Shown here piece after piece: positions 1 through 44,426 of a DNA stretch of 44,426 nt (position 1 is its first letter; every line of letters begins with the position of its first letter). A program made the translations under genes and the position numbers. Below the pieces are notes generated by a model. It was not told the origin of the DNA. It made no database searches and worked only from the letters and a program-made list of their open reading frames with translations. The DNA comes from a virus. The stretch covers positions 1 through 44,426 of the IMG/VR virus record IMGVR_UViG_3300044946_000077; one strand, written 5' to 3'.

Positions 1-135
1 CCGGTTAGCGTGAGCGAGCTGAAGCAGATCGATCCGCCGACCATGGCGTTGCCGGTGATCGTGAAAGCGGAGTTGGAAGAAATGGTCGCAGTGACCGAGA
101 ACGGCGAGTTTGGCGCGGAATTGCTTGTGATGGTG
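1..135. repeat. Terminal direct repeat, left copy
   Basis: These 135 bases recur as 44292-44426 in the same orientation, with a single mismatch (G at 127, T at 44418). The repeat lies inside one minus-strand coding frame that continues correctly across the join. This is the signature of a circular molecule, or a circularly permuted headful-packaged one, linearised by assembly; it is not a biological terminal repeat placed between genes. The mismatch would change a Thr codon (ACA) to Lys (AAA) and is as likely to be an assembly-edge error as a polymorphism. Confidence 0.9.
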
Positions 136-587
136 CCGCTATAGCTGCCATTGATCGCGGGCATCATCTGAGCCGTCCAGGTGCCGTTATCGGTGCAAGC
201 GCCAGTTGCTGTGTAAGTGCCAGTCATGGTTTGGCCTGACACCGTTCCGGTGAGCGAGACAGTTTCTCCATTGAAGATTGCTGTCACTGCGATGCCGTTG
301 CTGGTAACTGTTCCAGTGAGCGTCGACTGATTGTTCGGTTCGACGCAGGAACCTACAATGGCGACCGCCGAAGCGCCAATCGTTCCGCCGGTCTGCGTGA
401 GATTCGTTTCAACGAGGACAGTTGCGCCAGGAATTGCCGTTGACGTTGCTGTCGCCTGCCAGGGGCCGGCCACGTTGGCATACTGCGGGCTCGTTGGACC
501 GACGGGTGCAGCTGTGCCGCTATAGCCGCCGCCGCATCCGGCGATGGCTACAACTGTTGTCATCACAATGAGAGCTGGGATTCTCAC
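1..587 (-). CDS. Lipoprotein with Ig-like repeats, N-terminal part (gene crosses contig ends)
   Basis: This is the 5' part of a gene that continues at 44426-44117; joined, it encodes about 253 residues. The GTG start at 587-585 is preceded by a strong Shine-Dalgarno site (TGGAGGAAAA on the minus strand, 600-591). The protein opens with a short hydrophobic signal and a lipobox ending IAGC at residue 18, so it is expected to be lipidated and membrane anchored. The mature part is rich in Gly/Ser/Thr with repeated GT/TGT-type beta strands, resembling the Ig-like or beta-sandwich secreted lipoproteins common in soil bacteria, notably Acidobacteriota as I recall them. It is followed in the same direction by a second exported protein (44106-43747). 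The pair is opposite in direction to every other gene, suggesting an independently expressed moron acting at the cell surface, for example exclusion or host fitness. That function is inference. Confidence 0.8.
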   Translation of the reverse strand, partial: MRIPALIVMTTVVAIAGCGGGYSGTAAPVGPTSPQYANVAGPWQATATSTAIPGATVLVETNLTQTGGTIGASAVAIVGSCVEPNNQSTLTGTVTSNGIAVTAIFNGETVSLTGTVSGQTMTGTYTATGACTDNGTWTAQMMPAINGSYSGTITSNSAPNSPFSVTATISSNSAFTITGNAMVGGSICFSSLTLT

Positions 588-731
588 AGGTTTTCCTCCA
601 AAGGAATATGACACCTAAGTCCCTTGTATCCAATGGAACGGAAGGGTAGAACGGACTGGCCGTCCGGTACCAGCAAAATTTTCTAAAATAGTTCTTGACA
701 CGATTTGGCAAATACTGGCAATATGCGCACC
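588..731. promoter_or_regulatory. Divergent control region between lipoprotein and XRE regulator
   Basis: This gap separates the minus-strand lipoprotein gene from the rightward regulator. On the plus strand TTGACA at 695-700 is a perfect -35 hexamer. At 18 bases spacing stands CAATAT (719-724), preceded by an extended -10 TGG, so transcription would begin near 731. That is practically at the GTG start of the regulator (732), implying a leaderless message, as for lambda cI from PRM. An inverted repeat (CGGAC at 652-656, GTCCG at 662-666, 5-base loop) lies between the two genes and could be an operator. No convincing promoter for the minus-strand gene was identified by eye. Confidence 0.45.
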
Positions 732-935
732 GTGAGCAAGAAACCAAACTTCGAGAAGCTGGGCAAGGAAGCAAAGGATCGTCGACTGGACGAAGGTTTG
801 TCGCAGGCGGCGTTCGCTAAAAAGGTTGGCATCAGCCCTCGAACCATTGCCAGGATCGAGAACGGCGAAAGTCTTGGCGATCTCGCCCGAATTAAACTCG
901 AAAAGTACCTAGCTTTAGAGGGGCAGGCGGTCTAA
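732..935 (+). CDS. XRE-family helix-turn-helix regulator
   Basis: A 67-residue DNA-binding protein, almost entirely one XRE/Cro-CI helix-turn-helix domain. The segment with LSQAAFAKKVGIS followed by TIARIENGES is the canonical recognition-helix pattern, with the RIE..GES signature at its end. No dimerisation or peptidase domain follows, so it is Cro-like in size. In-frame ATGs at 705 and 723 would extend it, but there is no ribosome site before either. The promoter spacing suggests a leaderless GTG start at 732, which also gives a natural beginning (MSKKPNFEKLG). It sits at the divergent junction between the secreted-protein pair and the early region, the usual place for a lysis/lysogeny or early-gene switch. 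Without an integrase, lysogeny is unproven. Confidence 0.85.
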   Translation: MSKKPNFEKLGKEAKDRRLDEGLSQAAFAKKVGISPRTIARIENGESLGDLARIKLEKYLALEGQAV

Positions 936-1117
936 CTGTATGATTACAGGGACTATACGGATGCGTTCATTCGCTTTTTCTGGTAAACATAATATTACGG
1001 TGAAGCCGGAATTAACGTCTTCAGCGGTACTATCCCACCTATCTACTGACCCATTCCTACATCGTACACGCCTGATTAAGTCTTTCCTCCGCAGAAATTC
1101 ACTCCCCGGAGGTCTCC
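936..1117. promoter_or_regulatory. Leader/operator region ahead of early genes
   Basis: The 182 bases after the regulator look non-coding and are AT-rich compared with the rest. A palindrome with arms CTGTA (936-940) and TACAG (945-949) begins one base after the regulator's stop codon. CATAAT (988-993) is a fair -10 box with TTCATT (966-971) 16 bases upstream, inside an imperfect dyad (GTAA...TTAC, about 983-998). These are plausible early-promoter and operator elements for the rightward genes. A reading frame opening at 940 spans the region but has no ribosome site and runs out of frame through the next gene, so I treat it as chance. Confidence 0.35.
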
Positions 1118-1345
1118 TTGGACTTATCCATCGAACAGATCGAAGCCGCAGCCGCTGGCATGAAGGAAGATTTGCAGCGGCAAGCGAACCAGGGCATTTT
1201 GCGCAACGACCTCAACCGCGCATTGGCTGCCCTTGCTGGCATAGGCCATATCGACAGCTTCGTCTACCTCCTGAAAATTCGCTCGACTTCGCAACTCGGG
1301 CAGTACATTCCGCCGAAACGCGGCCGCCCGAGAAAGGTTGAATGA
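1118..1345 (+). CDS. Small early protein with C-terminal AT-hook-like motif
   Basis: A 75-residue protein starting at TTG with a strong ribosome site (CCGGAGG at about 1107-1113). The N-terminal two thirds are predicted helical, with an Ala-rich amphipathic pattern. The C-terminus ends in PKRGRPRK, which matches the core of an AT-hook (GRP flanked by basic residues) and suggests binding to AT-rich DNA or another nucleic-acid role. It is the first gene of the rightward early operon and overlaps the next gene by ATGA. I do not recognise the family; the AT-hook reading is from the motif only. Confidence 0.65.
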   Translation: MDLSIEQIEAAAAGMKEDLQRQANQGILRNDLNRALAALAGIGHIDSFVYLLKIRSTSQLGQYIPPKRGRPRKVE

Positions 1346-1440
1346 TGGAAGCACTTTTCATTTTCGGAACGCTTTGTCTGCTGGCAGCGCTCATCACGGA
1401 TGTCGTCTTCGAAATCGATCGGCGGCGGCGCCCTCGGTGA
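1342..1440 (+). CDS. 32-residue single-span membrane protein
   Basis: This tiny gene starts at ATG inside the stop of the preceding gene (ATGA overlap) and ends in TGA at 1438-1440. It encodes a hydrophobic segment (LFIFGTLCLLAALI region) followed by an acidic and then strongly basic tail (DRRRRPR), so it would sit in the inner membrane with the basic tail inside. The tight coupling to both neighbours supports its reality. Function unknown. Confidence 0.6.
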   Translation: MMEALFIFGTLCLLAALITDVVFEIDRRRRPR

Positions 1441-1706
1441 TCGAGGCAATCCCACTCCGCGAAGCTGTCTTTTGCGGCTCCTGCGAAGTGATTACCCGGT
1501 CGAGCAACGATCACTGCGTTGCGTGCGGCTCGACCGGTGAAGGCCTGGTCAGGCTTGAAAGTTTTTTCGAGAGAGAAGGGGTGACACATGGCGATCGTAG
1601 GTCTCACAGTCAACGAATCGGGCGAGTCGCTGCAACGTTTGGCGGTCACGACAAAAGTAGCGATCGGCGAAGTAGTCAAAACCACGAACGGGAAAACCCG
1701 TCCTAA
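1437..1706 (+). CDS. Small zinc-ribbon protein, 3' end overlaps next gene
   Basis: It starts at GTG overlapping the previous stop (GTGA). The first ~50 residues contain CGSC and, 15 residues later, CVACGS, a two-knuckle zinc ribbon, followed by GLVRLESFFE. The frame then stays open for a further 119 bases inside the next gene, giving a low-quality Arg/Ser-rich tail. The downstream start at 1588 has its own ribosome site, so the tail is either a true out-of-phase overlap or unselected read-out. Short zinc ribbons of this layout are common in phage early regions; the partner is unknown. Confidence 0.55.
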   Translation: MIEAIPLREAVFCGSCEVITRSSNDHCVACGSTGEGLVRLESFFEREGVTHGDRRSHSQRIGRVAATFGGHDKSSDRRSSQNHERENPS

Positions 1707-2760
1707 CAAGCTCGACCACTTCATCTTTCTTCGCAAAGGCGTGAAGCTCGAATGGGAGCCCGATGCCGAGCTGATGAAGCATTACGGCGAAACGGCTCGC
1801 GAAGTCTTCATCATTCTGCTCGATGATGAGATCGAGAACGTCTTCCGCACGGAATACGCCTGGTGGTCGTCTACCGAAAAGAAATGCTCTGGCGATGGCC
1901 GCAAAGCCTGGCGGCGCACCGAAACGAATCCGGACGGCGAAGAGTGGACGCCGTGCGGCGACACTTGCCCTGACCTGGATGCCGGTCGCTGTAAGCCTTC
2001 TGGCGATCTTTACTTCGTCCTGCACGACTTCCCGCGCCTCGGCAGCATTTGCCGGCTGCACACGACCAGCTATCGTTCCATCCGCCAGCTTCATTCCGCG
2101 CTCGAACAAATCCGCACTGTCACCGGCGGCAGACTTGCAGGGATTCGCTGCAAATTGGCTGTCCGTCCTGAGAAAGCGACGTTCACAGACAACACCGGCG
2201 CGAAGAAATCTACAACCATTTACGCGCTGAACATCGAACTCTCCGCGCAGGACATGCAGAAGCTGGTCGGCGAAATGACGCAGTACGCCAAGCTTTTCGA
2301 CCAGACAAAGAAACTGCTCGGCAACGGCCGCACCGTCGAGTTTGTTGTCGAGGACGAGCCGGACAAAGAGCGCGCGCCGGATGTGGCGCAGGAATTCTTC
2401 CCTGCAGAAGATATCGCGCCGGCGCGGCCTGCGATCGCGCAGCCAGCGCGCGCTTCGGCTCCTGCATCGACGCCGGCGGCAGAAGGCCCTATCACCCCGG
2501 AAGTGATGCCCGCGAACGGCAATGGCGCTGCACTCATCACCAGGGAGCAGCGCAGGCGCTTCTACGACGTAGCTGTCAAAGGCGGATGGAACAACCAGCA
2601 GGTGACGGACTGCCTGCTCGAGTATTGGGGCGTAAAGAACTCCTCGGAAATCCCGGTCAACAAGTTCGATGAGATTTGCGCGGCGTTCGAGGTTGGGCAG
2701 ATGCCGCCGAAGGAAAAGGCACTGCCATTCCAGGCGACAGATGAGGACATCCCCTTCTAG
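1588..2760 (+). CDS. Gp3-like (recombination directionality factor-like) DNA metabolism protein
   Basis: A 390-residue protein with ribosome site AAGGGGTG before ATG. The N-terminal ~210 residues carry a conserved arrangement. A hydrophobic beta segment is followed by a four-cysteine cluster (C100, C123, C127, C135; ...EKKC, PCGDTCPD, GRCKPSG). Then come LYFVL and the TTSYRSI...GGRLAGI signature, typical of phage proteins grouped with the Bxb1 Gp3/RDF-like family and often annotated as metal-binding. An Ala/Pro-rich linker leads to a C-terminal helical domain (about 305-365, with WNNQQVTDCL and VNKFDEI) like those ending phage recombination proteins. In Bxb1 Gp3 controls serine-integrase direction, but no integrase is visible here, so a role in replication or recombination with the adjacent exonuclease is more likely. 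Family assignment is from memory of the pattern. Confidence 0.65.
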   Translation: MAIVGLTVNESGESLQRLAVTTKVAIGEVVKTTNGKTRPNKLDHFIFLRKGVKLEWEPDAELMKHYGETAREVFIILLDDEIENVFRTEYAWWSSTEKKCSGDGRKAWRRTETNPDGEEWTPCGDTCPDLDAGRCKPSGDLYFVLHDFPRLGSICRLHTTSYRSIRQLHSALEQIRTVTGGRLAGIRCKLAVRPEKATFTDNTGAKKSTTIYALNIELSAQDMQKLVGEMTQYAKLFDQTKKLLGNGRTVEFVVEDEPDKERAPDVAQEFFPAEDIAPARPAIAQPARASAPASTPAAEGPITPEVMPANGNGAALITREQRRRFYDVAVKGGWNNQQVTDCLLEYWGVKNSSEIPVNKFDEICAAFEVGQMPPKEKALPFQATDEDIPF

Positions 2761-2762
2761 CC

Positions 2763-3395
2763 ATGAGCGCCACTTTCCAATTTGTCCCCGAGGAGCATGC
2801 GTACATCCAGAACGGAATACGCGTGCCCTCGGTGACACAAATCCTCGAGCTCGTCGGCATCGTCGACTACAGCCACATCCCCGACAGCATCCTCGATCGC
2901 AAGGCTGAAATCGGCACAGCAGCTCACGCTGCCGCGCACTACTACGACGAAGGCGACCTGGACCTGAATAGCGTCGGTGAAGAAGCTTCGCCTTACGTCA
3001 CTGCCTGGATGAAGTTCCGAGCTGAGACAAACTTCAAGCCGGACCTGATCGAGTATCGCGGCATCGCGAATGTCGACGGCATGGAATACGGCTACACGCT
3101 CGATCGCGTCGGGACGTTCCAGGGACGGCCGCATCTTCTCGAAATCAAATGCACCGCCGCGGTTGAGATCTCGTGGGGCCCACAGACAGCCGCTTACGAG
3201 CTGGCGCTGAGGCCAACGACGAAACAGGCGTTGCGACGTATGGCTGTGCACCTAAAACCGAATGGCAACTATTCGCTTATCGAACTCGGCGACACGAAGG
3301 ACTACCAGATTTTCAAGTGGGCTCTCGGTCTTGTCCACTGGATGCAACTAAAGGGGAGGCAACGTGGCAACGCAAGCAATCATTTCGCCCGATGA
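2763..3395 (+). CDS. PD-(D/E)XK exonuclease, RecB/Cas4-like
   Basis: A 210-residue nuclease of the PD-(D/E)XK superfamily. The motifs are in order: the early GTAAH (H55), a substrate/metal Asp in GYTLDRVG (D114), the ExK pair in LLEIKC (E127, K129) and the following QTAAYELA (Q141, Y145), which defines the RecB/lambda-exonuclease-like subgroup. It should act on DNA ends or recombination intermediates. It starts two bases after the stop of the Gp3-like gene and overlaps the coiled-coil gene by 32 bases, so the three are one translational unit, probably a recombination/replication cassette. Confidence 0.85.
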   Translation: MSATFQFVPEEHAYIQNGIRVPSVTQILELVGIVDYSHIPDSILDRKAEIGTAAHAAAHYYDEGDLDLNSVGEEASPYVTAWMKFRAETNFKPDLIEYRGIANVDGMEYGYTLDRVGTFQGRPHLLEIKCTAAVEISWGPQTAAYELALRPTTKQALRRMAVHLKPNGNYSLIELGDTKDYQIFKWALGLVHWMQLKGRQRGNASNHFAR

Positions 3396-4071
3396 AGTAG
3401 CAAAGCTCGTGCCGCAAGTCGTTTCGCAGGCGCAAGCCATCACGATCGCGAATGCCGACGACCACGAAATGGCGTGCGCGTTCTTGACGTTTGTCGCGAC
3501 GCGCAAAAAGCAGATCGACGAAGTCTTCGACCCGATCGTGAAAAAGGCGCATGAGACGCATAAGGAAGCAGTCGCGCAGAAGAAGAAAGTTCTCGATCCG
3601 CTAGTCATGGCCGAGGCGAATGTCAAAGGCAAGATCGTCACCTATGACGCAGAGCAGCAACGTCTGCGGAAGGAACGAGAAGACGCCGAAGCCGCCGCGC
3701 TGCGCCAACAGCAACAAGAGGCCGCGATCGCGGAGGCCCAGGAGCTCGAGGCCTCTGGCGACAAAGAGCTTGCCGATCTAGTCCTCGAAACCGCGGCCGC
3801 AGCTCCGCCGCCGGTCGTCGTTCTTCCGCCGGCAGTACAAAAGCAGGAAGGCGTCGCGATGACGACGACCTGGAAATGGCGCTTTGTTGGCGACGAACAG
3901 AAAGCGTTGAAAGCGTTGGTTCAGGCTGCAGCCAAAGACGACAGCTTGCTCGGGTATCTGTGCGTCAACGAATCGGCGGTTGGGACGAACGTTCGCGCGC
4001 AGAAGAAATTCACGAAGATCCCCGGTATCGAGGCATATCCGCATACCGGCGTTGCAGTTCGATCGCGGTAA
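3364..4071 (+). CDS. Coiled-coil phage recombination-cassette protein
   Basis: A 235-residue protein beginning at GTG (3364) with ribosome site AGGGGAGG. Residues about 20-125 form a long charged helix/coiled coil (DPIVKKAHETHKEAV region), followed by a Gln/Ala/Glu-rich hinge and an Ala/Pro linker. The compact C-terminal domain contains TTWKWRFVG and ends IPGIEAYPHTGVAVRSR. This two-domain plan (helical arm, linker, WKW...IPG C-domain) recurs in phages beside exonuclease or annealing genes. It resembles recombinase accessory proteins, but no biochemical role is established that I know of. The gene begins inside the 3' end of the exonuclease gene. Confidence 0.65.
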   Translation: MATQAIISPDEVAKLVPQVVSQAQAITIANADDHEMACAFLTFVATRKKQIDEVFDPIVKKAHETHKEAVAQKKKVLDPLVMAEANVKGKIVTYDAEQQRLRKEREDAEAAALRQQQQEAAIAEAQELEASGDKELADLVLETAAAAPPPVVVLPPAVQKQEGVAMTTTWKWRFVGDEQKALKALVQAAAKDDSLLGYLCVNESAVGTNVRAQKKFTKIPGIEAYPHTGVAVRSR

Positions 4072-4196
4072 ACAAGTTTCTCTGTCCTTCCCCTGAAGTG
4101 CAGAGATAACCCGAGTCGGCGGGCAATCCCTGGATTCCGATACGCGAGACCGTCAAGGACATCGCGGAGGCCGGGGAGAAAGATCTAGGAGGCGCA

Positions 4197-4469
4197 ATGG
4201 AAAGAATCGCAGTAGTGAGCAGGACCGGGATGACGGGTTATGCGTTCGACGCGGCAACGAAGACGCTCGAGATCTCGTTTGCTTCGCGAAAACTAGGTCA
4301 GCCGGACAGCGTTTATCAGTACGCGCCCTTCACCTCCGAGCAGCTCGAGGCGTTCATAACTTCCGAGTCGTTGGGCAGCCACTTTCTCAAGGTCATCAAG
4401 CCACGCGTTGGAACGGATTTGACGTGCACAAAGCTCGCGCCGATCGCAGCGGAGGTCTCGGCAACATAA
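4197..4469 (+). CDS. KTSC-domain protein
   Basis: A 90-residue protein with an excellent ribosome site (AGGAGGCGCA directly upstream). It follows the KTSC pattern: a Tyr/Phe-Asp near the start (GYAFDAATKTLEISF), the strand with YQYAPF, a helix (TSEQLEAFITS) and the SLGSHFLKVIKPR ending that gives the family its name. KTSC domains occur alone or fused to nucleic-acid enzymes and are thought to bind RNA or DNA. The 125-base gap upstream (4072-4196) has no gene I can support. It opens a cassette with the QGDVL-type, zinc-ribbon and DUF6745 genes. Confidence 0.75.
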   Translation: MERIAVVSRTGMTGYAFDAATKTLEISFASRKLGQPDSVYQYAPFTSEQLEAFITSESLGSHFLKVIKPRVGTDLTCTKLAPIAAEVSAT

Positions 4470-4510
4470 CAGGTTTCAGTTTGGCAGTGAAAATCGAAAG
4501 AGAGGAAACG

Positions 4511-4822
4511 ATGAAAATCTACAGACAGGGCGACGTTCTTTTCAAAGAAGTGAAGAAAGTTCCAGAAGGCGGCAAGGTGCGCAAGTCGGGCCACATTCTG
4601 GAAGGCGAAGTGACCGGCCACATTCACAAGGTCGCGGAGTCTCAGCTCGCTGAAGCTGAAGTTCTCGACTGCGGTGCTGGCTTGTTTATGAGCGTATCGG
4701 CCGAGGGCGGGGTTTCGATCGTGCATGAAGACCATCACACGCTTCTGCTACCTCCCGGCAACTACGAAATCGTACGGCAGCGCGAGTATTCGCCGGAAGA
4801 AATTCGCAACGTCCAGGACTGA
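4511..4822 (+). CDS. QGDVL/HxH-type small conserved phage protein
   Basis: A 103-residue protein starting at ATG 4511 after the ribosome site AGAGGAAA. It opens with YRQGDVLFKEV, then has a GEVTGHIHKV segment, a central acidic beta region, and HEDHHTLLLPPGNYEIVRQREYSPEEI at the C-terminus. The spaced His residues (HIH; H-DHH) suggest a small cupin-like beta barrel that could bind metal. In my recollection such proteins lie next to DUF6745 genes, as here (two genes downstream). Function unknown; the barrel and metal ideas are inference from sequence. Confidence 0.7.
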   Translation: MKIYRQGDVLFKEVKKVPEGGKVRKSGHILEGEVTGHIHKVAESQLAEAEVLDCGAGLFMSVSAEGGVSIVHEDHHTLLLPPGNYEIVRQREYSPEEIRNVQD

Positions 4823-4827
4823 ACTGG

Positions 4828-5001
4828 ATGCAGGAGTGCCTCATTTGCGGGGTCGTTCAAGGCGAAGAAGTTTGCGATCGCTGCTGGGAGAAGTTTTGGA
4901 CCAATCTCGCGGCGGCGATCGCAAGCGGAGAGGTTAAAGAGGAATGGCTGAAAACATGTCAAAGAAATACTCGCTCACAGAGGAGCACCGAGCTCAACTG
5001 A
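4828..5001 (+). CDS. 57-residue zinc-ribbon protein
   Basis: Starts at ATG 4828, five bases after the previous stop, and ends in TGA at 4999-5001. The first 20 residues hold CLIC and CDRC knuckles ten residues apart, a compact zinc ribbon, followed by an amphipathic helix rich in Trp and Ala. The last third overlaps the start of the DUF6745 gene out of frame. One of about a dozen minimal zinc-binding proteins in this window. Confidence 0.55.
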   Translation: MQECLICGVVQGEEVCDRCWEKFWTNLAAAIASGEVKEEWLKTCQRNTRSQRSTELN

Positions 5002-6230
5002 AACCTTGGGCTGAGAAGTGGATCCGGAACGCCATGAGCACATCGGCGATGACGGAGGAGGATCGAACGATTTGCGTCGGTGCAGTGAAGCGACTGTACC
5101 GAGCGGCGAATCTCGAACCTCCTCCGGACCGGCGAATCATTTTCGTTCCCTCGCCGTTTGTGATGCGTTTCGCATCAGGGTTTGCGGCTTGGATTTTGTA
5201 TTTGAGAAAAAATAAAAAGCCTCCCACGCGCGACGCCACGGACGCCGCCACGTACGCCGCCACGCGCGACGCCACGGACGCCGCCACGCGCGCCGCCACG
5301 CGCGACGCCACGCGCGACGCCACGTACGACGCCACGCGCGACGCCACGGACGCCGCCACGTACGCCGCCACGCGCGACGCCACGGACGCCGCCACGGACG
5401 CCGCCACGGACGCCGCCACGCGCGACGCCACGCGCGACGCCACGCGCGACGCCACGGACGCCGCCACGCGCGACGCCACGTACGCCGCCACGCGCGACGC
5501 CACGGACGACGAAGACAACTGGTTTGTCTTGAACGGAGATCTCGTTCGTCTCGCCGAAGAGCTCGGCGTCGGCCGAGCTGGTCTGCAATGTGCTTACAAC
5601 GCCTATGCGTTTTGGCAGGGCGGAAATCAGTGGTCCGGCTGGGATGCCTTCCTATCTTTCTTCCGCCACGTCGTCAGACTCGACATCAACTACGCGGCGT
5701 ATGAGTCCTGGGAAACGTTGTCGCTTCATTCCGGTCCGCGCGCAGTGCATGCGGAATTCTGCATCATCAGCGATCGCCCGGAAGTTCTCCTGGTCGACGA
5801 GCAAAACCGCCCGCACTGCACAACCGGGCCGTTTTGCCGATGGCGCGACGGTAGCGAGCTCTATTCGGTTCACGGCACACGTGTTCCCGCGAAACTGATT
5901 CGGCATCCGGAGAAAATCACAGCGAAAGAAATCCTTGCCGAAGAAAACGCCGAAATCCGCCGCGTCATGGTTGAGCTCGTCGGTATGGAACGCTTCCTTA
6001 ACGAAGCGGGCGCGAGCTGTATCCACAAACATGAAATGGGCGATCTGTTCTCGATTGACCTACCCGGCGATCCGGACCAGGTGCTGCGTTCCGTTCGCGT
6101 GAAAGATCCTTCGACTGGTCGGATTTATTTCCTTCGTGTACCGCCAACGATTGATCGTGCCGATGACGCGGTTGCCTGGACTTTTGGTTTCGAGACGGCC
6201 AAACAGTACCGGCCGCTCGTGGAGACCTAA
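4956..6230 (+). CDS. DUF6745-type protein with internal tetrapeptide-repeat array
   Basis: A protein of about 424 residues in three parts. An N-terminal helical domain (to about nt 5228) ends in a Trp/Tyr-rich helix and KNKKPP. Then come 23 exact tetrapeptides of form [RDY][DA]AT (nt 5229-5504). The C-terminal ~240 residues match the DUF6745 pattern: NWFVLNGD, a WETLSLHSGPRAVHAEF segment, the PHCTTGPFCRW motif, a YSVHGTRVPAKLIRHPE motif, then EENAEIRRVMVELVG and a beta-rich tail. I start at ATG 4956, 12 bases after AAGAGGA; ATG 4944 is immediately at that site and less likely. Length fits DUF6745 proteins apart from the array. Function is unknown; the domain is seen in phages and bacteria. 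Confidence 0.75.
   Translation: MSKKYSLTEEHRAQLKPWAEKWIRNAMSTSAMTEEDRTICVGAVKRLYRAANLEPPPDRRIIFVPSPFVMRFASGFAAWILYLRKNKKPPTRDATDAATYAATRDATDAATRAATRDATRDATYDATRDATDAATYAATRDATDAATDAATDAATRDATRDATRDATDAATRDATYAATRDATDDEDNWFVLNGDLVRLAEELGVGRAGLQCAYNAYAFWQGGNQWSGWDAFLSFFRHVVRLDINYAAYESWETLSLHSGPRAVHAEFCIISDRPEVLLVDEQNRPHCTTGPFCRWRDGSELYSVHGTRVPAKLIRHPEKITAKEILAEENAEIRRVMVELVGMERFLNEAGASCIHKHEMGDLFSIDLPGDPDQVLRSVRVKDPSTGRIYFLRVPPTIDRADDAVAWTFGFETAKQYRPLVET
5229..5504 (+). repeat. 12-bp tandem repeat array, 23 units, coding
   Basis: Twenty-three uninterrupted 12-base units encode RDAT (11), DAAT (7), YAAT (3), RAAT (1) and YDAT (1). Codon use is invariant: Arg always CGC, Asp GAC, Tyr TAC, Ala GCC and Thr ACG. 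Every difference between units therefore changes an amino acid, and no silent change exists. This points to recent expansion or homogenisation from a few unit types. The 12-base period keeps several frames open on both strands; those frames are by-products. Confidence 0.95.
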
Positions 6231-6506
6231 TTGAGCGAATCCTCTTACGACGTCTACGTCCACGAAGGCCACATCGTCGAAGTGGCGCGTAGCGAACAAG
6301 CGACTGTCGCACAGGTTTTCGGCGAAGACTGGCAAGCCCAACCAATCGTGAATCTGCACGCCAAAGCGCTCGCTTCATCCGTCGAGAAATTGGCGCAGCC
6401 GGTCGTTCCTGTCGCTGACCCGACGAAGCATATGCGTCTCGGCCTGAAAATCAGTTTAGGTTTCGCGGTGCTGCTGACGCTCTGCCTGTGGCTGGTTCTG
6501 AGATAA
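6231..6506 (+). CDS. Tail-anchored small membrane protein
   Basis: 91 residues from a TTG start immediately after the DUF6745 stop, with GGAG seven bases upstream. A soluble N-terminal ~65 residues (acidic, with DVYVHEGHIVEVA) is followed by a basic stretch and one C-terminal hydrophobic helix (about 70-90: ISLGFAVLLTLCLWLVL). It should be anchored in the inner membrane with its N-terminus inside. It is coupled to the DUF6745 gene, which hints at a membrane-linked partner. No family recognised. Confidence 0.65.
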   Translation: MSESSYDVYVHEGHIVEVARSEQATVAQVFGEDWQAQPIVNLHAKALASSVEKLAQPVVPVADPTKHMRLGLKISLGFAVLLTLCLWLVLR

Positions 6507-6510
6507 GCGA

Positions 6511-6567
6511 ATGAACGAGACACAACTCAATGCCGCGAGGGCGGCTGCACTTCTGGAGGCTCAATGA
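6511..6567 (+). CDS. Possible 18-residue mini-ORF
   Basis: ATG at 6511 reads 18 codons (NETQLNAARAAALLEAQ) to a TGA that overlaps the next ATG (ATGA). No clear ribosome site of its own, but its 3' part contains CTGGAGG, the ribosome site for the next gene. It may be a short coupling peptide or a decayed gene. Reality is uncertain. Confidence 0.3.
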   Translation: MNETQLNAARAAALLEAQ

Positions 6568-7157
6568 TCGACACGATTCTGCTGGCTGTGCTTGTCGTCC
6601 TCGTCTCTGCGGATCTGTTCATTTCCTGGAACGAAGCCCGCATGGCGCAGACGCGAAGCTCGCTGGCATGGGGACAGAGGCAACGCCTAGCTCAATCGTT
6701 CGACGGGCTCAGTGGCATGCTCGCGAGCTCGCTGGCAGGCGTTGCACCGGCTTTAGTTTCAATCGGGCAATCACTCGGAGTGATTTCCGGAAAGGAGGAC
6801 AAACTTTTGGCACAAATTGATGATCTGAAAGCAGCGGTAGCGGCATTGCAGGCGGCCGACACGGCGATCGGACAGTCGATTACTGGCGCTGCCAACGAGC
6901 TTCAACTGCTTCAACAGCAGCTGGCGACTCTTTCAGCGCAAGAAACGATTAATCCGCAAGACGTTGAGAACGCCGCGGTCGCCGTTCAGACGGTTACGAC
7001 GCACTTGAGCACGCTTGTTGCGGCTCTGGCTGCAGCGGAACCGCCGGCAACTCCTGCGACACCGGCACCGGCGAGCACCGCTTCTTCGTCGGCACCGGCG
7101 AGCACCGCGCCTGCTTCTTCTGCAGCTCCTGCCGCACCAGCGGCTTCGGGTTCCTAA
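6564..7157 (+). CDS. Membrane-anchored coiled-coil protein with Ala/Pro/Ser tail
   Basis: 197 residues. Residues 1-20 form a hydrophobic anchor (IDTILLAVLVVLVSADLFI). Then come a basic region, a long heptad-patterned coiled coil (about 80-155, LLAQIDDLKAAVAALQAA) and an Ala/Pro/Ser-rich low-complexity tail. The start ATG overlaps the stop of an 18-codon frame. A second in-frame start with a far stronger ribosome site lies at 6807, so a soluble short form lacking the anchor is likely. The coiled-coil/AP-tail portion resembles small abundant phage proteins of unknown role. A terminator-like hairpin follows (7222-7260). Confidence 0.65.
   Translation: MIDTILLAVLVVLVSADLFISWNEARMAQTRSSLAWGQRQRLAQSFDGLSGMLASSLAGVAPALVSIGQSLGVISGKEDKLLAQIDDLKAAVAALQAADTAIGQSITGAANELQLLQQQLATLSAQETINPQDVENAAVAVQTVTTHLSTLVAALAAAEPPATPATPAPASTASSSAPASTAPASSAAPAAPAASGS
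6807..7157 (+). CDS. Nested in-frame short form of the coiled-coil protein
   Basis: TTG at 6807 is preceded by AAAGGAGG (6792-6798 region) at 8 bases spacing, the best ribosome site in the neighbourhood. Initiation here gives a soluble ~116-residue protein (MAQIDDLKAAVAAL...) containing only the coiled coil and the Ala/Pro/Ser tail. I recall the same short protein as a stand-alone gene in other phages, which supports independent translation. Whether the long form, the short form or both are made cannot be told from sequence. Confidence 0.5.
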   Translation: MAQIDDLKAAVAALQAADTAIGQSITGAANELQLLQQQLATLSAQETINPQDVENAAVAVQTVTTHLSTLVAALAAAEPPATPATPAPASTASSSAPASTAPASSAAPAAPAASGS

Positions 7158-7221
7158 CAAGTTTGCCAAGGGTGAGCGAGTGAAGACTGACACCCCTTCC
7201 CCGCTCACTTGACCGCGCGCC

Positions 7222-7260
7222 TGACCCGCTCGCGCTGGCATCTGCGGGTCATCGTTTTCT
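7222..7260 (+). terminator. Probable rho-independent terminator
   Basis: An 8-bp stem, TGACCCGC (7222-7229) with GCGGGTCA (7244-7251), encloses a 14-base loop and is followed by TCGTTTTCT. Just upstream a second inverted repeat (GTGAGCG at 7172-7178, CGCTCAC at 7202-7208) is present. Together they fill the 115-base gap between the coiled-coil gene and the winged-helix gene and could separate two transcription units. The T-run is short, so termination may be partial. Confidence 0.45.
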
Positions 7261-7272
7261 GAGGGAAGACAA

Positions 7273-7596
7273 ATGCATCAACCGCACGGACCAGCCTACG
7301 TGCCTGAAATCGACGGTCCACGTTTAACACCGCAGCGCGACGAAATCCGCGACTTGATGTTGAGCGCGAACGACTGCGGCACCTGGCACACCCTCCTAGA
7401 AATTCACCGCATGACGGGCCACGGCGAATCGAGCATCAGCGCACAGCTTCGCAATCTGCGCAAGGCAGAGTTTGGGTCTTACATTTTGGAAAAGCGGCCA
7501 CGCGGCGATCGCGCGCGTGGGCTTTGGGAATATCAACTCTCGCGACCTGTTCGCACGCCGGCGAAGCAACTCAATTTGTTGGAAGGAATCGCATGA
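7273..7596 (+). CDS. Winged-helix DNA-binding phage protein
   Basis: 107 residues, ATG after GAGGGAAGAC. The central part matches a winged-helix fold: TWHTLLEIHRMTG (helix 2), SSISAQLRNLRK (recognition helix) and the wing ending in RARGLWEYQL. Such small winged-helix proteins are widespread in phage early operons, probably as regulators or replication accessory factors. The C-terminus ends with a short KQLNLLEG peptide. It overlaps the next gene by ATGA. Following a terminator-like hairpin, it may begin a separately controlled unit. Confidence 0.7.
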   Translation: MHQPHGPAYVPEIDGPRLTPQRDEIRDLMLSANDCGTWHTLLEIHRMTGHGESSISAQLRNLRKAEFGSYILEKRPRGDRARGLWEYQLSRPVRTPAKQLNLLEGIA

Positions 7597-7940
7597 ACGA
7601 TCCGCGCAAAGTGAAACGATTCGCCATCTCCGACCTTGCACTGCTTCAAATCTTCGCGACTGGCAACGAAGTTCACATTCGCGTCCTGCACGGTTTTCCT
7701 CCGGATGGCCAGATCGTTCGCCACTTTTACGATCGCGACCTGCACAGCTACTTCCTCGTCGTGCACTCCGACACCTTCGATGTCGTCAAGAACGGCTCAA
7801 CGATCCCCTTGGATGTCATCGCAGTCATGAACGTCCCGCCCTTGCAGCTCAAACCAGAAAACGAAAAGGAGACTCCAATTGAAGAAGGCGCAAAAGAAGC
7901 AACCAACGAAACGCAAACCAACGTCCGCGCGAATGCATAG
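7593..7940 (+). CDS. Conserved phage protein of unknown function
   Basis: 115 residues from ATG 7593, which overlaps the previous stop (ATGA) and is preceded by GGAAGGAA. Predicted mostly beta: residues 10-75 alternate hydrophobic strands (ALLQIF, HIRVLHGFPP, SYFLVVHSDTFDVV) before an acidic, disordered C-terminal tail. The pattern recalls small phage proteins often found near recombination genes, but I cannot name the family. The last 62 bases overlap the next gene. Confidence 0.6.
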   Translation: MNDPRKVKRFAISDLALLQIFATGNEVHIRVLHGFPPDGQIVRHFYDRDLHSYFLVVHSDTFDVVKNGSTIPLDVIAVMNVPPLQLKPENEKETPIEEGAKEATNETQTNVRANA

Positions 7941-8514
7941 CCTCGCGCCGGCGGATCCGGACGACAAGCTAGCAAGCTCGATGACGATCGCCGAGCAGGA
8001 AGAGCAAGCCGAGCTCGCTGGAATCACCGAAACCACCGTTGCCGAGCTGCCGAAGCAAGTGCAGAACGGGATGATTCTCGCAACGATGCTGAAACCCGAC
8101 TTCGAGGAAGGGAAAGACGACAAACGATTCATCGGTGTCGCGCTCTCATTCCAGCTCACTGACGAGCACCAAGGGATCCTGCCAAGGCGTGCGCTCGAAG
8201 CGTGGGAGTTTGTAAAAGGCGGCGGGTCTAAACGCGTCGACGTCATCGACATCATGCCGCAGTCGCTTGCCGTCGGATTCGCTCCAGACTCGGAACCTGA
8301 GATCGAGATTCCTTGGACGGACGTTCGCAAAGCCTCGGTCTCTGTGATCGAAGAAACCGGCAAAGGCGAAACGCACAAAACTATCCGCTTTAAATTCGTC
8401 GCCTTTAGCGAAATCGAAGCCAGTGTTATGCGCTTCTGCTCGAAATACTTCGGCAAAGCGGTCTGGATCAAATTGGCAAAGTCGCAGGCAGAACTGCCTG
8501 AAGGCGACGAGTAG
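7879..8514 (+). CDS. Unknown phage protein with basic N-terminus
   Basis: 211 residues. A TTG start at 7879 has an excellent ribosome site (AAAGGAGAC) inside the preceding gene; ATG 7933 has none, so the longer form is preferred despite the 62-base overlap. A very basic leader (KKAQKKQPTKRKP) precedes an acidic linker and a central alpha/beta domain (about 60-195). No catalytic motif was recognised. The basic leader suggests nucleic-acid contact. Operon position between winged-helix and zinc-ribbon genes suggests early DNA or expression functions. Confidence 0.6.
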   Translation: MKKAQKKQPTKRKPTSARMHSLAPADPDDKLASSMTIAEQEEQAELAGITETTVAELPKQVQNGMILATMLKPDFEEGKDDKRFIGVALSFQLTDEHQGILPRRALEAWEFVKGGGSKRVDVIDIMPQSLAVGFAPDSEPEIEIPWTDVRKASVSVIEETGKGETHKTIRFKFVAFSEIEASVMRFCSKYFGKAVWIKLAKSQAELPEGDE

Positions 8515-8516
8515 AC

Positions 8517-8687
8517 GTGAAAGGCTGGCTCATCTGCGGGATCTGCCAGGCAACGCTCGAGAAGGGCGATCGCGGCGCCGGCGCAACAGTTGTGGTTTGT
8601 GATTCGTGCAAAAAGGAAGTCTATGCCGAATACACAAAAGCGCTGGCGCATCCGGCGCAGTATCTCATCCGGCCGAGGGCGGCGTGA
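8517..8687 (+). CDS. 56-residue zinc-ribbon protein
   Basis: Starts at GTG two bases after the previous stop, ends TGA 8685-8687. Two knuckles, CGIC (residues 7-10) and CDSC (28-31), form a treble-clef-like or ribbon zinc site, followed by a helix (KKEVYAEYTKALAHPAQ). Overlaps the next GTG by GTGA. No family name. Confidence 0.6.
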   Translation: MKGWLICGICQATLEKGDRGAGATVVVCDSCKKEVYAEYTKALAHPAQYLIRPRAA

Positions 8688-9031
8688 ACTGTACGCGATG
8701 CGAATCCGTTCTCGTCGAACGCGAGCCAGGCGGTCTCTGGCTTCGCCATTGGGAGTGTGTCGAGTGCTGTCTGGCATTTCACTTAGTCAAGATTCGCGTC
8801 GCTCGTTCTCGGTACGAGATGTATCTCGAGCAAGGAAGAGTGCGCGCCGAAAACAAGAGGACCGAGCTTGAGCGGCTGCTATCGCTATCGTTGCATGAAG
8901 TGCGGCGAAAACATCGTCGAGAGCAATTGGAAGTGGGCGCGGCCGCCGGCAAAGTTCGAGGCTATGTGCCTGGCATGCGCGAAAGCAGTGATCGCGGAAT
9001 ACATAGGGGACAAACCAATGGTCGAGCATGA
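8684..9031 (+). CDS. Zinc-ribbon/helix protein, 3' end overlaps next gene
   Basis: GTG start overlapping the preceding stop. CTRC (residues 3-6) and CVEC (25-28) flank WLRHWE, a zinc ribbon. It is followed by a long helix (KIRVARSRYEMYLEQGRVRAEN region) up to about residue 62. The frame then continues 164 bases into the next gene as a Arg/Gly-rich tail that looks less protein-like. The N-terminal 60 residues are well supported; the true C-terminus is formally at 9031. Confidence 0.55.
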   Translation: MNCTRCESVLVEREPGGLWLRHWECVECCLAFHLVKIRVARSRYEMYLEQGRVRAENKRTELERLLSLSLHEVRRKHRREQLEVGAAAGKVRGYVPGMRESSDRGIHRGQTNGRA

Positions 9032-9635
9032 CGGCAAATATTGCCGAGATTGCCAAACACTTGGCCGGCAAACAGCGGCTCATCGGCTTATCGGCAGAAC
9101 CTTAGTCTGCGACGCGCACTTTCGCCAACGAATGGGGTTGCCGCAACTGACGCCATTGATTCGCAGGCCGACCTGCGTCGGCTGCCAGCAACAAGGCAAG
9201 CATGTGCCGGCGACGAAGACGGTCAATGGAATGAATATGTGCGACGAGCACGCCGGCGCGGCGGCGATCGATGAGCCGGAAGATCTTTTAGGGCCAGAAG
9301 TTGAGACAGAGAAAAAGGAGACTCGGAAAATGGCGCGAAAGAAAGACATCGACTGGAACGAAGTGCAAAGAAAGCGAAACGAGGGATCGACAACCACAGA
9401 GCTTGCGGATGAGTTTGGCTGCAGCGTTGCGACTGTCTGCAACCACACGAAAAAGGCGCCTAGCGGTCGGCTGGAAGCTATTGCCGATCGGGCAAAGAGG
9501 CCGAAAGGAAACAATGGCGCCGGGTACCGAAAGACTGCCGGCACGACGACGCTGGCAGACACGATCGCCGAGCTAACCACCAAGCGCGACAAGCTCAATG
9601 TCGCTATCGAGACGCTCCAAGGCCTCGACGCATGA
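8868..9635 (+). CDS. Multi-zinc-knuckle protein fused in frame to HTH domain
   Basis: 255 residues from TTG 8868 with AAGAGGACC about nine bases upstream. Zinc knuckles: CMKC and CLAC (residues 9-37), CRDC...CDAHF (59-85) and CVGC...CDEH (103-128), i.e. three ribbon-like units. After an acidic linker (DEPEDLLGPEVETEKKE), an HTH domain follows (WNEVQRKRNEGSTTTELADEFGCSVATVCNH), then a basic stretch and a C-terminal helix. The HTH part has its own ATG (9330) and ribosome site. ATG 9018 is another possible start. Probably one or two regulators of host or phage transcription. Confidence 0.6.
   Translation: MSGCYRYRCMKCGENIVESNWKWARPPAKFEAMCLACAKAVIAEYIGDKPMVEHDGKYCRDCQTLGRQTAAHRLIGRTLVCDAHFRQRMGLPQLTPLIRRPTCVGCQQQGKHVPATKTVNGMNMCDEHAGAAAIDEPEDLLGPEVETEKKETRKMARKKDIDWNEVQRKRNEGSTTTELADEFGCSVATVCNHTKKAPSGRLEAIADRAKRPKGNNGAGYRKTAGTTTLADTIAELTTKRDKLNVAIETLQGLDA
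9330..9635 (+). CDS. Nested in-frame HTH protein
   Basis: ATG 9330 is preceded by AAAAAGGAGAC at 9 bases spacing, a much stronger site than that of the long frame. It would yield a free 101-residue protein: an HTH (residues about 5-38, TTELADEFGCSVATVCNH recognition unit), a Gly/Lys-rich linker and a helical tail (TTLADTIAELTTKRDKLNVAIETL) suited to dimerisation. The HTH-plus-helix layout is typical of stand-alone phage DNA-binding proteins. Confidence 0.5.
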   Translation: MARKKDIDWNEVQRKRNEGSTTTELADEFGCSVATVCNHTKKAPSGRLEAIADRAKRPKGNNGAGYRKTAGTTTLADTIAELTTKRDKLNVAIETLQGLDA

Positions 9636-9814
9636 GCTACGAACCTGCCTATGCGGAGATGCTCCAGCAGAATGAGCAGCTCCGCCAAGCCCTCAAGGAA
9701 GCGATCGCCGCGGTCAAGCTATTCCACGGCCCGGGTTGGGAACTCTATCGCGATCATTCGCCCGAAATGAAGCGGTGGAAGGCGTTGCTTCCGCCACAGG
9801 ACAGAGATGTCTGA
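9632..9814 (+). CDS. 60-residue helical protein
   Basis: ATG overlaps the previous stop (ATGA). The first 30 residues form an amphipathic/coiled-coil helix (EMLQQNEQLRQALKEAIAAVKLF), followed by GPGWELYRDHSPEMKRW. Small, acidic-basic mixed, no known family. The coupled position in the operon supports it as a gene. Confidence 0.55.
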   Translation: MSYEPAYAEMLQQNEQLRQALKEAIAAVKLFHGPGWELYRDHSPEMKRWKALLPPQDRDV

Positions 9815-10094
9815 GCACTACACCAAAAACACGGAAGAAGTTACGGCCTACTGCAGGCGATGCCAGCGAAACACTCAGCATCGCGTCTTTGGCGGCCGCC
9901 TCGGGCCGTGTATCGACCCAGAGCATGGCAGCAAACGGCCTCAGCCGGGCGATCGGCCATACCGCGTGATCTACCTGCAGAGCGGCGAGAAGAAACATCG
10001 CGACTTCGGCGACTTCAATGAAGCGCTGAATTTCTTCGCGCGGTTTGGGCCGCAGCTGGCGACATTGTGGCAAGCGAAGGAGCAGCTTCGATGA
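9807..10094 (+). CDS. Zinc-binding small phage protein
   Basis: 95 residues, ATG eight bases inside the preceding gene. CRRC (16-19) with H26 and C35/H40 could bind zinc. The C-terminal part (YRVIYLQSGEKKHRDFGDFNEALNFFARF) is an alpha/beta unit. Overlaps the next gene by ATGA. Likely another member of the set of small zinc proteins ahead of the replication genes; function unknown. Confidence 0.55.
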   Translation: MSEHYTKNTEEVTAYCRRCQRNTQHRVFGGRLGPCIDPEHGSKRPQPGDRPYRVIYLQSGEKKHRDFGDFNEALNFFARFGPQLATLWQAKEQLR

Positions 10095-10303
10095 TCTTGA
10101 TTGTCAGACTGATTCCAAACCAGCGTTGCACTGGCTGCGGCGGTCACGGCTACTGCGAGGCGAAGACCCTGCTGTGTCTTTTCTGTTTTGGCCTCAAAGT
10201 CAGCGTTGAATCGCGCAAGCGAAAACTTGTTTCGACGATGGCGCAGCGGTTCGCGTTTTTGAAGGACAAAATTCGGGCCCAGCTGAGGGAGTTCGCAAGT
10301 TGA
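10091..10303 (+). CDS. 70-residue zinc-ribbon protein
   Basis: ATG 10091 overlaps the previous TGA. CTGCGGHGYC and CLFC (residues 13-33) form a DnaJ-like zinc knuckle pattern (CxxCxGxG), followed by a basic helix (ESRKRKLVSTMAQRFAFLKDKIRAQL). It immediately precedes and overlaps the replication initiator by 4 bases. May act in replication or transcription control; not established. Confidence 0.6.
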   Translation: MILIVRLIPNQRCTGCGGHGYCEAKTLLCLFCFGLKVSVESRKRKLVSTMAQRFAFLKDKIRAQLREFAS

Positions 10304-11172
10304 ACATAGGCCTGCATGGGGGCATCACCGAAGAGAAGCATTACAGGGCGATGGGGGACGCAGTCTGGCTCTATATGTGGCTTGTGAAACGGCAAACTCG
10401 AGCGAACGGCCTGGTCTTAGGTGGGTCGCCAATCACCTACCAGAGGGTCAGCATTGAGACTCACTATTCCCCGCGGCGCGTTCGCCGATGGATGCGAATA
10501 CTGGCTGCGGCAGGCTACATTTCCGTCGCTTACCTGAACTACAAACAGATGCGAATCACGATCCTGAAAGCGAAAAAATTCGGCTCAAAGCAGCTTGTTT
10601 TGCCGATGGGAGAATCGTCCATAAATGGACCATTGCCACAAAGTGGCCATCGTCCAAATATGGACGATGGCTCCAAAACACACCATAGGCCAAAAATGGA
10701 CGATGGCACCCCCCCAAAGACGACCAAAAGTGGACGATATGACCCCCCTAACACGACCAAAAATGGACGATTCAAGCAGAGTATTAAGAACCTGAGAAGT
10801 AATGAAACACCTGAAGACCCTATCTCTCCGCCAAACGTCATGCGCACGCTCGGGGTCCTGCCTGCTCTCTGGCATCAGTACCGAAGAGTGAGAGAGACAA
10901 TCCGCCGGCCAATCGCGCCAGGCGCCGAAGACCTGATCTTCCAAGAGTTGCTCGAGTTCCAGTCGTCAGGCCAGGACCCAAGCGAAATTCTGAAGCAGGC
11001 GATCCGCACGTCATCGTGGAAGTTGTATCCAGTCAGAAACGGGGAGCAAGGCCATGAATCTTTCGCAGAAAAGAGAAGCCGGAAAACAGCGCACGCAATC
11101 TCGGGAGTTTTGGACCGTCTTGAAAAAGCATCTAGCCATCCTCAGCGAGCACTACCGCCAGCCGATAAGTGA
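10300..11172 (+). CDS. Replication initiator (winged-helix, O/DnaD-like) containing the probable origin
   Basis: 290 residues. The start TTG is coupled to the previous gene. Residues 1-90 form a winged-helix replication-initiator domain: GDAVWLYMWLVKRQ, a turn, then ITYQRVSIETHYSPRRVRRWMRILAAAGYI. The middle (about 100-170) is low-complexity Pro/Lys/Asp-rich and corresponds to DNA packed with iterons (10614-10771). The C-terminal part (about 185-260, LGVLPALWHQYRRV..., EDLIFQELLEF) is helical and could contact the helicase loader encoded next. This plan parallels lambda O, whose gene contains the origin. Assignment to initiator is by architecture and context (loader and RusA downstream), not by a diagnostic motif. 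Confidence 0.7.
   Translation: MNIGLHGGITEEKHYRAMGDAVWLYMWLVKRQTRANGLVLGGSPITYQRVSIETHYSPRRVRRWMRILAAAGYISVAYLNYKQMRITILKAKKFGSKQLVLPMGESSINGPLPQSGHRPNMDDGSKTHHRPKMDDGTPPKTTKSGRYDPPNTTKNGRFKQSIKNLRSNETPEDPISPPNVMRTLGVLPALWHQYRRVRETIRRPIAPGAEDLIFQELLEFQSSGQDPSEILKQAIRTSSWKLYPVRNGEQGHESFAEKRSRKTAHAISGVLDRLEKASSHPQRALPPADK
10614..10771. repeat. Iteron cluster, candidate replication origin
   Basis: The octamer TGGACGAT occurs directly at 10661-10668, 10697-10704, 10731-10738 and 10764-10771, spaced 36, 34 and 33 bases. The last three copies have the longer consensus CCAAAA(A/G)TGGACGAT. Reverse copies stand at 10614-10621 and 10649-10656. Arms CCATCGTCCA (10647-10656) and TGGACGATGG (10661-10670) make a perfect 10-bp dyad with a 4-base loop. 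A weaker dyad pairs 10614-10621 with TGGACCAT at 10626-10633. The cluster lies within the initiator gene, exactly as in lambda-type origins. The copies are read in two different frames (MDDG versus SGRY/NGRF), so selection is on DNA. Confidence 0.75.
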
Positions 11173-11527
11173 GCTGTCCGTGATCGCCTACGCTGAAGAC
11201 CTATCAGGCCTCACGCCGGACCAACTCGACGCGGCGTGCCAGCGCGCGCGGCAGATCTCCGAGTTCATGCCAGTATCGGCAGCGATCCTGCAAGCGCACC
11301 GGGAGCTACAGGCGAGTCATCGCCAGGAATATCTTGGAGTGCCTTTGCTGGAGTATCCGCCAGTGACACAAGAAGAGCGCGATGCAGCTCTCGAGTATTC
11401 CGAGAAATTGAAAACACTTCTTGGCGCGCCAGAACCAAAGCCAGAGAAGAAAAAGCTGACCGCGCGGCCGTCGCTTCTCTCCATCGACGAACAGAAACGC
11501 ATCCTGAAAGCGAAGGGCTGGCTATGA
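11054..11527 (+). CDS. Probable helicase loader / primosome-type replication protein
   Basis: 157 residues, mostly helical. ATG 11054 with GGGGAGCAAGG upstream lies 119 bases inside the initiator gene. The pattern FWTVLKKHLAILSEHYRQPISELSVIAYAEDLSGLTPDQLDAACQRA is followed by FMPVSAAIL. It resembles the N-terminal domain of phage helicase-loader or replisome organiser proteins that act after an initiator (lambda P or SPP1 gp39-type role). The C-terminal basic stretch (PKPEKKKLTARP) precedes a short helix. No helicase is encoded, so recruitment of host DnaB is implied. Functional call rests mostly on gene order. Confidence 0.5.
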   Translation: MNLSQKREAGKQRTQSREFWTVLKKHLAILSEHYRQPISELSVIAYAEDLSGLTPDQLDAACQRARQISEFMPVSAAILQAHRELQASHRQEYLGVPLLEYPPVTQEERDAALEYSEKLKTLLGAPEPKPEKKKLTARPSLLSIDEQKRILKAKGWL

Positions 11528-12075
11528 TTAAATTCACCGTTTACGGCAAACCGCAACCACAAGGCTCGACGAAAGCTTTCGTGTACAATGCCTACAATCA
11601 TCGAACGAACCAGATGCAAGCGCGCGCGGCTATCACGTCCGACAATGCGACGCTGAAGCCCTGGCGGCAGCAAGTCAGTCAGACCGCACTCGAAGCCGCC
11701 AAAGGCGAAATCATCCCGCGCGGCGTTCCAGTCTCGATCTGGCTGATGTTTTACTTCGATCCGCCGAAGAGTCTTCCGAAAAGCGCCAGCAGACTTAAAA
11801 CCACAAAACCCGATATCGACAAGCTCATTCGCAGCGTACTCGACGCTTTGACCGGAACGGTCTTCGAGGACGACTCGCAGGTTGCGGTTTGTCGAATGCA
11901 AAAATGTTTCGCGCAGCCTGAACGGCTCGAAGTGTTCGTCGGCGCGATTCACGATCAGCCGCGAGCGCAAGTACCGGAAGAAAAAGATTTGCAGCGGCCG
12001 CTGGATTTTGCGTTCGCGGCACCTGTGGAAGCAGTGGAAGGTGCAGTGGAAGTTGCAGGAAAGGCGGCATCGTGA
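11524..12075 (+). CDS. rusA: RusA-like Holliday junction resolvase
   Basis: 183 residues, ATG overlapping the previous stop. The RusA hallmarks are clear: KPQPQGSTKAFV near the start, the catalytic KPDIDKLIRSVLDAL (D97, D99) and the DD pair in VFEDDSQV (D116, D117). The last ~40 residues (EEKDLQRPLDFAF...) extend beyond the usual ~120-130-residue RusA core and look like a tail. It should cleave Holliday junctions and branched replication intermediates before packaging. It sits directly after the initiator/loader pair. Confidence 0.9.
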   Translation: MIKFTVYGKPQPQGSTKAFVYNAYNHRTNQMQARAAITSDNATLKPWRQQVSQTALEAAKGEIIPRGVPVSIWLMFYFDPPKSLPKSASRLKTTKPDIDKLIRSVLDALTGTVFEDDSQVAVCRMQKCFAQPERLEVFVGAIHDQPRAQVPEEKDLQRPLDFAFAAPVEAVEGAVEVAGKAAS

Positions 12076-12404
12076 GCGCCGGCAAAGTGATCCTGGCTTT
12101 ACAGATTTCCGGGTTCGTCGCGGCGATAGTTGCGCTCGCCGTGCACGCGCCGCATTTGATTTTCGTTCTATCGTTCGCTGTTCACCTGGCGGGCGACATC
12201 CTGTTTCTCAGAGAGGAAGGACCACCACAAATGCCATTCAACATCTCGAACTATGTCAAACTGGCTCCTTGGCTGCAGTTTGTTGGCCTGGCGCTTGCGA
12301 TCGGTGGATTGCTGGCACTCACCCACTGGTTTGGAAAGCCGCTGGCCTATGTCGGCATCTTCGTGAGCTTTGCCGGCTTCATCTACAAAAAGATTTATCC
12401 ATGA
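12072..12404 (+). CDS. Multi-span membrane protein
   Basis: 110 residues, GTG start overlapping the RusA stop. Four hydrophobic segments (about 5-22, 27-43, 63-84, 88-105) form two pairs separated by a loop, LREEGPPQMPFN. In that loop AGAGGAAGGA followed ten bases later by an in-frame ATG (12231) could start a two-span short form, reminiscent of dual-start holins. Position in the early/middle region instead of next to the endolysin argues against it being the main holin. Function unknown. Confidence 0.6.
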   Translation: MSAGKVILALQISGFVAAIVALAVHAPHLIFVLSFAVHLAGDILFLREEGPPQMPFNISNYVKLAPWLQFVGLALAIGGLLALTHWFGKPLAYVGIFVSFAGFIYKKIYP

Positions 12405-12583
12405 GTCCATCAAAACGCCTAGCCGAAGAGACGAAAATCGAGCCACTCTTCTACTGCACAGAGCGCGTCCGCGAGTATGTCTGCGAGCAGTGCGAAACAG
12501 TGTTTCTGTTTTTGGCAACATCGGACTCATCGAGGCCTCCAGCGTTTTGCCCAAACTGCGGACGAAGGAACGCAACGGCATAG
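12401..12583 (+). CDS. 60-residue zinc-ribbon protein
   Basis: ATGA overlap with the preceding gene. CEQC (residues 28-31) and CPNCG (49-53) with FLFLA and PAFCP between form a classic zinc ribbon. The N-terminal half is charged. Typical of small phage nucleic-acid or RNA-polymerase-binding proteins, but no target can be named. Confidence 0.6.
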   Translation: MSPSKRLAEETKIEPLFYCTERVREYVCEQCETVFLFLATSDSSRPPAFCPNCGRRNATA

Positions 12584-12609
12584 CAAAATCCGAAAAGGAG
12601 GACAGAGAA

Positions 12610-12687
12610 ATGATCTGCGCAAATTGCGGGAAGGCATATGAGGAGCATTTTGTAATTCCTGATTGCGAGACCCGCTATTACATTTAA
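12610..12687 (+). CDS. 25-residue mini zinc-knuckle protein
   Basis: ATG 12610 follows AAAAGGAGG at nine bases, one of the strongest ribosome sites in the window. It opens a 25-codon frame MICANCGKAYEEHF...DCETRYYI. CANC, H13 and C19 could bind one zinc. The excellent ribosome site is the main support. Confidence 0.5.
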   Translation: MICANCGKAYEEHFVIPDCETRYYI

Positions 12688-12775
12688 GGCCGAAGAGGTT
12701 GGCGATCTGGACAGATTGGGAAACTAAAATCACCCGGTCCGATGTTGCAGAGGGTGACGTCGGGAAGGGGGATTG

Positions 12776-12880
12776 GTGAAAGTGAGAAGTTTGTCGGTGT
12801 GGTTAAAATCCAACTACGGACTGATCATTTTGCTTATCTTGCTGGTGGGGTTTGTTTGGAGCAGTTTGAGGAAAAAGTGA
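12776..12880 (+). CDS. 34-residue single-span membrane protein
   Basis: GTG 12776 (TTG 12773 also possible) after GGGAAGGGG. The peptide has a basic N-terminus (KVRSLSVWLKSN), one hydrophobic helix (YGLIILLILLVGFVW) and a basic end (RKK). It is a textbook tiny transmembrane protein too short for normal gene callers. Unknown role; similar small proteins modulate host envelope or membrane enzymes in other phages. Confidence 0.55.
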   Translation: MKVRSLSVWLKSNYGLIILLILLVGFVWSSLRKK

Positions 12881-12931
12881 CGAAGGAACGCAACGTACTG
12901 ATTGCTTCAGGCGCAGAAAAGAGACCAGCCC

Positions 12932-13141
12932 ATGAAACTTCCTTGCCCCACTTGCGGTGCGGCAACAGAAGTTCTCGAAGTCGGATTGTTGAAAACAGAA
13001 GGCATCGTCAAGCGGCGAAGGAAGTGTAAAACCTGCGGTTTTCGATTCTCTTCGGTCGAGATGCCCGTCACCCTTGCTCGCAAATTAATCCAGCGTGCAA
13101 ACCTCCAAAAAGGCTCCGAGACCCTACCGGTAGGGGTATGA
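12932..13141 (+). CDS. NrdR-like zinc-ribbon protein
   Basis: 69 residues from ATG 12932. KLPCPTCGAATEVLEV ... IVKRRRKCKTCGFRFSSVEMP reproduces the zinc-ribbon DNA-binding half of NrdR, including the RRR-C-xx-C-x-x-RF core. The ATP-cone domain is absent. Such fragments are common in phages and resemble Ogr/NrdR-type activators, so it could be a late-gene transcription factor acting at the promoter region just downstream. That role is inference from position. The 3' end of the gene contains a perfect palindrome (13122-13135). Confidence 0.7.
   Translation: MKLPCPTCGAATEVLEVGLLKTEGIVKRRRKCKTCGFRFSSVEMPVTLARKLIQRANLQKGSETLPVGV
13122..13135. promoter_or_regulatory. Perfect 14-bp palindrome, possible operator
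   Basis: CCCTACCGGTAGGG reads identically on both strands with no loop. It overlaps the last codons of the NrdR-like gene and lies about 20-30 bases upstream of the promoter candidate that leads to the late region, a position suited to an activator or repressor. As a coding segment it specifies only TLPVG. Not known to me as a named operator. Confidence 0.4.
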
Positions 13142-13152
13142 GTTGATTTTTC

Positions 13153-13182
13153 TTGAATTCTATACAGGGAACACCTTAGAAC
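13153..13182 (+). promoter_or_regulatory. Candidate late-region promoter
   Basis: TTGAAT (13153-13158) and TAGAAC (13177-13182) at 18 bases spacing make a reasonable sigma70-type promoter, predicting a start near 13189. That is just before the strong RNA helix beginning at 13195. TATACA (13161-13166) is a competing -10 but lacks a -35 at the right distance. No other promoter of similar quality was noticed between here and the terminase genes. Confidence 0.4.
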
Positions 13183-13189
13183 TAGCCTG

Positions 13190-13277
13190 CACAAGGCGAG
13201 TGCCAGCCGTGGGCTCCGTGAGGAGCTGAGGGCTGGGCCGGTTGGCACCGCCAAACATTTGGCTCCTCCTGGCAGCC
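13190..13277 (+). ncRNA. Candidate structured RNA / leader upstream of terminase genes
   Basis: The DNA from 13142 to 13326 has no supported gene but folds strongly. GGCG-A-GTGCCAGCC (13195-13208) pairs with GGTTGGCACCGCC (13240-13252): 13 pairs with one bulged A and one G-U. Inside, GCTCC (13213-13217) pairs with GGAGC (13222-13226) across a GUGA tetraloop of the GNRA class. A second hairpin pairs GGCT (13261-13264) with AGCC (13274-13277). It could be a regulatory leader, a small RNA, or part of a packaging (pac/cos) site. It matches no family I recognise, and no T-run follows, so it is not a simple terminator. Confidence 0.5.
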
Positions 13278-13326
13278 GTCAACTAGACCGGGTGTGATTC
13301 ATAACTCGACCCCGCGTCTCTAAATT

Positions 13327-13719
13327 TTGGCAGCGAAGAAAAACATTCTCGTCCCGCACAGCTTCACAGCCGCAGACCTGCCATCACTCCAAACTTCCTC
13401 GAAACTTTACGCACGCCTCAGCAACTCTGAAGTTTACGAAGCAGAAAAACTTAATCTCATCGAATGGCTGCACAAGCCGCTGCACCGCCGCGATCGCGGA
13501 GTTGTCCGTCAAATCCGATCGATTGGCATTCGCGGACTCTCTTGCAAACTCGGAGAGCCGCTCGCTGTTGCTGTTCAACAGAAGGAACCATGGGCACAAG
13601 TCATGCTCGCCCACATCCAGATGCGACGCGAATCAGCAAGCGCGACTGCGCCACTCCAGGCTGCGGACGCACTGCTGTTAGCGAAAGCTTCTGCGGTGTT
13701 TGCCGAGAGAATTTTCTAG
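13327..13719 (+). CDS. Unknown protein, possibly first gene of late operon
   Basis: 130 residues from TTG 13327, the only start after an in-frame stop at 13321, with no ribosome site. Codon choice and an even residue mix over the first ~95 residues (LYARLSNSEVYEAEKLNLIEWLHKPLHRRDRGVVRQI) look coding. The last 130 bases overlap the next gene out of frame. It may be translated from a leader or be a remnant. No family recognised. Confidence 0.4.
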   Translation: MAAKKNILVPHSFTAADLPSLQTSSKLYARLSNSEVYEAEKLNLIEWLHKPLHRRDRGVVRQIRSIGIRGLSCKLGEPLAVAVQQKEPWAQVMLAHIQMRRESASATAPLQAADALLLAKASAVFAERIF

Positions 13720-13880
13720 AAGGCAATGTCGTTGTGTTTCGCGGCGGCGAACTTTTGCCGCAGCTTCGGCATGGCGCGTGGGATGGCGACGACTTCGCTG
13801 ATTTGATTCCCGAAGACATGTCAGTCGTTGCTATCAGAAATGCCTGGCGCGCAGAAAAGGCGCGAGCTGCATCGGCGTGA
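13590..13880 (+). CDS. Zinc-finger protein upstream of terminase
   Basis: 96 residues from ATG 13590 with AGAAGGAAC upstream. CATPGCGRTAVSESFCGVC (about residues 20-38) is a four-cysteine zinc module common in small phage proteins. The C-terminal half is acidic (DGDDFADLIPEDMS). Overlaps the next gene by GTGA. Small zinc or HNH-like proteins often stand just before terminase genes, but no HNH catalytic histidines are visible. Confidence 0.6.
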   Translation: MGTSHARPHPDATRISKRDCATPGCGRTAVSESFCGVCRENFLEGNVVVFRGGELLPQLRHGAWDGDDFADLIPEDMSVVAIRNAWRAEKARAASA

Positions 13881-14098
13881 ACTTATCGCCAAAGGCTATC
13901 TCGGCTTTGGTGGACATCAAAAAAGAATTGCTCTCTCGCGAAATACCAACTGAAAAAGCAGACGACACAGAGACGCCGCGAAGGGCAAGCCATGTAGACG
14001 GCGCGGCGTCTCCCGGATTTAGGCAGCGACGCGCTAGGCGAGCAAGCGCTTTTCAGCGCGGATGCCAGCGACGTGCATGGTGGGCTCCGATCCATTGA
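13877..14098 (+). CDS. Small unknown protein
   Basis: 73 residues, GTG overlapping the previous stop. The first 35 residues (PKAISALVDIKKELLSREIPTEKADD) look like a normal amphipathic helical protein. The remainder is Arg/Ala-rich and less convincing. A gap of about 85 bases without clear gene follows before the DUF5681-like gene. Modest confidence. Confidence 0.4.
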   Translation: MNLSPKAISALVDIKKELLSREIPTEKADDTETPRRASHVDGAASPGFRQRRARRASAFQRGCQRRAWWAPIH

Positions 14099-14182
14099 AA
14101 GAACGACGAATATTGCGTGGCTGGCGCTGGCTGAAGCATTTCCTTGGCATCGAAGGCTGCATCGAGCGGCGCAAGAATTGCA

Positions 14183-14617
14183 GTGGCTGAAAAGAAAAAA
14201 CAGCGTGGGCGCATCGAAAACCTCAAGCCGTGGAAGCCGGGCCAAAGCGGCAACTCGCAAGGGTACTCGCGAAAGAGGCGCATCCAAGACAGGCTCAACG
14301 AAATCCTCGATCGCACGAGAGACGGCAAAACGATCGAAGAAGCGATCTGCGAGCAAATCGCGCATTCCGCTCTCCACGGCGACATCAACGCCTTCGTTGC
14401 TATTGCCGATCGCACCGACGGAAAACCTCGCCAAGCCATTGAGCACAGCGGACCAGACGGCGGATCTATCCCAATCACTCTCCCAGAAGTCCAAAAGCGA
14501 ATCGCCGAGCTCCTCGCCGCTGGCGGCTATCGCGAACCTGCCTCCAGAACAGCAGACGGAAATTCATCGGCTCCTGGAAATGGAGAGCTTGCTAAAGAGC
14601 CAAGCGGAGCTTCGTGA
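14183..14617 (+). CDS. terS: DUF5681-type protein, probable terminase small subunit
   Basis: 144 residues from GTG 14183 (an upstream TTG at 14144 would add 13 residues; neither has a strong ribosome site). The start KPWKPGQSGNSQG with a basic leader (AEKKKQRGR) is the diagnostic DUF5681 motif. Then come a helical region (RRIQDRLNEILDR, EEAICEQIAHSALHGDINAFVAIADRTDGKP) and a flexible tail. DUF5681 proteins regularly precede large terminases and probably recognise phage DNA for packaging. The 3' end overlaps the large-subunit frame. Confidence 0.7.
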   Translation: MAEKKKQRGRIENLKPWKPGQSGNSQGYSRKRRIQDRLNEILDRTRDGKTIEEAICEQIAHSALHGDINAFVAIADRTDGKPRQAIEHSGPDGGSIPITLPEVQKRIAELLAAGGYREPASRTADGNSSAPGNGELAKEPSGAS

Positions 14618-16022
14618 CCTTGCTTCTTTTGCGCGTGGCGCATGGCCTGTTCTCGAGCCTGGCACAGAGCTGAAATGGAACTGGCACCTCGACCTCATCG
14701 CCGAATACTTGACGCTAGTGCAGCAGCGCGTGATTCGTCGGCTCATCATCAACGTTCCGCCGCAAACAATGAAATCGCGCTTCGTGAACGTGTTCTATCC
14801 CACCTGGTCTTGGAGTCAGATTCCGACGCGGCGCTTTCTGTCGAGCTCGTATTCTGGCGATCTTTCCGAAGGGTTCAACGTGGAACGGTCGAAGCTCGTG
14901 CGGTCCGAATGGTTCCAGCAGATGTTTCCGGCGAAGGTCTCACTGAGCCAGGACACGCAAGCGCAGATCGAGAACGAAGTCGGTGGCCGTATGACAGCGA
15001 CGTCGACTGGAGGAACAGCGACCGGGAAGGGCGCGCACGACGTAATCATCGACGATCCGCTCAATCCCAAACTCGCAGCTTCCGAAGTGGAGCTTGCAGC
15101 GTCGAACAATTTTTTCGACGACACACTCCGCACACGCCTTTCCGACCAGGCGACAGGCGTGTTCGTGATTGTGATGCAGCGCCTCGACTACCAGGACTTG
15201 ACCGGCCACGTGCTGGCAAAGAATCCCGGCGAGTGGACGCACATCAAGATTCCCATGGTTGCCGAAGAGGAAGAGCGCTGGACTTTCCCGATCAGCGGAC
15301 GCGTCGTCGTGCGGCAGCCTGGCGACTTGCTTTGGCAGGACAGATTTCCGGAGTCAGTCGTCGCGAGTCTGAAGACGGACATGGGCACGCGATCGTACGA
15401 AGGCCAGTACCAGCAACGCCCATCACCGAAGGGCGGAAACATCATCAAGGAAAACTGGATCAAGTACTGGCGCGTGATGCCGCAGAGCTTCGACCAGGTG
15501 ATTCAGTCGTGGGATATGTCGTTCGCTGACACAAAAACTTCTAGCTTTGTCGTTGGCCAGGTCTGGGGCCGGCTCGGCGCACGCAAGCTTTTGCTGGCCG
15601 AAGTGCACAAACGCATGGACTTCGTCGAAACCGTTCGCGAAGTCAGGCAGATGAGCGGCAACTGGCCACAAGCTCACGCAAAGCTTGTCGAGAACAAAGC
15701 GAATGGGCCGGCGGTGATCTCGGCGCTGAAGCTCGAAGTTGACGGATTGATTGCAGTCGAGCCGGACGGCGACAAAGCCGCGCGCATGTATGCAGTGAGT
15801 CCGGACTACGAAGCCGGGAACGTCGAGGTTCCCGATCCGACAATGCCTGGCTACGGCTGGGTCGAAGAGCACGTCGCTGAAATCATCCGCTTTCCTGGAA
15901 AGCCAAACGACCGCGGCGATGCGGTAAGCCAGGCGTTGAAGCGGCTGCGATCGTTCCCGTCAGGAATTGCGAGCTTCTACCAGGAAATCGCAGAACCGAA
16001 AGTGCAAGGAGCTGCAGCGTGA
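14580..16022 (+). CDS. terL: Terminase large subunit
   Basis: 480 residues if started at ATG 14580, the only normal start near the family's N-terminus. The preceding in-frame codons (LPPEQQTEIHRLLE) look homologous to terminase starts, so a CTG at 14520 or 14538 may be the real one. ATPase: atypical Walker A NVPPQTMKS (58-66), Walker B with VIIDDP. Nuclease: SWDMSFADTKTSSFVVGQVWG with the first catalytic Asp, the VENKANGPAVI segment and the terminal DRGDAVSQAL Asp, all of the Terminase_6/gp17 type. It drives DNA into the prohead and cuts it. The frame is open 500 bases upstream, but that stretch is an out-of-frame read of DUF5681. Confidence 0.92.
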   Translation: MESLLKSQAELRDLASFARGAWPVLEPGTELKWNWHLDLIAEYLTLVQQRVIRRLIINVPPQTMKSRFVNVFYPTWSWSQIPTRRFLSSSYSGDLSEGFNVERSKLVRSEWFQQMFPAKVSLSQDTQAQIENEVGGRMTATSTGGTATGKGAHDVIIDDPLNPKLAASEVELAASNNFFDDTLRTRLSDQATGVFVIVMQRLDYQDLTGHVLAKNPGEWTHIKIPMVAEEEERWTFPISGRVVVRQPGDLLWQDRFPESVVASLKTDMGTRSYEGQYQQRPSPKGGNIIKENWIKYWRVMPQSFDQVIQSWDMSFADTKTSSFVVGQVWGRLGARKLLLAEVHKRMDFVETVREVRQMSGNWPQAHAKLVENKANGPAVISALKLEVDGLIAVEPDGDKAARMYAVSPDYEAGNVEVPDPTMPGYGWVEEHVAEIIRFPGKPNDRGDAVSQALKRLRSFPSGIASFYQEIAEPKVQGAAA

Positions 16023-16438
16023 TTCGCAAATTATTTTTCGTCACAGCGATCTGCTTGTGGGCCAGCGCCGCGAATGGCCAGCCATGGTATCGCGACTGGA
16101 AAGTCTGGACCGTCATCGGCATTTCGTTGGGATCTTCGATCGCAGCGACACACAACGCGCACGATTGCCGCCTTGTGAACGGCATCGCGCCATGCGATGG
16201 CGGCTATGGCGAGTTCCGAGCTCGCGAGATCCTTCGATTTGGCGGATCCGCCGGCATTGTCGGGGTCGGACTGTGGGGGCGCCATCAAGGCTTCAAAGAG
16301 TGGGCGATTCCCGCGCTCGGCTTTGCTGGCTATAACGCGAGCGTCGCGTTCAGGCAGTCGCGCATCGGCTGTCCGGCCGAGGAGCATTTTCTTTACGGCA
16401 CGAAGTTTACTTGCGTCGCGAATCAGCCTTCCTGGTAG
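16019..16438 (+). CDS. Exported protein of unknown function
   Basis: 139 residues, GTG start overlapping the terminase stop. Residues 1-20 form a Sec signal (RKLFFVTAICLWASAANG) with a likely cleavage after ANG. The mature part has a hydrophobic Gly-rich hairpin (WTVIGISLGSSIAATHNAHDC), four cysteines that could form disulphides, and a second Gly-rich stretch (GGSAGIVGVGLWG), so it is periplasmic or membrane associated. Encoding an exported protein between terminase and virion genes is unusual and may reflect a moron. Confidence 0.65.
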   Translation: MIRKLFFVTAICLWASAANGQPWYRDWKVWTVIGISLGSSIAATHNAHDCRLVNGIAPCDGGYGEFRAREILRFGGSAGIVGVGLWGRHQGFKEWAIPALGFAGYNASVAFRQSRIGCPAEEHFLYGTKFTCVANQPSW

Positions 16439-16440
16439 CG

Positions 16441-16626
16441 ATGGCTCTCGTTCGATTCACGCGCGTTCTTCCTGACAAAAAAGAAACCGAAGTCAGCATC
16501 AATCCCGACTGGGTGCAGTGGGCTCAGTCCGATACAACGCAAACCGTGCTGCTGAAAATGGGCGACGGGATGGACGTGATCGTCAAAGGAAAACTCGAAG
16601 ACATCGAAAAAATGCTCGATGTCTAG
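16441..16626 (+). CDS. 61-residue unknown protein
   Basis: ATG 16441 begins three bases after the previous stop. A compact beta-rich protein (VRFTRVL ... EVSINPDWVQWAQ ... TVLLKMGDGMDVIVKG) ending in a helix. The pattern of strand, turn, strand with DWV resembles small phage proteins that bind or cap virion parts, but I cannot name a family. Confidence 0.55.
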   Translation: MALVRFTRVLPDKKETEVSINPDWVQWAQSDTTQTVLLKMGDGMDVIVKGKLEDIEKMLDV

Positions 16627-16640
16627 AGGCTGGAGAACAA

Positions 16641-16931
16641 ATGGCGTTAATCCTCACCGCTAAACAGATCATCGATCGAGGCCATGAAGGCAAGTGGCTG
16701 AAATTGTCCGAGGACGAACAGAACGCAATCATCGAATCCATCGCTGGCGAGAACCTGCGCCGCAATGCGCACTTCAACAAAATGGACGGTGCTTCCATTG
16801 GCGACAATCTTCGCCACTACCAAGACCGTGGGTACATCGTCGTGCACGGTGGGGGTGGCAAGGAAGCGGAAAAGCATCCGCTCGATCTTCCCCAACCGAA
16901 TCCGGCGCAATCCGGTGCAGAACTTCCCTGA
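16641..16931 (+). CDS. 96-residue unknown protein
   Basis: ATG 16641 with AGGCTGGAG upstream. N-terminal helices (LTAKQIIDRGHEGKWLKLSEDEQNAIIES), a central part with HYQDRGYIVVHGGGG, and a proline-rich end. No motif recognised. It is followed by a 31-base gap with AAGGAG, the ribosome site of the next gene. Confidence 0.55.
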   Translation: MALILTAKQIIDRGHEGKWLKLSEDEQNAIIESIAGENLRRNAHFNKMDGASIGDNLRHYQDRGYIVVHGGGGKEAEKHPLDLPQPNPAQSGAELP

Positions 16932-16962
16932 AACAAAAATTCACTAAGGAGAAATAGAACTT

Positions 16963-17430
16963 ATGGCAAGGAGATTCGCAACACCCGGAACGCAGGGCAC
17001 GGTCAGCTCGTCTTTCAAGAGCGCGATCGTCATTGCGGGAACAGCGGCTACGAGGCCGAAATTCTACAGCTTTATTCTTTCGACGCTCGGCGCCGCGGGG
17101 GATGGCGTTCTCGAATGGATCCTGCAGCGCTTCACCGCTGCAGGCACGTCGACCGCGGCAACCCCGCGCAACATCGATGCGACCGATCCTGCGGCCGCAG
17201 TTGCCGTTGCCGGCGTAAACCACTCGGTCGAGCCGACCTATACCGCGAACAGCTCGCTGTTCGACATCGGCATCAACCAGCGCGCGACTTACACCTGGAA
17301 CGCCTGGACAGAAGGCGCGCAGCTGCTTGCTCCTGCAACCGCGGCCTCTGGAATCGGGATCGCCATGTTGTCGTCTGTTGCGCCGGCATATACCGGTGTG
17401 GCATCCGTTCACGTCTTCCACGAAGAATAA
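16963..17430 (+). CDS. Probable virion (decoration/accessory) protein
   Basis: 155 residues, ATG with AAGGAGAAA. Ala/Thr/Gly-rich beta pattern, no charged clusters. Segments DIGINQRATYTWNAWTEGAQLLAPATAASGIG and the start RRFATPGTQGTVSSSFKSAI resemble single-domain beta-sandwich virion proteins. Strong ribosome site and late position support high expression as a structural protein, perhaps capsid decoration. Not a firm family call. Confidence 0.55.
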   Translation: MARRFATPGTQGTVSSSFKSAIVIAGTAATRPKFYSFILSTLGAAGDGVLEWILQRFTAAGTSTAATPRNIDATDPAAAVAVAGVNHSVEPTYTANSSLFDIGINQRATYTWNAWTEGAQLLAPATAASGIGIAMLSSVAPAYTGVASVHVFHEE

Positions 17431-17438
17431 AAACCGCG

Positions 17439-17735
17439 TTGGATCGCTATTCGACAAAGACCGAGGGCGTCGTGGAAATCGCGACGCCCTTCGGTGGTTT
17501 CACCGCTCTCAAAACCTTCACGTGCGGACACTGTGGAGGCATCGGCGTTTCGCAACCCGAAGGGCTCGAGGGAAAAATCATCCTCAGCACGTACCAAGCG
17601 CCGGCGGTTTGTCATCGCTGCTGGACGCTTGTCTGTCCGCAGTGCCATGCAAAAGGGAACTGCGTGACAGTCGAACAGTTGCTCACCGAGATCGAGAACC
17701 ACGATCGCTTTCTGAAGTCCGCGGGACTGTCGTGA
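17439..17735 (+). CDS. Zinc-binding small late protein
   Basis: 98 residues from TTG 17439 (GTG 17472 also possible). CGHC (31-34), CHRC and CPQCHAKGNC give three knuckles after a short beta region, followed by a helix (TVEQLLTEIENHDRFLKSAG). This zinc-rich protein lies among virion genes, where similar proteins occur in other phages; no role known. Overlaps the next gene by GTGA. Confidence 0.6.
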   Translation: MDRYSTKTEGVVEIATPFGGFTALKTFTCGHCGGIGVSQPEGLEGKIILSTYQAPAVCHRCWTLVCPQCHAKGNCVTVEQLLTEIENHDRFLKSAGLS

Positions 17736-17872
17736 CGAACGCCGAGCTCATGGAACTCCAGGAAAAATACCGAGACGTGAAAGCGGTCTCACCGGATCAC
17801 GTCGAGACAGTGTGGCGCTGCGACGTCGTGATCCTCCTCGCAGAGATCGCGAAACGGCTGAAGAGTGCCTGA
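17732..17872 (+). CDS. 46-residue helical protein
   Basis: GTG overlapping the previous stop. Nearly all helix: NAELMELQEKYRDVKAV then VETVWRCDVVILLAEIAKRL. Both borders are coupled (8-base overlap with the next gene), which supports translation. Unknown function. Confidence 0.5.
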   Translation: MTNAELMELQEKYRDVKAVSPDHVETVWRCDVVILLAEIAKRLKSA

Positions 17873-18080
17873 ACTGGCCACAAATCCAGTAAGGGCTCGT
17901 CTTGGTCCCGATCGCTATGAAGATTTCGAGTGGTTTCGTCAGATGTGCAATGCGAGCCCCACGAACTACCTGCAGCTGATCGGCTACATGACCGCGATCG
18001 CCGTGCAAAACCAAACCTGGACGTACTGGCAAGTCCTCGAAGAGGCGCGCAGCAAGTTCAAACCGAGGCTCGTGATCTAG
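17865..18080 (+). CDS. 71-residue unknown protein
   Basis: GTG 17865. Aromatic-rich helical protein (DRYEDFEWFRQMCNASPTNYLQLIGYMTAIA, then NQTWTYWQVLEEARSKF). No motif recognised. Its TAG stop overlaps the GTG of the next gene. Confidence 0.5.
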   Translation: MPELATNPVRARLGPDRYEDFEWFRQMCNASPTNYLQLIGYMTAIAVQNQTWTYWQVLEEARSKFKPRLVI

Positions 18081-18406
18081 TGGGCTTCGGATGCCAGCGA
18101 CACCAGCTGCCGAACGCCGGCATGTCGCCTGTCGCGATCATCTCGAATTATCCCGTTTTCATTGCGACTAACAGTTTGCCGGCTGCGACGGTTGGAACCG
18201 CGTATAGCGCAACGCTGACGGCCGGTGGCGGTAACGGGCCATACATGTGGTCGATCACTTCGGGCGCACTTCCGCCTGGCCTGAGCATGGACGTAAACGG
18301 AAACATCACTGGCACACCGACGACTGCGGGCACGTACAACTTCACCGTCCAGGTCGTCGACCAGCTCGGCGGCTCGGCATCGGTAAACGTGGGAGTCTCG
18401 CTGTGA
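18080..18406 (+). CDS. Ig-like (He_PIG-type) domain protein
   Basis: 108 residues from GTG 18080 (ATG 18122 is an alternative). Residues about 30-105 are one putative Ig domain of the He_PIG class: LPAATVGTAYSATLTAGGG, WSITSGALPPGLSMD, GNITGTPTTAGTYNFTVQVVD. Such domains bind carbohydrates or decorate virions and surface proteins. It is coupled to the large beta-helix protein that follows; together they look like a host-binding or decoration unit. Confidence 0.65.
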   Translation: MGFGCQRHQLPNAGMSPVAIISNYPVFIATNSLPAATVGTAYSATLTAGGGNGPYMWSITSGALPPGLSMDVNGNITGTPTTAGTYNFTVQVVDQLGGSASVNVGVSL

Positions 18407-20676
18407 ATAGCGTTCTCGTATTTGTCCTGAACTTTCTCCTCGCGATCGCTGGCGGCCAGGGCTCGAACACAAAAAACCTTAGCATCACTGTGAACGCCAG
18501 TGGCGGATCGGCAACGGCTATCCTGTGTCCGAACAACGGACAGACTGGAAACAGCGCCAACTGCGTTCAGCCTCCGGTGCTCGCATTCGGGAAGCAGGGC
18601 ACGTCAACCGCGTCGATGGCGATCCCGATTTCGGTGAACAACTGCGCCCCGGTTCTACTGAACGGCATCGCGGAAATTGCGGCCTGCTCTGGATCGGGTA
18701 CTTTGACGCTTGGAGCGACACCGTTTGCGATCTCAGGAACGAACGCTTCAGACTTTTCTTTTTCTCTTGGTGGCTGCACCGCTAACTTGGCGATCTCCAC
18801 CGGAGGCTCTTGTTCGGGCACCATCACGTTTACGCCTACCGCGTCGTCCGGGACGAACGAAACAGCCACGCTGACTGTCACCGACAACGGAACGACTTCC
18901 ACACAGACCATGAGCCTGACCGGGACGAGCGCCACGGTCACGACGCTTTCTGCTTGTGGCTCGCTGTCGTCCAGCACCAACTATCAACTCACCACGAACA
19001 TATCGGCGCCGAGCTCCTGCATCACGGCGGCTTCGGGCGCGGATCTCAATCTGAACGGCCACACAATCACTTACTGCACTACGCCATCGGCCAGCATGGT
19101 TCAGGGTGTGACGCTTCCAAATGGAAACGGGCTCGTGACGGTGCACAATGGCACGATCACGGAAAGTGGAACAAATCTGTGCACCGGGTTAGCGTCGAGT
19201 CAGTACGGTTCGTCGGACGTCGGAGCCACAAACATAAACAACGGGGCCTTGTCCGCGTCGATTTTCAATGTGACGCTTTCGCAGAATGACAAACAAGGCA
19301 AGATCTATTTGGGCGAGAACGGCGGAAGTAGCTCGAGTTCGGCATCGATCATTCACGACAACATCATCACAGACAACGACCCCGGCAACTGCGCTTCGGT
19401 CGGCTGCCGCGCCGAAGACCAGTTCTATAGCGTCATCGTAGACCAGAGCTACAATCGCACCGGAGCGGGCGACTCGTTTTACAACAACACGGTGACGGGC
19501 GGCGCTCAGGGGACATGGCAGTCCACAGCAAAAACAAGCAATTGCAGCAACAACCTCATAAATTTAGGAAACTTGCTGTCTAACGGTTCCGTGGCGAACG
19601 GCTTCGCCTGCCAGGACTGGGCGACAACTGCGACCATCCAAAACAATCTCATCATCGGTAATGGGACCAGCGGATCGATCACGAGCGGTCGAGGCATCCA
19701 GCTTTCTTCGGTCAACAATTCTGCTGTCACTGGCTCGGTTCTCTCGGACAACAGCATCATCGCTTTCATCAGCAACAACGACGCAGAGTATGCTTGCGCT
19801 TCGTTTGAATACGGTTCCACCTACGGGATCCAGATCAACACGGCTGGAGGTGGCTTCGATCTCTCCGGAAACTCGATCCAGAATAACCAGGTTCTTGCCT
19901 TAGCTGGCCCTTGCGGCGGCTATGCCTTCTCGGACTCCAGCGCTACAAACAGCACCGGTGTCAACCTCAGCCAGAACAACTCCTGGCTGTGCCGCGGCAC
20001 TACGGGATGGACGCAAACCAACAATGTGAACTGCGCCGCGATGCGCTTCGACGGAAACCAATACGCCCCAGGCAATGGAGCCGGCGTGGAGGCTTTCGAC
20101 AGCCAGCAGGACTTTCTTTCAGGCGACAGCGCAGACGTCTACATTTGGTACGACGGGAATGCTCCCTGGAAATGCTCGCAGTGCACGTTCGACAAACCGT
20201 CCACGGCGATCGCCGGTTGGCACCTCGTAGACGAAAACAATGGCGGCGGAAGCGGCGGATCTTCGGGCCCCTTCTATTTCATCGATCCAACTTTCACCGG
20301 CGGCGCGACCGCCGCAAGCAACAACCTCTCGTCCTGGGCCTCGAACAATTCCTCTCTGACCTTTAGCTACTACGTTCAGTGGACTTACACCGTCACAGTT
20401 CAGCAGTCCTCGAATTCGGCTCCTATCAATGGCGCGACCGTCACGATGACGGACACCAACTCGACCGTTGAATGCAGCGGGACGACGAACTCCAGCGGGA
20501 TCTACTCCTGCGTCGTGAACGACACGCAATATAAGGCGGCCAGTGGATCGTACACGACGCCAGGCTTCAATCCTTTCGCTTTGCAAATCAGCGCCTCTGG
20601 CTGCACGACCTACAACCAAAGCGGAAAGACGATTCACGCAACGACTTCTGAAACGAAGCAACTGGCGGGGTGTTAG
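18403..20676 (+). CDS. Large secreted-type beta-helix protein with anchor-like Ig domain
   Basis: 757 residues from GTG 18403 (GTGA overlap). The N-terminus (NSVLVFVLNFLLAIAGGQG) resembles a signal peptide, unusual for a virion protein. Residues about 40-170 include an ASH/choice-of-anchor-like domain (FTPTASSGTNETATLTVTDNG). Residues about 180-480 have the repeating N/G-rich turns of a right-handed parallel beta-helix (DLNLNGHTITYC, IIHDNIITDND, IQNNLIIGNGTSG, SGNSIQNNQVLAL), as in pectate-lyase-like tailspikes. The C-terminal ~90 residues form an Ig/CarboxypepD-like domain (SAPINGATVTMTDTNSTV). It may be a receptor-binding or depolymerising spike, or an exported surface protein. Confidence 0.6.
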   Translation: MNSVLVFVLNFLLAIAGGQGSNTKNLSITVNASGGSATAILCPNNGQTGNSANCVQPPVLAFGKQGTSTASMAIPISVNNCAPVLLNGIAEIAACSGSGTLTLGATPFAISGTNASDFSFSLGGCTANLAISTGGSCSGTITFTPTASSGTNETATLTVTDNGTTSTQTMSLTGTSATVTTLSACGSLSSSTNYQLTTNISAPSSCITAASGADLNLNGHTITYCTTPSASMVQGVTLPNGNGLVTVHNGTITESGTNLCTGLASSQYGSSDVGATNINNGALSASIFNVTLSQNDKQGKIYLGENGGSSSSSASIIHDNIITDNDPGNCASVGCRAEDQFYSVIVDQSYNRTGAGDSFYNNTVTGGAQGTWQSTAKTSNCSNNLINLGNLLSNGSVANGFACQDWATTATIQNNLIIGNGTSGSITSGRGIQLSSVNNSAVTGSVLSDNSIIAFISNNDAEYACASFEYGSTYGIQINTAGGGFDLSGNSIQNNQVLALAGPCGGYAFSDSSATNSTGVNLSQNNSWLCRGTTGWTQTNNVNCAAMRFDGNQYAPGNGAGVEAFDSQQDFLSGDSADVYIWYDGNAPWKCSQCTFDKPSTAIAGWHLVDENNGGGSGGSSGPFYFIDPTFTGGATAASNNLSSWASNNSSLTFSYYVQWTYTVTVQQSSNSAPINGATVTMTDTNSTVECSGTTNSSGIYSCVVNDTQYKAASGSYTTPGFNPFALQISASGCTTYNQSGKTIHATTSETKQLAGC

Positions 20677-21393
20677 GTGTCTTTCACGCACTCACAGGGA
20701 ACGAACAGCACGACAACGACCTCGCCGGTCACGCTTACTCTCGGTTCCAATCCAGCAACGGGCGACGTTGTGTGCGTGGCCGTGATGTCGGGAACTAGCG
20801 CGGCAATAAGCGCGATCACCGTCAAAGACAGCAATAACAACTCCTATACGCAGTCACCGAATTCTCCGTCGACGTTTTTGAGCGGTTCTGGCCAAGTGTG
20901 GTTGTTCTATTTGGTCGCCCCGTCCAATGCCACCAACTCGATCACAGTAAGTTGGACAGGGACGGGTGGCGGAATTTGGATCGACGATTTCACCGTCTCT
21001 GGCGGATCCGCGGTTTTTGATGCCGACCTCGGAGGCGAAACGGCCGTCGGCACGACGCCGGTTAACACGCCGAGCCTGACTCCAGCGGGGACCGGCGAGT
21101 TGCTTTATTCGGGCATGACGGCTGGCGGCAGCCTTACAGCGCCGGCAGCAGGAGCGACGCTTGGAAACTGGACTGGAGCGACTGGCGGCCTGCAGCTGAA
21201 CAATGGCGCCGAGTACGATCTAAGCAGTGTCTCTGGAGCAAACCCCGTCGATTACACGCAGTCAGGCGGTCCGGGCTGGAGCGGCATGGTCATGGCTTTC
21301 AAATTGTCGAGCGGGGCGCCGTCCGTTGCGGTTGACTTCTGTCCTGGTGCAGGCGGCATGGCGATTCCGCAACCTGTTTCAGTCGCATGGTAA
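20677..21393 (+). CDS. Beta-sandwich virion or surface protein
   Basis: 238 residues from GTG 20677, directly after the beta-helix gene stop. Residues 15-125 follow a jelly-roll pattern seen in many phage and metagenomic proteins (VTLTLGSNPATGDVVCVAV, AITVKDSNNNSYTQ, WLFYLVAPSNATNSITVSW, IDDFTVSGG). Residues about 130-215 form a second Gly/Ala-rich sheet region ending GMVMAFKLSSG. Likely part of the same accessory fibre/spike cluster. Overlaps the next gene by seven bases. Confidence 0.55.
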   Translation: MSFTHSQGTNSTTTTSPVTLTLGSNPATGDVVCVAVMSGTSAAISAITVKDSNNNSYTQSPNSPSTFLSGSGQVWLFYLVAPSNATNSITVSWTGTGGGIWIDDFTVSGGSAVFDADLGGETAVGTTPVNTPSLTPAGTGELLYSGMTAGGSLTAPAAGATLGNWTGATGGLQLNNGAEYDLSSVSGANPVDYTQSGGPGWSGMVMAFKLSSGAPSVAVDFCPGAGGMAIPQPVSVAW

Positions 21394-22964
21394 ACACGAC
21401 TCCAAAGCATTTCGTTCCGTTCGTAAAACCGACGCTGCCACAGACTGCGCCGGTTCCGATCAGCGAGCGTGATGTTGCGAAGACTACGTGGAAAGCACTT
21501 CCGCCGCACTACACGCAGTCTGACGTTTTCGTTGGGCAAGTAAGGCCAACGCTGGCGACCCTACCGTCTGGCACGGCTACAGGTTTTTCGCCGGCGGCTC
21601 TTTCTTCGCAGCCTCCGACATTCAAACGTGGCGACGATTTCACCGCGCCCGCGAAGTTTGGCCTCATCACCGCCGCGGTCTCCTGGGCGGCCGCTTGGAC
21701 GCCGAACAGCGCTCCGAACGCGCAACCTCTAGATTTCGCGGCGCCCTCACTTATCGCTCCAGACAAATTCGGGATCTACATCGCGCCCACAACTTTCCTG
21801 AATGGACCTTCGACCGGTCAGCAAGGCGGCGGCAGCTCTGTACCTCGTCACTTCTCAGCGTCCACACCGAAGCCGGTTAATCCGCAAACCCAAGCGCCGG
21901 CCACGCCGACGGTCGACAGTTGGCTTGCCACGCTCGGAGTCCTGGCGCAGCCTCAGCAATTCGCAGATCCTTCTATCACCTCGCCAGACAAAACGCCGAC
22001 TTCGGCTGTCACTCTTTCGTTCGCCTGGCGGAGCCAGGATCCCTACGTACCGAAATTCGACTGGTACGCAATGGGCGACACGTCGACCGGGCCTTCCGCT
22101 ACTGCAACCGCGGCGATGGCTTTCGTTTCGGCTATCGAAGGGCTGAACGCGCAACCGCAGAAATTCGCTGGTGTCACGTTCTCAGCGCCCGATAAATTCG
22201 GACTCACCGCGCCCGCGACTCCGACGATCGCTGGCTGGCTTGCGACCCTTGGAGTCCTAGCGCAGCCTCAGCAATTTGCAGATCCAAGCTTCACCGATGC
22301 CGACAAAGTGTTGCCGTTCCAGCCGGCTATTCCAACGCTGGCGAGCTGGACGTCGACGCTCGGACAGAACGCGCAGCCGCAAAAGTTCTGGCAAATCGAA
22401 ATCGCGAGACAGACGCAGCCGACACTCGCGACCTTGCCCATTTTCCTTAGCGATCTAACCGCGATTCCTCGCAGCGCTAACGCCCCGACATTCGCGCCGG
22501 GTTCGACGTTCTCAGCTCCGGACAAATTCGGCCTGGTCGTCGCGGCGGTCACCTTCGTTTCTGCATGGACGCCGACTCTCGGTCCGCAAGCGCAGCCGCT
22601 CGACTACGATCGCGGCAATGTTACAGGTCCCGACAAAGCTAACCTCATAGCGCCGGCGATCGTTTTCTTGCCTGGTTGGCAAGATACCGACGGAGCGGAA
22701 GCCGTCAAATTCACTTTCACGCAAACGCCGCCATTCGCTGGGCCCGACAAGGTTTTGCCATTCTTCGTCGCGCCACCGACGATTGCAGGATGGCAGAGCA
22801 CGAACGGGCAGAAAGCCGTGCCGCAACTCGCGACACCTGGCAGCACGTTCAGCAGTCCTGTGCTCGTGATCATTACCCCTGGACCATTCGCGCTGATCGC
22901 TCAAAAACGCTCGACCTATGAGGCTTGGAGCGTGAGCGGCAGGTTCAGGATTGTGACGAACTGA
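21387..22964 (+). CDS. Tandem ~40-residue repeat protein (probable fibre/virion protein)
   Basis: 525 residues built from about nine degenerate repeats of 36-45 residues. The consensus is W-x-x-TLG-x-xAQPQ-x-FA-x-x-x-FT/S-x-PDK-x-x-L-x-AP-x-xP/TF. Clear units start near nt 21690, 21921, 22140, 22236, 22347, 22500, 22560, 22674 and 22791. Two units share ~50 bases almost identically (21921-21970 and 22236-22285), showing duplication. The N-terminal ~50 residues (TPKHFVPFVKPTLPQT) and C-terminus (LIAQKRSTYEAWSVSGRFRIVTN) are non-repeated. No membrane span or catalytic motif. I do not recognise the repeat family. Confidence 0.65.
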   Translation: MVNTTPKHFVPFVKPTLPQTAPVPISERDVAKTTWKALPPHYTQSDVFVGQVRPTLATLPSGTATGFSPAALSSQPPTFKRGDDFTAPAKFGLITAAVSWAAAWTPNSAPNAQPLDFAAPSLIAPDKFGIYIAPTTFLNGPSTGQQGGGSSVPRHFSASTPKPVNPQTQAPATPTVDSWLATLGVLAQPQQFADPSITSPDKTPTSAVTLSFAWRSQDPYVPKFDWYAMGDTSTGPSATATAAMAFVSAIEGLNAQPQKFAGVTFSAPDKFGLTAPATPTIAGWLATLGVLAQPQQFADPSFTDADKVLPFQPAIPTLASWTSTLGQNAQPQKFWQIEIARQTQPTLATLPIFLSDLTAIPRSANAPTFAPGSTFSAPDKFGLVVAAVTFVSAWTPTLGPQAQPLDYDRGNVTGPDKANLIAPAIVFLPGWQDTDGAEAVKFTFTQTPPFAGPDKVLPFFVAPPTIAGWQSTNGQKAVPQLATPGSTFSSPVLVIITPGPFALIAQKRSTYEAWSVSGRFRIVTN

Positions 22965-22965
22965 A

Positions 22966-23334
22966 ATGACTTTCCTTCTCACCCAGCTCAATGATCAGTA
23001 TGTCGAGCTCGATGGGCTGATCGATGGAACGACGAAGTTTCTTGGCGATGGCATCACTTTGAATCCTTTTCCAACCTACGTTAACAATGCGACCGGAACG
23101 GCCAAAGTGCTCGATCCAAACAGCAACGCGCTAGTGATTGGGCCCGGGAGCGCAACCTCGGTCGCTGCAGTTTACGTGCCAGGCTCGAACGGCGATTATC
23201 GGTTTCTGATTACCAGCGTCTTCGATCCTCCGACGATAGGGCAGGGTTACACCATCATCGTCGATCTGACCACGCCTGGCGGCGGCGTGGCGCATTGGGA
23301 ACTGCCGGCAGAAGTGCGGGCTCGCAGAATCTAA
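22966..23334 (+). CDS. Small beta-domain virion protein
   Basis: 122 residues, ATG one base after the previous stop. Beta-rich: YVELDGLIDGTTKFL, GTAKVLDPNSNALVIG, YVPGSNGDYRFLITSVFDPP, YTIIVDLTTPGGGVAHWELP. This is an Ig-like fold seen in phage baseplate or fibre-associated proteins (modified Ig used to assemble gene-product complexes). Its place directly after the repeat protein suggests they form one structure. Confidence 0.55.
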   Translation: MTFLLTQLNDQYVELDGLIDGTTKFLGDGITLNPFPTYVNNATGTAKVLDPNSNALVIGPGSATSVAAVYVPGSNGDYRFLITSVFDPPTIGQGYTIIVDLTTPGGGVAHWELPAEVRARRI

Positions 23335-23344
23335 GTCCATGTAG

Positions 23345-23659
23345 ATGAGCAAAAGCGCAACCGTCGAATGCGAAAAAGGGAAATACGAGCTGGTCATCAG
23401 GGTGCCGATTCAGATTGCATTCGTGGAAGGCGCGATCGTTGTGGACGAACCGCAGCTGGCGGGTCTTCGTTTGACGCCCAGAGAAACGCTTGTGCTCGAA
23501 CAGGTATGCAAAAGCAAAGTGAATAAAGAGATTGCTGACAGCCTGAACATTTCGGAACGAGCCATCAAGTTTCACGTCTCGAGCCTACTGAAAAAGGCTG
23601 GCCTCCATAGCCGAGCTGACTTGATCAGAAGGTACGGACGGAGAGCTGAAGCCCAATGA
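23345..23659 (+). CDS. LuxR/GerE-type HTH protein
   Basis: 104 residues. Residues about 38-98 form a complete GerE helix-turn-helix: LTPRETLVLEQVCKSKVNKEIADSL, then NISERAIKFHVSSLLKKAGL and the final R-A-D-LIRRY. The N-terminal ~35 residues are a small beta segment, too short for a receiver or sensor domain. It should bind DNA. Having such a regulator inside the accessory-virion block is odd; it may control late or host surface genes. No ribosome site is visible before ATG 23345. Confidence 0.75.
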   Translation: MSKSATVECEKGKYELVIRVPIQIAFVEGAIVVDEPQLAGLRLTPRETLVLEQVCKSKVNKEIADSLNISERAIKFHVSSLLKKAGLHSRADLIRRYGRRAEAQ

Positions 23660-23904
23660 ATTCCTCTGCTGTGCTCGCAGCTGAATACATTCCTATGCCT
23701 GGCGGGTTGTCGGCCCAACGGAAGTCGGAAGACGCTCCGCGAAAATGGAAAGGAATCGGCATCATGTACGTGCACGAGACGAAAGGTGCGATCGACGTCA
23801 TCGAATTTAGAGTCTTGTACGAGAGCCAAGTTTCGGAAGAAGTGAAAGCCGCTATCGCGGAGCGATTTGGCGCAGGCGCTCTGGAATGGAAGGTATGCCC
23901 GTAA
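23656..23904 (+). CDS. 82-residue unknown protein
   Basis: ATG four bases inside the LuxR-type gene. N-terminal extended region with PMPGG, then a small alpha/beta unit (KGIGIMYVHETKGAIDVIEFRVLYESQVSEEVKAAIAERFGAGALEW). Coupled to both neighbours. No family recognised. Confidence 0.5.
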   Translation: MNSSAVLAAEYIPMPGGLSAQRKSEDAPRKWKGIGIMYVHETKGAIDVIEFRVLYESQVSEEVKAAIAERFGAGALEWKVCP

Positions 23905-24170
23905 TGGAGCACCTCACCAGGTGGGACGTGTTCGTTGGTTCGTTCGGAGCGATGAGCCCATTGCTTGTGCTGCTCTTGGGCCTTCATTTGCAAAACCGCT
24001 CAGACAAAAAGAAGTCAGACGAGCAGCTACAGGGCATGCTGCGCGAATGTCCGCCGCATGGGCACGACGAGCTTCGCACGCTCGAGCAGTTCCGAAAAGA
24101 CGAGCCTCTGGCGGCCAGCGGGATTCGGTTCCCAAGCGCTGTGGATGGTTCGAGAGGAAAGCGCCAGTGA
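23904..24170 (+). CDS. Small membrane protein
   Basis: 88 residues from ATG 23904, overlapping the previous TAA (TAATG) with GGAAGG upstream; ATG 23886 would add six residues. One hydrophobic helix (WDVFVGSFGAMSPLLVLLLGLHL, about residues 5-28) is followed by a charged cytoplasmic tail. Could be an accessory holin or virion membrane factor. It is coupled to another membrane protein gene. Confidence 0.5.
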   Translation: MEHLTRWDVFVGSFGAMSPLLVLLLGLHLQNRSDKKKSDEQLQGMLRECPPHGHDELRTLEQFRKDEPLAASGIRFPSAVDGSRGKRQ

Positions 24171-24409
24171 ATTTCTGGAGAGGCGTCTTCACTGACAATG
24201 GATCGCCGAGTTCGAGTCGCGTGCTGACTGCGGTCCATTCTCTCGCTGGCGTCGTCGCGTTTCTGTTCATCACGTTTCACAACAAGGCGCTGCCGGACGC
24301 CGCAACAATGGCAGGCCTCGGTGCGTTCGCGACGGTGCACTATGCCGTGAACGCTGTGCGAAACATGTTTGGCAATAATTCTCAACCGCAACCAGGTAGC
24401 GCAAGCTGA
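24167..24409 (+). CDS. 80-residue membrane protein
   Basis: GTG overlapping the previous stop, AGAGGAAAG upstream. Two hydrophobic segments (about 21-42 VLTAVHSLAGVVAFLFITF, and 48-66 ATMAGLGAFATVHYAVNAV). Such proteins just upstream of the portal gene are often annotated as unknown membrane proteins, sometimes as holin-like. Its TGA overlaps the CTG at which the portal frame seems to start. Confidence 0.55.
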   Translation: MNFWRGVFTDNGSPSSSRVLTAVHSLAGVVAFLFITFHNKALPDAATMAGLGAFATVHYAVNAVRNMFGNNSQPQPGSAS

Positions 24410-26817
24410 GCGACGAACTCGTCAAATACAGCCGCGTTAAGGCGGCAGTTGGCTCGATCGCAAATATCGTCTCGCCGTCGCTCTATCAGCGCTATGAAGG
24501 TTGGTTTGGTCCGTTGCTTCCGCTGCCGCGCCAGGCCCCAGCCGGCATCGATCCTCGCCGGTTCGATTTCCAAGCCGGCATCAACCTTAGCTACATTCCG
24601 CGCGGCGACAATAACGTCACGTTCCAGCAGCTGCGCCAACTCGGCGATGCGTACTACTTGCTGCGAACTGTCATCGAGACGCGCAAAGACCAGATCAAGA
24701 AAGTGAACTGGCGTTTCGGTTTGAAAAGCGGACCAGGGGAAGCACCTAGCCAGGTCAAAGAGCGCAGCGAGAACGACCCGCGCGTCAAGCAAGTCGAAGA
24801 GTTTTTCATGTTCCCTGATCGCCAGCACGATTGGGAAACCTGGCTAGGAATGTGGGTCGAGGACATGCTGGTCACTGACGCGCCGGCGTTTCGTGTCGAT
24901 CGCAACCGCGCCGGCGGCCTCTACGCCTTGACGCAGATCGCCGGCGAGACGATCAAGCCAGTTCTCGCGCCTGACGGCACGATTCCAATGGCTCCCGAAA
25001 CGGCCTACCAGCAAATCATCAAAGGCATGGTCCTGGCCGAACTCACGACCGAGCAGCTGCTCTACTGGCCACGCAACCCGCGAGTCCACAAACTGTATGG
25101 CTTTTCGCCTGTCGAGCAAATCATCGTCATCGTGAATCTGGGGATCCGCCGCGCGCTGCACCAAATCAACTTCTACACCGACGGTACGATTCCGGACGCG
25201 TTGTGCATGGTTCCGGACAGTTGGGGCGCCGACCAGATCAAACAGTTCCAGGCCTGGTTCGACGCTGCGCTCGCTGGAAACCTGGCAAAACGCCGGCAAG
25301 TGAACTTCCTGCCTGGCGGTGGTGACAAAGGCGGCAACAAAGCCAATTTGATCTTCCCGAAAGACGTCCAGCTCAAAGATGACATGGACGAGTTTCTAGC
25401 CCGGGTTGTTTGCTTCGCTTTTTCTCTTCCGCCGACAGCGTTCGTTCGCCAGCAGAATCGCGCTACAGCTCAAACTGCTCAGCAGACAGCGCTCCAGGAA
25501 GGCCTCGAACCGCTCAAGAACTACGTAAAACACCGCATCAATTTCATCATCCAGCATCCGTCGTTCATGAATTTTCCGGATATTGAGATGGTTGCGGACG
25601 AGGACGACGAGCCGGACCAGCTGAAGCAGGCGCAGATCGATGACCTGCAGGTTCGCAGCGGCGTGCGCTCGATCGACGAGCTCCGCGTGCGCGATGGCTT
25701 GGATCCTATCGGCGCTGGGCCCGCGGTGTTCACGATGAGCGGGTTAATCCTGGTCAAAGATGCGATCAAGCAATCCGCCAAGATCGCCGCCGCGCCTTTG
25801 CCGCAGCCTGGCCAGACGGGCGGAAACGGAAACGCCGGCGGCGACGGAAAGACCCCTGGCAAAAAGAAGCCGCCTGCGGGCGACGCAGCCGAGAAGCTCG
25901 AAAAGTTTGGCCATTGCCATAACCACCTAGAGCACGAAAACGGCTGCGACCTGTGCGAAAAGGTCGAGGAAATCCGCATCTTCATCGAAGCGTCAGCTCT
26001 CGCGAAGAAAGCGGACGAAGTCAAAAAAAAAGTCTTGACCGTCTCCGTGGCGAACCTTCCGGAGAAGACGAAGAAGAGGACGAAGGGTTTGACGAAGACG
26101 ATAGCGAGATTCTTGAAGAGTCAGGGGAAGAAGATCGCTGAACAGGCTGCTGAAGCCTATGGCCATACGACCAAAGCCGATGACGACGAAGTCGATCGCG
26201 TTCTACACGACGTCGAGCTTGATTGGTCTTCTCTGGTTAGCAGCGCGAGCGATTCGTTGGTGGATACTGCGCGAGAAGCTGCGCGCGAGACGCTGCTCGA
26301 GATCGGCGTCACGGACGATGCCGTGTTCGGTCTCGTGAATCAGGATGCGCTCGATTTTGCGACAGCCCGGGCTGCCGAAATGGTTGGCATGAAATTCGTG
26401 AACGGCGAGCTCGTCACTAACCCGGACGCGCTTTGGGCCATCACCGACACAACGCGTGATGAATTGCGCCAGCTTATTGCCGATGCGTTCGACGCCGGCA
26501 TGATGCCCGCAGAGCTCGAGACCGCGATCCGCGACTCGGTCCAGTTTGGCGAAGCACGCGCGGAAATGATCGCACGGACGGAAATGGCAAACGCGCACGT
26601 CCAGGGCGCCCTTGCCGCGGCAATGCGGAGCGGCGTGGTGACTGGCAAATATTCGCTGCTTGGCTCGGAGCACGATCGCGACGACGAGTGCGACGACAAT
26701 GCCGAAGCTGGTGAAATCAAGCTTGCGGATAATTTTCCGAGCGGTCAGCCAGGACCGCCGTTCCATCCGAACTGTGTTTGCGGAATGAATCTAGTTTACG
26801 AAAGCGAAGGTGCGTGA
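24406..26817 (+). CDS. Portal protein fused to MuF head-morphogenesis domain
   Basis: About 803 residues. The frame is closed by TAG at 24397, and the first conventional start (TTG 24514) would remove sequence that fits portal N-termini (RVKAAVGSIANIVSPSLYQRYEGW). CTG 24406, overlapping the upstream stop as CTGA with AGG nine bases before, is the likely start. Residues about 40-430 form a portal (siphovirus type: RRALHQINFYTDGTIPDAL, FAFSLPPTAFVRQQNRATAQ). A Gly/Lys-rich linker and a His/Cys cluster (HCHNHLEHENGCDLCEKV, perhaps zinc-binding) precede a helical segment. The C-terminal ~170 residues match a MuF domain ending HPNCVCGM. The portal is the DNA entry ring; MuF aids head assembly. Confidence 0.9.
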   Translation: MSDELVKYSRVKAAVGSIANIVSPSLYQRYEGWFGPLLPLPRQAPAGIDPRRFDFQAGINLSYIPRGDNNVTFQQLRQLGDAYYLLRTVIETRKDQIKKVNWRFGLKSGPGEAPSQVKERSENDPRVKQVEEFFMFPDRQHDWETWLGMWVEDMLVTDAPAFRVDRNRAGGLYALTQIAGETIKPVLAPDGTIPMAPETAYQQIIKGMVLAELTTEQLLYWPRNPRVHKLYGFSPVEQIIVIVNLGIRRALHQINFYTDGTIPDALCMVPDSWGADQIKQFQAWFDAALAGNLAKRRQVNFLPGGGDKGGNKANLIFPKDVQLKDDMDEFLARVVCFAFSLPPTAFVRQQNRATAQTAQQTALQEGLEPLKNYVKHRINFIIQHPSFMNFPDIEMVADEDDEPDQLKQAQIDDLQVRSGVRSIDELRVRDGLDPIGAGPAVFTMSGLILVKDAIKQSAKIAAAPLPQPGQTGGNGNAGGDGKTPGKKKPPAGDAAEKLEKFGHCHNHLEHENGCDLCEKVEEIRIFIEASALAKKADEVKKKVLTVSVANLPEKTKKRTKGLTKTIARFLKSQGKKIAEQAAEAYGHTTKADDDEVDRVLHDVELDWSSLVSSASDSLVDTAREAARETLLEIGVTDDAVFGLVNQDALDFATARAAEMVGMKFVNGELVTNPDALWAITDTTRDELRQLIADAFDAGMMPAELETAIRDSVQFGEARAEMIARTEMANAHVQGALAAAMRSGVVTGKYSLLGSEHDRDDECDDNAEAGEIKLADNFPSGQPGPPFHPNCVCGMNLVYESEGA

Positions 26818-27053
26818 TGCCGACTCAACGAGCTTGCACTCTGACATTCAAATCGAGCGACGCCTCGACGCACACGGTCTTGCTACCAGCGAACGCTCCT
26901 GTCACGCCTGCCCAGGTCATCAATCGCTACAAAGGTGACGGCGGCTTTTGGTCTGGCGGCGAATACACGGCAGGAAGCGCCGACGTCACCGGCGTCACCG
27001 CCGGTTCAGTTTGGGTTTGCTGGGAACAAATCGTTCTCGTCACGATTTCGTAA
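26817..27053 (+). CDS. 78-residue unknown head-region protein
   Basis: ATG overlaps the TGA of the portal gene. Beta-rich small domain (ACTLTFKSSDASTHTVLLP, QVINRYKGDGGFWSGGEYT, GVTAGSVWVCWEQIVLVTIS). No family recognised. Coupling to the portal gene suggests a virion or assembly role. Confidence 0.55.
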   Translation: MPTQRACTLTFKSSDASTHTVLLPANAPVTPAQVINRYKGDGGFWSGGEYTAGSADVTGVTAGSVWVCWEQIVLVTIS

Positions 27054-27062
27054 GGGGGATGC

Positions 27063-27323
27063 ATGGCACTCGGAACGCTGCCGTATCACGGAAAAGTTAC
27101 TGCAGTTCAGCAACTGCCATCCGGCGACAACCAGCTCACTATCGTCGTGCTTGACGGGAATCTTAACCTGCTTTCGACCTCGCAGATCGTTTGTTCCGCC
27201 CAATCGACGGACATCAAATCGGTCGTGCAGGCGATCGACGATGCCATCTTCAATCAAATGCTCAACGACGCCGGCTCATTTTCGGCTGCGGTGCTTGGTC
27301 TGACCGACCAGTTCGGAGAGTAA
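27063..27323 (+). CDS. 86-residue unknown head-region protein
   Basis: ATG after AAGGGGGATGC. A mixed alpha/beta protein (YHGKVTAVQQLPSGDNQLTIVVL, then KSVVQAIDDAIFNQML). Its stop overlaps the next ATG (TAATG). Function unknown. Confidence 0.5.
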   Translation: MALGTLPYHGKVTAVQQLPSGDNQLTIVVLDGNLNLLSTSQIVCSAQSTDIKSVVQAIDDAIFNQMLNDAGSFSAAVLGLTDQFGE

Positions 27324-27997
27324 TGGCGACAAAGGTCATAAGTTTCAAATCTGGCGAAGATCTTCGCTGGGACTTTGAAAACAGCCAGTGCACCTATCGA
27401 GTCCCGGACGGCGAGTATACGCGCCATGTCATTGTCGATCCGTTCCCGGCTTACGCGCACGACCTTGCCATGGTCGAGGTCGAGCTGACCAGAACAGCGA
27501 ACGCGTTTCCGATGCCCGAAGAAGTGACAGTGTGCGTTCTCGATCGCGAATTTGCAGGCCGGACAAACGGCTGGTGCTCGATCGGCCACTTCTACGGCGA
27601 TAAGGACGAACGCGCAAAGTGGAGCGCGACGATCGTTCTTTCCGGAAAGCGGATCCCGCCGCACCCTGCAACGACGCGCTATCTGGTCGCGCATGAGTAT
27701 GGGCATGCAGTTCGGCGTTTCATCAGCGGGAAGCGCGGCGAAGATGATAACAAGCTCTACGCGCCTGAATCGCTGTACGGCGAATATCAGCGGCTGCGCT
27801 GTTTCCAAACCGCAAGGCACTATGGCGGCGGGACCTGGCATGCCTGCGTCGAAGAGCTGTTCGCCAATGATTTCCGCATCCTGGTCGTCGGCGCCGAAGT
27901 CGAGTTCTGGCCGCATCCGGGATTCGCGCGGCCCGAGGGCGTTCCTGCGATCGTGGAGTTCTGGAAAAAATGGAAGGACGAGGTGAAACCTCAATGA
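27323..27997 (+). CDS. Zinc metallopeptidase-like protein (HEYGH)
   Basis: 224 residues. YLVAHEYGHAV (H124, E125, H128) is a gluzincin-type HExxH site, and EELFANDF (E177/E178) 50 residues on is a plausible third ligand. The N-terminal half is beta-rich with DREFAGRTNGWCSIGHF. No signal peptide, so it acts in the cytoplasm or in the virion. It lies between the portal and the protease/scaffold genes and is coupled to both (TAATG, ATGA). Roles could include processing of head proteins or cleavage of a host factor; neither is shown. The assignment rests on the motif. Confidence 0.65.
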   Translation: MATKVISFKSGEDLRWDFENSQCTYRVPDGEYTRHVIVDPFPAYAHDLAMVEVELTRTANAFPMPEEVTVCVLDREFAGRTNGWCSIGHFYGDKDERAKWSATIVLSGKRIPPHPATTRYLVAHEYGHAVRRFISGKRGEDDNKLYAPESLYGEYQRLRCFQTARHYGGGTWHACVEELFANDFRILVVGAEVEFWPHPGFARPEGVPAIVEFWKKWKDEVKPQ

Positions 27998-29292
27998 ACA
28001 TTTTCATTCCCATCCTCAAGGTCGATGCCGCCAAACGCGAAGTCTACGGCGTGATGGCCGAGGACGCTGTCGACAAAGCTAACGAGATCTTCGATTACGA
28101 CACCTCGAAGCCTTACGTCAAGGCTTGGGTCGAAGATTTCGAGAAGACGACAGACGGCAAGAGCTTCGGCAACGTGCGCGCGATGCACTCATCCGTTGCC
28201 GCCGGCAAGCTGATTGGTATCACCTTCGACGATGCGAAGAAGTGCATCCCGGTTGTCGCGAAGATCGTCGACGACAACGAGTGGAAGAAAGTTGAGGAAG
28301 GCGTCTACACCGGTTTCTCGATCGGTGGGAAATACGTAAAAAAGTGGATTGATCCAGGCACAACCGCAACGCGCTATACCGCAAAGCCTTCCGAAGTGTC
28401 CATCGTCGACAATCCCTGCATGCCTGGCGCGAAGTTCACGATGGTCAAAGCCGACGGCGTCGAAGAGTCCAGGGAGTTTAAAAAGAACCTCTGGGACGTC
28501 GGCCGCTGCGCAGAACTCATTCAATCGTTGGCGTATGTACACGACGGCCTTGCCTATGAGGCCGAATACGAAAACGACGGATCACTTATCCCCGGCCGAC
28601 TGAAAGCGGCAGTCGAATCCCTCGTCGCGATCCTAATCGATCTCGCCGTGGAAGAGGGAAGGGAACTCACCGCGGGTTTAGTTGCGAAATTTCATAAAGG
28701 AGAAAAAGAAATGCCGAATACGGAACTTCAGAAGCACTTGGACGAGCTTACCAAGTCGATCACGAAAGACTTCGACGAAAAGCTCAAAAAGATGAGCGAG
28801 GCGCAAAACGTTCACCTTGGGGCCATTAAAGACCATCTCGACAGCGCCAGCGAACACGTCACGAAGTGCATGGGCGAAGGCGCCGAGAAGACTGCCGCAA
28901 AGGGCGATTTGTCAAAGGCCGGTTTCATTTCAGTGGGCAGGATGCCGGACGGCGTCGAGATCTTCAAGCGCGACCCGGCGTTCGTTCCCGCAACGCCTGG
29001 CGCGAATGCCGACCTTGCAAGCTTCAAATCTGAAGTCGAGAAGCAGTTCCAGGCACTCACCGCGGCGATCGAGAAAATCGGGCAGCAACCCGCAGGCGCC
29101 GCCGGCGCTGTCACCGGTCGGACCACGTCGAACGATGCCACAAAGGGCGCGAATCCCGATGGCAAGTCGAAAGCGCCAATCCGCTTCGTTCCTGGCGGTG
29201 TCGAGAAGTCCGAAGCCGCAATGGAGTTGATGAAGACGGCCCGCGAAAATCGCGAGCCGGTCAATCCGGAACTGCTCGCGGCGGCTCAGTAA
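27994..29292 (+). CDS. XkdF-like prohead protease fused to scaffold
   Basis: 432 residues, ATGA overlap with the metallopeptidase gene. Residues 1-160 match XkdF-like prohead proteases (FIPILKVDAAKREVYGVMAEDAVDKA..., NVRAMHSSVAAG, VYTGFSIGGKYVKKW, TAKPSEVSIVDNPC), with H and S of MHSS and GFSIG candidates for catalysis. Residues 160-235 are a helical linker. From residue 240 on the protein is scaffold-like: a charged coiled coil (ELQKHLDELTKSITKDFDEKLKKM), then Gly/Ala-rich. A strong internal ribosome site at 28696-28702 points to separate synthesis of scaffold, as for lambda C/Nu3. It shapes and matures the prohead. Confidence 0.75.
   Translation: MNIFIPILKVDAAKREVYGVMAEDAVDKANEIFDYDTSKPYVKAWVEDFEKTTDGKSFGNVRAMHSSVAAGKLIGITFDDAKKCIPVVAKIVDDNEWKKVEEGVYTGFSIGGKYVKKWIDPGTTATRYTAKPSEVSIVDNPCMPGAKFTMVKADGVEESREFKKNLWDVGRCAELIQSLAYVHDGLAYEAEYENDGSLIPGRLKAAVESLVAILIDLAVEEGRELTAGLVAKFHKGEKEMPNTELQKHLDELTKSITKDFDEKLKKMSEAQNVHLGAIKDHLDSASEHVTKCMGEGAEKTAAKGDLSKAGFISVGRMPDGVEIFKRDPAFVPATPGANADLASFKSEVEKQFQALTAAIEKIGQQPAGAAGAVTGRTTSNDATKGANPDGKSKAPIRFVPGGVEKSEAAMELMKTARENREPVNPELLAAAQ
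28711..29292 (+). CDS. Nested scaffold protein (in-frame internal start)
   Basis: ATG 28711 follows AAAGGAG (28696-28702) at 8 bases spacing. It opens a 193-residue product composed of an N-terminal coiled coil, a Gly/Ala linker and a C-terminal helix (EAAMELMKTARENREPVNPELL), typical of capsid scaffolds that end in a capsid-binding helix. Scaffold is needed in many more copies than protease, and nested translation solves this as in lambda Nu3. Parallel is inferred; the site is visible. Confidence 0.65.
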   Translation: MPNTELQKHLDELTKSITKDFDEKLKKMSEAQNVHLGAIKDHLDSASEHVTKCMGEGAEKTAAKGDLSKAGFISVGRMPDGVEIFKRDPAFVPATPGANADLASFKSEVEKQFQALTAAIEKIGQQPAGAAGAVTGRTTSNDATKGANPDGKSKAPIRFVPGGVEKSEAAMELMKTARENREPVNPELLAAAQ

Positions 29293-29331
29293 GAAATAGC
29301 AACAAGGCGCAGCAAAGATTTCCGAAGTGCA

Positions 29332-29358
29332 GGGCGGCGTGATGCCGCCCTTTTTGTT
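29332..29358 (+). terminator. Rho-independent terminator before capsid gene
   Basis: GGGCGGC (29332-29338), loop GTGAT, GCCGCCC (29344-29350), then TTTTTGTTT. A perfect intrinsic terminator between the protease/scaffold gene and the major capsid gene. It implies either partial termination or a separate capsid promoter in 29359-29411, where I could not identify one with confidence. Confidence 0.85.
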
Positions 29359-29411
29359 TGGGCTTTCGGTAGTGCGGACCTGAAGGCACCTCTCTCGAAA
29401 GGAAAACAGAG

Positions 29412-30872
29412 ATGCCGAATGGAAATTTGACCGACGAAACAATCGCATTGATGGAGATGGTGAAAGCGGACCTCGCCAAAGCCACCTATCAGACAAGCAC
29501 AGGCCTCACTCAGTACGACCTTGAGCAGACCGCTTACAACGTCTACCCGATTTTGTCGCCTCTGCGAAACCAGACGCCACGCGTCAAGTCGGATCGCGGC
29601 GACACGGCGACCCGTTGGAACGCTGTGACCGCGATCGACACGACCACAGAGTTTCCGGGCGTGTCGGAAGGTCAGCGCACGTCGAGCATCGGTGTGACGG
29701 TCACTCCGTTCACCGCGGCTTACGAGACGCTAGGCCATGAAGCCAGCACCACGTTTGAAGCGGAAGAAGCGGCCGAGAGCTATGCCGATGCACGTGCAAA
29801 TGCGGCAATGGCTGCTCTGCAAACGCTGATTCAGAACGAAGACAAGATCATCCTTGGCGGAAACAACAGCTACGCGCTGGGCACGCCGGCGACTCCTGTG
29901 CTCACTCCGTCAGCTTCTGGCGGGTCTTTGCCCACCATGACGCTATCCGTCATCGTGGTTGCTTTGACTCTTGATGGAAACCGACGCTCGAGCGTCTCTG
30001 GCGGCGTGGCGACGACGATCACTCGCAACAACAACGACGGCACAACCACTTCTGGTATCAAGGCCGGTTCTTCGGCCAAGTCCAGTAACCAAACCGCATC
30101 GATCACTGGCGCGACCGGTTCATGCCTTGCGACCGTCACCGCCAAAGCCGGCGTGATGGCCTGGGCATGGTATTGGGGCGTCGCTGGCTCGGAGCTGCTC
30201 GGCGCCATCACGACCGTCAACACCGTGACGATTACCGCGGCCGCCACTGGCACCCAAAACGCTTCTGCAATTACCGCCGACAACTCGAACAATGCTCTCG
30301 TGTTTGACGGCTTGATCACGCTGGCGTCGAAGACCGGAAACAACGGCTACTTCGCATCGCTTGGCGGCGCCGGCTTCACGTCAGACACCGCTTCCGGCAT
30401 CGTCGAAATCGATGTGATGCTCCAGTCGTTCTACGACAACTACCGCCTGGGCCCGACGAAGCTGTGGATCTCGTCGCAGGAAGCTCGCAACATCAACAAG
30501 AAAGTCATCGGCAATGGCGGCGCCCCGCTGATTCGCTTTGCGATGGACAATGCCGGCGGCCAGGCGTTCACACGGTTGATTGCTGGCACTGCTATTGGCC
30601 AGTATTTCAACAAGTTCACTGGCGAGCTGATCGACATGCAAGTCGAGCCGTTCTTGACTGCTGGCACTCTTTTGGCTGTCGCCAGCAAGCTGCCTTATGC
30701 CGTTCCGAATGTGCCTGCGGAAGCGTTCCGCATCAAAGCGCGCCGCGAGTATTACGGCATGGACTGGCCGGTCACGACCCGCACATATTTCCACGGCGCT
30801 TATGTGACCGAAGTGCTCCAGCACTACGCAACGTTCTCGCTGGGCCTCATCCAGAACATCGGAAACAGCTAA
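29412..30872 (+). CDS. Major capsid protein (HK97 fold) with Ig-like insertion
   Basis: 486 residues, ATG with GAAAGGAAAA. The N-arm and first part (LTDETIALMEMVKADLAKATYQT..., RWNAVTAIDTTTEFPGVSEGQR, LGHEASTTFEAEEAA) and the C-terminal half (IVEIDVMLQSFYDNYRLGPTKLWISSQEARNI, YFNKFTGELIDMQVEPFL, EYYGMDWPVTTRTY) fit a HK97-fold capsid protein. Residues about 165-285 are a Thr/Ser/Ala-rich beta insertion (e.g. VATTITRNNNDGTTTSGIKAG), probably a surface Ig-like domain. Flanked by terminators on both sides, consistent with high independent expression. Confidence 0.85.
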   Translation: MPNGNLTDETIALMEMVKADLAKATYQTSTGLTQYDLEQTAYNVYPILSPLRNQTPRVKSDRGDTATRWNAVTAIDTTTEFPGVSEGQRTSSIGVTVTPFTAAYETLGHEASTTFEAEEAAESYADARANAAMAALQTLIQNEDKIILGGNNSYALGTPATPVLTPSASGGSLPTMTLSVIVVALTLDGNRRSSVSGGVATTITRNNNDGTTTSGIKAGSSAKSSNQTASITGATGSCLATVTAKAGVMAWAWYWGVAGSELLGAITTVNTVTITAAATGTQNASAITADNSNNALVFDGLITLASKTGNNGYFASLGGAGFTSDTASGIVEIDVMLQSFYDNYRLGPTKLWISSQEARNINKKVIGNGGAPLIRFAMDNAGGQAFTRLIAGTAIGQYFNKFTGELIDMQVEPFLTAGTLLAVASKLPYAVPNVPAEAFRIKARREYYGMDWPVTTRTYFHGAYVTEVLQHYATFSLGLIQNIGNS

Positions 30873-30910
30873 ACGAAATCGCCGGGCTGGCCGCACCAGC
30901 TCGGTGAAGG

Positions 30911-30983
30911 ATCCGGGATGCGCCTCCTGGATCCGGGATTGCGGAGAGCGCTGAAACCTCCCAGCGCTCTCCGCATCATTTTT
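30911..30983 (+). terminator. Double hairpin with strong terminator after capsid gene
   Basis: First hairpin: ATCCGGGA (30911-30918) with TCCTGGAT (30925-30932), one G-U. It is formed within a direct repeat GGATCCGGGAT (30909-30919 and 30929-30939). Second: a 13-bp stem, 30940-30952 (TGCGGAGAGCGCT) with 30963-30975 (AGCGCTCTCCGCA), loop of 10, then TCATTTTTC. This is a strong intrinsic terminator ending the capsid transcript. Confidence 0.85.
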
Positions 30984-30994
30984 CGGACTGAACT

Positions 30995-31609
30995 ATGTCA
31001 AACGCGATCGACCTCGTCGTTCTGAACGACTTAAAGCTCTGGCTCGATATCCCGCTCGGCACAACTACGGACGACACGCTTCTCGGCACCCTCATCACCA
31101 ACGTCTCGCAGGCGATTTTGACGCGGCTCAAGCGCGTCTCTCTCGTCGTTTCCACTTATGCCGAAGCCTACGATGGCAGCGGAACGCCGCAGCAAGCGCT
31201 GCGCCAGTTTCCGATTACTTCGGTCTCGTCGCTCACCATCAACAGCGTGCCGATCATCGCATCGCCTGACGGCGTGCAGACCGGCTACACCTTCGACGAA
31301 TACGTCCTGAAGCTCGTAGGGACGCCGATCTCGTATCCCTTTGGGCCTGGAGTATACGGAGCGCCGTCCACCTTCCTGAAAGGCTTCCAAAACGTTTCTG
31401 TGACCTATGACGCGGGCTACGCGGCGATTCCATTCGACATCAACGAAGCCGCGAAGGAATGGTGCGCAGTGCGTTACCGAGCAAGGAAGTGGATTGGCCA
31501 AACCTCGAAGCACCTGGCGACTGGCGAAACAGTGTCGTTTTCTCAGAAGGCTATGCCTGATTTTGTGCGCGACACCCTCGACCGTTACGAACGGAAGATC
31601 CCGGTTTGA
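30995..31609 (+). CDS. Head-tail connector (HK97 gp6-like)
   Basis: 204 residues. N-terminal helices (LVVLNDLKLWLDIPLGTTTDDTLLGTLITNVSQAILTRL) and a C-terminal helix (DINEAAKEWCAVRYRARKWIG) surround a beta insertion (QFPITSVSSLTINSVPII), the usual plan of phage gp6-like head-tail connectors that attach below the portal. First gene after the capsid, the expected place. Confidence 0.75.
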   Translation: MSNAIDLVVLNDLKLWLDIPLGTTTDDTLLGTLITNVSQAILTRLKRVSLVVSTYAEAYDGSGTPQQALRQFPITSVSSLTINSVPIIASPDGVQTGYTFDEYVLKLVGTPISYPFGPGVYGAPSTFLKGFQNVSVTYDAGYAAIPFDINEAAKEWCAVRYRARKWIGQTSKHLATGETVSFSQKAMPDFVRDTLDRYERKIPV

Positions 31610-31824
31610 TCGCGAAAAAACTGCTGCCGGCAACGGTCGCGCTCTTTGCGCTGAGTCTCGCCGGCTGCGCTGTGCGTGGTCATTCCGTGGCCGTCCCGGG
31701 CTGCAAGGACGCCTATGCGGCCGTTCCTGACGGTTGCTATGCGCAAAAGTTCGCCGATCGCGTCGAAGTGCGCTGCCACGACAGCAACAACACCTATTTC
31801 TGCGGCAAAAAACTGAAGCAATGA
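31606..31824 (+). CDS. Small lipoprotein
   Basis: 72 residues from TTG overlapping the connector's TGA. Signal peptide with lipobox: LLPATVALFALSLAGC (Cys at residue 21). The mature 52 residues contain five cysteines (GCKDAY, GCYAQ, RCHDS, FCGKK), likely disulphide-bonded in the periplasm. It is overlapped with the next gene. A lipoprotein gene wedged between head-tail connector genes suggests an envelope function, such as blocking superinfection, made late; that is inference. Confidence 0.7.
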   Translation: MIAKKLLPATVALFALSLAGCAVRGHSVAVPGCKDAYAAVPDGCYAQKFADRVEVRCHDSNNTYFCGKKLKQ

Positions 31825-32294
31825 TCACCGCCCAAGTCGACGCTTCCCGCGTAAAAGAACGCCTCAACGGAAGCTCGAGCAAAGTTCTGGCTGCGCTTAA
31901 AGGCCAGCTCGAGATCCAGACCGGTATGCTCGCGAATTACATTCGCGCCGACAAGCTTTCCGGCCAGGTCCTGAAGAATCGTACCGGCAACTTGCGCAAC
32001 TCGGTTCTTCCTATGGTCGACGCTTCTGGCGTGCTGATGACCGGCAAAGTTTACGTCGACAGCACCGCGCTCTATGGCGCTTACCAGGAATATGGCGCGC
32101 ACATTCCCGATCGCTATCCGGTCAATGCGAAGGCGCTGCGCTGGTACGCCGCCGGCGGATCACCGATTTTTGCCATGCATGCGCGCGCGTTCGACCTTCC
32201 GCCGCGGCCGTTCATGGCGCCGGCGCTTGCTGAGAAGTCCGCGGAGATCACAGCGGCTTTGCAGACGTCTGTAAACCAAGCCATTCAAGAATGA
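31821..32294 (+). CDS. HK97 gp10-like neck/tail protein
   Basis: 157 residues, ATGA overlap. Pattern NRTGNLRNSVLPMVD..., YVDSTALYGAYQEYGAHI, PPRPFMAPAL is diagnostic of HK97 gp10-like proteins (RTGxLxxS; YAxxxEFG; RPFxxPA). These proteins complete the head-tail joint. Between connector and tail terminator as expected. Confidence 0.8.
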   Translation: MITAQVDASRVKERLNGSSSKVLAALKGQLEIQTGMLANYIRADKLSGQVLKNRTGNLRNSVLPMVDASGVLMTGKVYVDSTALYGAYQEYGAHIPDRYPVNAKALRWYAAGGSPIFAMHARAFDLPPRPFMAPALAEKSAEITAALQTSVNQAIQE

Positions 32295-32755
32295 TTGCCA
32301 CACGCGAAGCGATTTCTGCGGCGCTGTTTGCCTTGATTCAGAACGCCGCGTATGAACCGCCCGTCGCGACCTTTTCGCGGAAATACATTTCGAGCACCGA
32401 CCTCGGCACAGCGAACACGCCGGCAATCGTCATGGTCGTCAAAGACGAGCTGGCAAAAATGTCCGGCCACGGCATCCCCATCAAGTGGGTGCTCAACCTC
32501 CACGTTTTTGTTTTCGTCTCGACGGCTGATCCGAATCCCGACAATCAGCCGGAAACCGTTCTGAACAACATCCTCGACGCGATCGAGCTGGCGATTCTGC
32601 CGCCGCTTCAGCCAGGAGTGCTGATCGGCGGCCGGCAGACGCTGCAGGGCCTGGTCTACGACTGCCGCATCAACGGCGCGATCGAGCGAGATCCCGGATT
32701 TATCGGCGGCATTGGCGCAGCTGCTATCCCCATCGAAATCACAACGACTTCTTAA
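32291..32755 (+). CDS. Tail terminator-like protein
   Basis: 154 residues, ATG overlapping the previous stop. N-terminal helix (TREAISAALFALIQNAA), then strands including KWVLNLHVFVFVSTADPN and a helix (PETVLNNILDAIELAILPP), ending in GLVYDCRINGAIERD... . Layout and gene order (after gp10-like, before tail tube) fit a tail terminator/completion protein. No specific motif. Confidence 0.65.
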   Translation: MIATREAISAALFALIQNAAYEPPVATFSRKYISSTDLGTANTPAIVMVVKDELAKMSGHGIPIKWVLNLHVFVFVSTADPNPDNQPETVLNNILDAIELAILPPLQPGVLIGGRQTLQGLVYDCRINGAIERDPGFIGGIGAAAIPIEITTTS

Positions 32756-32767
32756 AGGAGAAAACGC

Positions 32768-33529
32768 ATGCCAGCACCAGGCGTTTATTTTGGCAGTGGA
32801 ACGATCTTCGCAAAGCCGACCGCAGGGAACGAGGGCGCAAACCCGACGCCCATGTCGATCGGCATCATGCAGGACTGCAGCTTTGAAGTCAGCCGCGAAA
32901 TCAAGGAGCTTTACGGGCAGTACCAGGCTCCTGTCGCGATCGCGCCGGCGAAGCATAAGTTCACCGGCAAAGCGAAGTTCGCGCAAATCTTCGGGAAGCA
33001 ACTCTCCGACTTGATTTATGGGCAGGGAACTGCGAACTCGCAGCATTTGACCCAGATCAACGAATCTCACGCCGTGCCGACGACTCCCTTCCAGGTCACA
33101 ATCGCGCCGCCAGGCGGCGGCACCTTCGTCGAAGACCAGGGCGTGACCTTGTCCACGACCGGACTTCCCCTCACCCGAGTCGCGTCGGGCCCGGTCACCG
33201 GGCAGTACAGCGTGAACGAATCGACCGGCGTCTACACCTTCGCCTCGGCCGATACCGGCAACATCGAGCTCATCAACTACGTCTACAACCTCGCTGCAAC
33301 CGGCGTGAGCATGACGTTCGCGAACCAGCTGATGGGCTATGGTCCGATCATCGAAGTCAACCTGGTCGTTCCGTACAACAACTCGCAAGCACTGCTCAGA
33401 ATCTTCAATGCCGTCGTCTCGAAATGGAGCTTCCCCACCAAGAACGACGACTTCGTGATTGAAGACTTCGAGTTTGCGGCTTTCGCGAACGCGGCCGGGA
33501 ACGTGTTCGAGCTGAACTCTTCGCAGTAA
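32768..33529 (+). CDS. Major tail (tube) protein
   Basis: 253 residues, ATG with AAAGGAGAAAA. The start PGVYFGSGTIFAKPTAG..., the long beta segments and the C-terminal EDFEFAAFANAAG fit a siphovirus tail-tube protein. Residues about 120-180 contain an added beta module (LTRVASGPVTGQYSV..., GVYTFASADTGN) also present twice in the tail-tip protein. A strong hairpin follows the stop. Confidence 0.75.
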   Translation: MPAPGVYFGSGTIFAKPTAGNEGANPTPMSIGIMQDCSFEVSREIKELYGQYQAPVAIAPAKHKFTGKAKFAQIFGKQLSDLIYGQGTANSQHLTQINESHAVPTTPFQVTIAPPGGGTFVEDQGVTLSTTGLPLTRVASGPVTGQYSVNESTGVYTFASADTGNIELINYVYNLAATGVSMTFANQLMGYGPIIEVNLVVPYNNSQALLRIFNAVVSKWSFPTKNDDFVIEDFEFAAFANAAGNVFELNSSQ

Positions 33530-33530
33530 T

Positions 33531-33566
33531 TTTTAGGGGCCGGTTAAATTTTAACGGCCCCCTAAA
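33531..33566 (+). terminator. Terminator-like hairpin after tail tube gene
   Basis: TTTAGGGGCCG (33532-33542) pairs with CGGCCCCCTAAA (33555-33566). The inner GTTAA/TTAAC pairs continue the stem with a bulged G, leaving a tiny loop. The A-rich/T-rich flanks suit termination in either direction. It separates the abundant tube protein from the low-abundance tail chaperones. Confidence 0.7.
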
Positions 33567-33599
33567 GTTTCAAGCACCAATGTCCGCTGGAGGCGCACA

Positions 33600-33890
33600 G
33601 TGCCAATTGTGAAAGCAACGATCGAGGGGCGCGAATATTCCTTTGCGCCCCTCACCTGGGACCAGCTCGATCAGATCGCCGAGGATCCTCGCAACGAACG
33701 CGAAGGAGTCAAACGCTGGTTCCCACTGATCAAGGACTCAGCCGAAAGAGCCGGCTCCGAAGTTCCAAATCTTGGACCGCTTGACTTGGACCGCTTCAAT
33801 GTGGCCTTTCCCGCCGCGGTTGAGGCGGTCAAAAAAGCTTCCGGCATGGTCGCCCTATCGCCGGGGGAAAAGCTTCCGGGCGCAGCCTGA
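33600..33890 (+). CDS. Tail assembly chaperone G-like
   Basis: 96 residues from GTG 33600 with GGAGGCG. Small alpha/beta protein (IEGREYSFAPLTWDQLDQIAEDPRN, then NVAFPAAVEAVKKAS), located between tube and tape measure, the fixed position of tail chaperones. Its end overlaps a -1 reading frame with coding character, and the sequence CCG GGG GAA AAG (33861-33872) contains a purine run suited to ribosomal slippage. Confidence 0.75.
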   Translation: MPIVKATIEGREYSFAPLTWDQLDQIAEDPRNEREGVKRWFPLIKDSAERAGSEVPNLGPLDLDRFNVAFPAAVEAVKKASGMVALSPGEKLPGAA

Positions 33891-34150
33891 GGGACGCGGT
33901 CGACGAAGCTTTCGGTCGACTCGTAACTGGGCCCGGATACACGCTCGAGTACATCGGGCGCCTCACGCCTGACGATACGGCAAAGCTTTTTCGTTACTGG
34001 ACGAGAAATCCTCAGGCTCACGAAATCTTGCTCGCTGTGCATGCCAAGCCAAAAAGCAAACGCGATGCGGCGCCTCAGTCGAATGAAGGCCTCGAGCAGG
34101 ACCTAATCGCTCAAGGTCTCTTGAAGGTGAACAGGCCAAAACGTGGCTGA
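33872..34150 (+). CDS. Tail chaperone T-like extension (via -1 frameshift)
   Basis: This reading frame has no normal start. It lies in the -1 frame relative to the G-like gene and runs to TGA 34148-34150, eight bases into the tape measure gene. Its product (DAVDEAFGRLVTGPGYTLEYIGRLTPDDTAKLFRYW..., basic C-terminus) fits the T part of a G-T fusion made by programmed -1 frameshifting near 33863-33872. The alternative is initiation at CTG 33887, which overlaps the G-like stop (CTGA). The fusion is expected to bind tube and tape measure during tail assembly. Confidence 0.7.
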   Translation, partial: ASGRSLRDAVDEAFGRLVTGPGYTLEYIGRLTPDDTAKLFRYWTRNPQAHEILLAVHAKPKSKRDAAPQSNEGLEQDLIAQGLLKVNRPKRG

Positions 34151-36137
34151 TGAACTAAACGTAAAAATAGTCGTCGACGCCTCTCAGCTCAGCGCTGGCA
34201 TGCAAGCGGCCGCCGGCGCGCTGGAATCGGCGTCGGTGAGGATGGCGCAGTCGCTAAAGGCTGCGGGCATGTCTTCCGCCGATGCCGCTTCGGCGATGAA
34301 GAACCTCGGCTTTTCGGCCGCCGAAACTTCCACGGCACTGCAAGGCGTAGGACTTGTTGCCGCACAAACAGCGACCCAGGTCGAAGGGACAACCGTTTCA
34401 CTGACCGGCATGGACCGCGCAATGGCGCTCTCTGCCGGCCGCATCGCCGGAATGGCCGCTGGCTCTGGAATGCTTGGGGGCGCACTTGGCCGCGTAGCAG
34501 CCGCCAGTTCCACGCTTGGCCCTATCCTAGCTGCAGCTTTCCCAATTGTGGCTGCCGTCGCTCTCGTCGACATCGCGTCAAAACTGCCGAATATTTTCCA
34601 CGAAATCATCGACGCTATTGCTGGTTGGGATGAGGCCAGCAAAAAATCCTATTCTGAGATCATCACTAGCAACACCAACCTTCTGCTCGAAAGCACCCGC
34701 CTCAAAATTCAGGTCGAAGCGCTCAACGAAATCGGAGCGAAGGGAACTGCGAAGTACGGCCTGGCGATCAAGGACAACGTTGACGCGCAAAAGGCCTGGG
34801 GCCAAACGTCGGCCGAGCTGCTTCGCATGCAGCAAAGCCTTAACAGGGAAATAGACAATCTTCGCATCGCGCCTGACACCGTCCCTGGCGCAGCGCCGCT
34901 CGCTCATTTCATCGCCGAGGCCGGCGACCACATGAAGCAGCTCAGGAAAGAGCTGGAAGAAGTCAACAAAGCGCTCGAAATTGCAACGCGGACAGAGCAA
35001 GAGTTAGCCCAGGTTGGCGCTCCGAAAGCGGCGGCTGAAGCCAAGGCCGCCGGGATCGACGAGCAGAAAAAAGCCCTGGAGAATCTCGCTAGGGAAACAG
35101 ACCGGCAAAGCAAAGAGGAGGAAGAAGCTGCGGTTAAACGCGGCAACGCCGAACGGCAAGCTGCGGAGGAAAAAGAGAGGCTTGACGAAGAAGTTGCTAC
35201 GCATTCGAGAGAAGTTGCGAACAAGGACCTGGAAGATTGGCGGCGTTCGCTAGTTCAGAAAACCTCCATCACCGAAGAAGAAGGAAGGAACGCGCTGGCC
35301 CAGATTCGCGCCAATGCCGAGTTGGCCGAAAAAGCGACGGCGGAGCATAAAGGCGCCGCGAGCCCTGAAATAAAAACTGAAGCCTTTGAAGCTTACAGGG
35401 AGGAAATCGCGATCATTCAGCAATTGGTCGCCGCCGAGGACGAACTTCAGGAAAAGCTTAAAGCAACCGGCGCGGCTCAGGACGACCCAAAGATCCTCGA
35501 GAGCATGCGACGCCAGGCTGCGGCGATGCAGCAAATGAACGTGGCCTGGGACCAGTACGCCGCGAAGGTTCAGCAAGTTATTCGCGCACAGCAACAGCAA
35601 GTCTCGCAAATGGTGAATACGATCGGCGCCGACTTCAGCCGCGGCATCGTCTCCTGGATGAACGGCCAGGAAACCTTCGGCCGCGCGATGCAAAAAGTGT
35701 GGACGCAGTTCGCCGATACGGTTGTGAGCTCGCTTCTCAAGGCCGGCTTTCAGATGGTTGCGAACATCGCGCTACAGAAGTCTTTGACCGACAGCACGAA
35801 GGTTAGCGACGCCGAAGCTGCAGCTCGCCACACCTGGACGGCGGTTTCTGCAATTCCGATCATCGGCCCTTTTCTCGCGCCGGAAGCGGCAGCCGCGGCG
35901 TTCGCCGGCGTGATGGCGTTCGAGAGTGGCGGCATGGTCCCTGGTTACGGCCCGACTCCCGCGATCGTCCATGGCGGCGAAATGATTTTGAACCAGGACC
36001 AACAGCGCGCCCTCGGAGGCGGTAGTCAGACTTTCAACTTCAATCACCACGGCGGCGGATCGGCCGAGCAGGTTCGCACCTCGAGCCGAGAATTTTTCAA
36101 GATGGCGAAGCGCGAGATGCGGAGGCTCAACCGATGA
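34143..36137 (+). CDS. Tape measure protein
   Basis: 664 residues, GTG start. N-terminal beta/helix start (ELNVKIVVDASQLSAGMQAAAGALESAS), a hydrophobic region (about 95-160: GRIAGMAAGSGMLGGALG, LGPILAAAFPIVAAVALVDI), then a long coiled coil rich in Ala/Glu/Lys/Gln (about 170-500), and a C-terminal membrane-active stretch (FLAPEAAAAAFAGVMAFESGGMVPGYGP). It sets tail length and helps DNA entry. Overlaps tail-tip gene by four bases. Confidence 0.9.
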   Translation: MADELNVKIVVDASQLSAGMQAAAGALESASVRMAQSLKAAGMSSADAASAMKNLGFSAAETSTALQGVGLVAAQTATQVEGTTVSLTGMDRAMALSAGRIAGMAAGSGMLGGALGRVAAASSTLGPILAAAFPIVAAVALVDIASKLPNIFHEIIDAIAGWDEASKKSYSEIITSNTNLLLESTRLKIQVEALNEIGAKGTAKYGLAIKDNVDAQKAWGQTSAELLRMQQSLNREIDNLRIAPDTVPGAAPLAHFIAEAGDHMKQLRKELEEVNKALEIATRTEQELAQVGAPKAAAEAKAAGIDEQKKALENLARETDRQSKEEEEAAVKRGNAERQAAEEKERLDEEVATHSREVANKDLEDWRRSLVQKTSITEEEGRNALAQIRANAELAEKATAEHKGAASPEIKTEAFEAYREEIAIIQQLVAAEDELQEKLKATGAAQDDPKILESMRRQAAAMQQMNVAWDQYAAKVQQVIRAQQQQVSQMVNTIGADFSRGIVSWMNGQETFGRAMQKVWTQFADTVVSSLLKAGFQMVANIALQKSLTDSTKVSDAEAAARHTWTAVSAIPIIGPFLAPEAAAAAFAGVMAFESGGMVPGYGPTPAIVHGGEMILNQDQQRALGGGSQTFNFNHHGGGSAEQVRTSSREFFKMAKREMRRLNR

Positions 36138-37303
36138 GCAACCTCGTCCTTCCAGCGCTTTCCTCAACCAATCAAATCGCTCAGGCCTGGCCGATCAAAA
36201 AGACGCCTTCGTACAAAACGATCGTGCTGACGCCGGCGTCGAACCGAGGCCAGAACCGCGTCTCGCTTGCACCGAATCCGATTTGGAAGTTCGAGCTCGA
36301 CCTGTCCATGATGCGCGGCGACCTCAACCAGACCACCACGACAGAAATTCAGGCCTTGCTCGACTTCTACGGAGCAATGCTCGGCGCGGGCGGCGATTTT
36401 CTTTATCAGGACCCCTACGACAATACCGCGACCTCACAGCTCATCGGCTACGGCGACGGCACGACAGCAAGTTTCCAGATCGGTCGCTCGATCGGTGGAC
36501 TGAGTTTCGAGATGATGCAAAACGTTTTTCCGACCGCCGTCACCGTCGGCGGAGTGAGTGTCCCTGCGGGGCCCAATCCATCTGGTAACCAGTGGTACTG
36601 CGGGCTCGAGAACCTGCTTCTGCAGTCATCGGCATTCAATCTTTCGCCGTGGCTGCTCGGAAACACCGGGGCCTCAAATCCCACTGTCACTGCAAACTCT
36701 ACGACTGCTCCGGACGGTACGACAACAGCCGACACCATCGCATTTCCAAGCACAACCGGATCGCACAATTCTTTTATTTACCAGCCGGTGCCTACGGTCC
36801 AGTTCAACGGACAGACATTCACCTTTTCCGTTTGGCTAAAGGTTGCCTCGGGAACGGCGAGCGTCGGCTTTCAAATAAGTGACCAAGTCGCTCAAGTCCA
36901 AAGTACGACCGTTACGGTAACGACCACCTGGACCCGGTTCAGTGTCACAGGAACTTTCAACCCTGTTTCGGGGGCCACTGCGTCGTTGATTGTTCTCATG
37001 AGCATGGCCAATTCTGCAGCGACAAACGTCTTCGCGTGGGGCGCGCAACTCGAGCGCTGGCCTTCCCCGACTTCGTATATCGCGACAACGACGGCGGCGC
37101 CGGTCACTCCGCGAGGAAGCTTGTTCTTTGGGAGCACCGGCATCCCGGGCGCCAACGTTCCTGCATTCGGCGCGGCGATTGTCGTCAGTTACAACTACTA
37201 CTACCGCTGCCACTTCGTCGAGGACGAGTGGTCAGACCTCAACGAGTTTCTCTACCAGTACTGGGAACTTCCGAGCTTGAAATTTGAGTCGCTGATCCTA
37301 TGA
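36134..37303 (+). CDS. DUF2460 distal tail protein with inserted carbohydrate-binding-like domain
   Basis: 389 residues. The N-terminal ~155 (AWPIKKTPSYKTIVLTPASNRGQNRVSLA, IWKFELDLS, LLDFYGAMLGAGGDFLYQDPYDN) and the C-terminal ~45 (VSYNYYYRCHFVEDEWSDLNEFL...WELPSLKFESL) form a DUF2460 domain, the distal tail component of gene-transfer-agent-like phages. Between them, residues about 156-330 are a jelly-roll insertion (ENLLLQSSAFNLSPW, FTFSVWLKVASGTASV, TTWTRFSVTGTF, FAWGAQLERWPSPTSYIAT), the pattern of carbohydrate-binding modules. The insertion may bind host glycans. Confidence 0.85.
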   Translation: MSNLVLPALSSTNQIAQAWPIKKTPSYKTIVLTPASNRGQNRVSLAPNPIWKFELDLSMMRGDLNQTTTTEIQALLDFYGAMLGAGGDFLYQDPYDNTATSQLIGYGDGTTASFQIGRSIGGLSFEMMQNVFPTAVTVGGVSVPAGPNPSGNQWYCGLENLLLQSSAFNLSPWLLGNTGASNPTVTANSTTAPDGTTTADTIAFPSTTGSHNSFIYQPVPTVQFNGQTFTFSVWLKVASGTASVGFQISDQVAQVQSTTVTVTTTWTRFSVTGTFNPVSGATASLIVLMSMANSAATNVFAWGAQLERWPSPTSYIATTTAAPVTPRGSLFFGSTGIPGANVPAFGAAIVVSYNYYYRCHFVEDEWSDLNEFLYQYWELPSLKFESLIL

Positions 37304-38205
37304 AGACTTTTTCTGCCGGCCTGCTCGCGTTTCTCCAAAACAACACTGCCTACGGTGTGGCCGATCTTTTCTCGATCGCGCTTCCGAACGGGCAAACCCT
37401 TCGCGCGAACTCCTACGGCTTCGATTTGGTTTACTCGGGGAACACCTACTACGCTTCGCAGAATGGCGCATGGCAGCGCGGCAAGATCACTTCAGAAGCT
37501 GCTTTTGATCTTCGCGCAAACGACATGAGCCTGACCGTCCTAGCGCCTGCTACCGTGCTCTACCCTGGCGCCGGCGTGACGCTCATGGCCGCGGCTCAGC
37601 TTGGCCTGTTCGACGTATCGCTCGTCACCGTCTACACCGCGTACTTGCCGACAGGCAACTCGCCGGCGGCGCTCAATGCCTTCATCGCATCCGTCGGCGT
37701 TGAGAACAAGTACGCCGGCTATATCAAGCCTTCAGGCAACATTGGCCGAAGCAAAATCGAGTTCGAGGTCGCCGACCCGCTTTACCTCCTCAACATCAAA
37801 ATGCCGCGCAACCTGATCCAAGCCGGTTGCCGGCACACGTTTTGTGATGTGAATTGCACGCTGAGCAAGGCCAGCTTTACTACTTCAAACTCTGTGGCAT
37901 CGGGATCCACGCGGCAACTGATCAACCTCGGGACCGCGCTCGGTTCGGCCCCGCCGCGCTACTCGCAAGGCTCGATCACGATGACGAGCGGATTCAATTC
38001 CGGATTCACGTTTTCGATCAAGCAACAGAACTCGACGACGCAGATCCTGCTCGCGAACGCCATGCCGCTGCCTCTCGCGATCGGCGACACCTTCACGATC
38101 ATCACCGGCTGCGACAAGACTCCAGCGACGTGCCAGAACGTCTACAGCAACCTAATCCACATCGGCGCGATGCCTTTCGTGCCGAATCCGGAGACGGCGA
38201 TATGA
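37300..38205 (+). CDS. DUF2163/BR0599-type tail tip hub protein
   Basis: 301 residues. The hallmark C-terminal region is present: MPRNLIQAGCRHTFCDVNCTLSKASF, YSQGSITMTSGFNSG, then FTIITGCDKTPATCQNVY and FVPNPETA. Four conserved cysteines (GC, CDVNC, GCDK, TC) match the family, equivalent to GTA gp13, which builds the tail hub with the DUF2460 protein. Coupled to its neighbours by 4-base overlaps. Confidence 0.88.
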   Translation: MKTFSAGLLAFLQNNTAYGVADLFSIALPNGQTLRANSYGFDLVYSGNTYYASQNGAWQRGKITSEAAFDLRANDMSLTVLAPATVLYPGAGVTLMAAAQLGLFDVSLVTVYTAYLPTGNSPAALNAFIASVGVENKYAGYIKPSGNIGRSKIEFEVADPLYLLNIKMPRNLIQAGCRHTFCDVNCTLSKASFTTSNSVASGSTRQLINLGTALGSAPPRYSQGSITMTSGFNSGFTFSIKQQNSTTQILLANAMPLPLAIGDTFTIITGCDKTPATCQNVYSNLIHIGAMPFVPNPETAI

Positions 38206-38366
38206 GGGACACCACTGTCGGAAGAATCGTGTTTGAGAACGGAAATGAACACTTCCTACCCTCTAAGGCAAAACCGTTTCCGCGGAAACCTCCCGCGCTG
38301 GCGACGGAAGAAGAACTCGTCGCCAGCGGTGCTCTAAAAATTAATCGGAAGACGAAGGCAAGTTGA
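38202..38366 (+). CDS. 54-residue unknown tail-tip protein
   Basis: ATG 38202 overlaps the previous stop and the TGA overlaps the next TTG. Short basic protein (RIVFENGNEHFLPSKAKPFPRKPPAL...). Both overlaps support translation. Not part of the usual GTA-like set; unknown role. Confidence 0.55.
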   Translation: MRDTTVGRIVFENGNEHFLPSKAKPFPRKPPALATEEELVASGALKINRKTKAS

Positions 38367-38812
38367 CAGAAGAAATCCAACGCGCGCGGATCGTGGACGT
38401 CGCGAAGAGCTGGCTCAACACACCGTTTGTCGACAACCAGGGCCTCAAGCATTGCGGCGTTGATTGCGCCTATCTTCTCGCCAGGGTGATGGAAGAAGCC
38501 GGTATTTGCGGCCGTATCACGATCCCGCACTACTCCCCGCAGATCTACCTGAACCGCCTCGGCGATGACACCTACATTCGCTTGCTATCGCAGCACGCGC
38601 GCGAGATCGAGGAGGCTGATGTCAAGCCTGGCGACTTCGTGCTCTACAAACAAGCCGAGAGCTACACCCATGGCGGCATCATCGAGCGCTGGCCGGATTC
38701 GATTATTCATCCGCTACGGCCTCACGGCGTGATGTGCTCGGCTGCCTGGGAAGGCTTTCTGAAACTCCGCGCTCATAAATTCTTCTCCGTTTTTGGCAGG
38801 GAGCTCGAATGA
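38363..38812 (+). CDS. NlpC/P60 tail cell-wall peptidase
   Basis: 149 residues from TTG 38363. HCGVDCAYLLARV gives the catalytic Cys (C35) and SYTHGGIIERW the His (H103). The intervening VKPGDFVLYK is typical of NlpC/P60 tail peptidases (GTA gp14-like). It cleaves peptidoglycan cross-links during DNA delivery. It lies between the hub and the J-like protein, as in lambda K/GTA order. Confidence 0.85.
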   Translation: MTEEIQRARIVDVAKSWLNTPFVDNQGLKHCGVDCAYLLARVMEEAGICGRITIPHYSPQIYLNRLGDDTYIRLLSQHAREIEEADVKPGDFVLYKQAESYTHGGIIERWPDSIIHPLRPHGVMCSAAWEGFLKLRAHKFFSVFGRELE

Positions 38813-41800
38813 GCCTCTTCGGCAGCCAGAACAATCAGCCGGAACGCTACAACGCGATGCGGACGACTTCCGCGATCCTCGGGATTCCGCTGCCGATTAT
38901 CTTTGGCCAGGGCCGCATCGCTGGCCGGCTGATCGACTACAACGACTTCACGGTCAGCAAGGCAAAACAACAAGGCGGAAAAGGCCTCGCGAAGGGCGGC
39001 TCGAACTACGTTTACTCTGCGTCGATCATCGCGGCGATCGCGCAAGGCCAGATCAACTCACTTCTAAACGTTTGGGATGGCTCGCAGGGGCGGTTCGGGC
39101 TGATCAGTGCCAGCGAGAGCTACACAATCTCAGGGGGAAGCCCAACCTATACGGCTGCGAATGCCGCGATCTTCGCGAATGACCAGGGCGTTGCCGTGCA
39201 GCAAGCGTACAGCGTTGGACCCTTCACAGATTACGGCTCGCCTGGGCCTGTCACTTTAACCGGCACGCAAGGCGTCCCTATGACGCCAGTTTCAGGAAGT
39301 CCATCAAGCGGCCAGTACAGCGTCAATCCAGCGACAGGCGTCTACACGTTCGCGTCGGCTGACGCCGGCAAGCAAGTCATCGTCAGCTACTCCTACTACC
39401 GCTACCAGATCGTCACGACAGAAACGACGCTGGTTCCGTTCACCGGGCCTTACACAATCCTCGTCGACAATTCGACAAACTTTCTTTCGGACCAGGGCGT
39501 CGTTTTCGATCCGAGCGGAACAGCCCTGGCCTTCGTCAGCGGCACTCCAACCACAGGGCAATACTCCAGGTCCGGAGCGACCTACACGTTCGCCGCGGCC
39601 GACGCCGGCAAAGCGATCATCATCAGCTACACGTACAAAGATCCGAACACCGACACGAACGCCCCAACGACGCTGAACCTCACGCTCGCTTCAGGCGCCC
39701 TTGGGCAGGGCGCGACGGTGTACATGACATCGAGACACCCGTCGAAAGCGCTCGGCTACTCGCAGCTCGCGTACATTTTTTCTTCAGGCCTTTACCTCGG
39801 CTACACGCCAGAGCTTCCGAACTACAACTACGAAGTCGCCGGCGCATTTCAATACGGCGGCGGGATCGTCGACGCCGACACCGCGGCGTGCATCAATTCG
39901 CTTTTGACGGATACCGGCTTCGGTGTGGGTTTCCCGCCAGGTTTCCTCGGCAGTTTGACGGCCGCGCGCAATTGCTGGATCGCGAACGGTTTTTTCATCT
40001 CTCCTGTCATCGAGGATCAAGATTCGTGCGCATCGATCATTGGCAAATGGCTCGAGGCCGGCATGGTGGGAGCTTTCTTTAGCGAGCAGCTCCTGAAGTT
40101 CTTCCCTTACAGCGACACGACGGCCGTTGGCAACGGTGCGACGTATAGCCCGTCGACGACGCCGGTCGCGAATCTCACCTATGACGATTTCCTGGTGGAT
40201 GGCAAGGAAGAGCCGATCAAGATCGAGCGTTCAGCCTGGGAGGACGCTTATAACCGCGCGCAGGTCACCTTCAACAATCGCGCGAACGATTACAACCCGG
40301 AGCTGATCTACGAGCAGGACGAACAATCGATCGCGCGAGTCGCGGCCGCCGGCTTCGGCAGCGGGCTGCTCATCGAGGATCCGCAGCAATGGGACTTCAT
40401 CACCACGCTCACGGCTGCGCAGTACGCCGCATCGATGCGCGTGCAGCGCAGCGTCTACATCCGCAACGCGTACTCTTTCAGGTTGCCAACTTCCTTAGCC
40501 TGGCTTGAGCCGGGAGACGTCGTCACGATCCCGTTGATCGATCTCAGTGCAACGATTTCGGTGCGCATCACGAAGATCGAAGACGATCCGGAAAAAGGGT
40601 TGGAGATCACCGCCGAAGATTTCCTTTGGGGCACGGCCGCGCCGGCGTTTAATCCGAAGAGCGTCACCACCCCCAACCCGCCGCAAGGAGCGCAAGCGGA
40701 TCCCGGCTCGATAGCGACGCCTATCATCTTCGAGGCTACAAGCCGAATCAACCAGGCGCTCGCCTACCAGATCTGGATCGGCGCGGCTGGACAGAATCCA
40801 AACTGGGGCGGCTGTCACGTTTGGCTTAGCCGCGACAACGCGAACTTCGTTCAGATCGATGACATCCTCGGCAACCAGGCGATCAATGCGCCGGCGCGTA
40901 TGGGCTATGCCACCACAGCTCTTCCCTACGGCGCGGACCCGGACACGACCGACAGCGTCACAGTCGACCTTACAGAAAGCGCCGGCCAGCTCGACAGTGG
41001 CACGGCCGCTGACGCGAATAACCTCGCGACGCTCTGCCTGATCGATCAGGAGCTATTCAGCTACGAAACGGCGACGCTAGTTGGCTCTTCAACCTACCAG
41101 CTCGGCACACTGCTTCGCCGCGGCCAGCTCGGCACGCAGATCGCCGCTCACGGCGTCCTCGCACCGTTCCTTCGCATCGACAATGCCGTCTTCAAGTACC
41201 AGCTCGATCCGACCTATCTGAATCAGCCGCTCTACTTCAAGTTCACTTCGTTCAATCTCTTCGGCAACCAGGAACAATCGCTCGCGAGTGTGCCGAGTTA
41301 CACGTTCACCCCGCCAGGCTTGCAGGCGCCCCCATGGGGCACTGCGCAGGCCTCGGCCTTAACGTATGCAGCGAAAACGGATAGCGGAGGCGGCGCCAGC
41401 ATCGTCGATTTCGGATGGAGCGCGTTCGACATTCTGCGGCAAGACGGAAGCGTCATCACTATTCCGGCGTCGACGTCGCTCGCGGTCGCTGCAGCTCCGA
41501 CACTCTCTCAAGTTGCGGGCGGGTCGCTCGCCGCTCGCACGCTTTACGCTCGCATCGCGCTGATCCGCAACGGAGAGATGTACGCGATCTCGGCCGAGTC
41601 TTCTCTCGCGGTCAGCGCGAGCAACCTTCTGCACATCGCCTCGCCCGCGGCCGTTGCCGGCTATGACGGTTGGGCTCCCATGCTCTCGAACGGTTCACCA
41701 AACGATGAAGACGTGATTCCGCTCGCGCTGTTTATTCCGTTCGGGACTTCCTACACCGAACCATCGACAGGCGCGGTCGGCGGCGGAAGCTTTGTTTTCG

Positions 41801-42072
41801 CTGCAGATCCTGCCGGCCAGTTTGCGATTCACGTCTGGAACGGAGCCACAAACCTTGGCTCTGGCGTGACCTACTACTTTTACCCGTACTACAACACGTT
41901 CACGCAGTTGATCGAATTGAACTACGCGACGGCCGCCAGTCCCACGCTCGCGGCGATCCAGGTCGCGAACGGAAACATCCCGCTATCGAGTGGCGCGATC
42001 CAGGTCACGACGCCAGCCGGCGGCGGCGGCTCTGGCGGCGGATCCGGCGGCGGTGGAAGGAACATCTACTGA
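38809..42072 (+). CDS. Tail tip/host specificity protein (J-like)
   Basis: 1087 residues. The N-terminus (NAMRTTSAILGIPLPIIFGQGRIAGRLIDY) is typical of GTA/J-like tail tip proteins. Residues about 110-300 contain two copies of a small beta module (GQYSVNPATGVYTFASADAGK; GQYSRSGATYTFAAADAGK) also found in the tube protein. Residues about 310-620 form the tail-tip domain (ACINSLLTDTGFGVG, EPIKIERSAWEDAYNRAQVTF). The rest has fibronectin/Ig-like parts, ending in a Gly-rich tail (GGGGSGGGSGGGG). It likely closes the tail and contacts the receptor. Confidence 0.85.
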   Translation: MSLFGSQNNQPERYNAMRTTSAILGIPLPIIFGQGRIAGRLIDYNDFTVSKAKQQGGKGLAKGGSNYVYSASIIAAIAQGQINSLLNVWDGSQGRFGLISASESYTISGGSPTYTAANAAIFANDQGVAVQQAYSVGPFTDYGSPGPVTLTGTQGVPMTPVSGSPSSGQYSVNPATGVYTFASADAGKQVIVSYSYYRYQIVTTETTLVPFTGPYTILVDNSTNFLSDQGVVFDPSGTALAFVSGTPTTGQYSRSGATYTFAAADAGKAIIISYTYKDPNTDTNAPTTLNLTLASGALGQGATVYMTSRHPSKALGYSQLAYIFSSGLYLGYTPELPNYNYEVAGAFQYGGGIVDADTAACINSLLTDTGFGVGFPPGFLGSLTAARNCWIANGFFISPVIEDQDSCASIIGKWLEAGMVGAFFSEQLLKFFPYSDTTAVGNGATYSPSTTPVANLTYDDFLVDGKEEPIKIERSAWEDAYNRAQVTFNNRANDYNPELIYEQDEQSIARVAAAGFGSGLLIEDPQQWDFITTLTAAQYAASMRVQRSVYIRNAYSFRLPTSLAWLEPGDVVTIPLIDLSATISVRITKIEDDPEKGLEITAEDFLWGTAAPAFNPKSVTTPNPPQGAQADPGSIATPIIFEATSRINQALAYQIWIGAAGQNPNWGGCHVWLSRDNANFVQIDDILGNQAINAPARMGYATTALPYGADPDTTDSVTVDLTESAGQLDSGTAADANNLATLCLIDQELFSYETATLVGSSTYQLGTLLRRGQLGTQIAAHGVLAPFLRIDNAVFKYQLDPTYLNQPLYFKFTSFNLFGNQEQSLASVPSYTFTPPGLQAPPWGTAQASALTYAAKTDSGGGASIVDFGWSAFDILRQDGSVITIPASTSLAVAAAPTLSQVAGGSLAARTLYARIALIRNGEMYAISAESSLAVSASNLLHIASPAAVAGYDGWAPMLSNGSPNDEDVIPLALFIPFGTSYTEPSTGAVGGGSFVFAADPAGQFAIHVWNGATNLGSGVTYYFYPYYNTFTQLIELNYATAASPTLAAIQVANGNIPLSSGAIQVTTPAGGGGSGGGSGGGGRNIY

Positions 42073-42386
42073 TGAAGCGCTGGTACTTCTGTTCGACCGC
42101 AAATCTCGCAGGGCTAAGCGGGCTAGTGCGCGAGCATCACTTTGTCGACGTTTCTGGCGGCGAGCTCGTCGCGGCGCATTTCTCGGGGCCTATGGAGATG
42201 CAAACCTTTGAAGCGATCACTGGCGTCGTTCCACTCGGCCACGTGATGATGAACAAGACTCTCCCTGCGGCTGTAGTCACTGCACTGTCCGCATACAACG
42301 CCGTCTCGACGGATGGATTGCGCGACGCGCTCGTAAAAGTTCTCGCCATGACGAAAATGTACCAGCTCACTCTGGACGAATTTTAA
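42072..42386 (+). CDS. 104-residue unknown protein after tail tip
   Basis: ATG overlaps the last base of the previous stop. Mixed alpha/beta protein (RWYFCSTANLAGLSGLVREHHFVDV, EMQTFEAITGVVPLGHV, VSTDGLRDALVKVLAMTKMYQL). Could be a fibre-related or lysis-control protein; no family recognised. Confidence 0.5.
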   Translation: MKRWYFCSTANLAGLSGLVREHHFVDVSGGELVAAHFSGPMEMQTFEAITGVVPLGHVMMNKTLPAAVVTALSAYNAVSTDGLRDALVKVLAMTKMYQLTLDEF

Positions 42387-42422
42387 ATGGGACGTTTTGT
42401 ACTTCAAATCAAGGAGGAAGCT

Positions 42423-42614
42423 ATGAGCTTCACGACCGAAGTGGAAAAAGTGGAAAGCTTCGTGAACCTGCCGTTTGTTCTGAAGGTCCTCGGAGTCGTG
42501 TTGATCGGCATCACGATTTGGAAAGGAGTACACGGATTTTTTCCGACGGCCGGGCTGCTCATCGGCGCCGCGATGCTGTTTGTCGGCGGCGAATTCAACA
42601 AGATCTACAAATAA
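42423..42614 (+). CDS. Probable holin
   Basis: 63 residues from ATG 42423 with AAGGAGGAAG. Two hydrophobic helices (about 19-36 PFVLKVLGVVLIGITIW, and 41-56 FPTAGLLIGAAMLFVGG) with a charged N-terminus. Size, two spans and position directly before the endolysin fit a holin; sequence alone does not prove it. Confidence 0.6.
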   Translation: MSFTTEVEKVESFVNLPFVLKVLGVVLIGITIWKGVHGFFPTAGLLIGAAMLFVGGEFNKIYK

Positions 42615-42617
42615 GCC

Positions 42618-43100
42618 ATGGCCAGCTTTGATACAGCGATCGAGTTCGTCCTCGAGAACGAGGGCGGCTACGAGCCTCCCGGAGTAGGTGATCCGGGAGG
42701 CGAGACGAGGTTCGGGATCTCAAAAGCTGCCTACTCTGACCTTGATATCAAGAACCTTACGCGCGACCAGGCTTCCGCGATCTATAAGCGCGACTTCTGG
42801 ATCTTCGATGGCTTAACCAGCCAGCGCATTGCGACGAAGATTTTCGACCTGTATGTGAACTCCAAACATCACGCGATCCATGTCGCGCAGCTCGCGCTCG
42901 GCTACCTGCAGGTTGGGCCCATTGTTGCCGACGGGAATTACGGCCCGTCGACGCAGGCCCATCTCAACGCCGTCGATGAGACGAAGTTCATGGATGAGTA
43001 CAAAGCGCGGCTCTGCCAGATGCATTGCGAGGATGCAGCCGCAAATCCCGCGGAAGCTGGCGATCTGCTTGGCTGGTTGCGGCGCGACGTGAAAGGGTAG
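42618..43100 (+). CDS. Endolysin, glycoside hydrolase family 108 type
   Basis: 160 residues. FVLENEGGYEPPGVGDPGGETRFGISKAAY is diagnostic of GH108 N-acetylmuramidases, with Glu15 of NEGGY catalytic. The C-terminal part (QVGPIVADGNYGPSTQAHLNAV) is the peptidoglycan-binding segment usual in this family. No signal peptide, so it needs the holin. Three bases after the holin stop. Confidence 0.9.
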   Translation: MASFDTAIEFVLENEGGYEPPGVGDPGGETRFGISKAAYSDLDIKNLTRDQASAIYKRDFWIFDGLTSQRIATKIFDLYVNSKHHAIHVAQLALGYLQVGPIVADGNYGPSTQAHLNAVDETKFMDEYKARLCQMHCEDAAANPAEAGDLLGWLRRDVKG

Positions 43101-43109
43101 GGAAGCGTC

Positions 43110-43766
43110 ATGGATATTTATCACAAATTGCTTTGCGGGCTGGTGCTTGCGCTTCTCGCCGGCGGCGCGATCGGAGCATATGACTACGCCGCCACACGCG
43201 AAGAGAAAGCTCGCATTGAGGAACGCCAAAAAGCGGATTCTGCAGTAATCGCCGTCAAAGATGCTGCGCTCAAGACGCAAGCTGACCAGCTGCAAACGCA
43301 GACAGCCGCTTTCGAGAAGTTCAAACAGGACCAGGCCACTGCCATGCAGGCTATGGAGCAACGCTTCACCCAAGCCCAAACGGCGCAACAGAACGCCACG
43401 CTGACGGCCGCACTGCTTGGATTGAAGCCAACAGACGTAAAAGTCGGCGGAACAGCCGCAGCGCCGACAATAGACACGCCAGTGGCCAATCTGAAGGCCT
43501 ACGAGAACGCCTGCGAGACTTGCAAGCTGCAGCTCGCTTCCGCCAGCCAGCAGATCGCACTCGCGAAGACGCACCAGGCTTACTCCGATTCGCAGGTTTC
43601 AGACCTGCAAACCAAGGTTGACAACCTCACTAAAGAGAACGGCGACCAGAAGAAGCTTGCCGCCGGCGGGAGCCTCGGCAAACGGGTCGTTCATGACACC
43701 AAAGCGGGATTCTACGGAGCGGCGATCGAGGCACTGTTGCTGGCGCTTACTGGGCATTTGAAGTAG
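43110..43766 (+). CDS. Membrane-anchored coiled-coil protein, possible spanin
   Basis: 218 residues. N-terminal anchor (LLCGLVLALLAGGAIGAYDYA), then long coiled coils (about 30-110 and 145-195) broken by a Pro/Gly segment (TAAAPTIDTPVANLKAY) with two cysteines (ACETC), and a C-terminal hydrophobic stretch (FYGAAIEALLLALTGHL). N-terminal anchor plus coiled coil after the endolysin resembles an i-spanin (Rz) or unimolecular variant, but no lipobox partner lies nearby. Its end overlaps the minus-strand gene tail to tail by 20 bases. Confidence 0.5.
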   Translation: MDIYHKLLCGLVLALLAGGAIGAYDYAATREEKARIEERQKADSAVIAVKDAALKTQADQLQTQTAAFEKFKQDQATAMQAMEQRFTQAQTAQQNATLTAALLGLKPTDVKVGGTAAAPTIDTPVANLKAYENACETCKLQLASASQQIALAKTHQAYSDSQVSDLQTKVDNLTKENGDQKKLAAGGSLGKRVVHDTKAGFYGAAIEALLLALTGHLK

Positions 43767-44106
43767 ATAGCTCTTCGACCGTCAAGACGCGCCAGGAGTT
43801 CTTCTCGGTTTTGCCTTTCCAGGAAACCTCAATAGACATGGATCCCTTCTTCACTGAGGCGCGATAATCCTTGCCAGCCTCGAGGACTTCGTTCCACCCA
43901 GCGTCCATCGCCTCGACGGTGTATGCCTTCCCGTCGAACCTGCCAACCACCTTCAGATAGCGGATTGCCGTTCGTTCGCCGCCGTGCTCTTCGGCCGTTT
44001 CTTTGTGCACGGACACCACATGAAAGACTTGGGCGTCCTGCGCGCGGATCGAGGCCGAGGGCAGAACGGCAAATGCCAACAAGAGAATCTTTGCTATATT
44101 TTTCAT
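43747..44106 (-). CDS. Small exported protein (second gene of minus-strand pair)
   Basis: 119 residues. A signal peptide (KNIAKILLLAFAVLPSASIRAQ, cleavage after RAQ likely) precedes a ~95-residue beta-rich periplasmic domain (VFHVVSVHKE, AIRYLKVVGRFDGKAYTVEAM, MSIEVSWKGKTEKNSWRVL). The ribosome site TTAGGAGGAAAG overlaps the stop of the lipoprotein gene upstream, so both are co-translated. It is convergent with the spanin-like gene. It resembles bacterial secreted proteins more than phage virion proteins; probably a moron. Confidence 0.7.
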   Translation of the reverse strand: MKNIAKILLLAFAVLPSASIRAQDAQVFHVVSVHKETAEEHGGERTAIRYLKVVGRFDGKAYTVEAMDAGWNEVLEAGKDYRASVKKGSMSIEVSWKGKTEKNSWRVLTVEELSTSNAQ

Positions 44107-44116
44107 GGCTTTCCTC

Positions 44117-44426
44117 CTAACCAGCTTTCGTCAGCGTTCCGTTTCCAGTATCGCCGGCGCATGAGCCGGCGGTTACAATGTACGTTCCTGCGATCGTTCC
44201 GAAGACGGCATCCTTCGAGACCAGCACGAACGTCACCGAATTTCCCTGAAGGTCCGCTGCCGTGATTTCCGCAGCACCGCCGACTTGCTGGCCGGTTAGC
44301 GTGAGCGAGCTGAAGCAGATCGATCCGCCGACCATGGCGTTGCCGGTGATCGTGAAAGCGGAGTTGGAAGAAATGGTCGCAGTGACCGAGAACGGCGAGT
44401 TTGGCGCGGAATTGCTTTTGATGGTG
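44117..44426 (-). CDS. Lipoprotein with Ig-like repeats, C-terminal part (gene crosses contig ends)
   Basis: Completes the gene beginning at 587. Reading continues in phase: codon phase at 44335 equals phase at 44 in the left copy. This part adds beta strands (GGSICFSSLTLTGQQVGGAAEITA, NSVTFVLVSKDAVFGTIAGTYIV) with two cysteines, and ends GDTGNGTLTKAG. The stop codon (44119-44117) is followed after ten bases by the start of the next minus-strand gene. See the left part for function. Confidence 0.8.
   Translation of the reverse strand, partial: TIKSNSAPNSPFSVTATISSNSAFTITGNAMVGGSICFSSLTLTGQQVGGAAEITAADLQGNSVTFVLVSKDAVFGTIAGTYIVTAGSCAGDTGNGTLTKAG
44292..44426. repeat. Terminal direct repeat, right copy
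   Basis: Same 135 bases as 1-135 except T at 44418 for G at 127. Removing one copy gives a circle of 44,291 bases with an intact lipoprotein gene. Confidence 0.9.

Follow-up and report, generated by a model that had tools for sequence, protein, structure and literature searches.

The 158-bp array at positions 10614–10771 is best explained as the iteron part of a replication origin that would lie in the linker-coding region of its own initiator gene. We consider this sequence-based reading highly probable because the dyads exceed null models, related genes carry arrays of their own, synonymous sites within the iterons are frozen, an AT-rich stretch adjoins the array, and the iteron core covaries with the recognition helix of the protein. 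The analyzed stretch of DNA, hereafter the window, is the 44,426-base IMG/VR virus record IMGVR_UViG_3300044946_000077, which belongs to an uncultured virus of bacteria and, by its terminase, portal and tape measure genes, to a tailed phage. An origin within the initiator gene had been proposed from the letters of the window, and conservation among homologues, together with sites read in two or three frames, makes it the best-supported reading.

The initiator gene and its iteron array

The initiator gene (10300..11172, + strand) encodes a 290-residue protein from a TTG start that overlaps the upstream stop, and consists of a winged helix, a disordered linker and a helical C-terminal part. In profile searches, the protein matched phrog_7498, “DnaD-like helicase loader” (E 3.6e-12, residues 5–106), and phrog_678, “replication initiation O-like” (E 1.3e-11). 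No Pfam family was matched up to E 1, and the RepA_N domain (PF06970) was thus absent at that level. The winged-helix DNA-binding domain (10306..10590, + strand) was placed by a 13-relative alignment, structure and covariation with the iteron core; its recognition helix spans residues 58–70, with R63 as the predicted specificity residue. A structure predicted with 32 aligned homologues showed a confident winged helix to approximately residue 92 and C-terminal helices, separated by a disordered linker at about residues 104–177, for most of which pLDDT was <50. A Foldseek search with this model returned nothing at E ≤ 0.001. After re-ranking, plasmid initiator domains were at or near the top of the fold matches of the winged helix, and the best matches included 4pql, 4pt7, 5kbj and 4pta (Z 8.5–9.8), titled initiator or Rep–DNA structures; the top Z of 9.8 was reached at only 11% identity, and many other winged helices scored about 8. 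We take these four structures to be staphylococcal RepA_N proteins.

A RusA-like Holliday junction resolvase (11524..12075, + strand; PF05866 E 6.8e-16, phrog_140 E 4.3e-31) marks the surrounding region as a replication/recombination module. Upstream of it, a small gene (11054..11527, + strand) overlaps the end of the initiator gene, in a position that a helicase loader occupies in other phages. Its product had no family match in Pfam and phrog searches, and comparisons gave no support for a G39P-type loader.

The repeat unit of the array is a 20-bp imperfect palindrome, ATCGTCCA-N4-TGGACGAT, present in five copies: iteron 1 at 10614..10633 (dyad ATCGTCCATAAATGGACCAT, codon phase 2), iteron 2 at 10649..10668 (perfect dyad ATCGTCCAAATATGGACGAT, phase 1), iteron 3 at 10685..10704 (ATAGGCCAAAAATGGACGAT, phase 1), iteron 4 at 10719..10738 (GACGACCAAAAGTGGACGAT, phase 2) and iteron 5 at 10752..10771 (CACGACCAAAAATGGACGAT, phase 2). 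Dyad-to-dyad spacing is 35, 36, 34 and 33 bp. Dyads 1–5 match the consensus at 15, 16, 14, 13 and 13 of 16 positions, such that only dyad 2 is perfect, and the left arms are degenerate in copies 3–5. The original prediction had described four direct copies of TGGACGAT, inverted copies and a perfect 10-bp dyad. The direct copies are exact on the + strand at 10661, 10697, 10731 and 10764 (spacing 36, 34 and 33), and inverted copies are exact on the − strand at 10614 and 10649. The direct repeats are therefore real, but they belong to a larger unit, the 20-bp palindrome; similarly, the perfect dyad is present, but its arms are 11 bp long (10646–10656 and 10661–10671, 4 nt apart). One further exact copy of TGGACGAT occurs in the 44-kb window, at 35964.

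The array encodes residues 105–157 of the initiator, within the disordered linker, and iterons 1–5 are translated as SSINGPL, RPNMDDG, RPKMDDG, TTKSGRY and TTKNGRF. The same DNA motif is thus read in two frames, as MDDG in some copies and as SGRY or NGRF in others, just as had been proposed. When the linker protein was recoded synonymously (n = 1000), the maximum was 4 sites with a score of 53, compared with the observed 5 sites and a score of 71, and shuffling of codon order (n = 1000) gave a maximum of 2 sites. The five-dyad array is therefore far beyond chance. The one other part of the window with a score this high is a 12-bp tandem repeat at about 5.2–5.5 kb; at 5224–5511, within an ORF at 4944–6230, there is a 288-bp array of 12-bp/36-bp GC-rich tandem repeats (CCACGCGCGACG...).

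A candidate unwinding element (10769..10810) starts at the end of iteron 5 and represents the AT-richest 40 nt of the initiator gene (68% AT versus a window mean of 42%). In the window this AT-rich stretch is modest. An Rfam search gave no match, and a terminator-like match at 10698–10711 on the − strand was set aside, as 5 such matches were found in the region versus 4.0 expected by chance. A switch of cumulative GC skew near 10.7 kb, which had been anticipated for an origin at this site, was not seen; the skew peaks near 16.5–17 kb instead (within 16000–17500) and then falls to about 42 kb.

Arrays in homologous initiator genes

Protein searches with the initiator alone or its neighbor found no close relative of the window initiator, and a distant DNA search of phage records gave no match. 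An exact triple of TGGACGAT, used as a probe, had 17 matches in viral contigs, none of which was in an initiator homologue. Profile searches retrieved approximately 70 distantly related phrog_7498/XkdB-like genes with a homologous winged helix, mostly from Bacillales prophages, with Paenibacillus, Bacillus, Geobacillus, Cohnella and Lysinibacillus as the main sources. Among Pfam families, HTH_36 (PF13730) was matched by the largest number of these relatives (20 of 32). We analyzed 73 non-redundant homologous genes, including that of the window, and scored the dyad geometry first seen in the window, i.e., 8-bp arms and a 4-bp center (8-4-8), with the 206 nt that follow the winged helix counted as linker. 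Such dyads occurred at 9.64 per kb in the linker versus 0.14 per kb elsewhere in the same genes, and among 13 spacer lengths tested the 4-bp spacer gave the highest linker density. At least 3 sites were present in 66 of the 73 genes, in the same place in the gene as the window array. The half-site is lineage-specific (GTGCCA, ATCGGACA, ATCGGAAG, AAGTGCCA, ATCTATCA, AACCCTCA and others). Compared with phrog_7498/XkdB-like genes of phiOH2 and of Paenibacillus and Bacillus prophages, the window shares a winged helix (~30% identity) and an 8-4-8 linker array followed by AT-rich DNA, but these genes have other half-sites (GTGCCA, ATCGGACA, ATCGGAAG) and the AT-rich stretch of the window is weaker. 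In most homologues, as in the window, the AT maximum began where the last iteron ended, the placement expected for an unwinding element. In four homologues (L032, L034, L038 and L040), ACT/ATT trinucleotide runs were observed in the AT-rich stretch just after the last iteron (e.g., TTATTACTACTACTGAT in L034), and these are reminiscent of DnaA-trio elements.

The arrays were read in more than one frame in 51 of 66 genes (two frames in 44, three in 7). The frame is not wholly free, as the protein constrains it: phase 0, which would place W or C in the linker, was rare (7 of 278 sites across homologues). In related pairs, the share of four-fold-degenerate sites that differed was 9.1% for iteron arms, against 40.4% for the winged-helix part and 26.9% for the C-terminal part; these figures are effect sizes rather than tests because the pairs are non-independent. 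At the same time, amino-acid identity in homologue pairs was usually lower in iterons than in the winged helix. For example, in one ten-member cluster, amino-acid identity was 0.49 in iterons versus 0.79 in the winged helix, and four-fold differences were 4 of 167 versus 636 of 1656, respectively. These comparisons show, at the level of sequence, that the iteron DNA appears to be held fixed across relatives, with the encoded protein freer to change, in agreement with the proposal that DNA and not protein is conserved here. Relatives with the same linker protein and scrambled iterons had been named as the case against that proposal, and the homologues showed the opposite.

The spacings of 32 distinct arrays peaked at 22, 32–33, 42 and 54 bp. 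The best period was 10.5 bp (R 0.78; jittered nulls ≤0.47), and period 3 reached only 0.28. Iteron spacing thus appears to follow the DNA helix, and the codon frame would therefore change from site to site. The window spacings (33–36 bp) correspond to 3.1–3.4 helical turns, with no clear phasing.

Seven genes had fewer than 3 dyads, and six of them were XkdB-type (L024, L047, L049, L082, L088 and L121), with the winged helix kept and just one or two dyads. L024 has xre on one side and an ATP-binding gene on the other, the arrangement of PBSX, and we infer that the other five are of the PBSX type as well. PBSX-type elements package host DNA. Array loss in XkdB-type genes would be expected if the array is the origin.

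A different situation was observed in L126, the nearest phage by terminase (69% identity). Its initiator-like gene (L126:2229-3161) is non-homologous to the window initiator and has no 8-4-8 dyad array, as if the entire initiator/origin module had been exchanged between the two phages. In this gene, G-rich 18-bp direct repeats spaced 21 bp apart code for the linker (SLGLVGVGLGLVGVG). A small ORF directly upstream of the window initiator (10067–10303) has a relative at L126:957-1274 (E 1.7e-10), with the different initiator downstream in L126.

Recognition helix and alternative roles of the array

The recognition-helix residue preceding a conserved W/N, R63 in the window, was related to the iteron core. 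In the homologue set, R paired with core CA in all cases (51 of 51), and S, D or N paired with AG or AA (15 of 15); this pairing was the strongest among all pairs of domain columns and half-site positions. The covariation is strong and phylogenetically not decisive: the best tree has approximately four changes, and a single independent pair is well supported. This pairing suggests that the initiator itself probably binds the iterons.

An unlikely alternative is that the dyads form an operator array, bound by the winged-helix protein or by a repressor, that controls transcription instead of replication. A winged helix with palindromes is the usual repressor–operator pattern, and binding of the gene's own product would autoregulate. 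However, there is no promoter-like site in 9600–12500, the array lies 300 bp into the gene and is nearly always followed by AT-rich DNA, the family annotations concern replication, and plasmid initiator domains are at or near the top of the re-ranked fold matches. Less probable still is a centromere-like site for partition or incompatibility, or a satellite or host-factor binding array, that lies in the gene by chance: iteron arrays also act as centromeres and TubR-type winged-helix proteins were among the weak fold matches, but some 66 homologues have their array in the initiator gene, and the arrays covary with the initiator's own recognition helix. That linker peptide repeats are selected, with the DNA repeats as a by-product, is the least plausible and already largely contradicted. 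In its favor, repeat-bearing low-complexity linkers are common and the rarity of phase 0 indicates a constraint from the protein; against it, the same DNA occurs in two or three frames, the units are palindromic, synonymous recoding does not reproduce the array, and iteron synonymous sites are frozen while amino acids change.

In an origin of replication of this kind, the N-terminal winged helix would bind each dyad as a dimer, and several such dimers would assemble into a nucleoprotein complex able to melt the AT-rich stretch (about 10769–10810). The C-terminal part, perhaps with the 11054–11527 product, would recruit the replicative helicase, and replication would proceed in theta mode. For the linker peptide it would be enough to remain open and hydrophilic, which would leave the DNA free to take whichever frame the site spacing gives. 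A broader proposal, to which we give slightly less than even confidence, combines three parts: one recognition-helix residue would set the palindrome core, making origins predictable from the protein; ~10.5-bp phasing, and not codon frame, would set site positions and force the frame changes; and PBSX-type XkdB would have lost the array.

Comparison with known origins and implications

The lambda origin lies in the middle of gene O and consists of iterons and an AT-rich tract (PMC7466680). As in the window, the lambda iterons are located mid-gene between the DNA-binding and C-terminal parts, adjoin an AT-rich tract and take the form of imperfect palindromes containing a central A-tract; the half-site is different, and 18-bp units spaced 20–24 bp in lambda compare with 20-bp units spaced 33–36 bp in the window. 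The suggested parallel with lambda O and the difference in motif were thus both borne out. Yet the four lambda iterons lie in codon phases 0, 2, 2 and 1, so multi-frame reading is not new and not peculiar to the window phage. Profile comparison detected no direct homology between the window initiator and lambda O, and phrog_678 was matched by both. Among the Lysinibacillus homologues, L055 and L060 have the half-site AACCCTCA, close to the lambda iteron arm ATCCCTCA, and a match to phrog_277, the lambda O family, was obtained for the C-terminal part of L055.

Plasmid and other phage systems are similarly organized. In pSK41, the RepA_N initiator Rep has a DnaD-like N-terminal winged helix, and four Rep boxes lie centrally within rep, where the encoded linker is dispensable for replication (PMC5703833). 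The window gene is alike in its central, linker-encoding sites and N-terminal winged helix, but its protein has no RepA_N Pfam match. The initiator of plasmid pPR9 has an HTH_36-type (PF13730) N-terminal domain like that of a phage replication protein (PMC5703833). Also, SPP1 oriL lies within gene 38 and comprises direct repeats and an AT-rich unwinding element; gp38 binds there, and gp39 serves as helicase loader (PMC6316719); by this published description, it resembles the window in having repeats within the gene and an AT-rich element. The claim of a new initiator/iteron pair accordingly holds only for the motif, and the architecture is already known; the present additions are this motif, the evidence from across the family and the residue of the recognition helix. 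In the open literature, as far as our partial coverage extends, we found no publication on the origin of the phrog_7498/XkdB-like family.

These results amount to an origin predicted from sequence alone for an uncultured phage and about 65 relatives. The array would be a natural case of one DNA with two roles, in which the demand for binding sites fixes the DNA and the protein takes the resulting frame. Besides, the covariation between recognition helix and half-site may offer a route to how phage initiators and their origins shift specificity together.

Follow-up and report, generated by a model that had tools for sequence, protein, structure and literature searches.

The gene-free stretch at positions 13142-13326 of the viral record IMGVR_UViG_3300044946_000077, analyzed here over all of its 44,426 nucleotides (the window), is best explained as a promoter followed by a structured 5' untranslated leader of the late transcript. 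The leader is proposed to have a largely sequence-independent role in cis, such as that of a 5'-terminal stem-loop shielding the mRNA, and we assign this reading a probability of about 40%. The proposal of a sequence-independent role is based on related phages, in which position and folding are kept while the sequence differs. In each of three relatives the gene order and the promoter position are retained and a folded leader lies between the promoter and the first open reading frame (ORF), which favors the late-operon leader among the possibilities named in a preliminary description of this DNA.

The stretch is the gap between the stop codon of a gene for an NrdR-like zinc-ribbon protein (12932-13141, plus strand; Pfam PF22811, E 9.8e-10), the last gene before the leader, and a TTG-started ORF of 130 aa (13327-13719, plus strand), the first of the late region. 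An in-frame TTG is also present at 12902, upstream of the annotated start of the zinc-ribbon gene. The stretch was previously placed at the early/late boundary, and this placement agrees with the gene content: replication and recombination genes (an O-like initiator, RusA, and exonucleases) lie upstream, and terminase, portal, protease, head and tail genes lie downstream. All major ORFs of the record are on the plus strand, and the late region spans approximately 31 kb. The stretch is indeed free of genes, as it contains no plus-strand ORF of at least 60 aa; a coding explanation was rejected on these grounds, the minus-strand ORFs being very short or overlapping the zinc-ribbon gene.

The first late ORF shares 41-42% identity with its homologues in the three relatives and has no family match in Pfam or PHROGs; its AlphaFold prediction (mean pLDDT 43) gave no usable model. 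No Shine-Dalgarno-like sequence was found upstream of its TTG start, a property common to several further ORFs in the record. It is followed by a gene for a DUF5681 protein (14144-14617, plus strand; Pfam PF18932, E 1.3e-9), which is probably the small terminase, judging from its position, and by the gene for the large terminase, TerL (14628-16022, plus strand, for the part homologous to known TerL; phrog_38, E 1.4e-81; 70% identity in the three relatives). Several other elements were observed in the early part of the window. A good promoter candidate, TTGACA..CAATAT, is located at 680-730, ahead of a small helix-turn-helix (Cro/repressor-like) ORF at 705-935. At 5176-5571, within a DUF6745 gene (4944-6230), a 12-nt unit is repeated in tandem about 22 times. 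Three partly palindromic repeats of about 28 nt (CCATCGTCCAAATATGGACGATGG type, 35-36 nt spacing) occur at 10612-10710 within the O-like replication gene (10300-11172) and look like a lambda-type iteron origin.

The three syntenic relatives were reached in IMG/VR via TerL and the protein of the first ORF: IMGVR_UViG_3300038451_000172 (L017), 3300039307_000027 (L018, also L002), and 3300037993_000227 (L019). Their common gene order is zinc ribbon, a gap of 124-130 nt, TTG-started ORF, small zinc-finger ORF, DUF5681, and TerL, with zinc-ribbon homologues of 35-36% identity at the same place. Thus, all four genomes have in common the succession of zinc ribbon, promoter-like site, leader, TTG-started ORF, DUF5681, and TerL. 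Further zinc-ribbon relatives (L036-L039) were set aside, their contexts being unrelated. Because the three relatives form one close group, the positional argument amounts to a comparison of two independent leaders.

The candidate promoter of the window consists of TTGAAT (13153-13158) and TAGAAC (13177-13182) on the plus strand, separated by 18 nt, with a predicted start at about 13189. It agrees with the consensus at 8 of 12 positions and was therefore missed by a 9-of-12 scan; the pattern TTGA-N20-NA[TG]AAC occurs only here in the window. In all three relatives, a better sequence, TTGACG-N18-CATAAC, is found directly behind the zinc-ribbon stop codon and matches the window site in position and spacing; its TTGAC and CATAAC hexamers are constant, although the promoter spacer of L019 differs. 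Since the relatives carry a promoter-like sequence at the corresponding place, the window promoter is raised from a weak consensus match to a positionally conserved site, in support of the promoter and the start near 13189 proposed in the preliminary description. From these sequence features we infer transcription and its start site. The promoter spacers of the relatives also contain a direct repeat with 9-bp spacing whose copies change together (taken singly, only the repeat of L019 reaches significance, p 0.007, in a post hoc test) and which is not present in the promoter spacer of the window. A second promoter at 13300, where 'CATAACTC' matches the -10 of the relatives over nine bases, was rejected because no -35 match is suitably spaced from it.

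Six bases past the predicted start, sequence inspection and folding recovered the previously described 13-pair helix with a bulged A (13195-13252, plus strand). Its 5' strand, GGCG(A)GTGCCAGCC at 13195-13208 with A13199 bulged, pairs with GGTTGGCACCGCC at 13240-13252. The helix encloses two small hairpins, including the anticipated GNRA-capped one (13212-13227, loop GUGA). It is followed by a weak middle hairpin (13261-13277) and by the expected second hairpin (13285-13319, z -2.3), both on the plus strand. The 3' strand of the second hairpin ends in GCGTCT, which in the alignment also precedes the ORF in all three relatives. This end overlaps a conserved plus-strand block of the four-genome alignment, GCGTCTCTAAA, which reaches the TTG start codon (13314-13329); the last 16 or so bases before the start codon are common to all four genomes with small differences. 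The T-run is absent after either hairpin, and hence neither is an ordinary terminator, as had been noted.

The 67-nt core of this structure (13190-13256) has a folding energy of -38.4 kcal/mol on the plus strand (z -4.0, none of 200 shuffles as good) and folds clearly less well on the minus strand (z -2.2). A near-isoenergetic alternative (-37.7) pairs CCAGCC with GGCTGG and lengthens the GNRA hairpin. For the whole 185 nt, the MFE is -73.6 on the plus strand (z -3.5, 1 of 200 shuffles as good), and the minus strand gives z -1.7. In a GC-corrected scan of the 44-kb record with 70-nt windows, the core ranks ninth on the plus strand, first place being taken by the surroundings of the terminator that follows the phrog_13692 gene. 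The z-score of the whole stretch, computed separately, would rank it third when set beside the 22 other scored gene gaps; the two stronger ones are the gap following the probable major head gene (z -8.1) and that at 4823-4943 (z -3.6), the latter containing a long inverted repeat, GCGATCGC..GCGATCGC. The leader fold is therefore locally more than expected by chance but not unique in the genome. The eight same-strand places that fold better would suit a hairpin that is functionless, arisen by chance or by an insertion specific to the window; so would the gap of the window, which is about 55 bp longer than that of the relatives, and the lack of any counterpart of the helix there. The z-score of the core argues against this possibility, as does the presence of folded leaders at the equivalent position in the relatives, and we consider it unlikely, though not negligible.

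The folding of the leader is common to the window and the three relatives. The leaders of the relatives fold with z-scores of -1.9, -3.7, and -3.3, beginning about 10 nt past the predicted start, into one consensus structure: a long hairpin closed by GACGCTG/CAGCGTC (with one G-U variant in L019) and having an inner part GCCC.GC/GC.GGGC. At the sequence level, the window hairpin aligns locally with these leaders no better than shuffled sequences do (p 0.35-0.84). The 3' part of the window leader, from 13257, beats most shuffles only against L018 (p 0.01), largely via the GCGTCTCT block. The extra 55 bp or so in the window gap would fit an added or replaced hairpin.

No homologue of the helix was found by an exact DNA pattern search in IMG/VR or by blastn in phage records, and protein-led searches with the first ORF, TerL, and the zinc ribbon returned only the three syntenic relatives, none of which has the helix. 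The covariance analysis suggested in the preliminary description consequently had no compensatory changes to score; none of the 24 pairs in the leader that the relatives share differs in both bases among the three sequences. The suggested Rfam search was also negative: none of the 4227 families matched the window at the gathering cut-off, and none matched the region 12900-13600 up to E 5. Structured phage late leaders are a known kind of element, and no known RNA family fits the leader of the window. A sequence-conserved riboregulator is thus unsupported, given that the helix is missing from the relatives and has neither covariation nor an Rfam match. The phage small RNA that was also put forward, an independent transcript begun at about 13189, has in its favor the promoter candidate and the compact fold; since the fold is followed by neither a terminator nor a T-run, a late ORF comes immediately afterwards, and there is no conservation, it is highly improbable.

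Part of the comparison speaks against a generic hairpin. The three relatives agree in all of a 36-base leader block close to the predicted start, and in the first 126 nt of their ORF (5001-5126 in L017, L018, and L019) third-position changes number 2-4 per 42 codons, compared with 19-33 per 68 codons in the remainder. Either a cis element extends into the ORF or the segment was recently exchanged; together, the invariant block and the scarce third-position changes point to a possible sequence-specific role or to a recent exchange.

The continuation of this constrained block into the ORF would also accord with a site that acts as DNA rather than RNA, namely an operator, a packaging site (pac/cos), or other dyads bound by a protein. 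Both the window (GCCAAACATTTGGC) and the relatives (GACGCTGCGTC) have perfect or near dyads, and the minus strand of the leader folds well in two relatives (z -2.7 and -3.5), so that symmetry at the DNA level retains some weight. The window itself shows the clear plus-strand preference given above. A packaging site in particular is somewhat disfavored by the location of the probable small-terminase gene, about 800 bp downstream of the stretch, and by the genome ends. The window record has a direct end repeat (1-135 and 44292-44426, 99% identity over 135 nt), in a diverged relative (G001) the ends repeat over 92 nt and the break point lies elsewhere, and both look like complete circular assemblies that give no sign of a fixed end at this place; their different break points mildly favor headful packaging. 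We regard a DNA-level site as rather unlikely overall.

The main alternative is that the leader serves processive antitermination: RNA transcribed from the late promoter would modify RNA polymerase for terminator read-through in the late operon of approximately 31 kb, acting either by itself, as put does, or jointly with the neighboring zinc-ribbon protein, in a logic like that of conAn or Q. Canonical intrinsic terminators do occur within this operon on the plus strand, at 29332-29356, just before the phrog_13692 gene, whose product is probably the major head protein, and at 30941-30985, a strong one, after the same gene. No promoter-like site with at least 8 of 12 matches was found between the first of them and the phrog_13692 gene, and in G001, too, this gene is preceded by a terminator, there with a T6 run. 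By lying immediately after the last early gene, the leader occupies the position that the late promoter and its leader have in lambdoid phages. The direct repeat in the promoter spacers of the relatives, between -35 and -10, where a Q-binding element would be expected, could also be read in this sense. Among known examples, putL is an RNA of about 70 nt that forms two stem-loops immediately after its promoter (PMC9378689), and operons of such length with internal terminators are often headed by an antitermination system, including ones of protein and RNA (PMC8955417). Against this alternative, blastn with the whole HK022 genome gave no similarity beyond chance (best E 0.15-0.25) for the leader of the window or for that of the relatives, the leader sequence differs between the window and the relatives even within the phage group, the zinc-ribbon protein has no Q family match in Pfam or PHROGs, the leader itself has no terminator, and terminators around head genes also occur merely for the tuning of expression. 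Antitermination by the leader is accordingly doubtful. Still less probable is its most specific form, a new late-operon system in which RNA folds that differ between related phages but occupy one site would load onto RNA polymerase, possibly with the zinc-ribbon protein as a partner, and let it pass the terminators around the major head gene. If the leader does let RNA polymerase pass the head-gene terminators, it would add one from an uncultured phage lineage to the very small number of antitermination RNAs known. The gap after the phrog_13692 gene, which has the z-score of -8.1, also holds an 11-bp direct repeat, GGATCCGGGAT (30909-30939, copies about 20 nt apart), just before the terminator.

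In the preferred reading, that of a structured late leader, transcription would start near 13189 and the late mRNA would open with a very stable stem-loop, the second hairpin preceding the first start codon. The 5'-terminal stem-loop may shield the late mRNA from decay that begins at the 5' end, and the leader may hold the weak first start codon in a fixed context; this protection, and any effect on translation, we infer from position and predicted folding. The 13-pair helix is rather short for an RNase III processing duplex. If it only protects or tunes the late mRNA, the leader would be an ordinary structured phage leader marking the divide between early and late transcription in an unclassified phage group.

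Among known systems, putL and putR of HK022, RNAs that suppress pausing and termination, resemble the window leader in being structured, in their size of about 70 nt, and in their place directly after a phage promoter from which a long operon starts. However, put consists of two side-by-side stem-loops and heads an early operon, whereas the window leader, dissimilar in sequence to HK022, has as its predicted MFE structure one long bulged helix with inner hairpins (with the near-equal alternative) and heads a late operon. The lambdoid pR' promoter with Q shares the promoter directly behind the last early gene, the structured leader, and the terminators among downstream late genes. The window differs in having an NrdR-like zinc ribbon as the upstream gene in place of a Q homologue, a leader without a terminator, and a late region whose first genes are a small ORF and those for the terminase; Q, moreover, acts via DNA elements and not via the leader fold. 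The conAn system of Gram-positive conjugation operons likewise combines a small gene and an RNA at the head of an operon of about 30 kb with internal terminators, a likeness in layout, but the small gene of the window precedes the transcript rather than lying within it. Finally, 5'-terminal stem-loops of the ompA type stabilize bacterial mRNAs, and the window leader resembles them in its stable predicted hairpin, at most about 6 nt from the predicted 5' end, and in a structure that is kept while the sequence changes.
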